From NCBI RefSeq assembly GCF_016405985.1, contig NZ_JAEFCF010000001.1, positions 124,001 through 188,000 of the forward strand: a stretch of DNA of 64,000 nucleotides, given 5' to 3'. The stretch's first letter is position 1, and the number at the start of each line of letters is the position of its first letter. Of this stretch, positions 1-64,000 are shown in pieces. The notes below the pieces were generated by a model. That model was not told the DNA's origin. It saw only the letters and a list, made by a program, of their open reading frames with translations, and did no database searches. This DNA comes from Paracoccus sp. IB05. Lineage in GTDB: Bacteria; Pseudomonadota; Alphaproteobacteria; Rhodobacterales; Rhodobacteraceae. Both the position numbers and the translations under genes were made by a program.

Positions 1-2
1 TC

Positions 3-515
3 AGGGCACGCGATCTGAACCGGCGCAATCCCGAGGTTCACAACCAGCTCGGCAATCTCTCGCTCCAGGAGATGCACCCCAAGACCGCCATCGAACATTT
101 CGATGCAGCTCTGCGGATCGACCGGACCAATCTCGCGGCGCTTACCGGGAAAGCTGTCTCTCTTGACTACCTGTCACGCCATGCAGAAGCCCAGGAGGTC
201 TACACGCGCGCCCTGCAGACCTGGCCGACCAACTTCCCCTTGCTGAGCAACTACGCCCTTTCCCAGGTGCTGGGCGGCAATATCGGCGCCGGGATGAAAC
301 TGATGGAGGAACTGCTGCGCGATCCTGCAAATGGCGACACCGTGCGCGCCAATCTGGCCATCGCCTATGCCCTGGACGGGCGCAGCCGGGATGCGAAAGC
401 AATGTTGTCGGGCCTTATGTCTGATGCCGATATCGAGACGAGCCTGCGCCACTACGCGGCCGCACGGCAGGATTACCTTGCCGGTAAGCCGATCGGATAC
501 ATGATCTTTCAGTAG
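3..515 (+). CDS. tadD: TadD-like TPR protein, 3' part (5' end outside window)
   Basis: The reading frame is open from the window edge to the stop at 515, so the protein is N-terminally cut; at least 170 residues are visible. They form tetratricopeptide-type helical pairs, for example an A-x-x-x-Y/F-x-x-A-L pattern around the segments reading AIEHFDAALRID and AEAQEVYTRALQTWP. TadD is the TPR lipoprotein that helps assemble the Tad secretin in the outer membrane, and the genes just downstream are Tad genes, which supports the call; the signal peptide and lipobox cannot be checked here. The internal Met at 72 is not the start because coding sequence with TPR character continues upstream of it. 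Confidence 0.75.
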   Translation, partial: RARDLNRRNPEVHNQLGNLSLQEMHPKTAIEHFDAALRIDRTNLAALTGKAVSLDYLSRHAEAQEVYTRALQTWPTNFPLLSNYALSQVLGGNIGAGMKLMEELLRDPANGDTVRANLAIAYALDGRSRDAKAMLSGLMSDADIETSLRHYAAARQDYLAGKPIGYMIFQ

Positions 516-618
516 AACAAGAGTTGCGTGACCTTACTTAGTATGTAGCGTACAGACGCCTGATCGGAATACCGCGCGAAATGATGTTTGCGCCTTCCGG
601 AAACGTGAGGAGGGCCAG

Positions 619-876
619 GTGACAAGATCAGTAAGATTTGCGACCGGCCAGAGTGGTGCCATCTCTGTCGACTGGCTGGTGCTGAGCGCAGCTGCGTTTG
701 CGCTGGCTGCTGCTGCAATGGCGATCGTGAACAGCGGCGTTCTGGATCTGGCATCGGAAAAGCTCGCCCAGATCGTAGAGCATGCGGTTGACGAAGTCGG
801 AAATGACACCACAGATAGAAAACTTAACTATACCCAGGGTTGCACGAAGCAATGCACGTCAAAATCATCGCACTGA
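619..876 (+). CDS. Small pilin-like membrane protein of the Tad locus
   Basis: An 85-residue protein with a GTG start at 619, preceded by a GAGGAGG-type ribosome binding site. After about 10 polar residues there is GAISVDWLVLSAAAFALA, a glycine followed by a long hydrophobic helix. This is the arrangement of Flp/TadE-type prepilins and of small alphaproteobacterial pilin-like proteins with a V-D-W motif. The C-terminal third is polar and has two cysteines. It lies between tadD and cpaB, so a role as major or minor pilin is plausible. The usual Flp Glu+5 appears as Asp, so I do not claim it is the main Flp pilin. Its 3' end overlaps the start of cpaB by 25 bases. Confidence 0.6.
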   Translation: MTRSVRFATGQSGAISVDWLVLSAAAFALAAAAMAIVNSGVLDLASEKLAQIVEHAVDEVGNDTTDRKLNYTQGCTKQCTSKSSH

Positions 877-1730
877 TCGCTTGCGGGATCGCCCTGGCTC
901 TTGGCGGGGCGTTCGGCACCTTTCACTATACAAGGGCCCTGGAGCTCGAGCTTGTCGCGGCACGCAGCAGTTTACGCGCCTTTGGTGAGACTGTTGAGAT
1001 ACCGCTGGCGGCCCGCGACATCGCACCCGGCACCGTGCTGACTGCGGATAGCTTTGTTACAGCAAAAGTTCCGGTCAGCTATCTGCCCGGCAACATCCTG
1101 CAAGGTCTGCCCGTGGCAGCCGCGGGCGAGACCTTTGTGGCGCTGACCGCGCTGAAAGCCGGAAACGCGATATTCGATACAGACATTGCGATAACGGGCA
1201 CCACGCCGGCAGGGGTGCTGCTGCCGGTCGGAAACGGTCGGATTTTTGCCATCACGCCGCGCAATCTGGCCGATTTCAGCGGCAAGCTTGCAGACGGTAC
1301 CCGGGTCGACATTGTCTGGACCCAGGATATCGGCGCCGGGAAATCCGAGACCAGACTGATCGCGACCGGTTTGCGCGTCAGAACGCCGCCCGCAAACGGG
1401 CAGCCTGCCGGGGCAGTTTCAGCGCTTGCTGACAAGCTGTTGCTGGAAGGAGAGTTCACGGACGCCATTCGCGGGGTCGTGGCCAATCATCAGAGCGGCT
1501 TTATGAGCATCATCCTGTCGGATGGCAGCCGCAGCCTTGACGGTGATTTTGTGGTGTTTGGCCCGACCGACCTTGAGAAACTGCCGCTGGCGGTGCGCGC
1601 CTCCGGCACCCAGGACACAGGCGGCTCCTCCATACTCGGCAAGATCACCGGCGGGAACTCTTCCCGGGAGCGCTGTCCGACCGCAGTTATCAGGGGCGGT
1701 TCCAGATCGATTGCCGAAGTCCCATGCTGA
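852..1730 (+). CDS. cpaB: Flp pilus assembly protein CpaB/RcpC
   Basis: A 292-residue protein with an N-terminal membrane anchor (about residues 3-20) followed by a SAF domain reading VEIPLAARDIAPGTVLTADS (about residues 47-67), typical of CpaB/RcpC. CpaB sits in the periplasm and works with the secretin of the Tad system. I chose the ATG at 852; a TTG four codons upstream keeps the frame open but has no better ribosome binding site. The last bases overlap cpaE by 7 nucleotides. In most Tad loci the secretin gene cpaC/rcpA follows cpaB; here cpaE follows directly. Confidence 0.85.
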   Translation: MHVKIIALIACGIALALGGAFGTFHYTRALELELVAARSSLRAFGETVEIPLAARDIAPGTVLTADSFVTAKVPVSYLPGNILQGLPVAAAGETFVALTALKAGNAIFDTDIAITGTTPAGVLLPVGNGRIFAITPRNLADFSGKLADGTRVDIVWTQDIGAGKSETRLIATGLRVRTPPANGQPAGAVSALADKLLLEGEFTDAIRGVVANHQSGFMSIILSDGSRSLDGDFVVFGPTDLEKLPLAVRASGTQDTGGSSILGKITGGNSSRERCPTAVIRGGSRSIAEVPC

Positions 1731-3055
1731 GCAAACGTCGGACCACACAAGAAACGCGCCTTTGCTCGATCTGCGATGGCGTTGACGCCGTGATGCTTTT
1801 TGCGGCCTGGTTCTCGCGCATTCCACCCGGTGCGGTTCGCACGGATCTGTCTATGTCCGAGGCGCTCGACCATCTGCAACTGCATCGGGAAGACCGCTTC
1901 GACACCGTGGTTCTGGTCCCGAATGCCAGTAAGACGGCGCTGCCGCGCCTTTTGCAGGCGCTTGTGGAAGAGGCAGGCCGGCACACGGGCGAAGTGCTGG
2001 TGCTGCTGCCGCTGAAGTCGCGGTTGCAGATCCCGGATGCCGCGCGCAAAGGGTTTAAGGTTCTCTACGGCCCCCCCTTTACCGATACTGCCCCACCTGC
2101 CGGAGAGGACGCCCCCGCTGACAGGACAGCCGGGCCCGGATCAGACAGCGCAGCCGGTTCTGCACCGGCTTCAGGATTCTGGGGAAGGTTCCTCCCGCGC
2201 AAGGGGAAGAACAGGATATCCGTTCCCGCGCCGTCCGATCCTATAGTGCCGCCACCCGGACGCGACCTGCCTGACGCGCTGAAAACAATCATGGTGCTCC
2301 CCATCTGCGGCGGGGCGGGTGCGACAACAATCGCCGTCAATCTTGCCGCTGAACTGGCGCAGGCGCAGCAGGACCGCACTGTCTGCCTGATTGATCTCCA
2401 CCTGCAATATGGCAATGTCGCAACCTATGCGGGCCTCACGGCGAATTCGCGCATTCTTGACGCCTATCGCGGTATTGAGGCGCTCGACTCTGATGCCTTC
2501 GACATGTGCCTGCGCAGCACCGCCCCAAACCTGCATATTTTCTCTGACCCGGGCGAGATCCTGCCGGTCGACGGGATCAATGCCGCACATCTGCGCCGCC
2601 TTATCGGGCTCGCCCGCAACAAGGCGGATCTGGTGATTGTTGATCTGCCGCATCAGCTTCCGGACTGGAGCGGGGCCGCCTTCGACCAGGCCTCTGTCAT
2701 TCTGGCCCCTGCCCTGCTCGACGTTCGTTCCGCGCAGAACCTCGCGAAGCTGCAGGATCTTATCCGATCCGAAGGGCTGCCCGGAGGCAAATTCCGCTGC
2801 CTGCTCAACCGCGCGCCGCTGCGGCGGTCCCAGCTGTGGGAAGACGCCCGCGCCCGGTTTGAAAAGGACAATGAGTTCGGCGTGTTCAAAACCCTGCCCG
2901 ACGGAGGAGATCCGGTTTCCATGGCCTGCAATGCCGGAATTCCCCTGGCGAGGCATGCGCCGGCGAATGTCTTTCGACTGGCGGTCCGCGACCTGGCCGC
3001 AGACATCCTTGCCAAGGCAGGGCCCCGAGAGCTGACCACGGCGGAGGCTGGCTGA
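1724..3055 (+). CDS. cpaE: CpaE/TadZ-type MinD-like pilus localisation ATPase
   Basis: A 443-residue protein. The N-terminal 110 residues resemble a degenerate receiver domain, followed by a Pro/Ala/Gly-rich linker (about 115-175) and a ParA/MinD-type ATPase domain. The P-loop reads CGGAGATTIAVNLA, without the usual second lysine (Ala, as in many CpaE proteins) and with Cys in place of the deviant-Walker lysine. A Walker B-like strand (ADLVIVDLPHQLPDW) follows. CpaE/TadZ marks the pole or site where the Tad machine assembles. Its start overlaps cpaB, and its stop shares a base with the cpaF start, so the genes are translationally coupled. Confidence 0.85.
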   Translation: MLSKRRTTQETRLCSICDGVDAVMLFAAWFSRIPPGAVRTDLSMSEALDHLQLHREDRFDTVVLVPNASKTALPRLLQALVEEAGRHTGEVLVLLPLKSRLQIPDAARKGFKVLYGPPFTDTAPPAGEDAPADRTAGPGSDSAAGSAPASGFWGRFLPRKGKNRISVPAPSDPIVPPPGRDLPDALKTIMVLPICGGAGATTIAVNLAAELAQAQQDRTVCLIDLHLQYGNVATYAGLTANSRILDAYRGIEALDSDAFDMCLRSTAPNLHIFSDPGEILPVDGINAAHLRRLIGLARNKADLVIVDLPHQLPDWSGAAFDQASVILAPALLDVRSAQNLAKLQDLIRSEGLPGGKFRCLLNRAPLRRSQLWEDARARFEKDNEFGVFKTLPDGGDPVSMACNAGIPLARHAPANVFRLAVRDLAADILAKAGPRELTTAEAG

Positions 3056-4452
3056 TGTTCCGTAAATTTCGCGACAGCAGACTTGCAGAGCAAAGCGAGG
3101 CTCCCCAGGAGAACCCGCTCAGCCATTTTCAGCCCGAAGCCGCGCTGCCGGCGGAAATTCCTTCGGCAGAGAACCAGGCCGCACGCCAGCGGCGGCGCAA
3201 GCTGACCGAGATCCGGCAGCAGGCCCATCAGCAATTGCTGGAGGTTCTCAACCTTTCCGCTTTGGTGCAGGCCTCGGAGGCAGATATCAAAGCCGAGATT
3301 GCCTCGGTCCTGAAAGCGGTCATCCCGTCGCAAAGTGTTGCGGTCAGCCGGTCCGACCGCGACAGCCTGGTCAATGATCTCTATTATGAGGTCATGGGGC
3401 TGGGGCCGCTGGAAATCCTGCTCAATGACGAGACCGTTTCGGATATTCTGATCAATGGCCCGGAGCAGGTTTTCATCGAACAGGGCGGGCTTCTGGAACT
3501 GACCGATGTGCAATTCCAGGACGAGGCCCATCTGCGCCGCATCCTGCAAAAGATCGTCGGCATGGTCGGGCGCCGGCTGGACGAATCCACCCCCTATGTC
3601 GATGCCCGGCTTCAGGATGGCTCACGCCTCAATGCCGTGATTTCCCCGATTGCGCTTGATGGCACGCTGGTTTCCATCCGGAAATTCCGCAAGGACAAGC
3701 TCAGCCTCGAACAGCTGACCTTTCTGGGCGCGATGAGCGAGAAGATGGCGATCTATCTGCGCGCCGCCGTTGCCTGCCGGCTGAATATCGTGATCTCGGG
3801 CGGGACCGGCTCGGGCAAGACCACGCTGATGAATGCGCTTTCGGCCTATATCGGCAAGCGCGAACGGATCATCACCGTCGAAGACACTGCCGAATTGCAG
3901 CTCCAGCAAAAACATGTCGGCCGGATGGAAAGCCGCCCGCCCAATATCGAAGGCAAAGGCGCCGTCACCCAGCGGGATTGTCTGCGCAATGCGCTCAGGA
4001 TGCGCCCCGACCGGATCATCGTGGGCGAGACCCGTGGCGATGAGGTGATCGACATGCTGCAGGCGATGAACACCGGGCATGACGGCTCGATGACGACAAT
4101 CCACGCCAACTCTGCCCGCGACGCCACCAGCCGGCTGGAGAACATGGTTGCCATGGCGGGGATCGAGATCCCCCTGACAGCTTTGCGGCGCCAGGTCGCC
4201 AGCGCGGTCAACCTGATCGTGCAGGTCAACCGTTTGCAGGATGGCAGCCGCAAAGTGACCTCGATCACCGAAGTGACGGGCTGCGAAGGCGATGTCCTCA
4301 CCATGCAGGAGCTGTTCTATTTCGAACATAGCGGTGTGACCCCCGATGGCCGTGTCGAAGGGCATTTCGCCGCGACCGGGGTACGCTCGGACTCGTCCGA
4401 CCGCTTCCGCCGCTGGGGGATCACCCTGCCGCCCGACCTTTACGGGGTGTGA
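3055..4452 (+). CDS. cpaF: Tad secretion ATPase CpaF/TadA
   Basis: A 465-residue PilT/VirB11-superfamily ATPase. Visible elements are the N-terminal helical domain with [20 protein letters not shown] (about residues 118-140), the Walker A box GGTGSGKTT (about 248-256), the Asp box region with [11 protein letters not shown], the Walker B/His box [20 protein letters not shown] (about 319-339), and [12 protein letters not shown] typical of CpaF. It energises Flp pilus assembly at the cytoplasmic face of the inner membrane together with TadB and TadC. Its length fits the family. The ATG at 3055 overlaps the cpaE stop. Confidence 0.95.
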
Positions 4453-4454
4453 CA

Positions 4455-5414
4455 ATGAGCCTTGCTCTCATTCTTTCGCTTTTGGTCGGAGCAGGGCTGG
4501 GGCTGATTGTCGTTGCAATTTGCTATAGCCGCGTGCTGCGCCGCCGCGCCTTTTTGCAAGCCGTCGTCGCGCGCTTTTCAGGCCGGTCCGCGACCGGCGG
4601 GGATGAGCCCGCACCGGATCAAGTGGCGCTGCGTCGCGACGGGCCGCCATCCTGGTGGCGTCCGCTGCTGCCCGGCAAATGGGACGACGTCAATATGGCC
4701 GCCTTCACCGCCGAAATGCGGCGGATTGCCCTTGTCCTGACGCTGACCATCACGACCCTGGTGATGATTTTGTTCAACGCGCTTCTGAACATCAATATCC
4801 TGATTGGCGCGGTGGCCGGGCTGCTGCTGTCAGCGGTCGTATGGTATTTCTGGATGAAGATGCGCAGCAACAAACGATTGCTCCGCATCGAAGAAGGTGT
4901 GCCCGAGGCGCTCGATATGATCGTGCGCTCGCTCCGGGTCGGTCTGCCGGTCAGCACCGCGCTCCAGGTTGTCGGCCAGGAGCTGATCGGTCCGCTGGCC
5001 GAAGAATTTGGCGAGACCTCGCGCCGGATCAGCTATGGCCAGGAACCGGTATCTGCTTTGCGCGAAATGGCAGATCGCTGCAAGAACCAGAGCCTGAGGT
5101 TTCTGGCTGCTGCTGTGGCGCTGCAATCCTCGACAGGTGGCAATCTGGCCGAAGTGCTTGAGCGTCTTTGCTCCATCGCGCGGGGCCGGCAACAGTTGCA
5201 GCGCAAAGTACGGTCGATCACAGCCGAAGCGAAGTGGTCGGGACGGTTCCTGTCCTTCTTCCCGATGGGCGCCACGGTGATGCTGCTGGCCATCAACCCG
5301 GACTATTTCTCCGAGATCTCTGACAAACCCTTCTTCATTCCCATGCTCTGCGTCGTCGCCGGCCTGTTGTTCATGAACATGCTGTTCATGCGCTGGCTCG
5401 TGAAGATCGAATAA
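4455..5414 (+). CDS. tadB: Tad pilus inner-membrane protein TadB
   Basis: A 319-residue GspF/TadB-type inner-membrane protein. It has a hydrophobic N-terminus (about 3-24), a pair of helices near 95-140, the cytoplasmic GspF-like domain (for example EGVPEALDMIVRSLRVGLPV and SLRFLAAAVALQSSTGGNLAE) and two C-terminal membrane segments. TadB pairs with TadC as the platform on which CpaF acts. A GTG at 4449 overlapping the cpaF stop could also start translation; I prefer the ATG at 4455 because a GGGGTG sequence precedes it at normal spacing. Confidence 0.92.
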   Translation: MSLALILSLLVGAGLGLIVVAICYSRVLRRRAFLQAVVARFSGRSATGGDEPAPDQVALRRDGPPSWWRPLLPGKWDDVNMAAFTAEMRRIALVLTLTITTLVMILFNALLNINILIGAVAGLLLSAVVWYFWMKMRSNKRLLRIEEGVPEALDMIVRSLRVGLPVSTALQVVGQELIGPLAEEFGETSRRISYGQEPVSALREMADRCKNQSLRFLAAAVALQSSTGGNLAEVLERLCSIARGRQQLQRKVRSITAEAKWSGRFLSFFPMGATVMLLAINPDYFSEISDKPFFIPMLCVVAGLLFMNMLFMRWLVKIE

Positions 5415-5445
5415 GGCGGGTGACGGATATGACAGAGGGCATTGA

Positions 5446-6309
5446 ATGATCGCTATCAGCTCCTGGATCCTGTTGGGAAGCTTCATCGGCTGCGCCCTGA
5501 TGTTCGCGATGGCCCTTTTGTTGTTGCAGCGTGCCCCTGCGGCCCCTGCTGCGGCACCGGCGAAGCCTGTCCCGGATATGCCCCTTGTCATGGCCGAGTC
5601 AGAATCCGACAATTCCGAGCTTCGCAGACAGTTGTTCCAGGCCGGCTTTCATCACCCGAAAGCCGTGCGCTGGTTTCTTTACGCCAAGGTCGGTTTCGCG
5701 ATTGTCGCGCTGCTTCTTTCGCTGATCCTGCTGCGTGTGATGCCGCAATTGCGGGATCTGGCGCCGCTGCCGCAACTGGGCTTCCAGCTGGTTATGGCGG
5801 TGCTGGGCTATTTCATACCCGTGATGATTGTTGACAGACGGCGCACCGCCTGGCTGAAGCGGATCGAGATCGCGCTGCCGGATGCGCTGGATTTCATGCT
5901 CATCTGCGTCGAGGCGGGGCAGTCCACCGATATCGCAGTTATGCGTGTCGCAGAGGAGCTGGCCCCGGTCCACCCGGACCTCTCCGCGGGCCTCGTCAAC
6001 CTGACCGAAGCGCTGGCCGCAGGGGCCGACCGCCAGGAAGCCTGGCTGAAACTGGTTTATGAAACCGGCAATCAGGATCTTCGACAGCTGGCAACTATCA
6101 TTCTGCAATCCTCGACCATGGGCACGCCGGTCGCCCAGACCCTGCGCGTGTTCAGCGCAGACCTCCGTGACCAGCGCGTCCGAAAAATAGAAGAACGTGC
6201 CAATATATTGCCGACCAAGATGACGCTCGGCACGATGATGTTTACCGTCCCGCCACTTTTGATCCTGCTGCTGGCCCCGGCCATCTACCGGATCGTCTCT
6301 TCATTCTGA
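5446..6309 (+). CDS. tadC: Tad pilus inner-membrane protein TadC
   Basis: A 287-residue GspF-domain membrane protein with an N-terminal membrane helix (about 5-28), two more near 85-130, the conserved stretch LPDALDFMLICVEAGQSTD, then LRQLATIILQSSTMGTPVAQ, and a C-terminal membrane helix. It follows tadB after 31 bases and is its usual partner in the Tad inner-membrane platform. The length and order tadB-tadC match other Tad loci. Confidence 0.92.
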   Translation: MIAISSWILLGSFIGCALMFAMALLLLQRAPAAPAAAPAKPVPDMPLVMAESESDNSELRRQLFQAGFHHPKAVRWFLYAKVGFAIVALLLSLILLRVMPQLRDLAPLPQLGFQLVMAVLGYFIPVMIVDRRRTAWLKRIEIALPDALDFMLICVEAGQSTDIAVMRVAEELAPVHPDLSAGLVNLTEALAAGADRQEAWLKLVYETGNQDLRQLATIILQSSTMGTPVAQTLRVFSADLRDQRVRKIEERANILPTKMTLGTMMFTVPPLLILLLAPAIYRIVSSF

Positions 6310-6332
6310 CCTGGACTGCGGACCTGACATAA

Positions 6333-8822
6333 ATGCCAATGCCGACAACGCAAATCAGCCGCCACAAATTCCGCTGGATCTCCGCGCTCTGCCTGGTCCT
6401 CACGCCCGGCCTTGGAGCCCAGCTTGTATTGGGCGGACGCCCCATGCTTGCGGTCCCGGATCTGATGCTGACCAGCGTCATGGTCTGGTCAACCATCGTC
6501 CATTTTGTTCTGGCCGGGCTTTTCGTGGGACATGGTCGCGTGATCGGTCTCCCGACGGTCCTTGCCTCCCTTATCGGCATGGCCCTTTTGCCGGGAATGC
6601 CGCTTATGCCATGGCTCAGTTTCCCCAATACATCCGCCTATTCCGCCATCGAGACCCTTACCGCGATATTTTTCTGGTTTTCCGGCATCGGGGCGGTGCT
6701 GATCAGCAGGTCAGCCTGGGCGCTGATACCAAACCGGCTCAGCGGTTTCAGCCTGGCGCTTCGCAACCCGGTGCATCTGACGGCGACAGCGCTGGTTCTG
6801 GCCTGCTGCTTCCTGCTGGCCACGTCCTTGCGCCCGCTCATTGCCGGCGAGCTTCCCAGGCTGGCCTCGGTCTCGGGGGCCTTTGTTGACGCGCTTTACG
6901 CGCTGACCGCCGCGGCGCTGGCCCTGCAGGGGATGGAGGTTCTGCGTGAAGCCGATTCCGACAACCGCCCGGCGCCACTCATGGTGGTGCTCGCCTTTCT
7001 GAGCGCCCTTGCCGCCCTTGCCTTTGTCATGGCACTGCCCGAACTCGCGCCTTCCGGTCAGGTCGGGGGGGTCGGGACAGTGCTTCTCACCGCAACCCTG
7101 GCAAGTGTGGTCCTGTTCCGCCGCCCTGCCCTGCTGCTCTGGGCCGGCATCCTTCTGACTGCCGCAACCCTGGCCTTCAACGCCTCGCAAACGGTCGGAG
7201 GCCCGGTTCTGCAATCGGTGTTCCTGGTCCTGCTGATCGCGGTCCTTTTCAGCATCGGCCAGCCAACAGCCGGGGGCAACGATCCTGTGGGCAATGCAGG
7301 CCTGCCTCCGGTGGCCGTCACCCGGCAGTTCCACAAGGCGGCCCAGGCCTGGATCGTCCGCGTCAATCTTGACGACCGCACGCTGCGCTTTGCCGGTGGC
7401 AGCGGCGAGAGCCTTGGCTATGGCGACCTCGTCCGGTTCGACGAGGCTTTTTCCGGGTCGGATTTCTCGGGCCTGATCGACCTGGTCCAGGTGCTGCGCA
7501 GCGACAGCAAGCGCGCGGCCTCACCCGTCAGGATCCAGCTGACCCGTGGCGGAAAAGATCCTGAGAAGAACACAACTCCGCGGCTCATGACATTCGAAGC
7601 CCATGTGCTCAGCAAATCCGCCCCCGAAGCCTGGCTTGCACTGGTCAGCCAGGAGCGCGAAAAAGATCTGTCCGGCCGCCTCGCCCGTTACGAACAGCTG
7701 CTCGGCGAGGCGATCCTGCGCGAAGAGCGCCTGCTCTCCATCGCATCGCATGAATTGCGCACCCCGATCGCCATCCTCTCCATGCTGGGCGAAGAGCTCA
7801 AATCCGGCACCGACTGGGCAGATATCGGCGCGGGTTACGAAAGAACCCTGGACCGGATCATCGCAATTCTTGATGATCTTCGGGCGGGCAGTGGTACGGG
7901 CGCCAGCCATATCGCCAATGCCGGCTTTACCATCCGTGAGATGGCGCAACAGGTGCTCGACATCTTCTCGACGGTCGCGATCAGCAATGGGATCAATCTG
8001 ACATTCACCCCCGGGAAGGACAGCGATACCCTTTTGCAAAGCGATCACAACCGGGTCTTCATCGCATTGTCAAAACTGGCCCATAATGCGATCATTCACT
8101 CCCGCGGCAGCGAAGTGACGATCGACGCCTTCGTGACCAGAGGGACCGAAGACGAGCGTATCGTGACCTGGCAGGTTGCGGATGACGGAATCGGCGTTGA
8201 ACCCGACCGGCATGAGAAGATTTTCGAGCCCTTTGAATCCGGTGCAGACAATCCTGACGAACGGCCCGGTCTCGGGCTTTACACCGCCCGTAAAGCAATC
8301 CGGCTGATGGGCGGAGATCTGATCCTTAACGATGACGGCAATGGCAGCCGGTTTGTTCTGACCCATCCGGCCCGAATGGCACGCCACCTGGTACAGCCGG
8401 AGCAAAAGGTAATCTCCATGAATGACATCACTCCGCTTTATGAGGATCGCAGCGTCCTGCTGGTCGAGGATAACAAGCTGGTCGGCGAAATCACCGTAAC
8501 CAGATTGCGCAAGCTGTTCAGGCAGGTTGACTGGGCGGAAAGCGGTGATGCCGGGCTGAAGCTGTTCCGCGAAAACAAATATGACATGGTGGTCGTCGAC
8601 CAGTTGCTGCCGGGCCTGATCGGAAGCGAGCTGGTGCGCGAAATACGGCAGACCGAGAAAACCATGCCGATTATTGGAATCACGGCCTCGACGCTTGGGT
8701 CGGAATGCCGCGATCTGGAAGAGGCAGGCGCCAATTATGCACTTGAGAAGCCTCTCAGCTTCGGCCAGCTCAAAAGCCTCGCTGACGAGTTTTTCGGTGA
8801 TGAGGCAAGGGCGGGGACATGA
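6333..8822 (+). CDS. Membrane hybrid histidine kinase with C-terminal receiver
   Basis: An 829-residue sensor kinase inside the Tad locus. About 310 N-terminal residues contain roughly eight membrane segments and no recognised ligand domain. A cytoplasmic linker is followed by a HisKA helix with the phospho-acceptor in SIASHELRTPIAIL (His near 473), the catalytic domain with N box SKLAHNAIIHS (about 578), G1 box ADDGIGVEPD (about 616) and G2 box RPGLGLYTARKA (about 643), and a receiver domain (about 704-820) with Asp near 756 in MVVVDQLLPG and the conserved Lys in LEKPLS. It starts 23 bases after tadC on the same strand, so it probably senses envelope or surface state for the pilus genes. The signal is unknown. 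Confidence 0.85.
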   Translation: MPMPTTQISRHKFRWISALCLVLTPGLGAQLVLGGRPMLAVPDLMLTSVMVWSTIVHFVLAGLFVGHGRVIGLPTVLASLIGMALLPGMPLMPWLSFPNTSAYSAIETLTAIFFWFSGIGAVLISRSAWALIPNRLSGFSLALRNPVHLTATALVLACCFLLATSLRPLIAGELPRLASVSGAFVDALYALTAAALALQGMEVLREADSDNRPAPLMVVLAFLSALAALAFVMALPELAPSGQVGGVGTVLLTATLASVVLFRRPALLLWAGILLTAATLAFNASQTVGGPVLQSVFLVLLIAVLFSIGQPTAGGNDPVGNAGLPPVAVTRQFHKAAQAWIVRVNLDDRTLRFAGGSGESLGYGDLVRFDEAFSGSDFSGLIDLVQVLRSDSKRAASPVRIQLTRGGKDPEKNTTPRLMTFEAHVLSKSAPEAWLALVSQEREKDLSGRLARYEQLLGEAILREERLLSIASHELRTPIAILSMLGEELKSGTDWADIGAGYERTLDRIIAILDDLRAGSGTGASHIANAGFTIREMAQQVLDIFSTVAISNGINLTFTPGKDSDTLLQSDHNRVFIALSKLAHNAIIHSRGSEVTIDAFVTRGTEDERIVTWQVADDGIGVEPDRHEKIFEPFESGADNPDERPGLGLYTARKAIRLMGGDLILNDDGNGSRFVLTHPARMARHLVQPEQKVISMNDITPLYEDRSVLLVEDNKLVGEITVTRLRKLFRQVDWAESGDAGLKLFRENKYDMVVVDQLLPGLIGSELVREIRQTEKTMPIIGITASTLGSECRDLEEAGANYALEKPLSFGQLKSLADEFFGDEARAGT

Positions 8823-8886
8823 CCTGACCCCGGCCGGTCAGCCGATAGCAAAGCCGCAAAAGCAGCTTTTTTCAGGAAATAATAAA

Positions 8887-8913
8887 CTTAAGGTTGTATT
8901 CTTCAACTTTAAG
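8887..8913 (+). promoter_or_regulatory. 10-bp inverted repeat upstream of the TadG-like gene
   Basis: CTTAAGGTTG (8887-8896) and CAACTTTAAG (8904-8913) are inverted repeats with one G-T mismatch and a 7-base spacer. They lie in an A+T-rich patch of about 60 bases between the kinase and the TadG-like gene. The patch is unusual in this GC-rich DNA, so it may hold the promoter or operator of the downstream gene. It has no long T run, so a terminator is less likely. Confidence 0.4.
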
Positions 8914-8942
8914 CGTAGGACTTATTCGGGGGCGTAGATTTC

Positions 8943-10619
8943 GTGGTTTACGTGATGGCTGCGCTGAAACGATTTCTCACGGACGCCTCCGGCGCCCTGT
9001 CGATTCTTTTTGTCATTCTGATGCCCCTCCTGATGCTGATCGGTGGGGCGGCGACCGATGTTTCGCTTCTGAACGCGCAGAAAAGGTTTACCCAGTCTCA
9101 GGCTGACCTCGCCGCACTCAGTGCGTCACGCTATCTCCCGGATCCGGTGGCAACCCGCCAGGCCGCGCGGGAGGTTGTTTTGCACAATGGCAAATATGGG
9201 CAGATCACCCTTGCCGATTCCGATATCCTCATCGGACGCTATGATCCGGTCAGCGGCGTCTTCACGCAGGCGCCAAATCAGGTGCGGCCGGAATTCGCCA
9301 GCGCGGTTCACGTCGTTGTGCCATCACGGTTCCGCCCGTTTCTGCTGTCGCCGATCTTAAGCGACGAGAACATCATCATCAAACGGGCGGCGGTTGGGGT
9401 GCAGCGGGGAGTTGTTGCATTTACATTGCGCAACCGGCTCCTGTCTCTGCACACGGACCGCGCAATCCTCGGGCGGGTGCTGGGGCCATTGGGCCTTGGG
9501 CTGAATGCCGAAGTGCTTGGCTATATGGGCCTCGCCACCACGAAAATCAGCCTGAACAATCTGCTCGGCCTGATTGCCGGGACCGAGGTCGGGCTTGATG
9601 TGTTCAGCTTCAACGATGTTCTCAATCTCCAGGTCAGCCGTCTGGCTCTGCTGAACCATCTGGTGACGCTCGGCGGGCTTGCCAAGATCGATATTATCCC
9701 AACAGCTGTCGGGACCGGGCCGCTCACTCTGGGGCAGATCGTAGGGGCGTCTCCGGGCCTGCTGGGCCTCACCGCCGGTGATATCCTTCCTGACATCAAG
9801 CTGAATGTCTTTGATCTTGTGATGGCAATGGCCGGCCTGGCCGCAGACCCGAATCAGCGGCTGAGTGTAGACCTGCCGATCAATCTCGGGAATCTGGCGA
9901 ATATTTCCGTCTCGCTTGGCCTGATCAGACCGCCGGTGATTGCCGTGGGCTATGTCGGAGACACACCGCCGCCGAAGGCCTCGGTGGCACAGGTGGATGC
10001 GCTGGTCCTGGCCAATGTTCTGGACCTCGGCGGAACCGGTCTTCTGCGCGTCGCACTGAATGTTGCGGCCGCTACAGCAACGGCCGTGCCGGTCAGTCTG
10101 AATTGCAGCGCCACGGCGCCTTCGGACCAGCTGGCCGTGTTCTCGGTCCAGACCGCGCCTGCGGAACTGGCCCTGAATGTGGGCCTGCTGGACAGCCGGG
10201 CCGGCGTAGACCCAAAGGATATGGAGAGAATAAAGGTCGGCGGCGGGACACAGCAGGTGGCAATCCGGCTGAGCGAACTTGGCAAACCGGTCCCTGTCAG
10301 AAATCCGCTGACACTTTCCGGCTTGCTCAGGGATACGTCCCGCTTTCTTGAAACCGTGAGAAAGGATCTGCAGGATCAGGTGAAAACGTGCGGCGGGCCG
10401 CTCGGCTTCCTGTTGTGCCCTCTGCTCGGGCTGGTCAACCTTACCCTTTCGGTGCTGCTCGGAGTCCTTGGCGCGCTTGTGGACAGCCTTGGAAAATTTC
10501 TCGCAGCGCTCGGCGTCGATGAATTCCTGCAATGGCTGCTGGATCTTCTGGGCATAGGGGTCGCGCAGGCAGATATCATTCTCGACAGCTATGCCTGTGG
10601 CGCAGCCCTCGCCCGGTAA
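8943..10619 (+). CDS. TadG-like pilus assembly / surface protein
   Basis: A 558-residue protein with an N-terminal segment LSILFVILMPLLMLIGGAAT after a short basic leader that includes DASGAL. This is the TadE/TadG N-terminus: a single membrane helix with the rest outside. The body after QAD-LAALSASRYL is rich in Leu, Gly and Val repeats and ends in a hydrophobic stretch with paired cysteines, as in alphaproteobacterial TadG-like proteins. I use the GTG at 8943 because a GGGGGCG sequence precedes it; an ATG at 8955 is the alternative. A perfect terminator lies 34 bases past its stop, so it ends the locus transcript. Confidence 0.75.
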   Translation: MVYVMAALKRFLTDASGALSILFVILMPLLMLIGGAATDVSLLNAQKRFTQSQADLAALSASRYLPDPVATRQAAREVVLHNGKYGQITLADSDILIGRYDPVSGVFTQAPNQVRPEFASAVHVVVPSRFRPFLLSPILSDENIIIKRAAVGVQRGVVAFTLRNRLLSLHTDRAILGRVLGPLGLGLNAEVLGYMGLATTKISLNNLLGLIAGTEVGLDVFSFNDVLNLQVSRLALLNHLVTLGGLAKIDIIPTAVGTGPLTLGQIVGASPGLLGLTAGDILPDIKLNVFDLVMAMAGLAADPNQRLSVDLPINLGNLANISVSLGLIRPPVIAVGYVGDTPPPKASVAQVDALVLANVLDLGGTGLLRVALNVAAATATAVPVSLNCSATAPSDQLAVFSVQTAPAELALNVGLLDSRAGVDPKDMERIKVGGGTQQVAIRLSELGKPVPVRNPLTLSGLLRDTSRFLETVRKDLQDQVKTCGGPLGFLLCPLLGLVNLTLSVLLGVLGALVDSLGKFLAALGVDEFLQWLLDLLGIGVAQADIILDSYACGAALAR

Positions 10620-10652
10620 CGCCCGAACCCGTCCAGCCAGAAAGACCCGTTT

Positions 10653-10690
10653 GACCGCCCGCGCAGACCACGCGGGCGGTCTTCCGTTTT
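10653..10690 (+). terminator. Rho-independent terminator after the TadG-like gene
   Basis: An 11-bp perfect stem, GACCGCCCGCG paired with CGCGGGCGGTC, with a CAGACCA loop, followed by TTCCGTTTT. Confidence 0.85.
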
Positions 10691-10825
10691 GGCAGGGCGC
10701 CGCGGCGCCACATTCTTGACGCAATCCGAAAAGAACCCGCCACAAAAAAGACAGACGGCCCAAGGATACATACTTTAGATAAATAAGACTCCAAAGAGCC
10801 GGATTATGTCCACAAGGAGAGGCCC

Positions 10826-11368
10826 GTGCTGAGACTGACCAAAAGCCATCAAGCAAGTGAGCGCCCCGCAGAGAGCGCGATGATTATGCGCGTTCCGCCT
10901 GCCCCGGAAGCCGAATCAAATGTGGCTTACAGTCTGAAAACCTCGTCGCTGATCGACGCGCCGCTCTGCCCCAAAGGTCTGATCCTGATGTGCGGGCAGA
11001 TGGGCTCGCTCTCGCGCGATCTCAGCGACTGGTCGGACCGGATGCGGGCGGTGGTCATGGTGGTATCCGAGAACAGCATGACACTCGACTGGTTGCGGGA
11101 ATATGCGCCGAAGCTTGATTTCCTGCTGGTCGATTCCGATTACCTTGGCGACACCGAGGCCACGATTGATTTCTGCATGCAGGTGCGCCGGGCGACGCCC
11201 AGGCTGCCGCTGGTGCTGGTCTCAAGCGAGATTCGGTCGCATGACTTCACCTGCGAGCGGATGATGGCCTGTGACGTGACGCTGAAACCTCCGCTGCTGC
11301 ATACAGCCCTGACGCTGGGCGTGCAGGCGGCGTATCAGAACAACGATTACTACCAGACATCACGCTGA
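10826..11368 (+). CDS. Orphan receiver-like protein
   Basis: A 180-residue protein with a GTG start after the strong ribosome binding site AAGGAGAG. From residue about 50 it has a response-regulator-like fold: GLILMCGQ in place of the acidic beta-1 pocket, an Asp in LDFLLVDSDYLGD (about 110), a Ser in LVLVSS, and TLKPPL at the Lys position. The first acidic pair of a normal receiver seems to be missing, so it may not be phosphorylated in the usual way. No output domain is present. It directly follows the Tad locus with its hybrid kinase and could be a stand-alone partner of it, but it has its own upstream region after a terminator. Confidence 0.55.
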   Translation: MLRLTKSHQASERPAESAMIMRVPPAPEAESNVAYSLKTSSLIDAPLCPKGLILMCGQMGSLSRDLSDWSDRMRAVVMVVSENSMTLDWLREYAPKLDFLLVDSDYLGDTEATIDFCMQVRRATPRLPLVLVSSEIRSHDFTCERMMACDVTLKPPLLHTALTLGVQAAYQNNDYYQTSR

Positions 11369-11440
11369 ACGATGTGAGCCAGGCGGCCCCTGCAACAGGC
11401 ATATCCTGACTGTGGATCCGGCGCCTGGCCTCTCAGACAA

Positions 11441-11468
11441 ATCCCACAGACAAAATCCCACAGACAAA
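11441..11468 (+). repeat. Perfect 14-bp tandem duplication
   Basis: ATCCCACAGACAAA occurs twice head to tail (11441-11454 and 11455-11468) in the space between the receiver gene and the convergent lipoprotein gene. Confidence 0.8.
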
Positions 11469-11576
11469 GCCCCGCTGCGCAGGAGCCAGCAGGGCCTTCG
11501 GTTTCCTTATCCATGTCAGGCAGGCGGGGTGTCAGACTGTTGTCACTCCCGCTGCGCCTGCCAGCCGATCCTCTGC

Positions 11577-11828
11577 TTACCAGCAGGCAAAGGCGAGCGA
11601 GGTCCTGGTGGGAGAGACTTCCTTCGCGACAACCCATGTGGCTTGCTGCTGTTTTGTCGCACAGGCCTGAGTTGCAAGTGGCTGAGCCGCAGACACGAGC
11701 CGTTCAAATGAAGTCCTGGCCGGGGCTTCAACAGAGATCCTGATCAGCTCGGCGTCCTTTTCAGCTGGCATGCCGGATACGCATCCGGAAACAAACATGC
11801 ACCCGATTATGGCAAGTTTATACTTCAC
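11577..11828 (-). CDS. Small putative lipoprotein
   Basis: An 83-residue protein with a type II signal peptide: MKYKLAIIGCMFVSGC, with a lipobox-like V-S-G-C and the lipidated Cys at residue 16. The mature part is short and polar and has two further cysteines. The GTG start at 11828 is preceded by AGAGAGGTG at good spacing. I do not recognise a family. An inverted repeat sits just upstream of its ribosome binding site. Confidence 0.55.
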   Translation of the reverse strand: MKYKLAIIGCMFVSGCVSGMPAEKDAELIRISVEAPARTSFERLVSAAQPLATQACATKQQQATWVVAKEVSPTRTSLAFACW

Positions 11829-11851
11829 TGTGCAGCACCTCTCTGATTACA

Positions 11852-11874
11852 TACTATGTGATATATCCATAGTA
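11852..11874 (-). promoter_or_regulatory. Inverted repeat upstream of the lipoprotein gene
   Basis: TACTATG and CATAGTA form a perfect 7-bp inverted repeat with a 9-base spacer, in a strongly A+T-rich stretch (about 11845-11910) just ahead of the lipoprotein start. It may be an operator or part of a promoter; nothing else supports it. Confidence 0.35.
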
Positions 11875-11912
11875 CTTTATGGTCAATAATGTTCGAATTA
11901 TAATCCGTTAGG

Positions 11913-12090
11913 TCATGTTGACATATGGCGGCGCCACAGCCTGATAGGGGCTATGCCGGCGAAGCCGGGGAAACTGTCTTTGATTTGTCGTAGCGGGTCG
12001 CCAGTCGCCGGCCGTACTCCAGCTTGCTGAACCAAAGCCCGACCAGGTTGCGCAAGGTGCAGACGTCCATGTCGACGACCTTGAAAGGCT
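11913..12090 (-). mobile_element. IS5-family transposase 3' remnant
   Basis: Read on the minus strand, one frame gives TLRNLVGLWFSKLEYGRRLATRYDKSK and, after a frame change, KDSFPGFAGIAPIRLWRRHMST followed by a stop. This is the C-terminal end typical of IS5-family (IS427-like) transposases, with the Y-(2)-R-(3)-E region degraded (R-N-L-V then a substituted core, then ATRYDK). At least one frameshift and loss of the 5' two thirds show that it is dead. It abuts the IS66 remnant. Confidence 0.65.
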
Positions 12091-12149
12091 ACCGGTTCGT
12101 AATCATCCGGCGCAGGCCAGAGCCATGCGGCTCTGTCGATCAGGCTGTG

Positions 12150-12665
12150 TTTCCAGTTCCGGGGAAGACGTTCCGGCAGGCGTGACAGGGGCATTGCTGG
12201 CGTCCGGGCGAAGACATCAGCCAGCCATGCCTGGGCGATCCAGGTCATTCATCCTGGCGGTGACGGTCAGGGAATACAGGAAGGCAGCGCGTTCGCCGCC
12301 GCGCGATGATCCGGCGAAGAGCCAGGCCGTCCTGCCAGGGGCGACTTCGACATCCCGGCGCGTTCCGCCCGCAGCCGGTTGTGCAAATCCTCGATCATCG
12401 GGCGCACCCGCTGCTGACGGGCAGCGCAGCGGGCCGCAGCGCTCTGGCCATTGATCTCGCGCTCGAGAGCGAAGATGGCGTCGAAGCGATTGACGACTTC
12501 CAGCGCGTTCGGGGAGATCTCCTCTGCCACCTTTTGCCCTTTCGGGCCGTGGCTTTGATCTCCGCCAGGTCGAAGAACCTGCGCCGGGCATGGGACCAGC
12601 ACAGCGCGCTGAGCACCAGCGCGGGCTCCCGCAAAGCCGCATCGACGACCTGCTGCCCGGGAATT
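12150..12665 (-). mobile_element. IS66-family transposase remnant, frameshifted
   Basis: Three minus-strand frames carry successive pieces of an IS66 transposase: ALCWSHARRRFFDLAEIKA, then ISPNALEVVNRFDAIFALE and REINGQSA, then AWLFAGSSRGGERAAFLYSL with TVTARMNDLD, and finally QAWLADVFARTPAMPLSRL. The N-terminal half, including the zinc-finger part, is missing, and at least two frameshifts separate the pieces. No intact terminal inverted repeat could be seen. The element separates the Tad locus from the hydantoinase operon. Confidence 0.75.
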
Positions 12666-12779
12666 TAGGGCCGTCAAGTTAAGCTGACCCTGCCGCCCAC
12701 ACACCGCTTACAGAGGATCTGTCACAGGGCCTTCCCGCATATCGGCATGGTTCAGAGCCATCTGCCGTCCCGACCGCAC

Positions 12780-12806
12780 AAAAAAGGGCCGCATCAGATG
12801 CGGCCC
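12780..12806 (-). terminator. Terminator of the hydantoinase/permease operon
   Basis: On the minus strand, a 9-bp perfect stem GGGCCGCAT/ATGCGGCCC with a 3-base loop is followed by TTTTTT. It lies just past the permease stop codon at 12828. Confidence 0.9.
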
Positions 12807-12827
12807 AGGTCTCGGGATGCGCCTTGG

Positions 12828-14456
12828 TTACTGTCTTACCAGGTCCTCCATGCTCACATTCCCGCTGCAGGCGCGCGCTTCGGCGCGGGCCGCAACCAGA
12901 AATTCGCTGCGATCAGACGCACAGGCGAGGCAGATCGGCGCATGGCCGGCGGAAGGGTCGCGGTCCATCTCATGCGCGATATAGGCCTGATGGCAATGGT
13001 GGCAGCGGATGCGGGCCTGCCAGGGATCATCGACCTCCTTGCGGGGATCACCGGGCCGTTCCTCGACAAACCAGCTGCGTTGCGCGACCAACAGCGAGGC
13101 GGCATAGATCACCACCGCGATCCCCAGCGTGACCGGAGGCGCCCAGACCCCGCCGAAACTGCCGCCGAAGACCATCATCAGGCAGCCGGTGGCCGAGGCA
13201 ATGACCCAGGCGCCAAGGCCGCCGGGATTGACCATCGGCACCCTGCCCGGCCTGAATTCCAGCTGATCCGCCCTTATGCCGCGCAGACTGCACCAGCCGA
13301 TATGGGTCATGGCGACGCCCACCCAGGCCACGATGATCACGCCCTGGAATTGCAGCGTCAGCAGCAGATAGCCAAAGACATTGGTCAGCATCACAAGGAA
13401 AATGACCACCGTCATGATCCCGACCCAGACCGTGCGCGGCCAGGAGATCTTGAAGGCCCGCGCGAAGAAGTTCTGCATATTGGTCGAGGAAAGGTAGAAA
13501 TTGATGGTGTTGATCCGGGTCTGACTGGCCCAGACCAGCAGCACGCCGAATGGCCCCATCAGAGCGACGATGCCGATGATCGCCGAGGTCTCGCTCAACT
13601 CGCCTTCAATCGGGATGGTGAAGGTGATGAACATGCCGACCGCGCCATTGATCAGCAGCGTGACCACATAGAAGGGAATGCCGAAGGTGATACGGCCATT
13701 GAACGGCGCGTCTTCCTTGCGGCCAAAGCGGGCGACATCCCAGGTCATCATCACCACGACCCAGACGCCCATATAGACCGTAAAGGCGAACCACCAGCCA
13801 GGGACGCCGACATCGACGCCGCCAACGGGCATCTGGGTCAGCCAGGCCCCGGAATATCCATGCTTGGCGGTCGCCCAGATCACACAGGCGACCAGTCCGA
13901 ACACATAAAGCGGCAGCAGGATGCCATTGATCCGGTCAAGCCAGGTCCTGACACCGCGCATCACGAGGGGCGCGCTGTAGAGGCAGACGATGAAATACCA
14001 GAGGCTCATTGGGCCACCGAAGTAATCCTGCAGGGCAATGGCGACAATCGAGCCTTCGGCGATGGCATAATAGGTGATCGTGACCCCAAACAGCAGCGCG
14101 GCGAAGGTGGCGCCGACCTGGCCGAACACCGCGCGGGAAAACAGGGCGACGCTGGTGCCGCTGCGGGCGGCGAAGCGCGCTGCAATGCCGCAGAGGATGC
14201 CATAGACCACCGTTGAAAGCGCGATCCCGATCAGGGTGTTGATGGTGCCGACCGTCAGCGCGACCATACTGCCGACAACGACCCAGAACATCGCGCTCAT
14301 CAGCCCGAACCAGGCCATCGAGAGCGAGAAGCGCGAACTTCGCCACGAGGGCGGCACGATATGCAGCGAAAAATCTTCCGCTGCGGCCTCGCGCAGCACC
14401 TCGGGCTCGTCATGGAAGATGATATCGGGGGCAGGATATGTTCTGGCAGGGCTCAT
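12828..14456 (-). CDS. NCS1-family permease with C-terminal Cys4 tail
   Basis: A 542-residue NCS1 (purine/pyrimidine, hydantoin, allantoin) permease with about 12 membrane segments. Typical stretches are SMAWFGLMSAMFWVVVG near the first helix, GVTITYYAIAEGSI, and WASQTRINTINFYLSSTNMQNFF in the second half. The start at 14456 has GAGGAGC in front; the open frame extends 43 codons further upstream without a better start. It lies downstream of hyuA-hyuB, so hydantoin- or ureide-like substrates are likely (compare Mhp1). The odd part is a cytosolic tail of about 65 residues with CHHC, 20 residues, then CLAC, a zinc-ribbon-like pattern not normal for NCS1 porters. Confidence 0.85.
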   Translation of the reverse strand: MSPARTYPAPDIIFHDEPEVLREAAAEDFSLHIVPPSWRSSRFSLSMAWFGLMSAMFWVVVGSMVALTVGTINTLIGIALSTVVYGILCGIAARFAARSGTSVALFSRAVFGQVGATFAALLFGVTITYYAIAEGSIVAIALQDYFGGPMSLWYFIVCLYSAPLVMRGVRTWLDRINGILLPLYVFGLVACVIWATAKHGYSGAWLTQMPVGGVDVGVPGWWFAFTVYMGVWVVVMMTWDVARFGRKEDAPFNGRITFGIPFYVVTLLINGAVGMFITFTIPIEGELSETSAIIGIVALMGPFGVLLVWASQTRINTINFYLSSTNMQNFFARAFKISWPRTVWVGIMTVVIFLVMLTNVFGYLLLTLQFQGVIIVAWVGVAMTHIGWCSLRGIRADQLEFRPGRVPMVNPGGLGAWVIASATGCLMMVFGGSFGGVWAPPVTLGIAVVIYAASLLVAQRSWFVEERPGDPRKEVDDPWQARIRCHHCHQAYIAHEMDRDPSAGHAPICLACASDRSEFLVAARAEARACSGNVSMEDLVRQ

Positions 14457-14688
14457 GAATTCCAGCTCCTCATGGGGTTTCTCTGAAATCGGAAAACCGG
14501 CTGTAAGCAGAGAAAAGGCGTCGCCTGACGGGTCGTCAGGCCAGGTGCCACAAGTCATTCGCGAGCTGCCCTGACCAGGTTTCACACCTGGTCACTCAGG
14601 GCGGGCAGACTGGCGAAATCCCCTGAGGCCGCAGCGGAAAACCGGTATCCGTCTGAATTTGATGTCGTCTGGCAGATCCGTTCAGAAA

Positions 14689-14716
14689 CAGGGCGGCGGA
14701 TGATCGCGCCGCCCTG
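14689..14716 (-). terminator. Intercistronic hairpin between hyuB and the permease gene
   Basis: A perfect 10-bp stem, CAGGGCGGCG/CGCCGCCCTG, with an 8-base loop lies 17 bases past the hyuB stop. On the minus strand it is followed only by TTTC, so it is a weak terminator or an mRNA-stabilising hairpin that could lower permease expression relative to hyuAB. Confidence 0.5.
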
Positions 14717-14732
14717 GGTAGTGATGCGTTTT

Positions 14733-16820
14733 TCAGGCGGCTGCTTTCAGCCGTTCGCCGGCCTCCTCGCTCAGCACGGCGAGCGTTTTGCCCCAATAGG
14801 GCAGGACGCGGCGTTTCATCATTTCGCGGAACTGGGCGGTTGTATTGGCGAGAAGCTCGCCATTGCCCCAGTCAAGGATGACGCCATATTGCCGGACACA
14901 GTCCATCTCGTTGAACTCGCCCGCGCGGTAGCGCGCCGCGACTTCGGCGGGATCGGCGTCAAGCCAGCCGGGGCGCTCGGCGGCGATCCGGGCGCGCTCG
15001 GCCTGGGTTGCGGCCTCGTCGACCTCATATTGCGCGAGATCGGCATCGACGACGCGGATGACCACGCCATAGTCGATCTGTGCCCGCCGGACGCTGACAT
15101 ATTCGTCGGCCACATCCTCGCAGACCAGCGCCGGATCGCGCAGCAAGGGGTCGCCCACGCCCCCTCCCCCGGCCGAAGGGCGGGTGAAGACATCATCAAG
15201 CTCGATCGGCAGGTTCGAGAAGATCGAGCCGAGATAGCGCTCGCGATCCGTGCCCTTGTTCAGCCAGACGCCATGCGGGATCGAGGGCAGACCGCCCCAC
15301 ATCCCCCAGGTGACCGAGCGCTCGCGGTCGCAGCAATACGAGACGACGATGCGTTCGCCCTCAAAGACCGAGCCGCCTTTCTCGGCGCCAAGCCCGCCGC
15401 GGGATTCGCCGGGTCCGGCGGAATCCTGCACGAAATCATGGCATTTGGTCAGAACGGGCGCGAGGCGCTCCTGGCCCTCCAGCGGCTGGATGCCGTATTG
15501 CGCGCCAAAGACAGGTGCAGTGGCGTTAAAGCCGTCGCGCCCGTTCCGGCCGCCCCAGCCGCCCGCCATCCAGTCATACCACATGAAATAGGGCTTGCCC
15601 TCGATCCTGGTATCCCTCCCGCCGACCAGCAGATATTCAAGGTTGAAGGCGCAGCCCATGGTGCGTTCGGGCATGATATCGGCCCAGAGCCCGAAGACCG
15701 AATTCATCAGTTTCTCGAACGGGCCGGAACAGAAACCGGCGCAGGGGCTGGGCCAGTTGGCATTCACCACCGTGCCCGGTTCGCCCACATTGACGGTGAC
15801 CGCGCGGTAAAGCCCCGAGTTCAGCGGCAGATCCGGGAACTGGTACTTCGTTCCCGCCACGATCCCCGCGAAAGACCCGCCATAGGCCGCGTTGAGGAAG
15901 GTCGAGATCTGCGGATGCGAGCCGGAGAGGTCGTAATGGGCATGATTGCCCTCGATGGTGAACTTGATCTTAATCGGGATCAGGCCTTCTTCGAGCTTGG
16001 GATCCTGGTCGATATAATCCTCGGCATACCAGGTGCCGTCGGGCAGTTCGGCCAGGCGCTGACGCATCAGCACTTCGACCCAGTCCTGCACCTCGCGGAA
16101 GGCGATCTTGATCGTCTCGACACCATATTTGCCGCAAAGCCGCAGGATCTCGCGTTCGGCCACGGCGGTCGCCTCGGCCTGGGCCTGCATATCGCCGATC
16201 ACATCGCCCGGGTTGCGGGTATTGTTGGCGATCATCTTCGCCACATCTTCCAGCCAGACACCCTTGCTCCAGACCCGGGTCGGCGTGATGCGCAGCCCCT
16301 CGCCCATATGGTCAAGTGCGGTGATGTTGAACGAGCCCGGCGTCGCCCCCCCCATATCGGCCCAGTGACCATTGGCCTGGGACCAGCCGATCAGCTCGCC
16401 CTCATAAAACATCGGGCGCAGGATGCGGGTATCGTTGAAATGGCTGCCGCCGCGGAACGGATCATTGATGATGAAGACGTCACCGGGATGGATATCGCCC
16501 GCGAAATCCTCGATCACTGCCTTGCAGGTGTAATGCAGCGTGCCGACATGGGCGGCGATATCGCCGGTGCCCTGCATCACCAGATTGCCCTCGGGATCGC
16601 TGAGGCCGGACGAAAAGTCGCGGCAATAGATCACGAAGGAATAGCAGGTGCGCAAAAGCTGCTCGGCCATCTGGTCAACGATATTGACGAAGGCGTTGCG
16701 CAGCACCTCGAAGGTGATCGGATCAAGCTGCGATTTGAACTCGGTCATCCGCTGTTCGGGCGGCGGCGGGAACTGGATGCCCTTGTCGGAAAGGCTGAGA
16801 GATTGTTTTTTGCCGGTCAT
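14733..16820 (-). CDS. hyuB: Hydantoinase/oxoprolinase-family subunit B
   Basis: A 695-residue HyuB (N-methylhydantoinase B / acetophenone carboxylase / caprolactamase) family protein. Recognised pieces are ITFEVLRNAFVNIVDQMAEQ near residue 33, SSGLSDPEGNLVMQGTGDIAAHVG, and GDVFIINDPFRGGSHFNDTR (about 113-133). HyuA and HyuB together perform ATP-dependent opening or carboxylation of cyclic amides, ketones or lactams; the exact substrate cannot be read from sequence. An AGGAGG ribosome binding site precedes the ATG at 16820. It follows hyuA after 36 bases. No HyuC-type N-carbamoyl amidohydrolase gene is nearby. Confidence 0.9.
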   Translation of the reverse strand: MTGKKQSLSLSDKGIQFPPPPEQRMTEFKSQLDPITFEVLRNAFVNIVDQMAEQLLRTCYSFVIYCRDFSSGLSDPEGNLVMQGTGDIAAHVGTLHYTCKAVIEDFAGDIHPGDVFIINDPFRGGSHFNDTRILRPMFYEGELIGWSQANGHWADMGGATPGSFNITALDHMGEGLRITPTRVWSKGVWLEDVAKMIANNTRNPGDVIGDMQAQAEATAVAEREILRLCGKYGVETIKIAFREVQDWVEVLMRQRLAELPDGTWYAEDYIDQDPKLEEGLIPIKIKFTIEGNHAHYDLSGSHPQISTFLNAAYGGSFAGIVAGTKYQFPDLPLNSGLYRAVTVNVGEPGTVVNANWPSPCAGFCSGPFEKLMNSVFGLWADIMPERTMGCAFNLEYLLVGGRDTRIEGKPYFMWYDWMAGGWGGRNGRDGFNATAPVFGAQYGIQPLEGQERLAPVLTKCHDFVQDSAGPGESRGGLGAEKGGSVFEGERIVVSYCCDRERSVTWGMWGGLPSIPHGVWLNKGTDRERYLGSIFSNLPIELDDVFTRPSAGGGGVGDPLLRDPALVCEDVADEYVSVRRAQIDYGVVIRVVDADLAQYEVDEAATQAERARIAAERPGWLDADPAEVAARYRAGEFNEMDCVRQYGVILDWGNGELLANTTAQFREMMKRRVLPYWGKTLAVLSEEAGERLKAAA

Positions 16821-16856
16821 GCCGGGATCCTCCTGATGTTGGGGGTGGGCGGGCGC

Positions 16857-18932
16857 TTATGCCGCGCCGAGCCGGATCTGGATGTTGAGCCATTCGTCGA
16901 TATAGGCCTCGTCACCGGGCGGGATGACGGTGGTCGAATCGAGCTGGTCGATGACGGCGGGGCCCTTGATGGTGACGCCGGCCGGCAGGGTCTCGCGGTC
17001 GTAAAGCGCGGTGGTCAGCGCGGTCGGATGGTCGTGGAACCAGGCCTCGCGGGTGCCTTTGGGAACCGCTTTCGCATTGGGATCGATGGTGATCTTCGGG
17101 AAGGACGGCTTTGGCGTGACGCCGATGGCGCGCACCGTCAGGCGGTAGATCTCGACCGGGAAATCCTCGCGGCGGAAGTTATGCGCCTTTTCATATTCGC
17201 TGTGGAAAATCGCCAGCGGTTCCTCAACCGAGGTGATTTCCCCCGGCACCGGCACCGCGAGCGAGCGCCACTGCCCCCGGTAGCGCATATCGATAAAGCG
17301 CTGGAAGGTCATATCGCCCGCCTTCACGCCATCCCGTTCCAGACGGTCACGGCCTTCCAGCTCCAGCTTGCGGAACCCGGCCTCGACATCTGCGGGCTTC
17401 GCGCTGGCGGCATCCTCGAAATACATCTGGGTGACGTCATGCTGCACATCGACCAACATACAGCCCACCGCCGAAGTCACGCCGGGATTGGGCGGCACGA
17501 TAACCACGGGGATGTTGAGTTCGCGCGCGATATCAACACCATGCAGCGGGCCCGCGCCCCCGAAAGCCACCAGCGCAAAGTCGCGCGGGTCATGGCCCCG
17601 GGCAATCGAGATCAGCCGCACCGCATCGGCCATATTGGCATTGGCAACGCGCAGGGTTGCCAGCGAGGCCTCGACCAGATCCAGCTTCAGCGGATCGGCG
17701 ATCTTATGCATCGCCGTCAGCGCCGCATCGCGGTTGAGGGATTTCTTGCCCCCCGCCAGCGTGGTGCCGACCCGGCCAAGGATGATATTTGCATCCGTAT
17801 TGGTCGGCTCAGTGCCGCCCGCCGCATAGCAGGCCGGCCCCGGCACCGATCCCGCCGATTGCGGCCCGTTGCGCAAAGACCCCGCCTTGTCGAGCCAGGA
17901 GATCGAGCCGCCGCCCGCGCCGATGGTCAGCACTTCGATCGAGGGGAAACAGATCGGATGGCCCCAGTCGACCTCCCATTTGTCGGTCATGCGGATATTG
18001 CCCGCCTCGGCCAGCGAGATATCCGCCGAGGTGCCGCCCATATCGAGCCCGATGGAGTTCTGATAGCCGCAAAGCTCGGCGAAATATTTGCTGGCGATGG
18101 CGCCGGCGGCGATGCCCGAGGCCGCAAGCCGCGCGGCATATTTCTCGGCCGTGGCCGGTGTCATCACCCCGCCGCCGGAATGGAGCAAAAGCACATCCGC
18201 CTCATAGCCCGCTTCCGAGGTTCTGCGCGCAATATCGCGGGCATAGGGGCGGATGATCGGGGCGAGAATGGTATTGGCGACCGTGGTCGAGAAACGGTCA
18301 TCCTCAAAGATCTCGGGATGGGTTTCATGCGAGGTCGAGATTGCAATATCCGGCCCCAGAACTTCGGCGAGAATCTCCGCCATGCGCAATTCATGCGCGC
18401 CATTCACATAGGCATTGATGAAACAGACCGCGACCGCATGAACCTCGCGCTTTTTCAGGATCCGCGCAATTTCGCGGGCGGCCTCTTCATCCAGCGGTTC
18501 CAGAACCTCACCACGGAAATTGATCCGTTCTTTCACCGCAAACCGGTCACGGCGGCGCACATAAGGCGGCGTACCCTCTTTATAGGCATCCCAGGGGTCT
18601 TCGCGGGTGCCGCGCCCGATTTCCAGAACATCGCGGAACCCTTCGGTCGTCACCATGGCCACCGGCTTGAAATTGCGGGTGATCAGCGCATTGGTGGCCA
18701 CCGTGGTGCCATGGGTGAAAAGCTCGACATCCGCCCAGTCGATATTGGCGGCCTCGGCGCCATTCATAATCGCATCAATCGGGTTCTTTGTGCTGGGAAC
18801 CTTCGCAACCGTCTGATTGCCATGTTCATCCAGAACAAAGACATCCGTGAATGTCCCGCCAACATCAATGGCAAGGCGCGTGCGCGCCCGTTGCGGTGCC
18901 GGGCCCGCGCCCGCTCCGTCCATGCTCATCAT
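16857..18932 (-). CDS. hyuA: Hydantoinase/oxoprolinase-family subunit A
   Basis: A 691-residue HyuA-type ATPase subunit of the acetate/sugar kinase (ASKHA) fold. It has an N-terminal phosphate loop TRLAIDVGGTFTDVFVLDE, HGTTVATNALITR, GLDMGGTSADISLAE in the middle, and GAGGGSISW. The partner HyuB is next. The start is one of the clustered ATGs after AAAGGAATTGC; I use 18932. The minus-strand leader upstream runs 370 bases from the amiR stop and is the likely target of AmiR antitermination. Confidence 0.9.
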   Translation of the reverse strand: MMSMDGAGAGPAPQRARTRLAIDVGGTFTDVFVLDEHGNQTVAKVPSTKNPIDAIMNGAEAANIDWADVELFTHGTTVATNALITRNFKPVAMVTTEGFRDVLEIGRGTREDPWDAYKEGTPPYVRRRDRFAVKERINFRGEVLEPLDEEAAREIARILKKREVHAVAVCFINAYVNGAHELRMAEILAEVLGPDIAISTSHETHPEIFEDDRFSTTVANTILAPIIRPYARDIARRTSEAGYEADVLLLHSGGGVMTPATAEKYAARLAASGIAAGAIASKYFAELCGYQNSIGLDMGGTSADISLAEAGNIRMTDKWEVDWGHPICFPSIEVLTIGAGGGSISWLDKAGSLRNGPQSAGSVPGPACYAAGGTEPTNTDANIILGRVGTTLAGGKKSLNRDAALTAMHKIADPLKLDLVEASLATLRVANANMADAVRLISIARGHDPRDFALVAFGGAGPLHGVDIARELNIPVVIVPPNPGVTSAVGCMLVDVQHDVTQMYFEDAASAKPADVEAGFRKLELEGRDRLERDGVKAGDMTFQRFIDMRYRGQWRSLAVPVPGEITSVEEPLAIFHSEYEKAHNFRREDFPVEIYRLTVRAIGVTPKPSFPKITIDPNAKAVPKGTREAWFHDHPTALTTALYDRETLPAGVTIKGPAVIDQLDSTTVIPPGDEAYIDEWLNIQIRLGAA

Positions 18933-19302
18933 GCAATTCCTTTGATTTGAGCCCCGCAATACGGTCCGCGTCATGCGGAGTCGCAATGCGAATGGCTGCA
19001 TCTGTGTTTTATTCTGAGAGGGAGATTGTCACCCGCCGCATCCGGCATCTGGTGATTTGGCATTCTTTGTTGAATGCGCCCTATAAGACTACGCGATGAA
19101 TATATGCATCTCCAAGTGATTTTTTACGAGGATGCAGTGGCAAAACAAGATTTGATTAATGCAGTTAAAACAAAGAGGTGATTTCTGCCGAACCGTGCTG
19201 CAGTGCAAAAACCAGCCTGGGTTTTCGAATTATACAGACGCATATTTCCGACATGGCTCAGCCATCGCATCGCCCGCCGGCAGCTCAGGAGGAAAAAACG
19301 AA
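18933..19302 (-). promoter_or_regulatory. Long hyuA leader, putative AmiR antitermination region
   Basis: This 370-base gap between amiR and hyuA on one strand is long for an operon and holds several possible RNA hairpins on the minus strand. One spans 19208-19225 (AAAACC, 6-base loop, GGTTTT, then another T). One spans 19060-19077 (GCATTC, 6-base loop AACAAA, GAATGC). One spans 19029-19055 (TCACC/GGTGA outer stem with GCCG/CGGC inside). ANTAR proteins bind paired hairpins with six-base loops, so two six-base-loop hairpins fit the idea. The consensus A at loop position 1 and G at position 4 are not both present in either loop, so the exact target is unproven. Confidence 0.4.
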
Positions 19303-20028
19303 TCAGGCAGATTTGTCGGTCAGGCTTTCATCATGCGCAGCCGCCCCGGCAAGACAAAGCGCCTGCCAGTCCGGCTTATCGGAGAGCCTCATCGCGGCGC
19401 TGCTGTCGCTCCAGCCCAGGCGGATGAGAACCTCGCTGGAGATGGCTTCGACGGTGGTCCGCCGCTTCATCGCAAGTTCCCGCAAGACGGCGTAAGCCAC
19501 CTTTTCCGGGTAACCTTCCGCCAGCATCACCGCCAGTTTCGCGCGTTCGACCATCCGGCAGGATTCCAGCCTGGCCTGCGCCCGTTCAAGGTTGAGGCTT
19601 ATGCGCTGTTCCCGCCGGTGGTTGTTCACCGCAGCCAGCAGGTTTGTAAGAATCCCAAAGGGCCGTATCGGCAATCCGATCACGGCGTTGACCCGCATAT
19701 GCAGCAGGCGGTCGATGGAAAGCGGGTTCTCGTAATCAATGACAGCGATGAGAACGGCAGAGGGGGTGTCGGCCTGCCAGTGAAATGTCTGACCGCTCTC
19801 GGTGACACGGTCGACCATCACGAAAACTATATCAATATCAGTTGGATAGTTCTGCGGCGGTGGCCATATTTCCTGGACCTGACAGCCTATTCTTTCCAGG
19901 TGCGATTTCAGCGCGAGGCCATCACTGTCCTGGGGCTGAACAAGCAGGAAGCTCAGGGATCTCAGATCCTTGATCAGAAAGGGCTGCTCTTTTTCGCTGG
20001 CAAAAGGCTCGCTTCGTCCTGGCCGCAT
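19303..20028 (-). CDS. amiR: AmiR-type ANTAR antitermination regulator
   Basis: A 241-residue protein with an N-terminal pseudo-receiver (LRSLSFLLVQPQDSD, then IGCQVQEIWPPPQNYPTDID, closely matching the IGC-x-V and WPPP pattern of Pseudomonas AmiR), a coiled-coil (about 145-180) and a C-terminal ANTAR domain (RMVERAKLAVMLAEGYPEK, then AYAVLRELAMKRRTTVEAIS). ANTAR proteins bind nascent RNA and block terminators. The ATG at 20028 has AGAGGA eight bases upstream; a GTG at 20088 is an alternative. It lies directly behind amiC and ahead of hyuAB, as in amide-inducible operons. Confidence 0.88.
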   Translation of the reverse strand: MRPGRSEPFASEKEQPFLIKDLRSLSFLLVQPQDSDGLALKSHLERIGCQVQEIWPPPQNYPTDIDIVFVMVDRVTESGQTFHWQADTPSAVLIAVIDYENPLSIDRLLHMRVNAVIGLPIRPFGILTNLLAAVNNHRREQRISLNLERAQARLESCRMVERAKLAVMLAEGYPEKVAYAVLRELAMKRRTTVEAISSEVLIRLGWSDSSAAMRLSDKPDWQALCLAGAAAHDESLTDKSA

Positions 20029-20104
20029 TTCAGATCCTCTTCCCCGAAGAACGTTCACTGAATACGATTGTACAAGATCACTTGTCACCCACCGACAGGA
20101 CGGC

Positions 20105-21295
20105 TCATTGCCTCAGCCCGGAGATCCGGGGCAAAGGTGTTGAGGGCGGTGCCGTATCGGATGAACCGCCCGCGTCACCGACAAATTCATAGGTCGTGCG
20201 ATAGGGGTCCGGGCGGATGGCACAATTTGTCTCGGCAACGATTTCGAACTGGCCATCGTCGCGTGCCACCCCAACCTTGGGCCAGACATAGCAATGCGCG
20301 TTCAGGGCGTCGATGCTGACCAGCCCCTGCGGCGCGTCAAACGAGGCGCCAAGGATCCCTGACCGGATCGAACCGAGATTGTCCGGATCGCCGCCACGCA
20401 TGGCATGGGCCACCACATGCGCCTGGGTATAGGCCGCGTCCCAGCACATATTCGCATAGGGCTCCTCCTGGCGCCGCGTCCTGAAACGCGCGAGGCAGGA
20501 CTGGTTGGTCACATTTGACTGTGACGCGAAATAACTTGCAGCGGTGATATGACCAGCTGCTGCCGATGCTCCGATTTCCCGGATATCTGCCTCGCTTGTC
20601 GTCAGGCTCGCCACCATCATTCGTCTGGCATCGAGGCCATTCCCGACATAGGCCTCGTAGAAATTCCGGTTTGCCTCACCAACGAAGTTATTGAAGATTA
20701 TATCAGGACTGGCTTTCCTGATCCTTCTGACAAGGGCGTCAAAGTGAATGGGAGTGGCCATATCGTCAAGATAGGTTTCACCCACAATCTCGCCACCTCC
20801 GGATCGGATCAGATCGCCCATGATACGCCCGGATTCGCGCGGCCATACGTAATCTGAACCAACAATGTAAAGCCGGGGCGCCGGATCTTTCAGAAGATAA
20901 CGCGCCAGAAAAACGCTGTTCTGGTTTGGGACAGCGCCGAAATACACGATGTTCTCAGAATACTCAAAGCCCTCATATTGTGCGGCATAGCACAAAAGGG
21001 CCGACTGCCTGTCCACCACATTCAAAACCGCTTTGCGCTGGCTTGATGTGTAGCAGCCCAGAATGACCCGGACCTTATCTTCTGAAACAAGCCCCGCAGC
21101 CAGCTGCTGATAAGCCGATGGCTCGCCCATAGGGTCACGAATTACGGGGCACAGCTCGCGGCCATTGATACCGCCGCTGGCATTGATTTCTTCTATAGCG
21201 AATTCCGTCGCTGCAAGCATGCTGCGCTCGGTTACGGCAGTGCGGCCTGTTCCGGAAAACAGAACGCCTATATGAATCGGCTGGTCGCTTGTCAT
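20105..21295 (-). CDS. amiC: AmiC-like ligand-binding sensor
   Basis: A 396-residue type I periplasmic-binding-fold protein without a signal peptide: the chain starts with MTSDQPIHIGVLFSGTGRTA and runs straight into the fold, as in cytosolic AmiC. Other matches are ATEFAIEEINASGGINGREL, VILGCYTSSQRKAVLNVVD, and LYIVGSDYVWPRESGRIMGD. AmiC binds AmiR and releases it when a small amide binds. I chose the ATG at 21295; an ATG at 21337 would add 14 residues but lacks a ribosome binding site. It heads the transcription unit amiC-amiR-hyuA-hyuB-permease. Confidence 0.88.
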   Translation of the reverse strand: MTSDQPIHIGVLFSGTGRTAVTERSMLAATEFAIEEINASGGINGRELCPVIRDPMGEPSAYQQLAAGLVSEDKVRVILGCYTSSQRKAVLNVVDRQSALLCYAAQYEGFEYSENIVYFGAVPNQNSVFLARYLLKDPAPRLYIVGSDYVWPRESGRIMGDLIRSGGGEIVGETYLDDMATPIHFDALVRRIRKASPDIIFNNFVGEANRNFYEAYVGNGLDARRMMVASLTTSEADIREIGASAAAGHITAASYFASQSNVTNQSCLARFRTRRQEEPYANMCWDAAYTQAHVVAHAMRGGDPDNLGSIRSGILGASFDAPQGLVSIDALNAHCYVWPKVGVARDDGQFEIVAETNCAIRPDPYRTTYEFVGDAGGSSDTAPPSTPLPRISGLRQ

Positions 21296-21663
21296 TCGGA
21301 GCAAACCTTTCCGGGGGGAGGAAACGGGCGATCGCATGCAATCACAAGCCCGCAGAACCGGGCAATGCTGGCCGGTTAAATGCGAGTGTAGGGGAGCACA
21401 AGTGACGGGTCAATATGGCATTGACGCGCGGCTGGCGCGGAATCACACCGGAAGTACAGGTAACCGATTTCTGTGGTGCCATGGGGGGAAGCCCATCTGG
21501 GTCAAAAGGGCTTTGGCGCCCGGAGCGGGATTCCGGCGGCGTTCATATGTCAGATGGCAGCCGGATCGGGACAATCTCCGTCACTGCGCGACACCGCCCA
21601 TATGCCGTGTATTGTTCAGTTCGCCAGTGCGATAACGACCAGCAACCCCGTTCTTTCGCTCCA
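21296..21663. other. Gene-free stretch upstream of amiC
   Basis: Apart from the presumed amiC promoter next to 21296, I see no gene, RNA or clear repeat here. Weak open frames on both strands have no homology I recognise. Confidence 0.4.
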
Positions 21664-22128
21664 TCAGTCCTGCGCGCCATGTGCCGGGCGTGGCCCCCCT
21701 GGACGCAGCCCCCAACACCTCCCCACCGGCTCGGGCTCAGGCGCTGAGGCCGGCGCGTCGCACAGGATCGCATCGGGCCATATTGCCAGCGCCCGGGCAA
21801 TCGCAACCTGCTGTTGCTGACCGCCCGAGAGTCGGGTCGAGCGTTGGGCCGAACAGGCCCCTGCCCCGGTGCCGGGATCCAGCCGGTCAGGCAACGCCAT
21901 GCCGTGATCGCGGGAAGCAGCAGCGGCCTCGACTTTCACTCAGATCTGACCCTCGGTCACATATTCCAGCGCGGTGCGATGCGGAAAGAGGTTGAAGCGC
22001 AGGACCACCATAGTGCCTCTGGTATGCAGCAGCCGGATCGCGGGGCCGCGCGCATCGACCTTTTCACCCGCAAAGGTGGTCTTGCCACTCGCATAGGTTT
22101 CCAGCCCGCTCACGCAGCGCATCATCAT
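21664..22128 (-). pseudogene. Dead amino-acid ABC transporter ATPase (GlnQ-like)
   Basis: The minus strand reads, in one frame, CVSGLETYASGKTTFAGEK, RFNLFPHRTALEYVTEGQI, an in-frame TGA at 21940-21942, then RLSGGQQQQVAIARALAIWP and DAILCDAPASAPEPEPVG. These match the Q-loop, signature (SGGQQQ) and Walker B region of GlnQ/HisP ATPases. The Walker A part is missing, the catalytic Glu is changed (CDAP for FDEP), and the end is lost near 21700. It is therefore a decayed copy, possibly left from an amino-acid porter that once stood beside the replication module. Confidence 0.75.
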
Positions 22129-22490
22129 ACCCCAACATGCCGACGGATTGCACGGCCCTTGGCTGGCCCTTATCCGCCGCCTCCGGGTCGATGCGGAACA
22201 TTTCCCTGCACTGATCTATGAGGAGCGGTTGGCTTTTGGTGGCTTTTCCTCAGGCCGCGAGCGGAGCCCGGCTTGTGTTTACGCCTGCCGCTACGAGGGG
22301 AGCAATCGCCCGCCGCGCGGAGCTTTCACCTCGCATAGTGGGGTCGGCGATTGCTGAGGGCAGTGGTTCTGCCTCGAATGAATGCGCCGGGCACGGGAGC
22401 GCAGTGCCGCGTATGTACCTGCGGCGGAGTGCCCCCTGGAAATACCCCTGCCCTTCTGAAATAATCCACTTGTTATCAATACATTAACTT
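22129..22490. other. Gene-free stretch downstream of parB
   Basis: No credible coding region, RNA or terminator was seen. The last 40 bases before the parB stop are A+T-rich, with a short inverted repeat GTTA/TAAC around 22474-22490. Confidence 0.35.
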
Positions 22491-23552
22491 CTATCCGAGT
22501 GCCCGCGCCATTTCACGCATCACCCGCTCGACAATCTCTCGGGTGGCCGCGCGGCCTCCAAGCCGGATTGACCAGCCTTTCGCGTCTTCCTGCGCCTCAA
22601 GCCGGAACCCCGAAGGCGACAGCACCGGCGCCAGCACGTCCCGTTTCGGCCGTCCGCCGCGTTTCGGGTCTGCCACCTTTGGTGCCAGACCGGCCAGGGC
22701 CTGATCCAGAAGCGTCGCCTCTTCCTCGGGATTGGCTGGCGTGGTCAGGGCGAGTGCCTCGCGCAAGGCGCCCTCTGCGCCCTCGCGCAGCGCCGTGGCG
22801 AGCCGCAGCCCGTCCTTCTCACGCAACTGTTCGGGGAAGGAAAGCATATCGCCGAGCTCTTCGAAGATCAGCGCGAAGGAACGGATCTTTGACCGTTTCC
22901 CCTTCGAGGCCACCGGGAACAGCGCCTCAACCGCCGCCTCGACATTGGGGAAAGCACCTTGCTGCGCCGCCAGCACCGCGATGCGACCGCGCTCGAACTG
23001 GCTGAGACCGGCGCGGACCTCATTCTCTTCGACCATGGCGGCAATCGGCCCGCCAAGGGTCTCGGGGTCACGCAGCACCGCGCGGATGCGCTCGTAACGG
23101 CTGTCGCCGCTCAGCGCCCGGAGCGCCCGGACCGCCATCAGCCGCCGGTAGCCCGACAAAAGCCCGTAGCCCCCGGAGGGCAGCGCGAAGACCTCGACCG
23201 GCAGGCGGAGCCCGTTCTTCGCGATGGAAAGCTTCAGCTCCTCCATCTCCTCGGCCCCGATCGAGCTGCGGTCGCGCACCAGGGCATCGGCCTCGATCCC
23301 GTCGGTCGCAAGGTCGAGCATCACCAGCCCCTGCCCCTGCGCCTCGCGCCAGGCGCTGGCGTCCTGCCGGTCACGCGCGACCTCGGCCCGTTCGGCCGCC
23401 GGTCGTGGATCCAGCGCCGCCGCCGCTTCGGCCGCAACCGTGGCAATCGGGGCTACTGTCGGGCGCGGCAGCGAGGTTTCGCGGCGAAACTCTTCTTCAA
23501 CGCGGTTGATGTCTTCGGCCGATGGCGGCACGAGCGTTCTGCGTTTTGCCAT
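22491..23552 (-). CDS. parB: ParB-type plasmid partition protein
   Basis: A 353-residue ParB/RepB-family centromere-binding protein. The ParB/Srx-like domain covers about residues 70-180 (RDRSSIGAEEMEELKLSIAK, then GLRLPVEVFALPSGGYGLLS and GYRRLMAVRAL), followed by a helix-turn-helix region (about 190-260: GLSQFERGRIAVLAAQQG). The ATG at 23552 has GGGAGGG upstream and lies 4 bases after the parA stop, so the two genes are coupled. A palindrome closely matching ones in parA and rep lies in its N-terminal coding part (23474-23492), a likely parS site. Confidence 0.88.
   Translation of the reverse strand: MAKRRTLVPPSAEDINRVEEEFRRETSLPRPTVAPIATVAAEAAAALDPRPAAERAEVARDRQDASAWREAQGQGLVMLDLATDGIEADALVRDRSSIGAEEMEELKLSIAKNGLRLPVEVFALPSGGYGLLSGYRRLMAVRALRALSGDSRYERIRAVLRDPETLGGPIAAMVEENEVRAGLSQFERGRIAVLAAQQGAFPNVEAAVEALFPVASKGKRSKIRSFALIFEELGDMLSFPEQLREKDGLRLATALREGAEGALREALALTTPANPEEEATLLDQALAGLAPKVADPKRGGRPKRDVLAPVLSPSGFRLEAQEDAKGWSIRLGGRAATREIVERVMREMARALG
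23474..23492. other. parS-like palindrome, copy 1 (in parB)
   Basis: GTTTCGCGGCGAAAC at 23476-23490 has 7-bp arms around a central G. It matches the core of the two perfect 9-bp-arm copies in parA and rep, with a mismatch in one outer arm. Given its place inside the partition locus, it is probably a ParB-binding centromere site. Confidence 0.6.
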
Positions 23553-23556
23553 AGTC

Positions 23557-24969
23557 TCAGCCCTCCCCATCTGCAGTGGTGCCCGCTTTGGCCAGCTGTT
23601 GATCCCGCCACCAGGTGCCAAGGATCAGCTCTTTCACCTCGGCCCAGGTACGATCGAACGTCTCGCGCCCGCGCACCCAGGTGTCACGATTGTAATCGCG
23701 GTAATCGGTCTCATAGATGCCTGAAACCTGCTCGCCGGCCTGGCCGACCATGGCCGTCACCTCCTGGCGGTAGGTGGTCATGAAATCGCCAAACCAGGCC
23801 TGAACAACATTCGCCAGATCGGTCTGTTGCGCCGCATCGAACCGGGTGATCAGTGCCCGGACGGCATCCCATTCGAACCGCATCTCGGGCAGGCCCGAGC
23901 CACGTCGCGCCCGGTTCTCGCCTTCTTCGATCGAGGCGAAGGTGGAATAGATCATGTCGAAGAACCGCCCCGTCGAATCGAATTCGAGGAAGGACGCCCC
24001 GAGCGGTACCAGCAGGATATCGGCTGCCGCCAGCGCATTGATCGTCAGATAGCCAAGCGCCGGCGGGGTATCGAGCAGTACGAGATCATATTCATCCAGC
24101 AACCCGCCTTCCGTAAGCGCATTCGACAGCGCGTCCCAGAGCTGCCAGGATCTGAGCTGCATCCGCCAGACCGGCACCTGGAACTCGGCCCAGTACAGGT
24201 TCAGCTGCGCCCCGATCAGGTCGATATTCGGCCAATGGGTCTTTTGCACCAGGTTTCGCGGCGAAACCTTCAGCGCCTCGGTCAGAGTTTCATCAAAGGT
24301 AAACGGCGCGTCCCCATTGGCAACACGCACCTCGTTCTCCTCCTGCAGCCGCAGCGCATAGTCACGGGCGAGCAGCGGGAAGACCGTCTTCCATTCATCC
24401 TCGACCTTGCCGCCCATGATCGAGGTCATCGAGCCCTGGCTGTCGAGGTCGATCACCAGAACCTTATAGCCATCGAGCGCGGCGGACATGGCCAGATGTG
24501 CCGCGGTGGAGGTCTTGCCGACGCCGCCCTTGAAATTCGCAATGGCAACGACTTTGGCGGGCAGGCCCTCGGGGCGCCAGGCGCGGTATTCCCGCCCGCG
24601 CGCACCTTCGGCAGCGAAATGGTCGCGCAGCGCCAGCACCTCTTCGAGCGTGAACCATTTCGAGCCGCCCTCCCCTTCGCCCTGCGGCAGTTCCGGGTTG
24701 AGCCGCAGGACGCGCCGCAGATGGGCGGAATTGACCGGGATCAGATAGCGGCAGACTTCCCAGGTCGAGAACCGGCGCAGTCGCTTTTTGCCATCCGGCG
24801 CATAGCCCCGCTTCGCCAGATCATCGCGGCCCCGGCTGGCGAAAGCCGCGGCCTTGGCAAAGCGCGCGGTATCGATGGGATCCGCCAGCCTTGCCGCGGC
24901 CTGGGCCGGGTCGATGTTGAAATAGGGGGGGAGATCCGTCTTGCCCGGAAGCACTGGTTTCTGTGCCAT
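23557..24969 (-). CDS. parA: ParA-type plasmid partition ATPase
   Basis: A 470-residue ParA/RepA ATPase. An N-terminal region of about 120 residues contains a MerR-like helix-turn-helix (RRFSTWEVCRYLIPVNSAHLR), as in plasmid ParA proteins that repress their own promoter. The deviant Walker A reads FKGGVGKTSTAAHLA (about 149-163), followed by LVIDLDSQGSMTS and the Walker B DLVLLDTPPALGYLTINALA. It moves plasmid copies with ParB. The long C-terminal part is typical of alphaproteobacterial extrachromosomal replicons. It is divergent to rep, with the likely origin between them. Confidence 0.92.
   Translation of the reverse strand: MAQKPVLPGKTDLPPYFNIDPAQAAARLADPIDTARFAKAAAFASRGRDDLAKRGYAPDGKKRLRRFSTWEVCRYLIPVNSAHLRRVLRLNPELPQGEGEGGSKWFTLEEVLALRDHFAAEGARGREYRAWRPEGLPAKVVAIANFKGGVGKTSTAAHLAMSAALDGYKVLVIDLDSQGSMTSIMGGKVEDEWKTVFPLLARDYALRLQEENEVRVANGDAPFTFDETLTEALKVSPRNLVQKTHWPNIDLIGAQLNLYWAEFQVPVWRMQLRSWQLWDALSNALTEGGLLDEYDLVLLDTPPALGYLTINALAAADILLVPLGASFLEFDSTGRFFDMIYSTFASIEEGENRARRGSGLPEMRFEWDAVRALITRFDAAQQTDLANVVQAWFGDFMTTYRQEVTAMVGQAGEQVSGIYETDYRDYNRDTWVRGRETFDRTWAEVKELILGTWWRDQQLAKAGTTADGEG
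24251..24269. other. parS-like palindrome, copy 2 (in parA)
   Basis: AGGTTTCGC, a central G, then GCGAAACCT: a perfect 9-bp inverted repeat with a one-base centre, inside the parA coding sequence. Confidence 0.65.
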
Positions 24970-25150
24970 TCTTTGCCTGTATGTTCGCAGTTTATGCTGA
25001 TATTGCCCGAACTATGGCACATCATGGGCCAGAAGGGAATCATTCCTGTCCATCTGATCACTGATCTTTCTGGATTTTATCGGAAAGAGAGAACAAAGCA
25101 GTCTCTGTTTCATAATCTTTTTTCGCTTTAGAGTCTTTACCAGGTCACTA

Positions 25151-25199
25151 ATCCTGCAAAAACAGTGTCTTCTGGCAGGATGGGTGCCCCGATACGGGG
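25151..25199. repeat. Two hairpin-forming repeats at the left edge of the origin region
   Basis: ATCCTGC (25151-25157) and GCAGGAT (25175-25181) form a perfect 7-bp inverted repeat. Just after it, CCCCG-ATA-CGGGG (about 25187-25199) is a short perfect hairpin. They border the GGTATCC repeats of the candidate origin. Confidence 0.5.
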
Positions 25200-25204
25200 T
25201 GATG

Positions 25205-25476
25205 GGTATCCGGTTTCAGGACATTAGGTATCCGTTTGCGGGAAGAGAGGTGCCGATTCCCGGGCGAGGGCGGAGTTTTGTGGATAAGTGACCCATAAAT
25301 GGCAGGCATAGAGCCTGTTTCTCCGAATCATCCACAGGCCGGACCCCGTTGGGCAGGGATGCTTCCTGCAAACGGATACCTTTCCCGAAGCGGCAGGATA
25401 GCTCAGGTTCCCGTTTACGGTTCGGCCTTCTGCCTGGCCCTGAGGGTTCCCGTCCGGTTCTTGCATTTGGATACCT
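25205..25476. other. Candidate replication origin (oriV)
   Basis: Between divergent parA and rep there are four GGTATCC-type elements: 25205-25213 and 25226-25239 on the plus strand, and 25368-25381 and 25469-25476 on the minus strand. The middle pair is a perfect 14-bp inverted match (AGGTATCCGTTTGC). Between them lie a perfect DnaA box, TGTGGATAA at 25279-25287, and a near match, TCATCCACA, at 25328-25336. A direct repeat GGTTCCCGT, each copy followed shortly by GGTTC, occurs at 25406-25414 and 25445-25453. An A+T-rich tract of about 75 bases sits at 25060-25135. This is the usual makeup of an iteron/DnaA-dependent plasmid origin. Confidence 0.6.
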
Positions 25477-25585
25477 TTTGCCGGATGATCCCGCCATAAC
25501 AAGAGCGACAGACGGGATTCGGCGATGGGCCGGGCGTCTGCGCAATGACCGGATTACAGATCCGGCGCTGAGCGAGGGCAGGCCG

Positions 25586-26842
25586 ATGCAGATCCCGGAA
25601 CGGGTCACAGAAGACAGGGTTTCAGACAGGACCGGAACAGAGGACATTCCGCGTGACCGGCTGAGCGGGCCGCTCAGGCGCGGCGCGGTTAAAAAGCACG
25701 TGGCGGCGATCCATGTCTCGGGGAAGCTGAGCCTGCTTCAGCGCAAGCTGTCGAACGTGCTCCTGCTCAATGCCTATGACACCCTGACCTCGCAGCCGCG
25801 CCATCAGATCGATGCGCGCACGCTTTGCCTGATGATCGGCTATAATTCGAATGATATGGAGACGCTGAAAGCGTCTCTGCGCGGGCTGGCCGAGACGGTG
25901 GCGGAATGGGACATGCTTGACGCCGATGGTCAGCAGGAATGGGGGGTCTCGGCACTGCTGGCCTATGCAAAACTCAAGGGCGGCGTTTGCGAATATGCCT
26001 ATTCGCCGGCGCTGGCGGAAAAGCTGCATGACCCCAAGGTATTCGCGCTGATCAATCTCAACATCCAGCGGCGGTTCACGTCGGGCCATGCGCTGGCGCT
26101 GTATGAGAATTGTTATCGCTTTATCCGCACCGGTTCGACCGGGTGGTGGTCGCTGGATATTTTCCGCCGGCTGATGGGGGTGGCGGACAGCCCCTATTAT
26201 GATGAGTTCAAGCATCTGAACGCCAAGATCATCAAGCCTGCCGTGAGTGAGGTGAACAAGACGTCGAATATCGTGGTGACACCGGATTTTCGCAAAATGG
26301 GCCGTCAGGTGACGGAGATCCGGTTCCTGATTGCCGAGAACCCGCAGCTTGCGATCCTTGATATGGATGATGGCGAGGGGCATCGCAATTCAGATGCCTA
26401 TGCGCGGCTCAGGGCGCTTGGGGTCTCGGACCGGCTGGCGCGTCAATGGATCCAGGAACATGGCGAGGATCATCTGCGCCAGAAGCTTGACTATGTGGCG
26501 GGGCAGGGCGGCGTAAGGAACGCGGTCGGCTATCTGTCGAAAGTGCTGAAGGAAGGCGCCGCGAAAGATGCGGCGGAGGTTTCGCCGCGAAACCTTACCG
26601 CAGCGGGCGCGCTTTCGCCGCGGGCGCAACGGCTCGCCAGGATCCAGGCGCTGGCCCAGGCGCGGACACCGACACAGCGTGATGCGGACCGCCGCCTGTT
26701 TCAGGCGCGGCTTGATGGCGCAGCCCGCGATGATTTTGAACGTCATGGCTGGATGTCGGCGCTGAACGCTGCGGCTATTCTTGTGTTTTGGGAAGAGGTC
26801 TCGCCCGGGGCCTTTGACGGTATCGCAGGAGGGGCGGAGTGA
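25586..26842 (+). CDS. Plasmid replication initiation protein
   Basis: A 418-residue initiator of the Rep_3/RepB-like type found on Rhodobacterales plasmids. The segment VSGKLSLLQRKLSNVLLLNAY at about residue 49 and RHQIDARTLCLMIGYNSNDM are characteristic of the first winged-helix domain. WWSLDIFRRLMGVADSPYYDE and FKHLNAKIIKPAVSEVNKTS, then TEIRFLI, mark the second. The ATG at 25586 follows GAGGGCAGG. It is divergent from parAB across the candidate origin. Its stop overlaps the GTG start of the downstream regulator (GTGA), and a parS-like palindrome lies in its 3' half. Confidence 0.85.
   Translation: MQIPERVTEDRVSDRTGTEDIPRDRLSGPLRRGAVKKHVAAIHVSGKLSLLQRKLSNVLLLNAYDTLTSQPRHQIDARTLCLMIGYNSNDMETLKASLRGLAETVAEWDMLDADGQQEWGVSALLAYAKLKGGVCEYAYSPALAEKLHDPKVFALINLNIQRRFTSGHALALYENCYRFIRTGSTGWWSLDIFRRLMGVADSPYYDEFKHLNAKIIKPAVSEVNKTSNIVVTPDFRKMGRQVTEIRFLIAENPQLAILDMDDGEGHRNSDAYARLRALGVSDRLARQWIQEHGEDHLRQKLDYVAGQGGVRNAVGYLSKVLKEGAAKDAAEVSPRNLTAAGALSPRAQRLARIQALAQARTPTQRDADRRLFQARLDGAARDDFERHGWMSALNAAAILVFWEEVSPGAFDGIAGGAE
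26577..26595. other. parS-like palindrome, copy 3 (in rep)
   Basis: AGGTTTCGC, a central C, then GCGAAACCT: identical to the copy in parA but in the opposite orientation. In both genes the site encodes the peptide VSPRNL because the palindrome reads alike on either strand. Confidence 0.65.
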
Positions 26843-27867
26843 GCGCACGGTCTTTCATCTCGCGCGGGGTAGCCCATATCGACGTGCCGCATCAGGGGGC
26901 GCCGGTCTCGGTCGGGTTTGTGCTTTTGCCGCAATTCACCATGCTGGCTTTCACCTCGGCGGTGGAGCCTTTGCGGGTGGCAAACCAGCTGGCGGGGAAG
27001 ACGCTGTTTGAATGGGCGGTCTGGTCGTCTGAGGGCGAGCAGGTCACGGCCTCGAACGGGATGCGGGTCGGGGTCGATGGCGGGCTGCCACCCGAGGCCC
27101 CTTCGGGCTATGTGCTGATCTGCGCCGGGACCGAGCCGGAGATGACCACCACGCGGCGGATGTCGGACTGGATCCGGGTGCAATGGCGGCGCGGCCGGAC
27201 GGTTGGCAGTCTTTGCACCGGGGCCTATACGCTGGCGAAAGCGGGGATCCTCAAAGACCGGCAGTTCACGCTGCATTGGGAAAACATCCCCGGATTTGTC
27301 GAGACCTATCCGGAGCTCGAGCCGCTGCGCCGGGTGTTTTGCATCGACAACCGGGTGATCACCTGTGCCGGCGGCATCGCCTCGGCCGAACTGGTGGTCA
27401 AGCTGATCTCGGAACATTACGGGCCGGCTTTGGCGCAGGCGGTGATGGATATGTGCCTGCTGACCCATATGCGGCGCGAAAGCGATGATCAGATGACCTC
27501 GCTCGCGTCGCGGCTGGGCACGCGGAACGAGCATGTCGTCAAGGCCGTGGCCTGGCTGGAGGGGCGGCTGTCAGAGGATTTCCTGCTGGAGGAATGCGCC
27601 GATCATGTCGGTGTCACGCCGCGCCAGATCCAGCGGTTGTTCCGCCGCTATCTCGGCGTGACGCCGGTGCAATATCTGAACGGGCTGCGGCTGTCGCATG
27701 GCAGGCTTTTGCTGTCCGAGACCAATATGACGGTGATGGAAGTGGCCGTGGCCTGTGGCTATGTTTCCTCGTCGCATTTTGCGCGCAGCTTCCGGCAGAA
27801 ATATGGGGTTTCGCCGAACAAGTATTCACATTTCCCCGGCGGCGCGCGCAGCGAACTGCCGGTATAG
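26839..27867 (+). CDS. GlxA-type AraC family regulator (DJ-1/PfpI plus AraC HTH)
   Basis: A 342-residue regulator. The N-terminal DJ-1/PfpI-like domain (about 18-190) has VGFVLLPQFTMLAFTSAVEP and the elbow-like VGSLCTGAYTLAKAGIL. The C-terminal AraC domain (about 225-330) reads HVGVTPRQIQRLFRRYLGVT, then MEVAVACGYVSSSHFARSFR. This architecture is shared with GbdR/CdhR regulators of choline, betaine and carnitine use, and the next genes are a betaine-type ABC porter, so it probably controls them. The GTG start overlaps the rep stop codon, so it may be translated together with the initiator. Confidence 0.85.
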   Translation: MSARSFISRGVAHIDVPHQGAPVSVGFVLLPQFTMLAFTSAVEPLRVANQLAGKTLFEWAVWSSEGEQVTASNGMRVGVDGGLPPEAPSGYVLICAGTEPEMTTTRRMSDWIRVQWRRGRTVGSLCTGAYTLAKAGILKDRQFTLHWENIPGFVETYPELEPLRRVFCIDNRVITCAGGIASAELVVKLISEHYGPALAQAVMDMCLLTHMRRESDDQMTSLASRLGTRNEHVVKAVAWLEGRLSEDFLLEECADHVGVTPRQIQRLFRRYLGVTPVQYLNGLRLSHGRLLLSETNMTVMEVAVACGYVSSSHFARSFRQKYGVSPNKYSHFPGGARSELPV

Positions 27868-27944
27868 TCCGGGGCTGCACCCGCCACAGGGGGCAGAGGG
27901 CGAAGGGAAAAATCTGCTAAACCCGGTGATTACCGGACAGGGGT

Positions 27945-27992
27945 CGCAATTCTGCCACTGGTGTCGTAAATTGCGCTGTGACCTGGCAGAAT
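27945..27992 (+). promoter_or_regulatory. Nested inverted repeats upstream of the betaine transporter
   Basis: CGCAATT (27945-27951) pairs with AATTGCG (27969-27975), and ATTCTGCCA (27949-27957) pairs with TGGCAGAAT (27984-27992); both are perfect and interleaved. They lie between the AraC-family regulator and the transporter operon, and are candidate regulator or activator sites. Confidence 0.5.
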
Positions 27993-28149
27993 ATGCGCTG
28001 ACTTCAGGAAAAAGGACTCACCGGCCGACAGAAGGGCAGGGCGGGAAACCGTCAGCATCCGGGACGACGTCGGACGGCATTATCCAATCTGCAGACATGC
28101 GCGGTATCGTCTGGAGATCCTTCAAACAAACCGCAACCGGGAGATGACC

Positions 28150-29148
28150 ATGAAAAAATCCGTCGCAACTGTCGCGCTGTCGCTGGGGCTCGGCCTTGGC
28201 GCCACGGCGGCTTTCGCTGATTGCGGTGATGTGACCATCGCAAGCATGAACTGGCAGAGCGCCGAAGTGCTGGCAGCACTTGATGCGATCATCCTGTCCG
28301 AGGGCTATGGCTGCAACGCGACCGTGATTTCGGGCGATACTGTGCCGACCATCACCTCGATGGTGGAACGCGGCCAGCCCGATATCGCACCCGAAGGCTG
28401 GGTTGATCTCGTCCCGGAAGTGATCGCGCGCGGCACCGAAGAGGGCCGTCTGGTGAAAGGCGCGCTGGCGCTGTCGGATGGCGCGGTTCAGGGCTGGTGG
28501 ATCCCGAAATATCTCGCGGATGCGAACCCGGATATCAAAACCATCGATGATGCGCTGGCGCATCCGGACCTGTTCCCCGATTCCGAAGACCCGTCCAAGG
28601 GCGCGGTCTTCAATGGCCCGCAGGGCTGGGGCGGCACGGTTGTGACCACGCAGCTTTTCAAGGCCTATGGCGGCGAAGAAAAAGGCTTCAAGCTGATCGA
28701 CACCGGTTCGGCGGCGGGGCTCGACGGTTCCATCGCGCGGGCTTACGAGAACAAGCAGGGCTGGGTCGGCTATTACTGGGCCCCGACCGCGCTTCTCGGC
28801 AAATACGAAATGGTCAAGCTGGAGCATGGCGTCCCTTATGACGCCGAGGCCTGGACGTCGTGCAACGCGAATGCCGATTGCGCCGATCCGCAAAAGAATG
28901 ACTGGCCGGGTGATACTGTCCAGACCATCATGACTTCGAAATTCGCCGAAACCGCCCCGGCGGATGTGAAGGCCTATCTCGACACCCGCTCCTGGTCGAA
29001 TGCGACCGTCAACGGGCTGATGGCCTGGATGACCGACAATCAGGCGACCGGCGATGATGGCGCGCGTCATTTCCTCAAAGAGAATGAGGAGATCTGGACG
29101 AAATGGGTGAGCCCCGAGGCCGCGGAAAAGATCAAGGCCGCGCTCTGA
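28150..29148 (+). CDS. proX: Glycine betaine/proline-type ABC substrate-binding protein
   Basis: A 332-residue periplasmic binding protein of the OpuAC/ProX family with a Sec signal peptide (MKKSVATVALSLGLGLGATA, then AFA). The mature start DCGDVTIASMNWQSAEVLAA and the stretch QPDIAPEGWVDLVPEVI are typical, and the many tryptophans fit an aromatic cage for quaternary amines. I use the ATG at 28150 because GGGAG ends only one base before the earlier ATG at 28144. A GC-rich hairpin follows the gene, which often keeps binding-protein mRNA more abundant than permease mRNA. Confidence 0.88.
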   Translation: MKKSVATVALSLGLGLGATAAFADCGDVTIASMNWQSAEVLAALDAIILSEGYGCNATVISGDTVPTITSMVERGQPDIAPEGWVDLVPEVIARGTEEGRLVKGALALSDGAVQGWWIPKYLADANPDIKTIDDALAHPDLFPDSEDPSKGAVFNGPQGWGGTVVTTQLFKAYGGEEKGFKLIDTGSAAGLDGSIARAYENKQGWVGYYWAPTALLGKYEMVKLEHGVPYDAEAWTSCNANADCADPQKNDWPGDTVQTIMTSKFAETAPADVKAYLDTRSWSNATVNGLMAWMTDNQATGDDGARHFLKENEEIWTKWVSPEAAEKIKAAL

Positions 29149-29186
29149 GCCTCTGACCGGCGGCCGAGATGCCGCCGGATCCTGCC

Positions 29187-29208
29187 CGCGCCGGTTAACA
29201 CCGGCGCG
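29187..29208 (+). promoter_or_regulatory. mRNA hairpin between proX and proW
   Basis: CGCGCCGG and CCGGCGCG form a perfect 8-bp stem with a TTAACA loop and no T run. It is more likely an RNA-stabilising or processing hairpin than a full terminator. Confidence 0.55.
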
Positions 29209-29290
29209 CGCGCATTCGTATCTTTTAAGATCAACAGGTCCGCTAAGGACCGGCCACCCGTTAATCACGGCATCTGACAGGGACACCAGG

Positions 29291-30178
29291 ATGGATTGGC
29301 TGACCAAATTCCCCACCATGGAAACAAGCGCGCTGCGAGATCTGCGCAAGGGGATAGACGAGAATTTCCGCGCCTTTACCCGCGCCTGGGGCGATACATT
29401 CGAATGGCTCTTCGAGCCGCTGCGGCTGTTCCTGATCTGGTCCGAAAACCTGATGCTGAAGACACCCTGGCCGATTGTGCTGCTGGTGATCGCGCTGATC
29501 GCCTGGTTCGCCAGTCGCAGTTGGAAGATCACCGCCTTTGCGGTGGTCTCGCTGCTGGCGATCGGCTGGTTCGGCATGTGGGATGACACGATGCGGACCA
29601 TCTCGATGATCTTCGTCTGCACGGTGGTGGCGATTGCGGTCGGGATCCCGGTCGGGATCCTGATGGCGCGGTCAAACCGGATGCAGTCGATTGTGAACCC
29701 GGTGCTGGACGTGATGCAGACCATGCCGAGCTTCGTCTATCTGATCCCGGTCGTCATGCTTCTGGGGATCGGCCGGGTGCCGGGGGTGATCGCGGTGGTG
29801 ATCTATGCCATCCCGCCGATCATCCGCCTGACGAACCTTGGCATCCGCATGGTCGACAAGGATGTGCTCGAGGCGGCGGATGCCTTTGGCTCGTCTTCCT
29901 GGCAAAAGCTGAAAAACGTGCAGATGCCGCTGGCCCTGCCGACCATCATGGCCGGGATCAACCAGACGATCATGATGGCGCTGGCCATGGTGGTGATCGC
30001 GGCAATGATCGGGGTACAGGGGCTCGGTCAGCCGGTCCTGGCGGCGATCAACAACCAGTATTTCTCGATCGGGCTTTTCAATGGTTTTGCCATCGTCTGC
30101 ATCGCCATAATCTTCGACCGCGTCAGCCAGGCTTACGGGCGCCGTCTGCAAAAGCATCTGGAGATCGTTCATGGGTGA
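29291..30178 (+). CDS. proW: Betaine/proline ABC permease
   Basis: A 295-residue BPD-transporter permease of the ProW/OpuAB type. There are about six membrane segments. The conserved LQTMPSFVYLIP-like core appears as MQTMPSFVYLIPVVMLLGIG, and the EAA loop as DVLEAADAFGSSSWQKLKNV, then QMPLALPTIMAGINQTIMMA. It forms the membrane channel with ProX and ProV, and its end overlaps proV by 8 bases. Confidence 0.92.
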   Translation: MDWLTKFPTMETSALRDLRKGIDENFRAFTRAWGDTFEWLFEPLRLFLIWSENLMLKTPWPIVLLVIALIAWFASRSWKITAFAVVSLLAIGWFGMWDDTMRTISMIFVCTVVAIAVGIPVGILMARSNRMQSIVNPVLDVMQTMPSFVYLIPVVMLLGIGRVPGVIAVVIYAIPPIIRLTNLGIRMVDKDVLEAADAFGSSSWQKLKNVQMPLALPTIMAGINQTIMMALAMVVIAAMIGVQGLGQPVLAAINNQYFSIGLFNGFAIVCIAIIFDRVSQAYGRRLQKHLEIVHG

Positions 30179-31211
30179 TACTTCCGCAATCGGCATCGAG
30201 ATCCGCAAGCTTTACAAGATCTTCGGCCCGCATGCGGCTGATATGGTCGCCCGGGTCGAGGCGGGCATGACCAAGACCGAGCTGAATGAGAAACATGGCC
30301 ATGTGCTCGGGCTGAAGGATATCAATATCTCGATGCCCGCCGGCGGTATCCAGGTGATCATGGGTCTTTCGGGGTCAGGGAAATCGACGCTGATCCGCCA
30401 TATCAACCGGCTGATCGACCCGACGTCTGGCGAGGTGGTGGTCGGCGGCGATGATGTCGTCAGGATGAACCCGGATCAGTTGCGCCGGTTCCGGCGGCAT
30501 CAGACGGCGATGGTGTTTCAGAAATTCGCACTGCTGCCGCACCGGAATGTGCTGGAAAACACCGTCTACGGGCTCGAGGTTCAGGGTCTGGACCGCGCGG
30601 ATCAGGTGAAATCCGCGACCATGTGGCTGGAACGCGTCGGGCTGAAAGGGTTCGAGAAAAAATACCCCAACCAGCTTTCGGGCGGCATGCAGCAACGGGT
30701 GGGCCTCGCCCGCGCGCTGGCGAATGACGCGCCGATCCTTCTGATGGATGAGGCGTTTTCGGCGCTTGATCCGCTGATCCGGGTGGATATGCAGACGATC
30801 CTGCTGGATCTGCAAAAGGACATCCGCAAGACCATCGTCTTCATCACCCATGACCTTGACGAGGCGCTGCGGCTTGGCGACCGGATCGCGATCCTCAGGG
30901 ATGGCAATATGGTGCAGCAGGGCACCGGCCAGGAGATCGTGATGTCGCCGGCTGACAGCTATATCGAAAGCTTCGTCGAACACGTCAATCGCGGCAGGGT
31001 GATCCGGGTCGAAACCGTGATGCAGACGGGGGCCGCGACCGAAGGGCTGGCATCCATTCCCGCTGAGGCGCTCCTGGAAGATGCGGCCAGGCAGCTGATC
31101 GCCAGCAATGCCGCCCGCCTTGCGGTGACCGATGCCGCCGGACGTCCGCTTGGCACTGTCGATATGGCGGCGATCACCAGGGGCATGTTCCCGAGCCAGA
31201 CCGCCGCCTGA
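30171..31211 (+). CDS. proV: Betaine/proline ABC ATPase with CBS tail
   Basis: A 346-residue ATPase of the ProV/OpuAA type. Walker A is MGLSGSGKST (about 64-73), the signature LSGGMQQRVGLARALA, Walker B PILLMDEAFSALDP, and the switch His FITHDLDEAL. The N-terminal insert HAADMVARVEAGMTKTELNE is characteristic of this family. The C-terminal 65 residues are a reduced CBS-like region, which in OpuA senses ionic strength. It overlaps proW by 8 bases. Confidence 0.92.
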   Translation: MGDTSAIGIEIRKLYKIFGPHAADMVARVEAGMTKTELNEKHGHVLGLKDINISMPAGGIQVIMGLSGSGKSTLIRHINRLIDPTSGEVVVGGDDVVRMNPDQLRRFRRHQTAMVFQKFALLPHRNVLENTVYGLEVQGLDRADQVKSATMWLERVGLKGFEKKYPNQLSGGMQQRVGLARALANDAPILLMDEAFSALDPLIRVDMQTILLDLQKDIRKTIVFITHDLDEALRLGDRIAILRDGNMVQQGTGQEIVMSPADSYIESFVEHVNRGRVIRVETVMQTGAATEGLASIPAEALLEDAARQLIASNAARLAVTDAAGRPLGTVDMAAITRGMFPSQTAA

Positions 31212-31212
31212 T

Positions 31213-31277
31213 CTCATTTTCTGTCCTTAAATATCCCGGGGGAGGGGGCCGGATGGCCCCCTGGGGGCAGAGCCCCC
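31213..31277 (+). repeat. Dispersed 3'-flanking repeat (copy 1) with tandem hairpins
   Basis: The 25 bases at 31213-31237, with core TTTTCTGTCCTTAAATATCC, recur exactly at 46852-46876. Here they directly follow proV and are succeeded by two perfect GC hairpins, GGGGGCC/GGCCCCC (31244-31261) and GGGGGC/GCCCCC (31263-31277). The arrangement suggests a mobile or amplified terminator-like intergenic element. Confidence 0.6.
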
Positions 31278-31303
31278 GAACCCGGCTTCCAAACCCGCCC
31301 GGC

Positions 31304-31696
31304 TCAGCGGAAGACATCCACCGAGATGTAACTCCCGACACCGCCCTGGCCCCAGATCTGCGCCTGGACCACCGCGCCGCCATTGACGATGGCCGCGCGC
31401 GCGCCTTTGGTCATAGTGCCGCCCATCAGCATCTTCTCCATCGCATCGCGGTTCTTCACATCGCCGAAAAAGCTGTCCCATTCATCGCCGGGATCGCCCT
31501 TGCCGAATTTGTGGAAATTGGCCCGGTCCTGGCGCAGGATCTGCCAGGGCTGGCTGAGCCGCTTGCCCTTCGAATTCACCAGATCGGCGGGGCCGATAAA
31601 GGCGGTATATTCCTCCAGGAGGTCCTGGGCGGCGACTGGTGCGGCGAGGCCAGCCCCGAAAAGGGTCGCCACGACGGCAAGTGCAGGGAAACGCAT
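31304..31696 (-). CDS. Conserved secreted protein of unknown function
   Basis: A 130-residue protein with a Sec signal peptide (MRFPALAVVATLFGAGLAAP, cleaved near VAAQD). The mature part has QDLLEEYTAFIGPADLVNSK, a basic stretch near the middle and a Gly-rich end (GGAVVQAQIWGQGGVGSYIS). I do not recognise a family. It follows the M15 peptidase gene by 41 bases on the same strand, so a periplasmic role linked to the cell wall is possible but not shown. Confidence 0.6.
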   Translation of the reverse strand: MRFPALAVVATLFGAGLAAPVAAQDLLEEYTAFIGPADLVNSKGKRLSQPWQILRQDRANFHKFGKGDPGDEWDSFFGDVKNRDAMEKMLMGGTMTKGARAAIVNGGAVVQAQIWGQGGVGSYISVDVFR

Positions 31697-31737
31697 CTTA
31701 GTGCTCCTGTCAGAAGGGGATCAGCTCAAGGTAAGGG

Positions 31738-32571
31738 TCAGTCGGGTCGCCCGCCCGTAAGCCGGGCGTAAACAATCAGTTCGGGCCGGTATTCGAAATG
31801 CATACCATCGAAATGGTGCCATTTGCCGCCCCAGATAAAGCCATAACGCTCCATCTCGCGCACCAGCGCCTCGGGATAGCGGTTGTCATAGGGCCCGACC
31901 TTGCCCTCCTGCGCGCCTGACCAGCGCCAGTAGCCGCCAAGCTCGGTGTTGAAATCGACCGCCATGCCGAAACTATGGCCCGAGAGCCGCGTGGTGCCCG
32001 CGATCACGCGCCAGTTGAAACTGCCGCCGATGGTCTGGAAATAGACATCCATCTCCGGCCCGAGCGCGTGGATCGCGGCCAGGGCGGCGCGCAGCTGCGT
32101 GGCCGCGCAGGTCTTTTCGGACATCATAAAGACGGCCTTCGCATCCCCCGGCCAGCGCACCTCTTCAAGCCCCGCTGCGGCCTCGGCTTTGCTGTTGCCG
32201 TAAAGCGCGCGGAAGAAGGGCTCATTGCGCGCGCGGCCCGGGTCGAACCAGGGCGCCTCGCGCAGGGTCAGATCAAAGGCCAGCGGATAGGTCTGCAGGA
32301 ATTGCTCGGTGATACTGGCATCTTCCAGCCGTTCCTGCGGCGAGAGCGGCACATCCCCCTGGCCGGTCGGCAGCTTTTGCCCATCCGCGAGGGTCAGGGT
32401 CTGGCGGTTCGCGCTGACCTCCAGTCCCGGATAGGCAATCTCCAGCGCATCACTCCAGGGCAAATCAGCTTTGGCAGGCAATGCGGTGGTCAGAAAATCC
32501 CTGACCTCACAGGCCCCGGCAGGCCCGGCTGCCAGCAGGGCCAGAACCAGAAGAGCGCGCAAAGTCACCAT
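31738..32571 (-). CDS. Exported M15-family peptidase (D-Ala or L-Ala-D-Glu type)
   Basis: A 277-residue protein with a signal peptide (MVTLRALLVLALLAAGPAGA). The C-terminal half carries the zinc-binding pattern of peptidase family M15: SGHSFGMAVDFN (His and Asp, about 200-212) and HHFDGMHFEYRPE (second His, about 256-268). Such enzymes cut peptidoglycan stem peptides in the periplasm. The ATG at 32571 has AAGGA upstream. It lies between the DUF475 gene and the unknown secreted protein. Confidence 0.8.
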   Translation of the reverse strand: MVTLRALLVLALLAAGPAGACEVRDFLTTALPAKADLPWSDALEIAYPGLEVSANRQTLTLADGQKLPTGQGDVPLSPQERLEDASITEQFLQTYPLAFDLTLREAPWFDPGRARNEPFFRALYGNSKAEAAAGLEEVRWPGDAKAVFMMSEKTCAATQLRAALAAIHALGPEMDVYFQTIGGSFNWRVIAGTTRLSGHSFGMAVDFNTELGGYWRWSGAQEGKVGPYDNRYPEALVREMERYGFIWGGKWHHFDGMHFEYRPELIVYARLTGGRPD

Positions 32572-32657
32572 GGGACCATCCTTTCCCTTGCCAGGGCCCT
32601 TACCCGGGCGAAACCTGACCCGAATTGCGTATCGTGGCAAGTCAGGAGAGCCAGACC

Positions 32658-33740
32658 TTACGCGGCCTCGGGATTGGCCCGGTTCCAGCGGATCGACGAC
32701 CAGAGCGAGACCCCGATCAGCACCGCACCGCCAAGCCCGGTGATCACTTCGGGAATATGCACGATGGCCTGGAGATACATGATGACCGAGAGGATCAGGA
32801 TCGCCCAGAAGGCCCCGTGTTCCAGGTAGCGGTACTCCGCCAGCGTGCCTTTCTCGACCAGCATGATGGTCATCGAGCGCACATACATCGCGCCGATTCC
32901 AAGGCCGATGGCGATGACAAAGAGGTTTTGCGACAAGGCGAAAGCCCCGATCACCCCGTCAAAGGAAAAGCTCGCATCCAGCACTTCGAGATAAAGAAAC
33001 GCGCCGACGCCGCCCTTGGCCGCGCCTTCCAGCATCTCCTGGCTGCGGTCGAGAATGCCCCCCAGAACCTCGACCATCAGGAAGGTCAGAAGCCCCCAGA
33101 TCGCAGCATGGAAGAAGGTATTCGACGCCGCAGGCCCAAGCGCGGGATCATTCTCGATGATCTTCGAAAAGATCATCATGAGCACCAGTACGAAGGCGAT
33201 CTCGATCCCCTTGACTGACGAGAAACTCGCGGCTTTCTGCTCGATCCAGCGCACCCAGTGTACGTCTTTTTCATTGTCGAAAAAGAAAGACAGGCCGACC
33301 ATCATCAGGAAGGTGCCGCCAAAGGCCGCGATGGGCAGATGGGCATCATGCATGATCTCGGCATAGCGTTCGGGCTGGCTCGCGGCCATCACAAGCGCGG
33401 TCCAGGGGCCGACATTGGCGGCGATCACCACGATCAGCAGCGGGAAGACGATCCGCATCCCGAAGACGGCGATGATAATGCCCCAGGTCAGAAAGCGGCG
33501 CTGCCAGAGCGGCGTCATATCCTTCAGCTTGTTGGCGTTCACAATCGCATTGTCGAAGGAGAGCGAGATTTCCAGCACCGCCAGAACCGAGACGATGAAG
33601 AAGACCTTCAGCGCCCCGAGCGTGGTATGTTCGGTGGAAAAGCCCAGCCAGAGCCCGAGGCCGAGCCCGATTGCCGTGACCACGAAAGCTGCGGTGAAAT
33701 AGGACAGGGTCGTGCGTTCGGAAATGCCTGGGGCCGCCAT
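32658..33740 (-). CDS. DUF475 / TerC-superfamily integral membrane protein
   Basis: A 360-residue protein with about nine membrane segments. The acidic motif LEISLSFDNAIVNANKL (about 56-72) and its repeat LEVLDASFSFDGVIGAFAL (about 251-269) are the paired E..S.D.A and D.S.S.D motifs of DUF475/TerC proteins, thought to act in metal ion export or tellurite resistance. An AGGAG ribosome binding site precedes the ATG. It heads a minus-strand group with the M15 peptidase and the unknown secreted protein. Confidence 0.82.
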   Translation of the reverse strand: MAAPGISERTTLSYFTAAFVVTAIGLGLGLWLGFSTEHTTLGALKVFFIVSVLAVLEISLSFDNAIVNANKLKDMTPLWQRRFLTWGIIIAVFGMRIVFPLLIVVIAANVGPWTALVMAASQPERYAEIMHDAHLPIAAFGGTFLMMVGLSFFFDNEKDVHWVRWIEQKAASFSSVKGIEIAFVLVLMMIFSKIIENDPALGPAASNTFFHAAIWGLLTFLMVEVLGGILDRSQEMLEGAAKGGVGAFLYLEVLDASFSFDGVIGAFALSQNLFVIAIGLGIGAMYVRSMTIMLVEKGTLAEYRYLEHGAFWAILILSVIMYLQAIVHIPEVITGLGGAVLIGVSLWSSIRWNRANPEAA

Positions 33741-33892
33741 CGGAGTCGCTCCTGAGAAAATCTCACATGTCTGTTAGCGCGGTGGCTGTGGCCGGGCCAG
33801 TGGGATTTTGCAGTGGCAGCATTGCGGATTCGTGGCCCAGGCAGCTTTGCGCCGGCGAAGGGGGCGGGCTCGTATTTGGACGGGGGCCACTG

Positions 33893-33918
33893 ATAAGGGG
33901 GCCCGGCGGCCCCCTTAT
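33893..33918 (-). terminator. Hairpin past scoB
   Basis: ATAAGGGGGCC/GGCCCCCTTAT is a perfect 11-bp stem with a CGGC loop, 22 bases past the scoB stop. The T run is missing, so it is a terminator-like hairpin. Confidence 0.55.
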
Positions 33919-33939
33919 GTCGGTCTTGCCGTGATGGGA

Positions 33940-34575
33940 TCAGCCGACGATGGTCGCCTCGGTCGCGGCGCGCAGCTCGGCCTCGCTGATGCCCGGGGCG
34001 CATTCGACGATCTTCAGCCCGCCCGGCACCACATCCAGCACCCCAAGGTTCGAGATGATGCGGTCGACCACCGATTTGCCGGTCAAAGGCAGGGTGCAGG
34101 CTTTCAGCACTTTCGACTCGCCCGCCTTATTGGTGTGGTCCATCACCACGACCACCCGGCCCACGCCCGCGACAAGGTCCATCGCGCCGCCCATGCCCTT
34201 CACAAGCTTGCCCGGGATCATCCAATTGGCGAGATCGCCGTTTTCCGCGACCTCCATCGCGCCAAGGATCGCCATGGCGATCTTGCCGCCACGGATCATC
34301 GCGAAGCTGGTGGCGCTGTCGAAAAACGCGGTTTGCGGCAGTTCGGTGATGGTCTGCTTGCCGGCATTGATCAGATCGGCGTCTTCCTCGCCCTCAAACG
34401 GGAAGGGGCCCATGCCGAGCATGCCGTTTTCCGATTGCAGCGTGACCTCGACACCCTCGGGGATGTAATTCGCGACGAGCGTCGGAATGCCGATGCCGAG
34501 GTTCACATACCAGCCGTCCTGGAGTTCCTGCGCCGCACGGGCGGCCATTTGGTTACGATCCCAGCCAGCCATCAT
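33940..34575 (-). CDS. scoB: 3-oxoacid CoA-transferase subunit B
   Basis: A 211-residue family I CoA-transferase beta subunit. The catalytic Glu lies in [17 protein letters not shown] (about residue 50), and [20 protein letters not shown] and [16 protein letters not shown] are family hallmarks. With subunit A it moves CoA from succinyl-CoA to acetoacetate or a related 3-oxoacid. Its ATG overlaps the subunit A stop (ATGA). Confidence 0.92.
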
Positions 34576-35279
34576 GCCTGCTCCTTCTGGCGCACAGTGC
34601 GTTGTTCGATCCGCTTTTCATGGGCGCCCTGCACGATCTTTGTCACATAGATGCCGGGAAGGTGGACACTGTCGGGGTCCAATGCGCCAAGCGGTACGAT
34701 TTCCTCGACCTCGGCGATGCAGACGCGGCCGCAGGTGGCGGCGGGGACATTGAAATTCCGCGCGGTCTTGCGGAAGACGAGATTGCCCGAAGGGTCGGCT
34801 TTCCAGGCTTTGACGATGGCGAGGTCGGCGACGAGGCCGCGTTCCAGGATATAGGTCTGGCCGTCGAAATCGTGATGTTCCTTGCCTTCCGCGATCACGG
34901 TGCCGACGCCGGTTTTGGTGTAGAAGCCGGGGATCCCGGCGCCGCCGGCGCGCATCCGCTCGGCAAGCGTGCCCTGCGGGTTGAATTCCAGTTCCAGCTC
35001 GCCCGAGAGATACTGGCGCATGAATTCGGCATTCTCGCCCACATAGGACGAGATCATCTTCTTCACCTGGCGGGTTTCGAGGAGTTGCCCGAGGCCGAAG
35101 CCGTCAACGCCCGCATTGTTCGAGGCGACGGTCAGCTCTCTGGTGCCCGCGTCGCGGATCGCGGCGATCAGCAGTTCCGGAATGCCACAAAGGCCAAAGC
35201 CACCGGCGGCGATCAGCATCCCGTCTTTCAGATGGCCGTCCAGCGCTTCGGCGGCGGTGTTGTATATCTTTTTTCCCAT
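34572..35279 (-). CDS. scoA: 3-oxoacid CoA-transferase subunit A
   Basis: A 235-residue alpha subunit. The glycine-rich [17 protein letters not shown] (about 21-37), [19 protein letters not shown] and [16 protein letters not shown] are typical. The ATG at 35279 follows GGAGAGGG. It forms the enzyme with ScoB and is divergent to the PAS-LuxR gene. Confidence 0.93.
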
Positions 35280-35383
35280 GATCCCTCTCCGGACTCTGGT
35301 CCGATCCCCGGTGATGCTGATGGATTGCAGGCCGGACCGGAATCCGTAGAAATACGTAGGTGCCCAGGTATAGAGAGACACCG

Positions 35384-35983
35384 ATGCCGTCTTCTGCCCC
35401 CGATGACCTTGCCGCCCTGGCCTTTCTGCATGCGCCGGAAGCCACGCTGGTGCTGCGCGAGCGGGTGATCCGCCGCGCCAATCTGGCGGCGGGGCGGGTG
35501 TTCGGCTGGGACCCGGGCGCGCTTGAGGGCTGTTCGATGCGGGTGCTCTACCCTGGCGAGACCGATTTCGAGCGGCTGGGCCAGCGCGCGGAAGAGGCGC
35601 TGCGGCTGAAGCCGATGATCCGCGATGAACGTTTCATGCGCCGCCAGGACGGCCAGCTGGTCTGGATGGAGGGCAGGGGGGTGACGCTGACCCCGAAAGC
35701 ACCGCATCGCCTGGCGATCTGGACCTATCGCGTGATCGAGACGGGCGCGGCGCCGGGCCTTCTGACGCCCGCCGAGATGCGGGTGGCGCGGCATATGGTC
35801 GGGGGGATGACGTCGAAAGAGATCGCGCGGGTGCTGGACTGCTCGCCCCGTACGGTCGAGGTGCACCGGGCCTCGATGATCCGCAAGCTCCGGGTCAGAA
35901 ACAGTTTCGAGCTGATCCGCAGCCTGCTGGATTCCGGGGCGGCGCCGGTCGAGGCGGGATCAGAGGGCGGCCCTGAATCGTAA
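35384..35983 (+). CDS. PAS-LuxR transcriptional regulator
   Basis: A 199-residue protein with an N-terminal PAS-like domain (about 10-115, with ANLAAGRVFGWDPGALEG and MRRQDGQLVWMEGRG) and a C-terminal LuxR helix-turn-helix (about 130-185: LLTPAEMRVARHMVGGMTSK, then EIARVLDCSPRTVEVHRASM). It is divergent from scoAB and may control it; no receiver Asp is seen, so sensing would be by the PAS domain. The start at 35384 follows AGAGAGACA. Confidence 0.82.
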   Translation: MPSSAPDDLAALAFLHAPEATLVLRERVIRRANLAAGRVFGWDPGALEGCSMRVLYPGETDFERLGQRAEEALRLKPMIRDERFMRRQDGQLVWMEGRGVTLTPKAPHRLAIWTYRVIETGAAPGLLTPAEMRVARHMVGGMTSKEIARVLDCSPRTVEVHRASMIRKLRVRNSFELIRSLLDSGAAPVEAGSEGGPES

Positions 35984-36133
35984 GAACAGTCCGGCCTGGC
36001 TGGAAATCGCGAGCCTGGGCCAAGCCTTGTTGCGATGGTCCTTCACCGCGCCTTCGCTGATTGCCAGGCGCAAAGCCAAGGCGGGGGCGATCTTTGGCGA
36101 TGTCTTCATCGACACAAATGTCAGGGCGCGTCG
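35960..36133 (-). pseudogene. LuxR-type helix-turn-helix remnant
   Basis: On the minus strand, convergent with the PAS-LuxR gene, the frame ending at 35960 reads ALALRLAISEGAVKDHRNKA, then RLAISSQAGLFLRF. This looks like the recognition helix of a LuxR regulator (consensus A-x-x-L-x-I-S-E-x-T-V-K-x-H-R), but the first helix is degraded (KTSPKIAP for SNKEIA) and no complete gene surrounds it. It is probably a decayed fragment. Confidence 0.4.
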
Positions 36134-36277
36134 CGGCGAGGCTGAGGCCAGGCGCCGCCATGTCACCGCCTGGGAGCCGGAGCGCAGTTCCGGGTTGGTC
36201 GGACCCTTCTGCGCGCCCTCTTGCGCCAGCGGCGCTTTCTGGCATCTGATCAGGCAACAGTCTGACAGGAGTTGCCG

Positions 36278-37336
36278 ATGCCCGTGGTGCCGAAGAACTG
36301 GTTCATGCCCGCCGAGACCGCCCCCCAGGACCGGATCTGGATGGCTTTCCCGCGCGAAAGTGCCACGCTGGGCGAGGGCATGGTCGCGCGTGAGGCGGGC
36401 TATCGCGCCTGGGCCGATGTCGCATTGGCGATTGCGCCGTTTCAGCCGGTGACGATGATCGTCGATCCGACCGAGACCGCACGGGCGAAGGCGATGCTTG
36501 GCTCGGCCGTTGAGCTGGTCGAGCGCCCCATTGAGCATTTCTGGACCCGTGATTCCGGCCCGACTTTCGTGCAGGCGGCGGATGGGTCTATTGCGGCGGT
36601 CGATTGGATGTATAACGCCTGGGGCTCTGATGACCCGGCGGAATGGCAGAATGACCGGGGCCTCGCGCGCTTTATCGCCGGGCTGGCCGGGGTGCCGGTG
36701 GTGTCATCCCTGCTGGTCAATGAGGGCGGCGGCATCCATGTCGATGGCGAGGGCACCATGTTCGCGACGGAGACGGTGCAGCTGGATCCGCGCCGCAATC
36801 CTCTGGCCGAGCGCTCGCGGGTCGAGGCGGAATTCGCGCGCACGCTGGGCGTTGAAAAGGTGATCTGGCTGCCGCAGGGGCTCACGGGCGATTACTGGGA
36901 GTTCGGCACCAATGGCCATGTCGATATCGTTGCGACTTTCCCGAGCCCCGGCAAGGTGCTGCTGCATGATCAGCGCAATCCGGGCCATCCGGATCACAAG
37001 GTGATGGCCGATATCCGCGCGATCCTGGAGGGCGCGATGGATGCGAAGGGGCGCCGGCTTGAGATCATCGACGTGCCCGCGCCCGAAACCATTACGGACG
37101 CGCATGGGTTCAACGACTGGTCTTATATCAACCATCTGGTGCTGAATGGTGCCGTCATTGCCTGTGGCTTTGGCGAGCCGCGTGCCGATGCTGAGGCGGC
37201 TGAGATCCTTGGCGCGGCCTATCCCGGGCGCAAAGTGGTGACGGTCGATGCCCGCGAGATCTTTGCGCGCGGCGGCGGGGTGCATTGCATCACGCAACAC
37301 CAGCCCGCCGCCCTTCAGGCCCCGGCACGGGCATGA
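36278..37336 (+). CDS. aguA: Agmatine deiminase
   Basis: A 352-residue guanidine-group-modifying (PAD_porph) enzyme that converts agmatine to N-carbamoylputrescine. Visible are IEHFWTRDSGPTFV (about 86-99), NEGGGIHVDGEGTMFATE, LTGDYWEFGTNGHVDIVATF with a catalytic His-Val-Asp, and the catalytic Cys near the C-terminus in GGGVHCITQHQPA. AGGAG precedes the ATG. It overlaps the amidase gene by 4 bases, suggesting linked nitrogen release from guanidino or amide compounds. Confidence 0.9.
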   Translation: MPVVPKNWFMPAETAPQDRIWMAFPRESATLGEGMVAREAGYRAWADVALAIAPFQPVTMIVDPTETARAKAMLGSAVELVERPIEHFWTRDSGPTFVQAADGSIAAVDWMYNAWGSDDPAEWQNDRGLARFIAGLAGVPVVSSLLVNEGGGIHVDGEGTMFATETVQLDPRRNPLAERSRVEAEFARTLGVEKVIWLPQGLTGDYWEFGTNGHVDIVATFPSPGKVLLHDQRNPGHPDHKVMADIRAILEGAMDAKGRRLEIIDVPAPETITDAHGFNDWSYINHLVLNGAVIACGFGEPRADAEAAEILGAAYPGRKVVTVDAREIFARGGGVHCITQHQPAALQAPARA

Positions 37337-39303
37337 ACCTCCACGGCGCGAGCATTGCCGACCTGCGGGCGGGTCTTGAGGCTGGCAAGGTCACCTCGGT
37401 TGCACTGGTCGCAGGGTATCTGCGCCGCATCGCTGCCTATGACCGCAGCGGCATTTGTCTGAATGCCGTGCCGGTGCTGAACCCCGCGATGTTTGACGAG
37501 GCCCGCGCCTCTGATCTGCGCCGCGCGCGCGGCGAGACACTCGGGCCGCTCGACGGCATCCCCTATACCGCCAAGGACAGTTACAAGGTCAAAGGCCTGA
37601 CGGTCGCGGCAGGCTCGCCCGCCTTTCGGGATCTGGTCGCGGGGGATGATGCTTTCGCGATCCGGCGGCTGCGGGCAGCAGGGGCGGTGCTGATCGGGCT
37701 GACCAATATGCCGCCAATGGCCAATGGCGGCATGCAGCGCGGGGTTTACGGGCGGGCGGAATCGCCCTGGAATGCCGCTTACCTGACAGCGGCTTTTGCC
37801 TCCGGCTCGTCAAACGGGTCGGGCAGCGCGACGGCGGCCTCTTTCGCAGCCTTCGGGCTGGGCGAGGAGACCTGGTCCTCGGGCCGCGCGCCGGCGGCGA
37901 ATAACGGGCTTTGCGCGCTGACACCGTCGCGCGGGCTGATCTCGGTCCGGGGCAACTGGCCGCTGGTGCCGACGATGGATGTGGTGGTGCCACATACCCG
38001 CAGCATGGCGGATCTGCTGGAAGTGCTTGACGTGATCGTGGCCGATGATCCCGAGACGCGCGGCGATCTGTGGCGGGCGCAGGAATGGGTTGCGCTGCCG
38101 CGCCCGTCAGAGATCCGCCCGCCATCCTATCCGGCGCTGACGGCCTCGCTGACGGGCAGGCGTTTTGCGCTGCCGGCGATGTATGTGAACCAGGACGAAG
38201 AGGCCGGGACGGGGGACAGCCCGGGGATCGGCGGGCCAACCGGGCGGCGGATCGAGACCCGCGCTTCGGTCATTGCGCTGATGGACAGGGTGGTCGCGGC
38301 GCTGCGCGCGGCGGGGGCAGAGGTGGTGATCTCGGATTTCCCGCTGGTTTCCAATTACGAGGGCGACCGGAGGGGTGCGCCGAAGATCGGGACGCGGGGG
38401 TTTGTCTCGCCGGAATATCTCAGGCGAGAGATTGTCGACCTTTCGGTCTGGGCCTGGGATGATTTTCTGGCCGCCAATGGCGATCCGGGCCTCAACAGGC
38501 TGGCGCAGGTCGATGGCGCGGCGATCTTCCCGCAGCCCGACGGCGCGCTGCCCGACCGCTATACCGGCTTTGGCGATGATATTGCTGATTACCCTGCCCA
38601 TGCGCGCGCGCATCCGATCGCGGATTTCCGCGAGATCCCGCATCTGGCGGAAGGGTTCCGGGGACTTGAGGAAACCCGAAAGCGCGATCTGGAAGACTGG
38701 ATGGACAGGCATGGCTATGATGCGGTGATCTTTCCGGCGGTGGCGGATGTGGGACCGGCGGATGCCGATGTGGCCCCGGCCTCGGCGGATCTGGCCTGGC
38801 GCAATGGCACCTGGGTCGCGAATGGCAATCTCGCGATCCGGCATCTGGGTGTGCCGACGGTGACGCTTTCGATGGGGGTGATGGCGGATACCGGGATGCC
38901 GGCCGGGCTGACGCTTGCCGGCCGGGCCTGGGAGGACAGCAGGCTGCTGGCGTTTGCACGCGCGATGGAGCCGCTCCTGCCGCCGACCGGCCTCGCGCCC
39001 CGCATACCCGAATTGCCGCCGCTGCCGGTGCCGGGCCCCGCGCAGCGGCTGAAGCTGAGCGTTGCGGCAAGCGCCAGCGGGGCGGGGGAGGTGCGGCTGG
39101 AGATCCGCATCGAAACCGATGCGCCCCGGCTGCGCCTGACCGTCGATGGCGCGCAGGTGGAGCCCGTGGCAGTGCCGGATGGCTTTGCAGCCCTGGTCAT
39201 CCTGCCCGAAAACACCCATCGCCACAGCGTATATGAGCCGCCCCATGGCCCCCTGGTGATTGCCGAGACGGCGACGCTTGCGGCCTTTGTCAGCGCTGGC
39301 TGA
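37333..39303 (+). CDS. Amidase-signature family hydrolase
   Basis: A 656-residue amidase-signature enzyme, long for the family because of a C-terminal extension of about 100 residues. The catalytic Lys lies in GIPYTAKDSYKVKG (about 81). The Ser region reads SGSSNGSGSATAASFAAFGL, with EETWSSGRAPA in place of the common D-T-G-G-S-I-R-x-P; the nucleophile Ser appears kept. The substrate is unknown. The ATG overlaps the aguA stop (ATGA), so both are translated together; hydrolysis of the carbamoylputrescine product is possible but would be an inference only. Confidence 0.82.
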   Translation: MNLHGASIADLRAGLEAGKVTSVALVAGYLRRIAAYDRSGICLNAVPVLNPAMFDEARASDLRRARGETLGPLDGIPYTAKDSYKVKGLTVAAGSPAFRDLVAGDDAFAIRRLRAAGAVLIGLTNMPPMANGGMQRGVYGRAESPWNAAYLTAAFASGSSNGSGSATAASFAAFGLGEETWSSGRAPAANNGLCALTPSRGLISVRGNWPLVPTMDVVVPHTRSMADLLEVLDVIVADDPETRGDLWRAQEWVALPRPSEIRPPSYPALTASLTGRRFALPAMYVNQDEEAGTGDSPGIGGPTGRRIETRASVIALMDRVVAALRAAGAEVVISDFPLVSNYEGDRRGAPKIGTRGFVSPEYLRREIVDLSVWAWDDFLAANGDPGLNRLAQVDGAAIFPQPDGALPDRYTGFGDDIADYPAHARAHPIADFREIPHLAEGFRGLEETRKRDLEDWMDRHGYDAVIFPAVADVGPADADVAPASADLAWRNGTWVANGNLAIRHLGVPTVTLSMGVMADTGMPAGLTLAGRAWEDSRLLAFARAMEPLLPPTGLAPRIPELPPLPVPGPAQRLKLSVAASASGAGEVRLEIRIETDAPRLRLTVDGAQVEPVAVPDGFAALVILPENTHRHSVYEPPHGPLVIAETATLAAFVSAG

Positions 39304-39389
39304 AAGCGCCACTTTTTCAGGAAAATCAGCCTGGCCGGACTGCGAATAGCATTTTGGTCAGAATTACGGTTTTCTTCTGTGATTACCGA

Positions 39390-39401
39390 TGATAATTGTC
39401 A
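39390..39401 (+). promoter_or_regulatory. Possible iron-responsive operator
   Basis: TGATAATTGTCA is a 12-bp near palindrome (one mismatched pair) about 115 bases ahead of the iron-transporter gene fbpA, in an A+T-rich stretch. It could be a Fur/RirA/Irr-type site, but no strict consensus match was made. Confidence 0.35.
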
Positions 39402-39516
39402 GGATAGATTTTGCGACAATTCGCGACAGATCCACGATCCGGCCTGTGCCGGAGATCCGGCCCATCCGCAGGCGCAGAACGCGCAGGCGGCGGGGCATAA
39501 TGGAGGAGGCCTTCTG

Positions 39517-40512
39517 ATGACATTCGCGCCCGGAAAATTTGCGGCTGGCATTGCGCTTGCGCTCGGGATCGGCTCGATGGCGGCGGCGGATACGCTGACC
39601 ATCTATTCCGGCCGCGGCGAGGCGCTGGTTGCGCCGCTGATCGCACAATTCGAGGCAGAGACCGGCATCAAGACTGATGTGCGTTACGGCTCGACCTCGG
39701 AAATGGCGGCCTTGCTGCAGGAAGAGGGTGCCAACAGCCCGGCCGATCTGTTCTGGGCCCAGGATGCCGGCGCGCTTGGTGCTCTGGCCCCGGTCTTCGC
39801 AGAGCTGGCGGCGGGCGAGAATGAAAAAGTGCTCGAGGTCTTCCGCGATCCGTCGAACAAATGGGTGGCGACATCGGGCCGGACCCGGGTGCTGGTCTAC
39901 TCGACCGAGCGGGTCGAGCCGGGTGCGCTGCCGGCGAAGATCACCGATCTGACCGATGCGAAATACAAGGGCCGCGTGGCCTGGGCGCCGACCAATGGTT
40001 CTTTCCAGGCCTTTGTCACGGCGTTCCGTCTGACCCATGGCGATGAGGCAACCAAGGCCTGGCTGGAAGGCATGATCGCCAATGACACCAAGGTTTACAA
40101 AAACAACGGCACCCAGATCGAAGCCATCGCCGCGGGCGAGGTCGATTATGGCCTTGTGAACAACTACTACCTGGGCCGCTATACCGCAAAGGATGACGCC
40201 TTCCCGGTCGATCAGGCGCATTTCGAAGCCGGTGATATCGGCAACCTGGTGCTGGTTGCGGGCGCGGGGATTGTCGGGACTTCGGCCAATAAAGAGAATG
40301 CGCAGAAGTTCATCGATTATCTGCTCTCGCCCGCCGCGCAGCAGTTCATCACGCTGCAGGGCAATGAATATCCGGTTGTCACCGGCGTGATCCCGCATGC
40401 GACGCTGGAAAGCCTTGAGGCGGTGCAGGCGATCAGCCCGAAGGTCGATGTGAACCAGATCGGTGATCTGGAAGGCACGCTCGCGCTGTTGCGTGAAGTC
40501 GGGCTGCTCTGA
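39517..40512 (+). CDS. fbpA: Iron(III) ABC transporter substrate-binding protein
   Basis: A 331-residue periplasmic binding protein of the FbpA/FutA class. The signal peptide ends near MAAADTLTIYSGRGEALVAP. The iron-binding tyrosine pair lies in VDYGLVNNYYLGRYT (about 212-226). A strong GGAGGAGG site precedes the ATG at 39517. It heads fbpA-fbpB-fbpC. Confidence 0.9.
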   Translation: MTFAPGKFAAGIALALGIGSMAAADTLTIYSGRGEALVAPLIAQFEAETGIKTDVRYGSTSEMAALLQEEGANSPADLFWAQDAGALGALAPVFAELAAGENEKVLEVFRDPSNKWVATSGRTRVLVYSTERVEPGALPAKITDLTDAKYKGRVAWAPTNGSFQAFVTAFRLTHGDEATKAWLEGMIANDTKVYKNNGTQIEAIAAGEVDYGLVNNYYLGRYTAKDDAFPVDQAHFEAGDIGNLVLVAGAGIVGTSANKENAQKFIDYLLSPAAQQFITLQGNEYPVVTGVIPHATLESLEAVQAISPKVDVNQIGDLEGTLALLREVGLL

Positions 40513-40514
40513 GC

Positions 40515-42125
40515 TTGACGGGCATCGCGACATCATCAGGGCGGGCGGGGCGCAGGCCTCGCCCGCCGCTTGCCTTGCTGCTTGCAGCGGGGCTTGTGGG
40601 CGTCGGCACCTGTCTGCCGGCGCTTTATCTGGTGATCCGCGCCTTCGGGGCCGAGCCGGCGCAACTGGCGGAGATCGTCTTCCGGTCGCGCAATCTGCTG
40701 CTTTTGGGCAATACACTTTCGCTGGTGGCGCTGGTGCTGGCGATCGGCACGCTGATCGCGCTTCCCATGGCCTGGCTGGTGACGCGCAGCGATCTGCGGG
40801 CGAAAGGGCTCGTCACATTTCTGATGGCGCTGCCGCTGGCGGTGCCGGGCTATGTGATGGCCTATGCGCTTTTGGGACTGTCGGGATATTACGGATTTGC
40901 GCGGGAATGGTTCGGGGTCTCGCTGCCGCCCCTGCACGGGCTTTGGGGGGCGGCTCTGTCGCTCGCGCTTTACACTTTCCCCTATATTTTCCTGAACCTG
41001 CGCGCAGCGTTTCTGGGGATGGATCCGGGGCTTGAGGAAAGCGCGGCCTCGCTGGGCCGCTCGCGGTCCGAGGTCTTGCGCCATATCGTGCTGCCGCAGC
41101 TCTGGCCGGCGCTGGTCTCGGCCTGGCTGGTCGTGGGGCTTTATGTGATCGGCGATTTCGGAGCCATCGCGCTGATGCGCTATGAGGTGTTTTCCTACGC
41201 GATTTACACGCAATATGCCGGGGCTTTCGACCGGACCTATGCCGCCTGGCTTTCGCTGATGCTTTTGGGCGTGGCGGGCCTGGCGCTTTATGCGCAGGCG
41301 CGGCTGACGCGGAGCCGCCGCTTTGCCCGGGTCGGGACCGGGGTGCAGCGGCGCGGGGTTCCGGTGCGGCTGGGTCTTTGGGCGGTTGCCGCCTGGGGCT
41401 GGGTCGTTCTGGTAAGCCTCGCTGCGCTCGGATTGCCTTTGGCGGTGCTGGGGCACTGGATGCGGCGCGGGATTGGCGAAATCGACTGGGCGATGCTGGG
41501 GCAGGCGGCGCTGAATTCGGGTCTGGCGGCGGCGGTGGTCGCCGGGCTGACGGTCGCGCTGGCGCTGCCGGTGGTTTTGCTGACGCTGCGCTGGCCCGGC
41601 TGGTTTGCCAGTGTGACCGACCGGCTGGCCTGGATGGGCTATGCGACGCCGCCGCTGGCCTTTGGCCTTGCGATGGTGTTCTTCACCCTTGCGGTCATTC
41701 CCTTTGCCTATCAGAGCCATGGTGTCCTGATCTTCGCCTGGGTGATGACCTTCCTCGCGCTGGCGCTCGGGCCTTTGCGGCTGGCGCTGATGCAGATCGG
41801 GACCAGGCCGGAAGAGGCGGCGCGCGCGCTCGGGGTCTCGCCGTTCCGGGCTTTTGCGCGCGTGACGCTGCCGCGTCTGAAAGGCCCGATGGTCGCGGCG
41901 GGCCTTCTGGTCTTTATCGCCGTGGTCAAGGAATTGCCGCTGAACTGGATGCTGGCGCCCACCGGCTGGCGCAGCCTTTCGACCACGGTCTTTGGCCGCA
42001 CCGTCGAGGGCATGATGACCGAGGCCGCGCCATTCGCGCTTGCGATCATCCTGTTCTCGGCGTTTTTCGTCGGGCTGATCCTGAAATATGAAGGCGCCGG
42101 ACGTAAGGAATTGGGAAGAAGATGA
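40515..42125 (+). CDS. fbpB: Iron(III) ABC transporter permease, fused double domain
   Basis: A 536-residue permease made of two homologous halves with about 12 membrane segments. The EAA-like loops are ESAASLGRSRSEVLRHIVLP (about 174-194) and EAARALGVSPFRAFARVTLP (about 435-455). It starts with TTG at 40515, three bases after the fbpA stop; no ATG is available near the right place, so the start is less certain than the frame. It shares a 4-base overlap with fbpC. Confidence 0.88.
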   Translation: MTGIATSSGRAGRRPRPPLALLLAAGLVGVGTCLPALYLVIRAFGAEPAQLAEIVFRSRNLLLLGNTLSLVALVLAIGTLIALPMAWLVTRSDLRAKGLVTFLMALPLAVPGYVMAYALLGLSGYYGFAREWFGVSLPPLHGLWGAALSLALYTFPYIFLNLRAAFLGMDPGLEESAASLGRSRSEVLRHIVLPQLWPALVSAWLVVGLYVIGDFGAIALMRYEVFSYAIYTQYAGAFDRTYAAWLSLMLLGVAGLALYAQARLTRSRRFARVGTGVQRRGVPVRLGLWAVAAWGWVVLVSLAALGLPLAVLGHWMRRGIGEIDWAMLGQAALNSGLAAAVVAGLTVALALPVVLLTLRWPGWFASVTDRLAWMGYATPPLAFGLAMVFFTLAVIPFAYQSHGVLIFAWVMTFLALALGPLRLALMQIGTRPEEAARALGVSPFRAFARVTLPRLKGPMVAAGLLVFIAVVKELPLNWMLAPTGWRSLSTTVFGRTVEGMMTEAAPFALAIILFSAFFVGLILKYEGAGRKELGRR

Positions 42126-43135
42126 CGGTTGAGCCCCTGCTGTCGCTTTCACATCTGAGCCGGTCTTTTGGCGCGGGCCAGGCCGTGGTCGATGATCTGT
42201 CACTGGATCTGGCCGCGGGCGAGATCCTTGCGCTGATCGGGCCTTCGGGCTGTGGCAAGACCACGACGCTCCGGATGGTTGCGGGGTTCGAGACCCCGGA
42301 CCGGGGCCAGATCCGGCTGGCGGGGCGCGATATCACCGCGATTGCGCCGGAAAAGCGCTGCATCGGCATGGTGTTCCAGGACTATGCGCTTTTCCCGCAT
42401 ATGACCGTGGCGCAGAATGTGGCTTTTGGCGCCGCAGACCGGGCGTCCGCTACGGCGCAGCGCTTCCTCGATATGGTCGGGCTGGGCGATTTCGGGGCGC
42501 GTTACCCCGATGAGCTTTCCGGCGGCCAGCAGCAGCGCGTGGCGCTGGCACGCAGCTTTGCCGCCGCGCCGGCGGTGATCCTGCTGGATGAGCCGTTCTC
42601 GAACCTTGATGCCGCGCTGCGCGCCCGCACAAGGCGCGAGATCCGGGCGCTGTTGAAGGCGAGCGGCATCGGTATCCTCTTCGTCACCCATGACCAGGAA
42701 GAGGCGCTCAGTTTCGCCGACCGCGTCGCAGTGATGAAAGACGGGCGCCTGTTGCAATGTGGCCCGGCGGCTGAGGTCTATGACCGCCCCGCCGATCCCT
42801 TTGTCGCGGGGTTTCTGGGCCGCACCAATCTGATCACCGGCGAGGCGCGGGGCGAGAGTTGCGAAACCGTGCTGGGCCGGATCGCGCTGGAACGCCCGGC
42901 CAGCGGACCGATCGGCTTCTCGCTGCGTCCGGAACAGATCACTATTCGCGAGGCCGGGGCAGGCGAGGCCGCCCGGGGCCGCGTCACCTCGGTCGAATTC
43001 AAGGGGCATGATCTGACCTATTGGGTCGATTGCAACGGAACCGAGATCCAGGTCGATCAGATGGGCGGCCCGCGCCTGCCCGAGGGGGCTCCGGTGATGC
43101 TCTCGGTCGCGGGCAGGGTGGCGGCTTTCGGCTGA
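42122..43135 (+). CDS. fbpC: Iron(III) ABC transporter ATPase
   Basis: A 337-residue ATPase. Walker A is GPSGCGKTTT (about 40-49), Q-loop MVFQDYALFPHMTVAQN, signature LSGGQQQRVALARSFA, Walker B VILLDEPFSNLD, switch His FVTHDQEEALS, and a C-terminal TOBE-type domain (about 245-335). It energises the FbpAB porter. Confidence 0.93.
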   Translation: MTVEPLLSLSHLSRSFGAGQAVVDDLSLDLAAGEILALIGPSGCGKTTTLRMVAGFETPDRGQIRLAGRDITAIAPEKRCIGMVFQDYALFPHMTVAQNVAFGAADRASATAQRFLDMVGLGDFGARYPDELSGGQQQRVALARSFAAAPAVILLDEPFSNLDAALRARTRREIRALLKASGIGILFVTHDQEEALSFADRVAVMKDGRLLQCGPAAEVYDRPADPFVAGFLGRTNLITGEARGESCETVLGRIALERPASGPIGFSLRPEQITIREAGAGEAARGRVTSVEFKGHDLTYWVDCNGTEIQVDQMGGPRLPEGAPVMLSVAGRVAAFG

Positions 43136-43203
43136 GAGGTCTTGACCATTCGGCGCTTCGGGTCCAGGCCATATCTTTGCCCCGAAGGCTGACAGAGTGA
43201 GAC

Positions 43204-44907
43204 ATGCTGCGTGAATTCCTGAGCTACTACCGGCCCTGGAAGACCCTGTTCTGGGTCGATTTCGGCTGTGCGGTCCTGTCGGGCCTGCTGGAGCTGGCCT
43301 TTCCGCTGGCGGTCCGGGGCTTTATCGATGTGCTGTTGCCGGCGGGGAACTGGTCCCTGACGCTGATCGCGGCGGCGGTGCTGATGGTGGTCTACCTGGT
43401 CAATACCGCGCTGATGGCAATTGTGACCTATTGGGGCCATATGCTCGGGATCAATATCGAGACCGAGATGCGCAGGCGCGCCTTCGACCATATCCAGAAA
43501 CTCTCCTGGAGCTATTTCGACAAATCCCGCACCGGGCATCTGGTTTCCCGCGTGACCCGCGATCTGGAAGAGATCGGCGAGGTGGCGCATCACGGGCCCG
43601 AAGATCTGTTCATCGCGATCATGACCTTTATCGGGGCCTTCGCGCTGATGCTCTGGCTGCACCCGCCGCTTGCGATCATGACGGCGGTGATCGTGCCGGT
43701 GGCGGTGCTGGTCGTGTCGGTCTTTGGCGGGCGGATGACGGCGACCTGGCGCGCGATCTATTCCCGGGTCGCGAATTTCAACGTGCGGATGGAGGAGAAT
43801 GTCGGCGGTATCCGCGTGGTTCAGGCCTTCGGCAACGAAGAGCATGAGAAAGCGCGCTTTGCGCATGACAATGCGATGTACCGGCGCACCAAACTTGACG
43901 CCTATAAGATCATGGCCGCGAGCCAGGCGCTGAATTATATCGGGATGCGCGGGGTCCAGGTGCTGATCATGGTCGCGGGCGCGGGCTATGTGCTGGAAGG
44001 CAGCCTGACGGCGGGTGGTTTCGTCGGCTTCCTGCTGCTCTCGTCGGTGTTCTTCCGCCCGCTGGAAAAGATCGCCGCCGTGCTGGAAACCTATCCCAAA
44101 GGCATCGCCGGGTTCCGCCGCTATCAGGAACTGCTCGCGACCGAGCCCGATATTGCCGATCTGCCCGATGCCCGCCCGGCGCCGGCGCTGAGCGGCGCGA
44201 TGCGCTTTGATGCGGTGAATTTCGGCTATGATCCGGCGCGCCCGGTGCTGCGCGACATCACCTTCGACGTGCGCCCGGGCGAGACCCTGGCCTTTGTCGG
44301 CCCGTCAGGGGCGGGGAAGACCTCGCTTCTGGCTTTGCTGCCGCGGTTCTATGAGCCGGCCTCGGGGGCGATCACGCTTGATGGTCATGACATCACCGGC
44401 TTTACCCTCGACAGCCTGCGCCGCCAGATCGGGATCGTCAGCCAGGATGTTTATCTGTTCGGCGGCACGCTGCGCGAGAATATCGCCTATGGAAGGCTGG
44501 ATGCGAGCGAGGCGGAGATCATCGCGGCGGCGGAACATGCGCAGCTTTCAGAGATGATCGCGCGGCTGCCGCAGGGTCTGGATACCATCGTCGGCGAACG
44601 TGGGGTGATGCTTTCGGGCGGCCAGAAGCAGCGCGTCGCCATCGCCCGGGTCTTCCTGAAGAACCCGCCGATCCTGATCCTCGACGAGGCGACCTCGGCA
44701 CTGGATACCGAAACCGAACGCGAGATCCAGGCCGCGCTGGAGCGCCTGGCCGAGGGCCGCACCACGCTGGTGATCGCGCATCGGCTGGCGACGATTCGCG
44801 ATGCCGACCGGATCATCGTGATGGAGGAAGGCCGCATCACCGAAACGGGCACACATGCCGAATTGTCGGTCAGTGGCGGGCGCTATGCGCGGCTTTCGGC
44901 GGCCTGA
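43204..44907 (+). CDS. MsbA-like ABC exporter (membrane plus ATPase domains)
   Basis: A 567-residue half-transporter. Six membrane segments fill the first 310 residues (for example FGCAVLSGLLELAFPLAVRG). The ATPase domain has Walker A GPSGAGKTS (about 366-374), signature LSGGQKQRVAIARVFL, Walker B ILILDEATSALD and switch His VIAHRLATIRD. It acts as a homodimer or heterodimer exporting lipids, drugs or peptides; the substrate is not clear from its neighbours. Confidence 0.88.
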   Translation: MLREFLSYYRPWKTLFWVDFGCAVLSGLLELAFPLAVRGFIDVLLPAGNWSLTLIAAAVLMVVYLVNTALMAIVTYWGHMLGINIETEMRRRAFDHIQKLSWSYFDKSRTGHLVSRVTRDLEEIGEVAHHGPEDLFIAIMTFIGAFALMLWLHPPLAIMTAVIVPVAVLVVSVFGGRMTATWRAIYSRVANFNVRMEENVGGIRVVQAFGNEEHEKARFAHDNAMYRRTKLDAYKIMAASQALNYIGMRGVQVLIMVAGAGYVLEGSLTAGGFVGFLLLSSVFFRPLEKIAAVLETYPKGIAGFRRYQELLATEPDIADLPDARPAPALSGAMRFDAVNFGYDPARPVLRDITFDVRPGETLAFVGPSGAGKTSLLALLPRFYEPASGAITLDGHDITGFTLDSLRRQIGIVSQDVYLFGGTLRENIAYGRLDASEAEIIAAAEHAQLSEMIARLPQGLDTIVGERGVMLSGGQKQRVAIARVFLKNPPILILDEATSALDTETEREIQAALERLAEGRTTLVIAHRLATIRDADRIIVMEEGRITETGTHAELSVSGGRYARLSAA

Positions 44908-44963
44908 GCGCGCCCCGGTGCCTTGTCGCTGTTGATCGCGGAAAAACAGTGGCGTATTCCTTT

Positions 44964-44971
44964 TGTCGACA
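44964..44971 (+). promoter_or_regulatory. TGTCGACA palindrome upstream of the GntR regulator
   Basis: TGTCGACA at 44964-44971, 19 bases before the GntR start, also occurs at the promoter of the DHDPS-family gene (45750-45757). It is a likely autoregulatory operator. Confidence 0.5.
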
Positions 44972-44989
44972 TGAAAGGGATGCGCGCCG

Positions 44990-45697
44990 ATGACAGCCAG
45001 CGAAACGCCTGCGGGGCAGGACCGTAAACGCGGCTCCGGCGTGCGGATGGTCTACGAATTGTTGCGCGACCAGATCCTCGATCTGGAACTGCCGCCAGGC
45101 TCTATCGTCGATGAGATCCAGCTGGCCGACCGCTTTGGCATGTCACGAACGCCGATCCGCGAGGCGCTGGTGCGGCTTGCGGCGGAAGGGCTGATCGACA
45201 CGCTGCCGAACCGCTCGACCATGGTGTCGCAGATCGACTTCGCCAATCTTCACACCTTCTTCGACGCGCTGACGCTGATGTATCGTGTCACCACAAGGCT
45301 TGCGGCGGAATATCACACGGCGGAAGACCTCGACCGCATCCGCGCGCATCAGCGCGCCTATGAGGAACGCTGCGCGGCCGGGGACGAGATCGGCATGATC
45401 GCGACCAACCGCCAGTTCCACCAGACAATCGCCGAGGCCGGGCGCAACCGCTATTACCTCTCGCTGTTCAGCCGGTTGCTGGATGAGGGGCGCCGCCTGC
45501 TGCGGCTTTACTATTACAGCAGTTTCGAAGGCGATATGCCGGCGCTCTGGCTGCGCGAACATGAGCAGATGGTCACGGCGATTGCCGCCCGCGATATCGG
45601 TGCCGCCGATCAGGTTGCGCGCGCCCATGCCGATCAGATCATCCGGCAGATCCAGAAAGCGATCACCCGCGACCGCCGCCAGGACATATCCATCTGA
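44990..45697 (+). CDS. GntR-family regulator, FCD type
   Basis: A 235-residue FadR/FCD repressor. The winged helix covers about 18-85 (LELPPGSIVDEIQLADRFGM, then SRTPIREALVRLAAEGLIDT), followed by an all-helical FCD ligand domain with conserved Asp/His positions (FHQTIAEAGRNRYY and the later HEQMV, RAHADQI). It opens the hydroxyproline-type island and shares a palindrome with the next promoter, so it probably represses that gene and itself until a hydroxyproline or derived keto acid binds. Confidence 0.88.
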   Translation: MTASETPAGQDRKRGSGVRMVYELLRDQILDLELPPGSIVDEIQLADRFGMSRTPIREALVRLAAEGLIDTLPNRSTMVSQIDFANLHTFFDALTLMYRVTTRLAAEYHTAEDLDRIRAHQRAYEERCAAGDEIGMIATNRQFHQTIAEAGRNRYYLSLFSRLLDEGRRLLRLYYYSSFEGDMPALWLREHEQMVTAIAARDIGAADQVARAHADQIIRQIQKAITRDRRQDISI

Positions 45698-45744
45698 TTT
45701 TTCCGGGGGAGGCCAGGCTGCGCGCGGCTCTCCGCGTGAGTGGA

Positions 45745-45779
45745 ATTTGTGTCGACAAATAAAATACAAACTCTATACT
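45745..45779 (+). promoter_or_regulatory. Promoter with overlapping GntR-type operator
   Basis: TCGACA (45752-45757) and TATACT (45774-45779), separated by 16 bases, make a good sigma-70-type promoter for the DHDPS-family gene. The inverted repeat ATTTGT-GTCG-ACAAAT (45745-45760), which includes TGTCGACA, covers the -35 box, so a bound repressor would block RNA polymerase. Confidence 0.65.
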
Positions 45780-45844
45780 CACTACTGAACCACGGATTCG
45801 CGCCGCCAGACCTCTCGCGCGGCCCCAACAGAGGAACCAGCAAG

Positions 45845-46801
45845 ATGAGCGATATCTTCACCGGCACCATCCCCGCCCTGATGACGCCCTGCAAAGCCGA
45901 TCGCAGCCCCGACTTCGATGCGCTCGTGAAAAAGGCAAAAGAGCTTATCAGCCTCGGCATGTCCTCTGTGGTCTATTGCGGCTCGATGGGGGACTGGCCG
46001 CTCCTGACCGACGCGCAGCGTATGGAAGGCGTCGAGCGCCTCGTGCAGGCCGGGGTCAAAGTGATCGTCGGAACCGGTGCGATCAACACGGCTTCGGCCG
46101 TGGCCCTGGCAGAACATGCCGCAAAGGCCGGCGCGCATGGCCTCATGGTGATCCCGCGCGTCTTGTCGCGCGGCTCGGTCGCGGCGGCGCAAAAGGCGCA
46201 TTTCAAGGCGATCCTCGCGGCCGCTCCGAATCTGCCGGCCGTGATCTATAACAGCCCCTATTACGGGTTCGAGACCAAAGCCGATCTCTTCTTCGCGCTG
46301 CGCGCCGAACACCCGAACCTGATCGGCTTCAAGGAATTCGGCGGCGATGCTGCGATGACCTATGCCGCCGAAAACATCACCTCGGCCGATGACGACGTCA
46401 CCCTGATGATCGGCATCGATACTTCGGTCTTCCACGGCTATGTCAATGCGGGTGCGACCGGCGCGATCACCGGCATCGGCTGCGTGCTGCCGCGCGAGAT
46501 CCTGACCCTTGGCAATCTGTGCAAGGCCGCCGCCACCGGCGATGTCAAAGCCCGCCGTCTGGCCAAAGAACTCGACACCGCCTTCTACGAGCTCGCCCGC
46601 GTCGATGGTGGCCCGGATCTGGTCCTCTTCTTCAAACATATGATGGTGCTGAAGGGGAACCCGGAATACGCGCTCCATTTCAACGAAGATGACAAACTGT
46701 CGCCGAGCCAGGCCGGTTTCATCGAAAAGCAACTGGTGCTGTTCGACACCTGGTATGCCGCCTGGTCGAAACTTGACGAAGTTAAGCCCTGGCTGGCCTG
46801 A
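45845..46801 (+). CDS. DHDPS-family lyase, probable pyrroline-hydroxycarboxylate deaminase
   Basis: A 318-residue (beta/alpha)8 protein of the dihydrodipicolinate synthase / N-acetylneuraminate lyase family. The Schiff-base Lys lies in LIGFKEFGGDAAMT (about 160), with a Tyr in VIYNSPYYGF (about 131). Amid proline racemase and D-amino-acid oxidase genes the best guess is delta-1-pyrroline-4-hydroxy-2-carboxylate deaminase of hydroxyproline breakdown, giving 2-oxoglutarate semialdehyde. GAGGA precedes the ATG at 45845; the open frame extends upstream into the promoter but no start fits there. Confidence 0.8.
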   Translation: MSDIFTGTIPALMTPCKADRSPDFDALVKKAKELISLGMSSVVYCGSMGDWPLLTDAQRMEGVERLVQAGVKVIVGTGAINTASAVALAEHAAKAGAHGLMVIPRVLSRGSVAAAQKAHFKAILAAAPNLPAVIYNSPYYGFETKADLFFALRAEHPNLIGFKEFGGDAAMTYAAENITSADDDVTLMIGIDTSVFHGYVNAGATGAITGIGCVLPREILTLGNLCKAAATGDVKARRLAKELDTAFYELARVDGGPDLVLFFKHMMVLKGNPEYALHFNEDDKLSPSQAGFIEKQLVLFDTWYAAWSKLDEVKPWLA

Positions 46802-46817
46802 TCCGGACCGGCTTCGC

Positions 46818-46850
46818 AAAAAAGGGCGCTCCCGTGACAGGAGCGCCCTT
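46818..46850. terminator. Bidirectional terminator between the DHDPS-family gene and purU
   Basis: AAGGGCGCTCC/GGAGCGCCCTT forms an 11-bp perfect stem with a 7-base loop. On the minus strand it is followed by a T run (TTTTTTGC), on the plus strand by CCTCATTTTC, so it can end both convergent transcripts. Confidence 0.85.
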
Positions 46851-46851
46851 C

Positions 46852-46876
46852 CTCATTTTCTGTCCTTAAATATCCC
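46852..46876 (+). repeat. Dispersed 3'-flanking repeat (copy 2)
   Basis: These 25 bases match 31213-31237 exactly, with the same core TTTTCTGTCCTTAAATATCC. As in copy 1, the repeat lies just past a gene end and is followed by GC-rich inverted sequence. Confidence 0.6.
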
Positions 46877-46922
46877 CGCCGGAGGCCTCCGGTCATGGCC
46901 TGCCATGACCGGACAACTGCCC

Positions 46923-47807
46923 TCAGCCCATCCGCTCCGACGCGTAAGACCCGGGCGAGGCCGGGAACACCACCGTCTTCTCGCCATTGATGAACACGCG
47001 GCCATGGACATGGGCATGGATCGCGCGGCTCAGGACCGAGGCCTCCACATCGCGGCCAAGGCTGACATAATCCTCGCCCGACTGGGCATGGGTGATGCGG
47101 ACAATGTCCTGCTCGATGATCGGGCCCTCATCCAGATCGGCAGTGACGTAATGCGAGGTCGCCCCGATCAGCTTCACACCGCGTTCAAACGCCTGCTTGT
47201 AAGGATTGGCCCCTTTAAAGGACGGCAGGAAAGAATGGTGGATATTGATGATCCGCCCCGACATTTCGCGGCACATCTCATCTGAGAGCACCTGCATATA
47301 GCGCGCCAACACGATCAGCTCGGCGCCGGTTTCGCGCACCACCCGCATCTGTTCGGCCTCGGCCTGGGGTTTGTTCTCTTTGGTGACCCTGATGCAGTAA
47401 TAGGGAATGTCCTGGTTCACCACGACCTTCTGGTAATCCATATGGTTCGAGATCACCGCCACGATCTCGATCGGCAGCGCCCCGATCTTCGAACGGTACA
47501 AGAGGTCATTCAGGCAATGGCCAAAGCGCGAGACCATGACGATGACCTTGCGTTTGGCGGCCTCGTCAAAGAAATCCGCTTCCATATCGAAGGGCCTGGC
47601 CACCGCGGCAAAGGCCTCGCGCAGGTCTTTCAGCGTTTTGCCCTCTTCGCTGCGAAAGCTCACGCGCATGAAGAAGCGGCCGGTATGGGCATCATCGAAC
47701 TGGCTGGAATCGGTGATATTGCAGCCCTGACCGGCGAGGAAGGACGAGATGGCGGCAACGATGCCGCGGGTCGAGGAACAGGTGACGCGGAGGGCGAGTT
47801 TGGACAT
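46923..47807 (-). CDS. purU: Formyltetrahydrofolate deformylase
   Basis: A 294-residue PurU with an N-terminal ACT domain (about 5-80, RVTCSSTRGIVAAISSFLAG) and a formyltransferase-fold domain. The catalytic triad appears as the Asn/His of RIINIHHSFLPSFKGANPY (about 206-225) and the Asp of SHYVTADLDEGPIIEQD. It releases formate and tetrahydrofolate, balancing one-carbon units; a link to methylated-substrate or glycine breakdown is likely. The gene is convergent with the DHDPS-family gene. Confidence 0.93.
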   Translation of the reverse strand: MSKLALRVTCSSTRGIVAAISSFLAGQGCNITDSSQFDDAHTGRFFMRVSFRSEEGKTLKDLREAFAAVARPFDMEADFFDEAAKRKVIVMVSRFGHCLNDLLYRSKIGALPIEIVAVISNHMDYQKVVVNQDIPYYCIRVTKENKPQAEAEQMRVVRETGAELIVLARYMQVLSDEMCREMSGRIINIHHSFLPSFKGANPYKQAFERGVKLIGATSHYVTADLDEGPIIEQDIVRITHAQSGEDYVSLGRDVEASVLSRAIHAHVHGRVFINGEKTVVFPASPGSYASERMG

Positions 47808-47931
47808 TGTCGATCTTCATGCCTGGAATATGGGAGGAGGGACGGCGACAGGCCGATGGGTGAAGAAGCGGCGGCGACAGGTCTCCGGGAGGGCGCCGGG
47901 AATGGGGGTCAGCCTATGCCCCGCGAGGCAG

Positions 47932-47952
47932 GGAATGTCATGCGAACATTCC
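47932..47952. repeat. Short perfect inverted repeat upstream of purU
   Basis: GGAATGT and ACATTCC are separated by 7 bases in the space between purU and the Ldh2-family gene; it is a candidate operator of purU. Confidence 0.3.
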
Positions 47953-48015
47953 GCTTTCCTGTATCAGAAAAGCGAAATGCCCAAAAAAAAGTCTGAAAAA
48001 TTGTGGAAAGAAACC

Positions 48016-48043
48016 ATCCAGGTGAAATTAGTTTCACCTGGAT
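48016..48043 (-). terminator. Terminator hairpin of the Ldh2-family gene
   Basis: ATCCAGGTGAAA/TTTCACCTGGAT is a perfect 12-bp stem with a 4-base loop, 43 bases past the stop codon. On the minus strand it is followed by the moderately T-rich GGTTTCTTTCC. Confidence 0.65.
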
Positions 48044-48085
48044 ATGTGCGGCGCTGAGCCCCGAGCCTGCCGGGGCCGCAAGGTT

Positions 48086-49117
48086 TCAGACCGCGTCGAG
48101 GCCAAGGCGCTGGAATCGCTCCAGCTGGGCGATTTCATCGGCGCTGAGCGTGATGCCTGCCGCCGCTGATTCCGCCCTTGCGCGGAAGCGGCGCTGCGAG
48201 GGCAGGCGGGCGCCCTGACCGATGATCGCCTCAAACAACGTCTCGGCACGGGCGAAAGGATCGCCGGGGCGGCCCCTGGAAAAAGCCTCGGGCGAGAAGG
48301 CAAGGATCAGTTCGCCATGGCGCGGTGCCAGCGTGGTCGAGCCGAGGTAGTCGAGGACTTCGGGGCTGGTCAGGTCGCCAATCATGATCCCGGCCAGAAG
48401 CTCGATCATCGTCGAGATCGCCGATCCCTTATGGCCACCAAAGGGCAGCATGGCGCCGGCCAGCGCCGCTTCGGGATCGGTGGTCGGATTGCCGTCTTTG
48501 TCCAGCGCCCAGCCCTCGGGCAGGGCTTTGCCAGCGCGGCGATGCAGCTCCACCTCGCCGCGGGCCGCGACCGAGGTGGCGAAATCGAAGACATAGGGGT
48601 CGCCTGCGGGACGCGGCCAGCCAAAGGCAAAGGGGTTGGTGCCCAAAAGCGGATCGGTGCCGCCGGTGGGCGCGACGGTGGCATAGCTCGGGCACATCAC
48701 CATCGCGGCAAGGCCATGGGTGGTGACCGCCTCGACCTCGGGCCAGAGCGCGGCGAGATGGGTGCAGTCATTGATCACCATCGCCGCCATGCCGAGCTTT
48801 TTCGCCCGGGCGGCCAGTTCCGGCAAAGCCAGCTCGAAGGCGGCATTGGCAAAGCCGCCCTGCGCATCGACCCGCACAAGTGCTGTGCCATCATCGGGCG
48901 CCAGAACCGGCACCGCCTGCGGGTTCACCTTGCCTGCCTTCACCGTGCGCAGCGTGCCCTCGATCCGGTAGATGCCATGCGATTTGCAATGGTCGCGTTC
49001 GCCCGCCGTCAGCACCCGCGCCATGGCGCCGGCCTGGGCCGGATTCATGCCGGCATGGGCAAAGACCTGCTCGATTCGGGCGCCGAGATCCTCGATCGAA
49101 AGGGGGGGGGTGGTCAT
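48086..49117 (-). CDS. Ldh2/MDH-family oxidoreductase, probable pyrroline-2-carboxylate reductase
   Basis: A 343-residue malate/L-lactate dehydrogenase family (Ldh2) protein. GMNPAQAGAMARVLTAGERD near residue 23, the Asn/His stretch DHCKSHGIYRIEGTL (the catalytic-type S-H-G-x-x-R, about 42-56), GTNPFAFGWPRPAG and PFGGHKGSAIS are family markers. Members beside aconitase X and proline racemase homologues reduce delta-1-pyrroline-2-carboxylate to L-proline with NAD(P)H, which fits this island. A run of nine C bases lies in codons 3-6. It is divergent from the amino-acid porter. Confidence 0.8.
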   Translation of the reverse strand: MTTPPLSIEDLGARIEQVFAHAGMNPAQAGAMARVLTAGERDHCKSHGIYRIEGTLRTVKAGKVNPQAVPVLAPDDGTALVRVDAQGGFANAAFELALPELAARAKKLGMAAMVINDCTHLAALWPEVEAVTTHGLAAMVMCPSYATVAPTGGTDPLLGTNPFAFGWPRPAGDPYVFDFATSVAARGEVELHRRAGKALPEGWALDKDGNPTTDPEAALAGAMLPFGGHKGSAISTMIELLAGIMIGDLTSPEVLDYLGSTTLAPRHGELILAFSPEAFSRGRPGDPFARAETLFEAIIGQGARLPSQRRFRARAESAAAGITLSADEIAQLERFQRLGLDAV

Positions 49118-49465
49118 CTCTGCTCTCCGTTTCGGTCCGTGATCTCAGGGATCGCGGGACAGCTCCTGGCTGTGCTGTTGGTCATGCCAATGGTCATTCT
49201 GGGCGCCTTTCGCGAGAATCGCCATCCCCGCAGGCAGGCATTCCGGCGGCCCTTCACCCTTGTTGCGTGTCAAAAACCCGGTCAGGCGCATGGGTTTTCA
49301 GGAAGACTGCCTGAATCGGCCCAAAACGCAGCCGGATCGCCTTCCATTCCCTGCTCTGACAGGTCTCTTGTATACTAATTGTATTTTTGATTTGCGTCGA
49401 GACCAATGACACATGATAGTGTGATGACGTGAATCAACAGCAAGAACAGCTCAGGGAGAGCCTGC
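49118..49465. promoter_or_regulatory. Divergent control region of the Ldh2-family and amino-acid porter genes
   Basis: A 348-base spacer without a gene. Near its right side TTGTATACTAATTGTATT (49368-49385) contains TTGTAT twice and a TATACT -10-like box. Further right, ACAC and GTGT flank ATGATA around 49410-49420. GntR-family proteins often bind TTGTATACAA-like sites, so this is where I would expect the regulator to act on the transporter operon. No site here matches TGTCGACA. Confidence 0.35.
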
Positions 49466-50275
49466 ATGAAATCCAAAGTCCTCGCCTTTGGCCTTACGGC
49501 GGCCACTGCTTTCGCCGGCCCGGCCATGGCCGACAAGCTTGACGACATCATCGCATCGGGCACGCTTCGCTGCGCAGTTGTCCTCGATTTCCCGCCGATG
49601 GGGTCGAAAGATGCTGACAACAATCCGATCGGCTTTGATGTCGATTACTGCAATGACCTTGCAGCCGCCCTTGGCGTCACCGCCGAGGTTGTCGAAACCA
49701 CCTTCCCCGAGCGTATCCCGGCGCTGATGTCGGGCCGCGTTGATGTGGCCGTCGCTTCGACCTCGGACACGCTGGAGCGCGCCAAGACCGTTGGCGTTTC
49801 GATCCCCTATTATGCTTTCGAGAATGCCGTCGTCGCCCGCCCGGGTCTGGAAATGGCGTCCTGGGAAGACATGAAGGGCAAAGTTGTCGGCGCCACCGCC
49901 GGCACCTATGAGGCGATCTGGCTGGAAGGTCAGGTCAAGGCATGGGGCGCGGGCGAATTCCGTCCGTTCCAGAACCAGGCTGACGTTTTCCTGGCGCTGA
50001 GCCAGGGCCAGCTGGATGCGACGGTCGGCACGATGGAAGTCGCCAATGCCAACGTGGCTTCGGGCAATTTCGGCGACATCAAGGTCGTCGACAAGGCCCC
50101 GATGGTGCCGGACTATGTTGCGCTGATCACGCTGCGCGAAGAATATGGCCTGATCAACTACATGAACCTCTTCATCAACCAGCAGGTCCGCACCGGCCGT
50201 TACGCCGAGCTTTACAAGAAATGGGTTGGTGAGGGCGTTCCGGCGAACCTGACCATCACCGGCGTTTATCGCTGA
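49466..50275 (+). CDS. Polar amino-acid ABC substrate-binding protein
   Basis: A 269-residue SBP_bac_3 protein with a signal peptide (MKSKVLAFGLTAATAFAGPA, then MA). The stretch DDIIASGTLRCAVVLDFPPM and NPIGFDVDYCNDLAAAL are typical, as is FPERIPALMSGRVDVAVAST. It brings amino acids, probably proline or hydroxyproline given the downstream enzymes, to the two permeases. GGGAGAG precedes the ATG. Confidence 0.9.
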   Translation: MKSKVLAFGLTAATAFAGPAMADKLDDIIASGTLRCAVVLDFPPMGSKDADNNPIGFDVDYCNDLAAALGVTAEVVETTFPERIPALMSGRVDVAVASTSDTLERAKTVGVSIPYYAFENAVVARPGLEMASWEDMKGKVVGATAGTYEAIWLEGQVKAWGAGEFRPFQNQADVFLALSQGQLDATVGTMEVANANVASGNFGDIKVVDKAPMVPDYVALITLREEYGLINYMNLFINQQVRTGRYAELYKKWVGEGVPANLTITGVYR

Positions 50276-50343
50276 CACATCCGCCATACGCGGCGCGGGG
50301 GTGATCCCCGCGCCGTTCTCCGTTCAGTGACCGAGAGGCGGAT

Positions 50344-51057
50344 ATGTTCAATTACAGCTTTCGCTGGAATCAGGCGTTCCAATCGCTGCCTGATATGTTG
50401 CAAGGGGCGCTGGTGACTCTGGAAGTCGCAGTGCTTTCGATGATCCTTGGGATCCTTTTTGCGATTCTGCTCACCTCGTTCCGGCTCTCGGGCAATCGGG
50501 TGCTGCGCGGCATCACGACCACCTGGGTCGAAGTGGCGCGCAACACGCCGGCGCTTTTCCAGATCTATATGGCCTTTTTCGGTCTCGCCGGGCTTGGCAT
50601 CGCGATCACTGGCTGGACGCAGCCGCATCTGGGCTTTGCCGTCGATCTGCGGCTCTCGCCCTATGTTGCGCTGCTCGCCGGGATCACGTTCAACAATGCC
50701 GGCTACCTGCATGAGAATTTCCGGGGTGCCCTGAAGGCGATCCCGGACACCCAGACCCGTTCGGCGCGGTCACTGGGCATGAGCGCGCCGCAGGCCTTTG
50801 GCTATGTGGTGATGCCGCAGATGCTCAGGATCTCTTTCCTGCCGATGACGAACCAGTTTGTCTGGGCCATCCTGATGACCTCGCTCGGCGCGGTGATCTC
50901 GATGAATTCGGATCTTTTTGGCGTCACCGACAATCTGGTGAAGATCAATTTCCGCACCTTCGAGATGTTCGCCATTGCCGCGGTCATTTTCTATGTGATG
51001 ACCAAGATCGTCACGCTCTCCGCCCGGCTGATTGCAGCCCGGCTGTTCAGATATTGA
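50344..51057 (+). CDS. Polar amino-acid ABC permease 1
   Basis: A 237-residue HisMQ-type permease with five or six membrane segments. The EAA loop reads FRGALKAIPDTQTRSARSLG, then YVVMPQMLRISFLPMTNQF. It forms the channel with the next gene. Confidence 0.9.
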   Translation: MFNYSFRWNQAFQSLPDMLQGALVTLEVAVLSMILGILFAILLTSFRLSGNRVLRGITTTWVEVARNTPALFQIYMAFFGLAGLGIAITGWTQPHLGFAVDLRLSPYVALLAGITFNNAGYLHENFRGALKAIPDTQTRSARSLGMSAPQAFGYVVMPQMLRISFLPMTNQFVWAILMTSLGAVISMNSDLFGVTDNLVKINFRTFEMFAIAAVIFYVMTKIVTLSARLIAARLFRY

Positions 51058-51069
51058 GGGGAGCGGGAC

Positions 51070-51723
51070 ATGTTTGAAACAGCAATGACCGCCAAAGACT
51101 TCTGGATGCTGGTCCAGGGCGCCGGGATGACACTGCTTGTCACCGCTATCTCGGTCGCGATCGGGACCGTGGTCGGGGTGATCTGCGGCATCTTCCGCTT
51201 TCAGGCCGGGCCATGGTGGGCGATACCGGTGACTTTCGTGCTGGATGTGTGCCGTTCGGTGCCACTTCTGATCCAGCTCTCGCTGGCCTTCGCCTTTGTC
51301 ACGGCGGTGCTGAAACTGCGGATCTCGGGCTTCTCGGTCGCCTGCGGGGTGCTTTCGCTCTACACTGCCGCCTATTGTTCGGAAATCGTGCGCGGCGCGC
51401 TGGAATCGGTGCCGCCGAATACGCGGCGCGCGGGCCGCTCGCTGGGGATGACCTGGCTGCAGGACATGCGCTATATCGCCCTGCCGCTGGCCAGCCGGGT
51501 CGCCCTTCCGTCCTGGATCGGGCTTTCGCTTGGCGTCATGAAGGACTCGGCCCTGATCTATGTGGTCAATGTGTCCGAACTGATGAAAAGCACCAAAGAT
51601 CTGATCACCCGTCTGCAGGAGCCGCTTTTCCTGCTTCTGCTCTGCGGAGTGTTCTACTTTGTGATCAGCTTCCCCGTCGCCCGCTTCGGCAGCTATCTTG
51701 AAAAACGGTGGTCCAATGATTGA
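51070..51723 (+). CDS. Polar amino-acid ABC permease 2
   Basis: A 217-residue HisMQ-type permease. The EAA loop reads VRGALESVPPNTRRAGRSLG, then MRYIALPLASRVALPSWIGL. It lies 12 bases after permease 1 and overlaps the ATPase gene by 8 bases. Confidence 0.9.
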   Translation: MFETAMTAKDFWMLVQGAGMTLLVTAISVAIGTVVGVICGIFRFQAGPWWAIPVTFVLDVCRSVPLLIQLSLAFAFVTAVLKLRISGFSVACGVLSLYTAAYCSEIVRGALESVPPNTRRAGRSLGMTWLQDMRYIALPLASRVALPSWIGLSLGVMKDSALIYVVNVSELMKSTKDLITRLQEPLFLLLLCGVFYFVISFPVARFGSYLEKRWSND

Positions 51724-52438
51724 GATCGAAAAAGTCCGCAAAAGCTTTGGCCCGCTGGAAGTGCTTAAGGGCATCGACCTGACGGTGGCCAAAGGCGAGG
51801 TTCTGACCGTGATCGGCGGGTCGGGGTCGGGGAAATCGACGCTGCTGACCTGTATCAACGGGCTGGAGCCGATTGATTCCGGGCGTATCCTCGTCGACGG
51901 GGTCGAGGTTCACGCAAAATCCACGAATCTCAACAAGCTGCGCCAGAAGATCGGCATCGTGTTCCAGCAATGGAATGCCTTTCCGCATCTGACCGTGCTG
52001 GAAAACGTGATGCTGGCGCCCCGCAAGGTGCTGGGCCGTTCCAAAGCCGAGGCCGAGGCCGAGGCTGAGAAACAGCTGAAACATGTGGGCCTTGGCGATA
52101 AGCTCTCGGTCTATCCGGCGCGGCTTTCGGGCGGGCAGCAACAACGGATGGCGATTGCCCGGGCGCTCGCGATGGGGCCGTCTTACATGCTCTTCGATGA
52201 GGTCACTTCGGCGCTGGACCCGATGCTGGTGGGCGAGGTGCTCGACACGCTCCGTTTGCTGGCCTCGGAAGGCATGACGATGATCTGCGTCACCCATGAG
52301 ATGAAATTCGCGCGTGAGGTTTCCGACCGCGTGGCCTTCTTCCATCAGGGCATCATGGCCGAGATCGCGCCGCCCGAAGAGCTGTTCGGCGCACCCAAGA
52401 CCGCCGAGTTGGAGAAATTCCTCGCCGCCACTCATTAA
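51716..52438 (+). CDS. Polar amino-acid ABC ATPase
   Basis: A 240-residue GlnQ-type ATPase. Walker A is GGSGSGKST (about 35-43), Q-loop IVFQQWNAFPHLTVLEN, signature LSGGQQQRMAIARALA, Walker B YMLFDEVTSALDP and switch His CVTHEMKFARE. This is the intact counterpart of the kind of ATPase that is dead at 21664-22128. The ATG at 51716 is inside the end of permease 2. Confidence 0.93.
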   Translation: MIEIEKVRKSFGPLEVLKGIDLTVAKGEVLTVIGGSGSGKSTLLTCINGLEPIDSGRILVDGVEVHAKSTNLNKLRQKIGIVFQQWNAFPHLTVLENVMLAPRKVLGRSKAEAEAEAEKQLKHVGLGDKLSVYPARLSGGQQQRMAIARALAMGPSYMLFDEVTSALDPMLVGEVLDTLRLLASEGMTMICVTHEMKFAREVSDRVAFFHQGIMAEIAPPEELFGAPKTAELEKFLAATH

Positions 52439-52450
52439 GGCAGACGTAAT

Positions 52451-53692
52451 ATGCAGAACGAGACCGATGTGATTGTCATCGGGGCGGGCGTCGTGGGTCT
52501 TTCCGCGGCGCTTGCCATTCAGGCGCGGGGCCTGCGCGTCACGGTGATTGACCGCGAAGGTCCGGCGGCGGGTGCATCGGCCGGGAATGCCGGGGCTTTC
52601 GCCTTTACCGATATCCTGCCGCTGGCAAGCCCCGGAATCCTGCGCAAGGCGCCGAAATGGTTGCTCGACCCGCTGGGGCCCCTGTCGGTGCCGCCGTCTT
52701 ATGCGCTGAAGATCGCGCCATGGATGTTTCGCTTCTGGCGCGCCTGTTCGCCCGCGCGGGTGAAACAGTCGACGGTCGCACAGACCGCGCTGATGGATCT
52801 GTCAAAGGCCGAGCTTGAGCCGTTTCTGACCCTTTCCGGCACGCTGTCGATGCTGGAGAAAAAGGGCAATCTTCAGGTCTATGAAAGCAAGGCCGAGCTT
52901 GACGCGAGCCTGCCTGGCTGGCGCGCGCGCGAAGAACACGGGATCGAATTCCGCCATATGGAGGCGGGCGAGATGGCCGGGATCCAGCCCGGTCTCAGCC
53001 CTCGTTTCACCCATGGCACTTTCACGCCGGGCTGGTTCTCGATCTCGGATCCGAAGCTCTACACCCTGGCGCTGGCCGACCGGTTCCGCGCCAATGGCGG
53101 TGTGCTGGAGCGCGACGAGGTCACCGGGATCCGGCCCCTGACCGAAGGCGCCGAAGTGCTTTCGCATGGGAAGATCCGCCATGCTGGGCATGTCGTGCTG
53201 GCGGCAGGGGCACATTCGCATCTGATCGCGCGTTCGGTCGGCGACCATATCCCGCTGGAAACAGAGCGTGGCTATAACACCACCCTGCCGCGCGGCGCGT
53301 TTGACCTGCGCACGCAAGTGACCTTTGGCGGCCATGGTTTCGTGGTCTCGCGCCTCTCCACCGGCATCCGTGTCGGCGGTGCGGTGGAGCTGGGCGGGTT
53401 GCACCGGCCGCCGAATTTCAGACGATCAGAGGCGATGCTGAAAAAGGCCGAAGCCTTCCTGCCGGGGCTGAAGCCCGAGGGCGGCGTGCAATGGATGGGT
53501 TTTCGCCCATCCCTGCCGGACAGCCTGCCGGCGATTGGCCGTTCGAAGAACTCGGCCCGCGTTGTTCACGCATTCGGTCATGGCCATCTCGGGCTGACGC
53601 AATCGGCCGGCACGGCGCGGCTGGTTGCCGAGCTTGTGACTGGCAACGCGCCCGCCATCGACATATCTGCCTTCTCTCCCCAACGCTTCTGA
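52451..53692 (+). CDS. DadA-like FAD oxidoreductase (D-amino acid / D-hydroxyproline type)
   Basis: A 413-residue FAD-dependent oxidoreductase. The dinucleotide-binding motif VIVIGAGVVGLSAALAIQA (about 6-24) is followed by the DadA-like SAGNAGAFAFTDILPLASPG. VQWMGFRPSLPDSLPAIGRS and HGHLGLTQSAGTARLVAEL near the end are typical. In hydroxyproline pathways such enzymes oxidise cis-4-hydroxy-D-proline to pyrroline-4-hydroxy-2-carboxylate, the substrate of the DHDPS-family protein. It follows the ATPase by 12 bases. Confidence 0.88.
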   Translation: MQNETDVIVIGAGVVGLSAALAIQARGLRVTVIDREGPAAGASAGNAGAFAFTDILPLASPGILRKAPKWLLDPLGPLSVPPSYALKIAPWMFRFWRACSPARVKQSTVAQTALMDLSKAELEPFLTLSGTLSMLEKKGNLQVYESKAELDASLPGWRAREEHGIEFRHMEAGEMAGIQPGLSPRFTHGTFTPGWFSISDPKLYTLALADRFRANGGVLERDEVTGIRPLTEGAEVLSHGKIRHAGHVVLAAGAHSHLIARSVGDHIPLETERGYNTTLPRGAFDLRTQVTFGGHGFVVSRLSTGIRVGGAVELGGLHRPPNFRRSEAMLKKAEAFLPGLKPEGGVQWMGFRPSLPDSLPAIGRSKNSARVVHAFGHGHLGLTQSAGTARLVAELVTGNAPAIDISAFSPQRF

Positions 53693-53700
53693 GGCTCATG

Positions 53701-54705
53701 ATGAGTGTTCATACTTTCTCCTGCCTGGACGGGCATACCTGCGGCAATCCGGTGCGTCTGGTCTCGGGTGGCGGTCCGCGCCTGATCGGCAAGGACATGC
53801 TTGAGAAGCGCGCGCATTTCCTGCGCGAGTTCGACTGGATCCGCACCGGCCTGATGTTCGAGCCGCGGGGCCATGACATGATGTCGGGCTCGATCCTCTA
53901 TCCGCCGACCCGCGACGATTGCGATGTGGCGGTGCTGTTCATCGAGACCTCGGGCTGCCTGCCGATGTGCGGCCATGGCACGATCGGCACGATCACCATG
54001 GGGATCGAGAACGGGCTGATCCAGCCGCGCTCGCCCGGAAAGCTGTCGATTGATGCACCTGCGGGCAAGGTCGATATCTCTTACCGCCAGGAGGGCCGTT
54101 TCGTCGAAGAGGTGCGGCTGACCAATGTGCCGGGCTTCCTTTACGCCGAAGGGCTGACGGCGGAGGTCGAGGGGCTGGGCGAGATCGTGGTCGATGTGGC
54201 CTATGGCGGCAATTTCTACGCCATTGTCGAGCCGCAGAAGAATTTCCGCGATATGGCCGATTTCACCGCCGGAGAGCTGATCGGCTTCTCGCCGAAGCTG
54301 CGTGCGGCGCTGAATGCGAAATATGAATTTGTGCATCCCGGCGACGCGCGGATCAACGGCTTGTCGCATATCCTCTGGACCGGCGTTCCGACCGTCGAGG
54401 GCGCCCATGCCCGCAACGCGGTGTTCTATGGCGACAAGGCGATTGACCGCTCGCCCTGCGGCACGGGCACCTCGGCCCGGATGGCGCAGCTGGCGGCAAA
54501 GGGCCGCCTGAGCGTTGGCGATGAGTTCTGGCATGAGAGCATCATCGGCTCGATCTTCAAGGGCCGGGTCGAGGCGACCTCTGACGCGGTGCCGGGCAAA
54601 TCCGCGATCATTCCGTCGATCGGCGGCTGGGCGCGGCAGACCGGGATCAACACGATCTTCATCGATGAGCGTGACCCCTATGCCCATGGTTTCGTGGTGA
54701 AATGA
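53701..54705 (+). CDS. Proline racemase family, two-cysteine epimerase
   Basis: A 334-residue proline racemase/4-hydroxyproline epimerase. Both catalytic cysteines are present: Cys90 in [10 protein letters not shown] and Cys253 in [15 protein letters not shown]. The N-terminal [12 protein letters not shown] is a family marker. The two-Cys form supports 4-hydroxyproline 2-epimerase or proline racemase activity, feeding the DadA-like oxidase. The start is one of two adjacent ATGs; 53701 is better spaced from GAGG. It overlaps the aconitase X gene by 4 bases. Confidence 0.9.
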
Positions 54706-56369
54706 TGGGCTCGCGGTTCATTCTTGAGGGCAGGGCGAAGGGTCGCGTTCTGGCATCCGATGAGCCGCTGAGCTTCTGGGGCGGGGTCGATCCCGCGACG
54801 TCAAAGGTGATTGACGCGCATCACCCGCTGCATGGCGAGACGCTGGCGGGGCGGGTGCTGGTGATGCCGGGGACGCGGGGCTCCTGCACCGGGTCAGGGG
54901 TGCTGCTGGACATGGCGCTGAACGGGCTTGCGCCTGCGGCGCTGGTGTTTCGCGAGGCGGAAGATGTGGTGACGCTGGGCGCGATGATTGCGGCCGAGAT
55001 GTTTGGTGTGGCGCTGCCGGTCCTGCGGCTGGAGCGCGCGGCCTTCGACACCGTCTCGCGTCTGGGTGAGGTGGCCGTCATTCCAGGGGCCATCGAGGCC
55101 CCGGGAATGACCCTGCCGGTCGCCTCTGCCGCGGGATCGGCGCTGGCCCTGACGGCGGCAGATCTGGCGATGCTTTCGGGCGCGGAAGGCGAGGCCGTGT
55201 CGCAGGCGATGCGCATCCTTGTTGCTATGGCGGCAAATCAGGGGGCGACGCGGCTGATCGATGTGACTCAGGGCCATATCGACGGCTGCATCTATGCGAG
55301 CCCCGCCAATCTGACCTTCGCGGCGAAGATGGCGGAGATGGGCGCGCGGGTGCGGGTGCCGACGACGATGAACGCGATTTCGGTCGACCGCGAGAACTGG
55401 CGTGCCCAGGGGGTGCCGGATCTGTTCGGCGCCCCGGCGCAGCGGCTTGCCGATGCCTATGTGGCCATGGGCTGCCGGCCGAGTTTCACCTGCGCGCCCT
55501 ATCTGCTGGAGAGCGCTCCGGCCGAAGGCGAAGCCATTGGCTGGTCGGAAAGCAATGCGGTGATCTTTGCCAATTCCGTGCTGGGGGCGCGGACGGCGAA
55601 ACACCCGGATTTCCTGGACCTCTTCATCGCCATGACCGGGCGTGCGCCACTGGCCGGCGTCTGTCTGGACGAGAACCGGGCGGCGCAGCGCATCATTGAC
55701 GTGGCGGCGATTCCTGACGCGGATGATCTCTTCTGGCCTTTGCTGGGCTGGCTTGCGGGCCGCGCCTCGCCGGATCGGATCCCCTTGCTCAGAGGTGTGG
55801 GCGCGGCATCCCGCGAGCAGTTACAGGCACTGTGCGCGGCCTTTGGCACCACTTCGGCTGCACCGATGCTGCATGTCGAAGGGGTCACGCCCGAGGCGCA
55901 TCTTATCGCACCCGATGCCGACAATGTCCGGATCACACGCAGCGATTTCGCCCGCGCCTGGGAGGAACTGAACCAGGGCGGCGAAGCGATCGACCTCATT
56001 GCCATCGGCAGCCCTCATGCCTCGCGCGAGGAATGCCGCGCCTTCGCGAAAGCGCTGAACGGTGGGCGGGTGCAGGTTCCGACCATCATCACCGCCGGGC
56101 GCCAGATCATTGCCGATCTGGCGGGCGAGGGCACGCTCGCAACCCTCGAAGCCGCCGGCGTTCAGGTGCTTCCCGATCTCTGCTGGTGTTCGATCTCCGA
56201 GCCGGTCTTCCCGCCCGCGACCCGCACGCTGATGACCAATTCCGGCAAATATGCCCATTACGGCCCAGGGCTCTCGGGCCGGCAGATCCGGTTCGACAGT
56301 CTCAGAACCTGTGCCGCTGCCGCCCTTACGGGCCATGCTGCCAAAACCCTTCCCCCCTGGCTTTCCTGA
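54702..56369 (+). CDS. Aconitase X, probable cis-3-hydroxyproline dehydratase
   Basis: A 555-residue single-chain aconitase-X protein. The N-terminal 135 residues are the swivelling (DUF126-like) domain ([20 protein letters not shown], then [17 protein letters not shown]). The rest is the AcnX catalytic part, with [52 protein letters not shown] and [12 protein letters not shown]; the cysteines fit an Fe-S site. Proteins of this type next to proline racemases dehydrate cis-3-hydroxy-L-proline to delta-1-pyrroline-2-carboxylate. Confidence 0.85.
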
Positions 56370-56377
56370 GGCTCCCC

Positions 56378-57406
56378 ATGCGCTCGATCAAGACCATCCA
56401 TGTGATTTCCGCCCATGCCGAGGGCGAGGTGGGCGATGTCATCGTGGGCGGCGTCCGCCCGCCGCCGGGGGACACGATCTGGGCCCAGTCGCGCTGGATC
56501 GCCGAAGATCAGACCCTCAGGAATTTCGTGCTGAACGAGCCGCGCGGCGGCGTCTTCCGCCATGTGAACCTGCTCGTGCCGCCAAAAGACCCGCGCGCCG
56601 ATGCCGCCTTTATCATCATGGAGCCCGAGGATACGCCGCCGATGTCCGGCTCCAATTCGATCTGTGTCTCGACGGTCTTGCTTGATGGCGGCATCATCCC
56701 GATGGTCGAGCCGGAAACGCGCATGGTGCTGGAGGCGCCGGGCGGCCTCGTCCATGTCCGCGCCGAATGCCGCAACGGAAAGGCGGAACGGATCTTTGTC
56801 GAAAACCTGCCCTCTTTCGCGGAACGGCTGGATGCAAAGCTTGAAGTCGAGGGCCTTGGCACATTGACGGTCGATACCGCTTGGGGTGGCGACAGTTTCG
56901 TCTTTGTCGATGCCAAAGCGCTTGGCTTCAGCCTGACCCCTGACGAGGCGCATGATATCGCAAAGCTTGGGGTGAAAATCTCGGATGCCGGGACGGAACA
57001 GCTCGGCTTCCGCCACCCGACCAACCCGGACTGGACGCATTATTCCTTCTGCCTTTTCGCGGGCGAGGTCACGCGCCAGGGCAATGACCTGCGCGCCGGT
57101 GCTGCCGTGGCGATCCGGCCCGGCAAGGTTGACCGCTCGCCCACCGGGACCGCGCTTTCCGCGCGGATGGCGGTGCTGCATGCGCGCGGCCAGATGTCTG
57201 AGGCCGACCGTCTGACCACCGTCTCACTGATCGGGTCGGAGTTTCAGGGCCGCATCCTCGGCACCACCGATCTGGCGGGCACGGCGGCGATCCGGCCGGA
57301 AATCTCGGGGCGCGGCTGGGTCACCGGCATCCATCAGCATATGCTGGACCCATCTGACCCCTGGCCCGGCGGGTATCGGCTGTCGGACACCTGGGGCGCG
57401 CGCTGA
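56378..57406 (+). CDS. Proline racemase paralogue with Ser/Thr at both catalytic positions
   Basis: A 342-residue proline racemase fold protein. The first active-site motif reads [16 protein letters not shown], with Ser90 in place of Cys, and the second reads [16 protein letters not shown], with Thr256 in place of Cys. trans-3-hydroxyproline dehydratases are known to keep the first Cys and have Thr second; here neither Cys is present. It may be a dehydratase or isomerase of a different 3-hydroxyproline or related imino acid, or a changed-function member. It follows aconitase X by 8 bases and ends the operon before the riboswitch. Confidence 0.82.
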
Positions 57407-57465
57407 TCCGCATAACGCGTTGCTTTGCCATTGAAGCGGGCCGGGTTTGCCCATACTCAGGACAT

Positions 57466-57640
57466 GTCGGTTTCCGCAAGGAATTGAAAGGGAATCCGTC
57501 ATCCGCCTTTACAGGGGGATGAACCGGAACTGCCCCCGCAACTGTAGGCGGCGAGGGTCCGCGCGACAATGCCACTGTGGGAGAGCCCATGGGAAGGCTG
57601 CGCAGACCCCGTGACCCGCCAGTCAGGAGACCTGCCGACT
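57466..57640 (+). ncRNA. Adenosylcobalamin riboswitch
   Basis: All main cobalamin riboswitch motifs are in order: GAAAGGGAA near 57485, GCAACTGTAGGCGGCGAG at 57538-57555 (the B12 box region), GCCACTG at 57571-57577, GGGAAGG at 57591-57597, and AGTCAGGAGACCTGCC at 57621-57636. It sits upstream of the corrinoid ABC operon and would repress it when adenosylcobalamin is plentiful. Confidence 0.95.
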
Positions 57641-57656
57641 CCTGTAACCAACTTGA

Positions 57657-57675
57657 CCCGGACGGGGCGTCCGGG
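57657..57675 (+). promoter_or_regulatory. Riboswitch expression-platform hairpin
   Basis: CCCGGACG/CGTCCGGG is a perfect 8-bp stem with a GGG loop, 17 bases past the B12 aptamer. It lies well ahead of the start codon at 57819 and has no T run, so control may act through RNA folding or Rho rather than a classic terminator. Confidence 0.5.
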
Positions 57676-57818
57676 GAGGCGAGATATGATTTTGACCCGC
57701 AGATGCGCCACCGCATCCCGTGCCGCCAGCCTGCGCCATCCGCGCCGGGCCAGCTTTGTGCGTCGCGGTTTTCACGCTCTCCATCCGCTCCATCCCCCAT
57801 CCCTCACGGAGATCCCGG

Positions 57819-58841
57819 ATGCGATATTTCCCCAATACCCGTTTCTCGATGACCGCTTCACTGGCCGCGCTCTGCTTTGGCATGCCTGCTTTGGCCGAGA
57901 CCGGCTATCCGCTCAAGCTGCAGAATTGCGGGATCGAGCTGAGCTTTGACAAGGCGCCGGAAAGTGCTGTGACCGTCGGCCAGGCGACGACCGAGATCCT
58001 TTACACGCTGGGACTTGGCGACAGGGTCGCGGGCACCTCGGTCTGGTTCACCGAAGTCCTGCCGGAGTTCAGAGAGCTGAACGAAGGCATCGGGCGGCTC
58101 GCGGATAATGACCCCTCCTTCGAGAGTGTTGTCGCGAAACGCCCCGGCATCGTGACCGTGCAATATGAATGGCATGTCGGCCCGCAAGGCATCGTGGCGA
58201 CGCGCGAGCAATTCGCCGATCTCGGCATTCCGGCTTATGTCCTGCCGGCTGACTGCATCGGCAAGGACAATACCGCAGGCTCGGACGGCACCCGGCTGGA
58301 ACCCTATACGATGGCGGGGATCTATCTCGGCATCGAAGAGCTGGCGACGATTTTCAACATCACCGACAAGGGCACAGAGGTGGTCGCTGATCTGAAAGCG
58401 CGCGAGGCGGCGGCGGTCGCGGCGGCGAAGGCGCTTGATCTGAAAGAGGCCTCGGCGGTGTTCTGGTTCTCGTCGGCCGAGATGGATATCGACCCCTATG
58501 TTGCCGGAAACGGCGGTGCTCCGGCCTGGATGATGGCGTCTCTGGGGCTGAAGAATGTGGTCGAAAGCCCCGAGGAATGGCCGGTCGTGTCCTGGGAAAC
58601 CATCGCGCGGGCCAATCCCGATGTGATCGTGATTGCCCGCATGGACCGCCGCCGGTTCGAGGCGGATGATCATGAAAAGAAACTGGAATTCCTGAAGTCC
58701 GATCCGGTGGTAAGCCAGATGGAGGCGGTGAAGAATGGTCGCATCGTGATCATCGACGCGCATGCAATGGACCCGTCGATCCGCAATATCGCGGCGCTGG
58801 AAGAGCTGGCGGCGGCGCTGCCGGCCTTTGGTCTGAAGTGA
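57819..58841 (+). CDS. btuF: Cobalamin/corrinoid ABC substrate-binding protein
   Basis: A 340-residue periplasmic binding protein of the BtuF/FepB-like class (two lobes joined by a helix). The signal peptide spans about residues 1-26, ending MPALAETG. The pattern VTVGQATTEILYTLGLGDRV, then AGTSVWFTE, is typical. Its position behind a B12 riboswitch points to corrinoid uptake. GGAG precedes the ATG at 57819; an earlier in-frame start at 57720 is less likely because it would bury the signal peptide. Confidence 0.85.
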   Translation: MRYFPNTRFSMTASLAALCFGMPALAETGYPLKLQNCGIELSFDKAPESAVTVGQATTEILYTLGLGDRVAGTSVWFTEVLPEFRELNEGIGRLADNDPSFESVVAKRPGIVTVQYEWHVGPQGIVATREQFADLGIPAYVLPADCIGKDNTAGSDGTRLEPYTMAGIYLGIEELATIFNITDKGTEVVADLKAREAAAVAAAKALDLKEASAVFWFSSAEMDIDPYVAGNGGAPAWMMASLGLKNVVESPEEWPVVSWETIARANPDVIVIARMDRRRFEADDHEKKLEFLKSDPVVSQMEAVKNGRIVIIDAHAMDPSIRNIAALEELAAALPAFGLK

Positions 58842-58851
58842 TCTGCCGGAG

Positions 58852-59892
58852 ATGAAACGCCCGGCCACCCCTGTTGCGCTTGCCGCCCATGTCGCTTTGC
58901 GCGCCATGGCGGGGGTGGCTGTCCTTGCGCTCGCCGTTCTGACGGGCGTGATCCTTGGCGAGACGCCGCTGCCCTGGTCGACGGTCTGGGCGGCCCTGGC
59001 GAATAATCTCTGGAATGCCGGGCTGCCGGTCGACCCGATCGATCAGGGCATCATCTGGGCCTATCGGGTGCCGCGCACCCTGGTTGCCGCCGGATGCGGC
59101 GCGGGGCTGGCGCTGGCAGGTGTGGTTTTGCAGGCGCTGGTCAGAAACGCGCTGTCCGATCCTTACCTGCTGGGTGTCTCGGCGGGGGCATCGACCGGCG
59201 CGGTGGCGGTGACGATTATGGGCGTCGGCGCCGGGGCCATCGGGATCTCGGGGGGGGCCTTTCTGGGGGCAGCTCTGGCCTTTGGCCTTGTCGCGGCCCT
59301 GGCCCGCGCGGCGGGTGGCGGGCCGGCGCAGATGGTGCTTGCCGGGATCGCCGGATCGCAGCTTTTCAACGCGCTGACCTCTTTCTTCATCGCGAAATCC
59401 GCCAATGCCGAACAGGCGCGCGGCATCATGTTCTGGCTTTTGGGCAATCTTTCCGGCGTGCGCTGGCCCGATGTCACACTGGCCTTACCGGTCGCGGTCG
59501 CCGGGTTTCTTGCCTGTCTCTGGCATGCGCGCGCGCTGGATGCGTTTTCCTTTGGCTCGGATGCCGCCTCATCGCTGGGGATCGCGGTGCGCCGCGTGCA
59601 GATCGTGCTGATCGGCGCGGTGACCCTGATGACCGCGACGATGGTAAGCCTTGTCGGCTCCATCGGCTTTGTCGGCCTGGTGATCCCGCATGCGGCGCGG
59701 TTCCTTGTCGGCCCGCGCCACGGGCGGCTGATCCCGGCGGCGGCCCTGACCGGGGCCGTGTTCCTGATCGCGGCCGATGTGGTCTCGCGCATGTTGATCC
59801 CGGGCCAGGTGGTGCCGATCGGTGTGGTCACCGCGCTGGTGGGCGCGCCCGGCTTCGCGCTGATCCTGATCCGGGGGAGGGTGCGCGGATGA
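58852..59892 (+). CDS. btuC: FecCD-type corrinoid permease
   Basis: A 346-residue permease of the FecCD/BtuC family with about ten membrane segments. Typical stretches are YRVPRTLVAAGCGAGLALAG, LVRNALSDPYLLGVSAGAST, GIAGSQLFNAL and SIGFVGLVIPHAARFLVGPR. It overlaps btuD by 4 bases. Confidence 0.92.
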   Translation: MKRPATPVALAAHVALRAMAGVAVLALAVLTGVILGETPLPWSTVWAALANNLWNAGLPVDPIDQGIIWAYRVPRTLVAAGCGAGLALAGVVLQALVRNALSDPYLLGVSAGASTGAVAVTIMGVGAGAIGISGGAFLGAALAFGLVAALARAAGGGPAQMVLAGIAGSQLFNALTSFFIAKSANAEQARGIMFWLLGNLSGVRWPDVTLALPVAVAGFLACLWHARALDAFSFGSDAASSLGIAVRRVQIVLIGAVTLMTATMVSLVGSIGFVGLVIPHAARFLVGPRHGRLIPAAALTGAVFLIAADVVSRMLIPGQVVPIGVVTALVGAPGFALILIRGRVRG

Positions 59893-60662
59893 AGATCGCG
59901 GCGCATGATCTTGGCTGGGCCGCGCGCGGGCGCCCGATTGTCGAAGGGATCACCCTGGAGGTTGCCAGTGGCGAGACGCTCGGGCTGATCGGGCCGAACG
60001 GGTCGGGGAAATCGACGCTGCTGAAGCTCTTTGCCGGGATCGCGGCGCGGGCGCGCGGCACGGTCAGCCTGGACGGCACGGCCCTGTCGCGCATGAACCG
60101 GCGCGATATCGCGCGGCGCATCGCCTTTGTTGAACAACAGGCCCAGACCGCCGAGGCGCTGAGCGTGCGTGACGCGGTGGAACTGGGCCGCACGCCCTGG
60201 CTCTCGCCGCTTGCGCCTTTTGGCGCGCAGGATGCCGCGATCTGCGCCGAGGCGCTGGCGCGTGTCGGCATGGCAGATATGGCCACGCGGTCCTGGACCA
60301 CGCTTTCGGGCGGCGAGCGTCAGCGCGTCCATATCGCCCGGGCCCTCGCGCAGCGCCCGCAGGTCATGCTGCTGGACGAGCCGACCAACCATCTTGATAT
60401 CCATCATCAGCTTTCGCTGTTGCGGCTGGTCTCGGATCTGCCGGTGACGGTGGTGATTGCGCTGCATGATCTGAACCAGGCGCTTGGCTGCGACCGGCTG
60501 GCGGTGCTGGAGGGGGGCAGGCTTGCCGCCCTTGGCCCGCCGCGCGAGGTGCTCAGCGCCGACCGCCTCGCCCGCATTTTCCGCGTCGGGGCCAGGACGC
60601 TGACCGACCCGACCGACGGTGTCACGCAATTCCGTTTCCACTGCCTTGAGGATCAGCCATGA
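59889..60662 (+). CDS. btuD: Corrinoid ABC ATPase
   Basis: A 257-residue ATPase of the FecE/BtuD class. Walker A is GPNGSGKSTLL (about 37-47), signature LSGGERQRVHIARALA, Walker B VMLLDEPTNHLDI and switch His ALHDLNQALG. Its ATG overlaps btuC and its stop overlaps the pseudoazurin start. Confidence 0.93.
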   Translation: MKIAAHDLGWAARGRPIVEGITLEVASGETLGLIGPNGSGKSTLLKLFAGIAARARGTVSLDGTALSRMNRRDIARRIAFVEQQAQTAEALSVRDAVELGRTPWLSPLAPFGAQDAAICAEALARVGMADMATRSWTTLSGGERQRVHIARALAQRPQVMLLDEPTNHLDIHHQLSLLRLVSDLPVTVVIALHDLNQALGCDRLAVLEGGRLAALGPPREVLSADRLARIFRVGARTLTDPTDGVTQFRFHCLEDQP

Positions 60663-61078
60663 AATCCGCTCTCGCCGCCCTTTTTCTGATGATCGCGACG
60701 CCCGCGCTGGCTGAAACGCATGAGGTAGAGATGTATAACCGGTCGGAAAACGGACCGATGATCTATGAGCCCTCCTATCTGAAGATCGCCCCTGGCGATT
60801 CAGTGCGCTTTATCCCGACCCAGCCGAGCCATAATGCCGCAACCATTGACGATATGATCCCCGAAGGCGCCACGCCGTTCAGATCGAAGATCAATGAGGA
60901 TTTCACGGTCACCTTCGACGTGCCGGGCGCTTACGGGATCAAATGTTCGCCGCATGTGGCGATGGGGATGGTGATGCTGATCCATGTCGGCGATGTGGCG
61001 GAAACCGTATTGCCCGAGACCCTGCCGGCACGTGCACGTGAGCGGTTCGAGACGATCCTGTCCGGGATTGAGAAGTGA
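60659..61078 (+). CDS. Pseudoazurin
   Basis: A 139-residue periplasmic blue-copper protein with a signal peptide (about 1-19, ATPALAETH). The copper ligands are all present: His in TQPSHNAATIDDM, and Cys, His and Met in GIKCSPHVAMGMVM, spaced C-x2-H-x4-M. The start MYNRSENGPMIYEPSYLKIA and PGDSVRFIP match pseudoazurins. These proteins carry electrons to nitrite and nitrous oxide reductases in denitrifiers. It is embedded in the B12-riboswitch operon with 4-base overlaps on both sides, which is unexpected. Confidence 0.92.
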   Translation: MKSALAALFLMIATPALAETHEVEMYNRSENGPMIYEPSYLKIAPGDSVRFIPTQPSHNAATIDDMIPEGATPFRSKINEDFTVTFDVPGAYGIKCSPHVAMGMVMLIHVGDVAETVLPETLPARARERFETILSGIEK

Positions 61079-61842
61079 TCAATCACGATCTCGCCGAAGT
61101 GATCCGTGACTACTGGTCGCGCCGCTCGGAAACCTTTGACCAGGCCTTCGGCCATGCGATAGCGCCAGGGGCCGAGGCCGCCGCCTGGGCGCAGCCGATG
61201 CGCGATCATCTGCCGCCCGCGCCGGCGCGGATCATGGAACTGGCCTGCGGCACCGGCGAGATGACGCGGCTGATCCATGATCTGGGTCATGAGGTCACGG
61301 CGCTGGATTTTTCCGAGGCGATGCTGGCGGTGGCGCGCGCGAAACATGCGGGCAAGACGCGGCTGCGCTTTGTGCTGGCCGATGCGCAGGTCACGATGGA
61401 GCCCGATGCCAGTCAGGACGCGATCCTGTGCCGGCATCTGGTCTGGACGCTGACCCGGCCGGAAGAGGCTTTCGCCGACTGGTTTCGGGTGCTGAAACCC
61501 GGCGGGAGGCTTCTGGTCTATGATGGTGACTGGGCACAGCCCGCGCGTTCGGGCCGCTGGCCGGCGCGGGTGCTGGCGCTTTGGGAACGATTCTCGCCCG
61601 ATCCGTTTTATGACGGCGCGATGGGCGCGCGCCATGCCGCGATCATGGCGGGGCTGCCTTTCGGCACCGGTCTGCGCTTTGAACTGCTGGTGCCGTTGCT
61701 GGAAAAGGCGGGGTTCACCGCCATCACGCGCCATTCGCATGAGCCGATTGCCAGGGCGCAACGGCGGGTCAACGGGCTGCGCAACCGGCTCAGGACCCGG
61801 GTTTATGACCGCTTTATCCTGACGGCGCAAAAGCCCGGCTGA
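61075..61842 (+). CDS. Class I SAM-dependent methyltransferase
   Basis: A 255-residue methyltransferase. Motif I is IMELACGTGEMTRLIHDLGH (about 49-68), motif II ALDFSEAMLAVARAKH, and the post-motif RHLVWTLTRPEEAFADWFRV, then LKPGGRLLVYDG. It begins with GTG overlapping the pseudoazurin stop, so it is the last gene of the riboswitch operon. A role in corrinoid or sulfur/one-carbon metabolism is possible; the substrate is not recognised. Confidence 0.82.
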   Translation: MINHDLAEVIRDYWSRRSETFDQAFGHAIAPGAEAAAWAQPMRDHLPPAPARIMELACGTGEMTRLIHDLGHEVTALDFSEAMLAVARAKHAGKTRLRFVLADAQVTMEPDASQDAILCRHLVWTLTRPEEAFADWFRVLKPGGRLLVYDGDWAQPARSGRWPARVLALWERFSPDPFYDGAMGARHAAIMAGLPFGTGLRFELLVPLLEKAGFTAITRHSHEPIARAQRRVNGLRNRLRTRVYDRFILTAQKPG

Positions 61843-61853
61843 GAGCGGTGGGG

Positions 61854-62582
61854 TCAGCCCTGGGGGTAAAGCCGTTCCGACCGGTCGAGATGCTTTTGCA
61901 TGCGCTCTGCCGCGAGATCGGGGTCCTGGGCCGCGAGCGCATCGGTGATCGCCTCATGTTCCGCAAGCGTCACCGTCTCATGCCCCGACCAGTGCAGAAG
62001 CGTGTCGTGATGTTTGAAGAGCCAGCCCAGCATCGCATGCGACAGCGCCGTGATCACCGGATTGCCGAGGATCGCGGCCAGCGCCGTGTGAAAATCGATA
62101 TCGGCGCGCATGAAGGCCGCCGTATCGCCAAGCGCCGCGCGCTGCAGGCCGACCAGCCCGCGCAGCCGCGCCACATCGGCAGGCGTCGCTTTGGTGGCGG
62201 TCATCCGGGCCAGCCCGGTCTCGAACAGCTTTCGCGCATCGCGCAGATGGCCGAGATTGCCCGGCTCTGCTGCGATCAGAAGGCTCGCGATATCATTGAT
62301 CTGATGCAGCGCCAGATCCGGGTTCAGCGGATTGACGCGGCTGCGTTCGCCATGGGAAATCGTGATCAGCCCCTGGGTGTGGAGCTGCTGCAAAGCCTCG
62401 CGCACGGCGGGGCGGCCGACTCCCATCCGCGCCATCATCTCGCGCTCGGAGGGCAGGGCGTCGCCGGGGCGCAACTGACCCGAGGCGATCATGGCACGCA
62501 GTTGTTCGACCACCGAATCCGACAGCTTGCGCCGTGCGACCGGCGCGAGAGAAAGATCGGAAGAGCGGGGTTCTGGCTTCAT
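61854..62582 (-). CDS. GntR-family regulator, FCD type (second)
   Basis: A 242-residue FadR/FCD regulator. The winged helix covers about 18-85 (LRPGDALPSEREMMARMGVG, then RPAVREALQQLHTQGLITIS); the NanR-like wing SHGERSRV and helical FCD domain follow (DIDFHTALAAILGNPVITAL, HEAITDALAAQD). It converges on the riboswitch operon and diverges from ugd. Its target is unknown. Confidence 0.85.
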   Translation of the reverse strand: MKPEPRSSDLSLAPVARRKLSDSVVEQLRAMIASGQLRPGDALPSEREMMARMGVGRPAVREALQQLHTQGLITISHGERSRVNPLNPDLALHQINDIASLLIAAEPGNLGHLRDARKLFETGLARMTATKATPADVARLRGLVGLQRAALGDTAAFMRADIDFHTALAAILGNPVITALSHAMLGWLFKHHDTLLHWSGHETVTLAEHEAITDALAAQDPDLAAERMQKHLDRSERLYPQG

Positions 62583-62782
62583 GGCGGCCCTTATGTGGCG
62601 CTTTGGCGGAGGAATGGTCCGGCGCAGTGGACTGATGATATAATGACCTGGGCGGCAGGGAAAGCGCGGCCTCGTCCGGGGCCTGCAAAACGTCCGTGGC
62701 CTGCAAAACGGATGACAAAACCCGCTGACCGGTGCATGTAAGAAGCTGTTTCGAGGCGCGAGCCAGAGCGGAGAACAGCAGA

Positions 62783-63949
62783 ATGAAGATCGCCGTCGCC
62801 GGGCTTGGCTATGTCGGATTGTCCAACGCCGTTTTGCTGGCGCGCCATCATGATGTCACAGCAGTCGATATCTCGGCCAGGCGGGTGGATCTGGTCAATG
62901 CGGGACATTCGCCCATCGCAGACAGCGATATCGAGGCGGCGCTGGCGGCAGGCGGGCTGCGGCTGAGTGCCACGGTCGATGCGTCGGCGGCCTGGGCAGA
63001 TGCGGAATTTATCATCATCGCCACGCCGACCAATTACGATCCGGACACCAACTCTTTCGACACGTCGAGCGTCGAAGCGGTGATCGCGGATGTGATCCGC
63101 GTCAATCCCCTCGCAACCATCGTGGTCAAATCCACCGTGCCGGTCGGGTTCGTTGCCCGGATCCGCGCCGAATTGCACACAGAGCAGGTGATCTTCAGCC
63201 CGGAATTCCTGCGGGAGGGCCGTGCGCTTTACGACAATCTCCACCCTTCGCGGATCATCGTCGGCGAACGCTCGGACCGTGCCCGCCGCTTTGCCGGCCT
63301 GCTGCTGGAAGGCGCGGTCAGCAAGGATGTCGAGCTTCAGTTCACCGATCCGTCCGAGGCCGAGGCGATCAAGCTTTTCGCCAATACTTTCCTCGCGATG
63401 CGGGTCGCCTTTTTCAACGAGCTCGACAGCTATGCGCTGTCGCGCGATATGGACAGCCGCCAGATCATCGATGGCGTCTGCCTCGATCCGCGGATCGGCG
63501 CGCATTACAACAACCCCTCCTTCGGCTATGGCGGCTATTGCCTGCCGAAAGACACCAAACAGCTTCTGGCCAATTATTCCGAGGTGCCGCAGAATCTGAT
63601 CGCGGCGATTGTCGATGCCAACCGCACCCGGAAGGATTACCTCGCGGACCGGATCATTGCGCTGAAACCGCAGGTGGTGGGCGTCTACCGGCTGGTGATG
63701 AAAGCGGGCTCTGACAATTTCCGCCAGAGCTCGATCCAGGGCATCATGAAACGGATCAAGGCGAAGGGGATCCGCGTCGTGGTCTTCGAGCCGGCACTGG
63801 AAGAGGCCGAGTTTTTCGGATCGAAAGTCGAACGCGATCTTGCGGCGTTCAAGGCGGGATCGGATCTGATCCTCGCAAACCGCCGGACGCCCGAACTCGG
63901 GGATGTCGGCGACAAGGTTTTTACCCGCGATCTTTTCGGCGCGGATTGA
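62783..63949 (+). CDS. ugd: UDP-glucose 6-dehydrogenase
   Basis: A 388-residue protein, the same length as E. coli Ugd. The N-terminal Rossmann motif is [69 protein letters not shown] and the catalytic Cys in [14 protein letters not shown] (about 260) are conserved. It makes UDP-glucuronate for surface polysaccharide. A GGAG site precedes the ATG at 62783. Confidence 0.93.
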
Positions 63950-63972
63950 GGGCGGCGGGCATCGAAAAAGTG

Positions 63973-63999
63973 CCGGTGATGTCCCGCCACGGTCACCGG
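63973..63999 (+). terminator. Possible terminator after ugd, cut by the window edge
   Basis: CCGGTGA and TCACCGG form a perfect 7-bp inverted repeat 24 bases past the ugd stop; the tail lies outside the window. Confidence 0.35.
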
Positions 64000-64000
64000 A

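Follow-up and report, generated by a model that had tools for sequence, protein, structure and literature searches.

Three near-identical palindromes lie inside the parB, parA, and rep genes of one replicon of Paracoccus sp. IB05, and the question that they raise is whether they are centromere (parS) sites bound by ParB. We analyzed them in a window of 64,000 bp (C20:124001-188000 of a 362,311-bp contig), which belongs to an assembly of 5,291,296 bases in 108 contigs (genome G000). We conclude, with a probability of about 0.9, that the three palindromes are parS sites of the parABS system on a low-copy replicon of the RepB (Rep_3) type, to which ParB is predicted to bind. The features are listed in Table 1.

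Table 1. Predicted genes, palindromes, and repeats of the partition and replication module (window positions).
Feature	Position	Strand	Description
parB	22491..23552	-	353 aa, predicted centromere-binding protein; Pfam ParB_N E 0.00099, below family cut-off
putative parS 1	23476..23490	none	GTTTCGCGGCGAAAC, in parB codons ~22-26, read EFRRET
parA	23557..24969	-	470 aa, Walker-type partition ATPase; Pfam AAA_31 E 5.3e-31
putative parS 2	24251..24269	none	AGGTTTCGC-G-GCGAAACCT, in parA codon ~235, read KVSPRNL
four iteron-like repeats	25205..25476	+ (2 in each orientation)	GGTATCCGTTTGCAGGAA-like, between parA and rep
rep	25586..26842	+	418 aa, Rep_3 (RepB-type) initiator; Pfam Rep3_N 1.3e-19, Rep3_C 5.2e-15
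putative parS 3	26577..26595	none	AGGTTTCGC-C-GCGAAACCT, in rep 3' part, codon ~332, read EVSPRNL

The open reading frame map of the window places parA, with its Walker-type product, next to parB on the same strand. For parB we adopted the ATG at the 23552 end, a small correction to the initial annotation, because this start matches those of the aligned relatives. The Rep_3 initiator gene is divergent from parAB, as in RepB-type (Rep_3) Rhodobacterales replicons, and the best plasmid relatives of Rep are 79 to 83% identical. The module matches that of the 72-kb Dinoroseobacter shibae replicon, which is named RepB-I in the portion of the source available (PMC9426580), and by that similarity we label the window replicon RepB-I. 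The iteron-like repeats are a probable replication origin. GC skew flips sign across rep-parAB (window positions 22000 to 28000), with a cumulative minimum at 22 to 24 kb, as at a replication origin. The gene at 26839-27867, which encodes DJ-1/PfpI and AraC-type helix-turn-helix domains, has a start that overlaps the rep stop codon, so it may be cotranscribed with rep. A scan for promoters and terminators gave nothing useful.

We searched the window for the pattern GTTTCGCNGCGAAAC (GTTTCGC-N-GCGAAAC) and found exactly three copies, at 23476-23490, 24253-24267, and 26579-26593. As first described, the parB copy has only the 15-bp core, and the match is longer in parA and rep, where the flanks AGG..CCT are also perfect. 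The statement that the window has no further copy held up even with 1 or 2 mismatches allowed. Five other matches have 3 mismatches each, which is close to chance (8 matches in total; shuffle mean, 4.58; at least 8 in 6 of 100 shuffles). The genome-wide search that the initial annotation had proposed returned these three as the only exact copies in the entire assembly, rather than many unlinked copies at chance frequency. The reversed control pattern had no exact copy in this genome. With up to 1 mismatch, the pattern matched four places, compared with three for the control; the fourth place lies on contig C10, where no relative of ParA, ParB, or Rep is present in the surrounding 11 kb. The palindromic sites are thus clustered near parAB, as in ParABS systems. 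Chance clustering of the three sites was rejected on the basis of genome uniqueness, the mismatch shuffles, and the synonymous shuffles described below.

We then asked how the palindrome is distributed among 295 genomes of the same family, of which 64 hold the exact 15-mer and 54 encode a window-type Rep at an E value of 1e-80 or lower. The exact 15-mer was present in 44 of the 54 Rep-positive genomes versus 20 of the 241 Rep-negative genomes (Fisher, 3.4e-27), and the reversed control was not linked to Rep (2 of 54 and 18 of 241). All 10 Rep-positive genomes without the exact 15-mer hold a near form. Eight of these have a 2-base center (L046, L059, L066, L068, L070, L074, L075, and L082), L043 has GTTTCGT half-sites, and L058 lacks the outer G around its TTTCGC core. 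Since the Rep-negative share is close to the control share, single 15-mer copies fit chance. A check of 30 other genomes, with one 15-mer locus per genome, placed 21 loci at most about 1.5 kb from a relative of ParA, ParB, or Rep; the other 9 had none at that distance. Wider stretches around those nine revealed a RepA-type parA-parB pair about 6 kb from the site in one (L113); the remaining eight, several of which are short contigs, again had no such relative. Among nine further 15-mer places, picked among the matches listed, one (L123) adjoins a RepA-type parAB and eight do not. Two genomes that hold the clustered set also have lone 15-mers on other contigs (L124 to L126 in G249 and L120 in G120), with no partition relative in the flanking stretches of about 10 kb each.

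The positions of the sites were compared across RepB-type loci. All 58 Rep places, including that of the window, plus two named plasmids gave 60 loci; we left out L097 (the same replicon as L063) and nine that lacked one of the three genes, and 50 complete loci were kept. Unless sites are called perfect, one mismatch or the GTTTCGT form was allowed. Of the 50 loci, 49 have a site in one or more of six places and 46 have two or more sites there, the places having been defined on the same loci and their numeric limits fixed at counting. The parB place, at about codon 23, is occupied in 42 loci (perfect sites in 36), and the parA place, at about codon 237, is occupied in 25 (perfect in 18). The noncoding place just after parB also carries a site in 25 loci (perfect in 22), and the one upstream of parA, about 70 to 200 bp from the aligned parA start, does so in 24 (perfect in 15). 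Less often used are the rep 3' place (13 loci; perfect in 12) and the place just after rep (3 loci; perfect in 2). The window (L094) occupies the parB, parA, and rep places, and its parA-rep interval is free of sites. The exception without a site, L090, is a distant RepB locus whose Rep is 50% identical. Outside the six places, 7 loci have perfect copies in coding sequence and 4 have them elsewhere; with up to 1 mismatch, these numbers are 11 and 9. Once the places were recognized, five more RepB loci were hand-picked among 60 listed matches (L098, L099, L100, L107, and L109); each has at least two sites in the places, and some also hold copies outside them. In the 72-kb D. shibae RepB-I replicon (L063/L097) the sites look decayed, with several 1-mismatch TTTCGC-like copies and one perfect copy with a 2-base center.

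We compared these loci with other replicon types, using 13 regions picked among the 60 listed matches (RepB, RepA-type, and DnaA-like). In the RepA-type locus L108, GTTTCGCGCGCGAAAC occurs both between parA and parB and downstream of parB. Two copies lie between parA and parB in L101, a RepA-type locus of the same PLSDB cluster as L103 and L108 whose rep is outside the stretch. L103 has two unlike copies after parB, one with a 1-base and one with a 2-base center, and no repeated palindrome was found in the RepA-type locus L102. All four DnaA-like loci have other repeated palindromes, with a 2-base center and arms GTCCCC, TTACCC, TAACCC, or TTCCCC. L104, L105, and L110 have these words both upstream of parA and downstream of parB, and L106 has its word after parB only; in L104 and L105 the word also occurs near parA codon 330, not 237. 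In Markov simulations (300 per DnaA-like locus), at least three copies never arose and at least two arose in 0 to 12 of 300. Near other ParA loci of the window's genome (L139 to L145) we found the candidate repeated palindromes GTTACCG (C16, DnaA-like), TCATCCG (C39), TTGACCG (C64), and TTTACA (C81) and no repeated palindrome near those on C80 and C43. The canonical parS word TGTTTCACGTGAAACA has two copies near the ParA locus on contig C31, which from this word is presumably the chromosome. This one genome shows the canonical parS and five plasmid-type words. As far as these sequences go, the palindrome word varies with replicon type.

The sites in the window are all in coding sequence, and one could suppose that conserved peptides (VSPRNL and EFRRET) and codon bias produce the palindrome incidentally. 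In keeping with this, the parA and rep sites both encode VSPRNL, as the initial annotation had noted, and all 24 parA sites found are read in one common frame. However, when we shuffled synonymous codons in the window genes, keeping protein and codon usage, only 89 of 20,000 shuffles yielded a copy in parB, 55 of 20,000 in parA, and 27 of 20,000 in rep; by our own arithmetic, the product of these rates is about 2e-8. The relatives gave the same picture for TTTCGC-N(1-2)-GCGAAA in 500 synonymous shuffles, with genes unreadable as one open frame left out: 40 sites in 51 parB genes (shuffle mean, 1.5; maximum, 6), 25 sites in 52 parA genes (mean, 0.15; maximum, 2), and 13 sites in 54 rep genes (mean, 0.05; maximum, 1). 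Moreover, the parB place is read in three ways, as EFRxET (1-base center, phase 0), GFARET (2-base center), or GFAxKP (1-base center, phase 2). Given these three readings and a center of 1 or 2 bases, the DNA word is kept there and not the peptide. VSxRN occurs in all 24 parA products with the site and in 1 of 25 without it (L071); products without it vary at this position (VSARDI, ITAADV, TTPSDV, and others) between conserved flanks. Of the 13 rep sites, 11 read VSxRN, and the 2 others, both in L038, read GFAAKP in another frame. The same word also occurs in noncoding DNA. We therefore rejected peptide-driven conservation, which on the synonymous shuffles, the frame changes at the parB place, and the parA and rep peptide comparison is hardly credible. 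Since VSxRN tracks the site, siteless parA peptides vary, and rep also reads GFAAKP, VSPRNL is best explained as a consequence of the DNA word. The suggestion that protein and DNA constraint are combined at VSPRNL was thus not borne out, as we see no second constraint. Going by the synonymous shuffles, the three parB readings, and the tracking of the site by VSxRN, the sites are under selection as DNA.

Selection on DNA could also reflect a binding role other than that of a centromere. If the sites were mainly an operator for autoregulation by ParB or ParA, and not a centromere, this would fit the 24 of 50 loci with a site upstream of parA, and KorB, a ParB relative, also acts as a repressor in the part of the literature at hand (PMC11790492). 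Yet the window lacks a site between parA and rep, sites in the rep 3' part and after parB are badly placed for promoter control, and both roles can coexist; we consider a mainly operator role quite improbable. Binding by another protein, such as an initiator, a recombinase, or a global regulator, would make the proximity to parAB incidental. One site does lie within rep, and binding by ParB is a prediction. But DnaA-like replicons, with related parAB and a different initiator, use other words upstream of parA and after parB; iteron-like repeats of different sequence already adjoin rep; and the uniqueness of the sites in the genome speaks against a global regulator. We regard this alternative as highly improbable. 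Relatives keep the word at the same spots despite different protein readings, so the palindromes are very probably landing sites for ParB.

The structure model of the parB product (pLDDT, 86.7; pTM, 0.54) has Foldseek matches to Noc, RK2 KorB, and ParB structures at E values under 1e-5, with the KorB rows at 16 to 18% identity. A sequence search of solved structures gave two weak matches only (best E value, 0.14). By its predicted fold, ParB would have a CTP-binding N domain and a DNA-binding domain. The Pfam ParB_N match under the cut-off and the pTM of the model count against the parS reading, as do the siteless L090, the copies outside the six places, the RepA-type loci L102 and L103, and loci with mixed center lengths. 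Of the 47 other products in the alignment, 46 are 42 to 67% identical to this ParB, and that of L090 is 32% identical. The alignment has invariant SG-x-RR and ENE-x-R columns, which we take to be the CTP pocket. The original impression that the palindromes look like parS is supported by their fixed places, DNA-level selection, variation with replicon type, and an adjoining predicted ParB fold. We infer the usual cycle, in which a ParB dimer would recognize both GTTTCGC half-sites and load there, close as a CTP clamp, and spread from each site over the rep-parAB region, and in which ParA would then carry partition complexes apart. Such a complex would form on the replication module itself, with two of its sites in parB and parA and the third in rep.

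We also found that the center length of the parB site agrees with that of the noncoding sites of the same locus (27 loci). Only 2 of 100,000 permutations were as concordant, a figure that overstates independence because the loci share ancestry; L046 and part of L077 have mixed center lengths. On a ParB tree of 48 rows, with N-terminal columns excluded and the deepest forks weak, raw counts gave 2 changes in center length at the parB place, 5 at other places, and 3 in reading. GFARET, with its 2-base center, has its left half in common with GFAxKP and its right half in common with EFRxET, both of which have a 1-base center. Among the RepA-type loci, 2 of the 4 seen have a 2-base center and a third holds one copy of each form. 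Because GFARET shares halves with both 1-base readings and RepA-type loci use a 2-base center, the 2-base form may be ancestral. One scenario, which we put forward tentatively and at slightly less than even odds, is that the centromere word walks base by base against the parB frame, the 2-base form having collapsed twice to a 1-base center, each time in another frame, and the remaining sites of the replicon having followed along with ParB. If this is true, such steps could create new compatibility groups.

The sites resemble several known systems. RepABC palindromes of Rhodobacterales and Rhizobiales are bound by the ParB-like RepB, and their words mark compatibility groups; like the window sites, they are replicon specific, lie near partition and replication genes, and are sometimes inside coding sequence, according to the portions available of three papers (PMC9040568, PMC5613091, and PMC9426580). 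The RepABC consensus given there, GTTNNNNGCNNNNAAC, is an even 16-mer (PMC9040568), in line with the initial remark that the odd center differs from it. RepABC replicons also have one repABC operon, whereas the window has an odd 15-mer (with a 2-base center in some relatives) and a Rep_3 gene divergent from parAB. Assignment to RepABC parS was rejected, given the odd 15-mer and the Rep_3 initiator. The KorB operator OB of RK2, TTTAGCGGCTAAA, is given in the accessible text as a 13-bp odd-centered word, TTTAGC-G-GCTAAA (PMC5577506). It has the same odd center and the same outer TTT/AAA, and KorB structures are among the matches of the ParB model; it differs by one base per half-site (TTTAGC versus TTTCGC), and KorB is also a repressor. 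Identity with the KorB operator was rejected, since TTTCGC-N-GCGAAA is one base off per half-site. The canonical parS shares the GTTTC..GAAAC arms with the window sites but has an even center and CAC/GTG in place of CGC/GCG. Mycobacterium bovis BCG has a putative parS inside parA; that site is chromosomal, has the even canonical word, and is presented in the excerpt available with no change of reading frame (PMC2346475). The best reading is an odd-centered, KorB-operator-like parS set of a RepB-type replicon.

RepABC parS words, their link with compatibility, and parS within coding sequence are thus already in print, in the parts of these sources available (PMC9040568, PMC5613091, PMC9426580, and PMC2346475). 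In the open-access literature searched we found no parS of RepB-type replicons, which may have been described earlier in the 2009 RepABC or 2011 DnaA-like papers; no centromere sequences of RepB-, RepA-, or DnaA-like replicons; and no frame-shifting in-gene parS. The parB site clearly exemplifies a DNA signal in a coding region that is retained while the protein reading changes. The 1- and 2-base centers allow a direct test of the half-site spacing that a ParB tolerates, and the conserved places offer a simple rule for finding the centromeres of such replicons. RepB-, RepA-, and DnaA-like replicons share cells with RepABC replicons, whose centromeres are described, and centromere words should help to predict which replicons can coexist.
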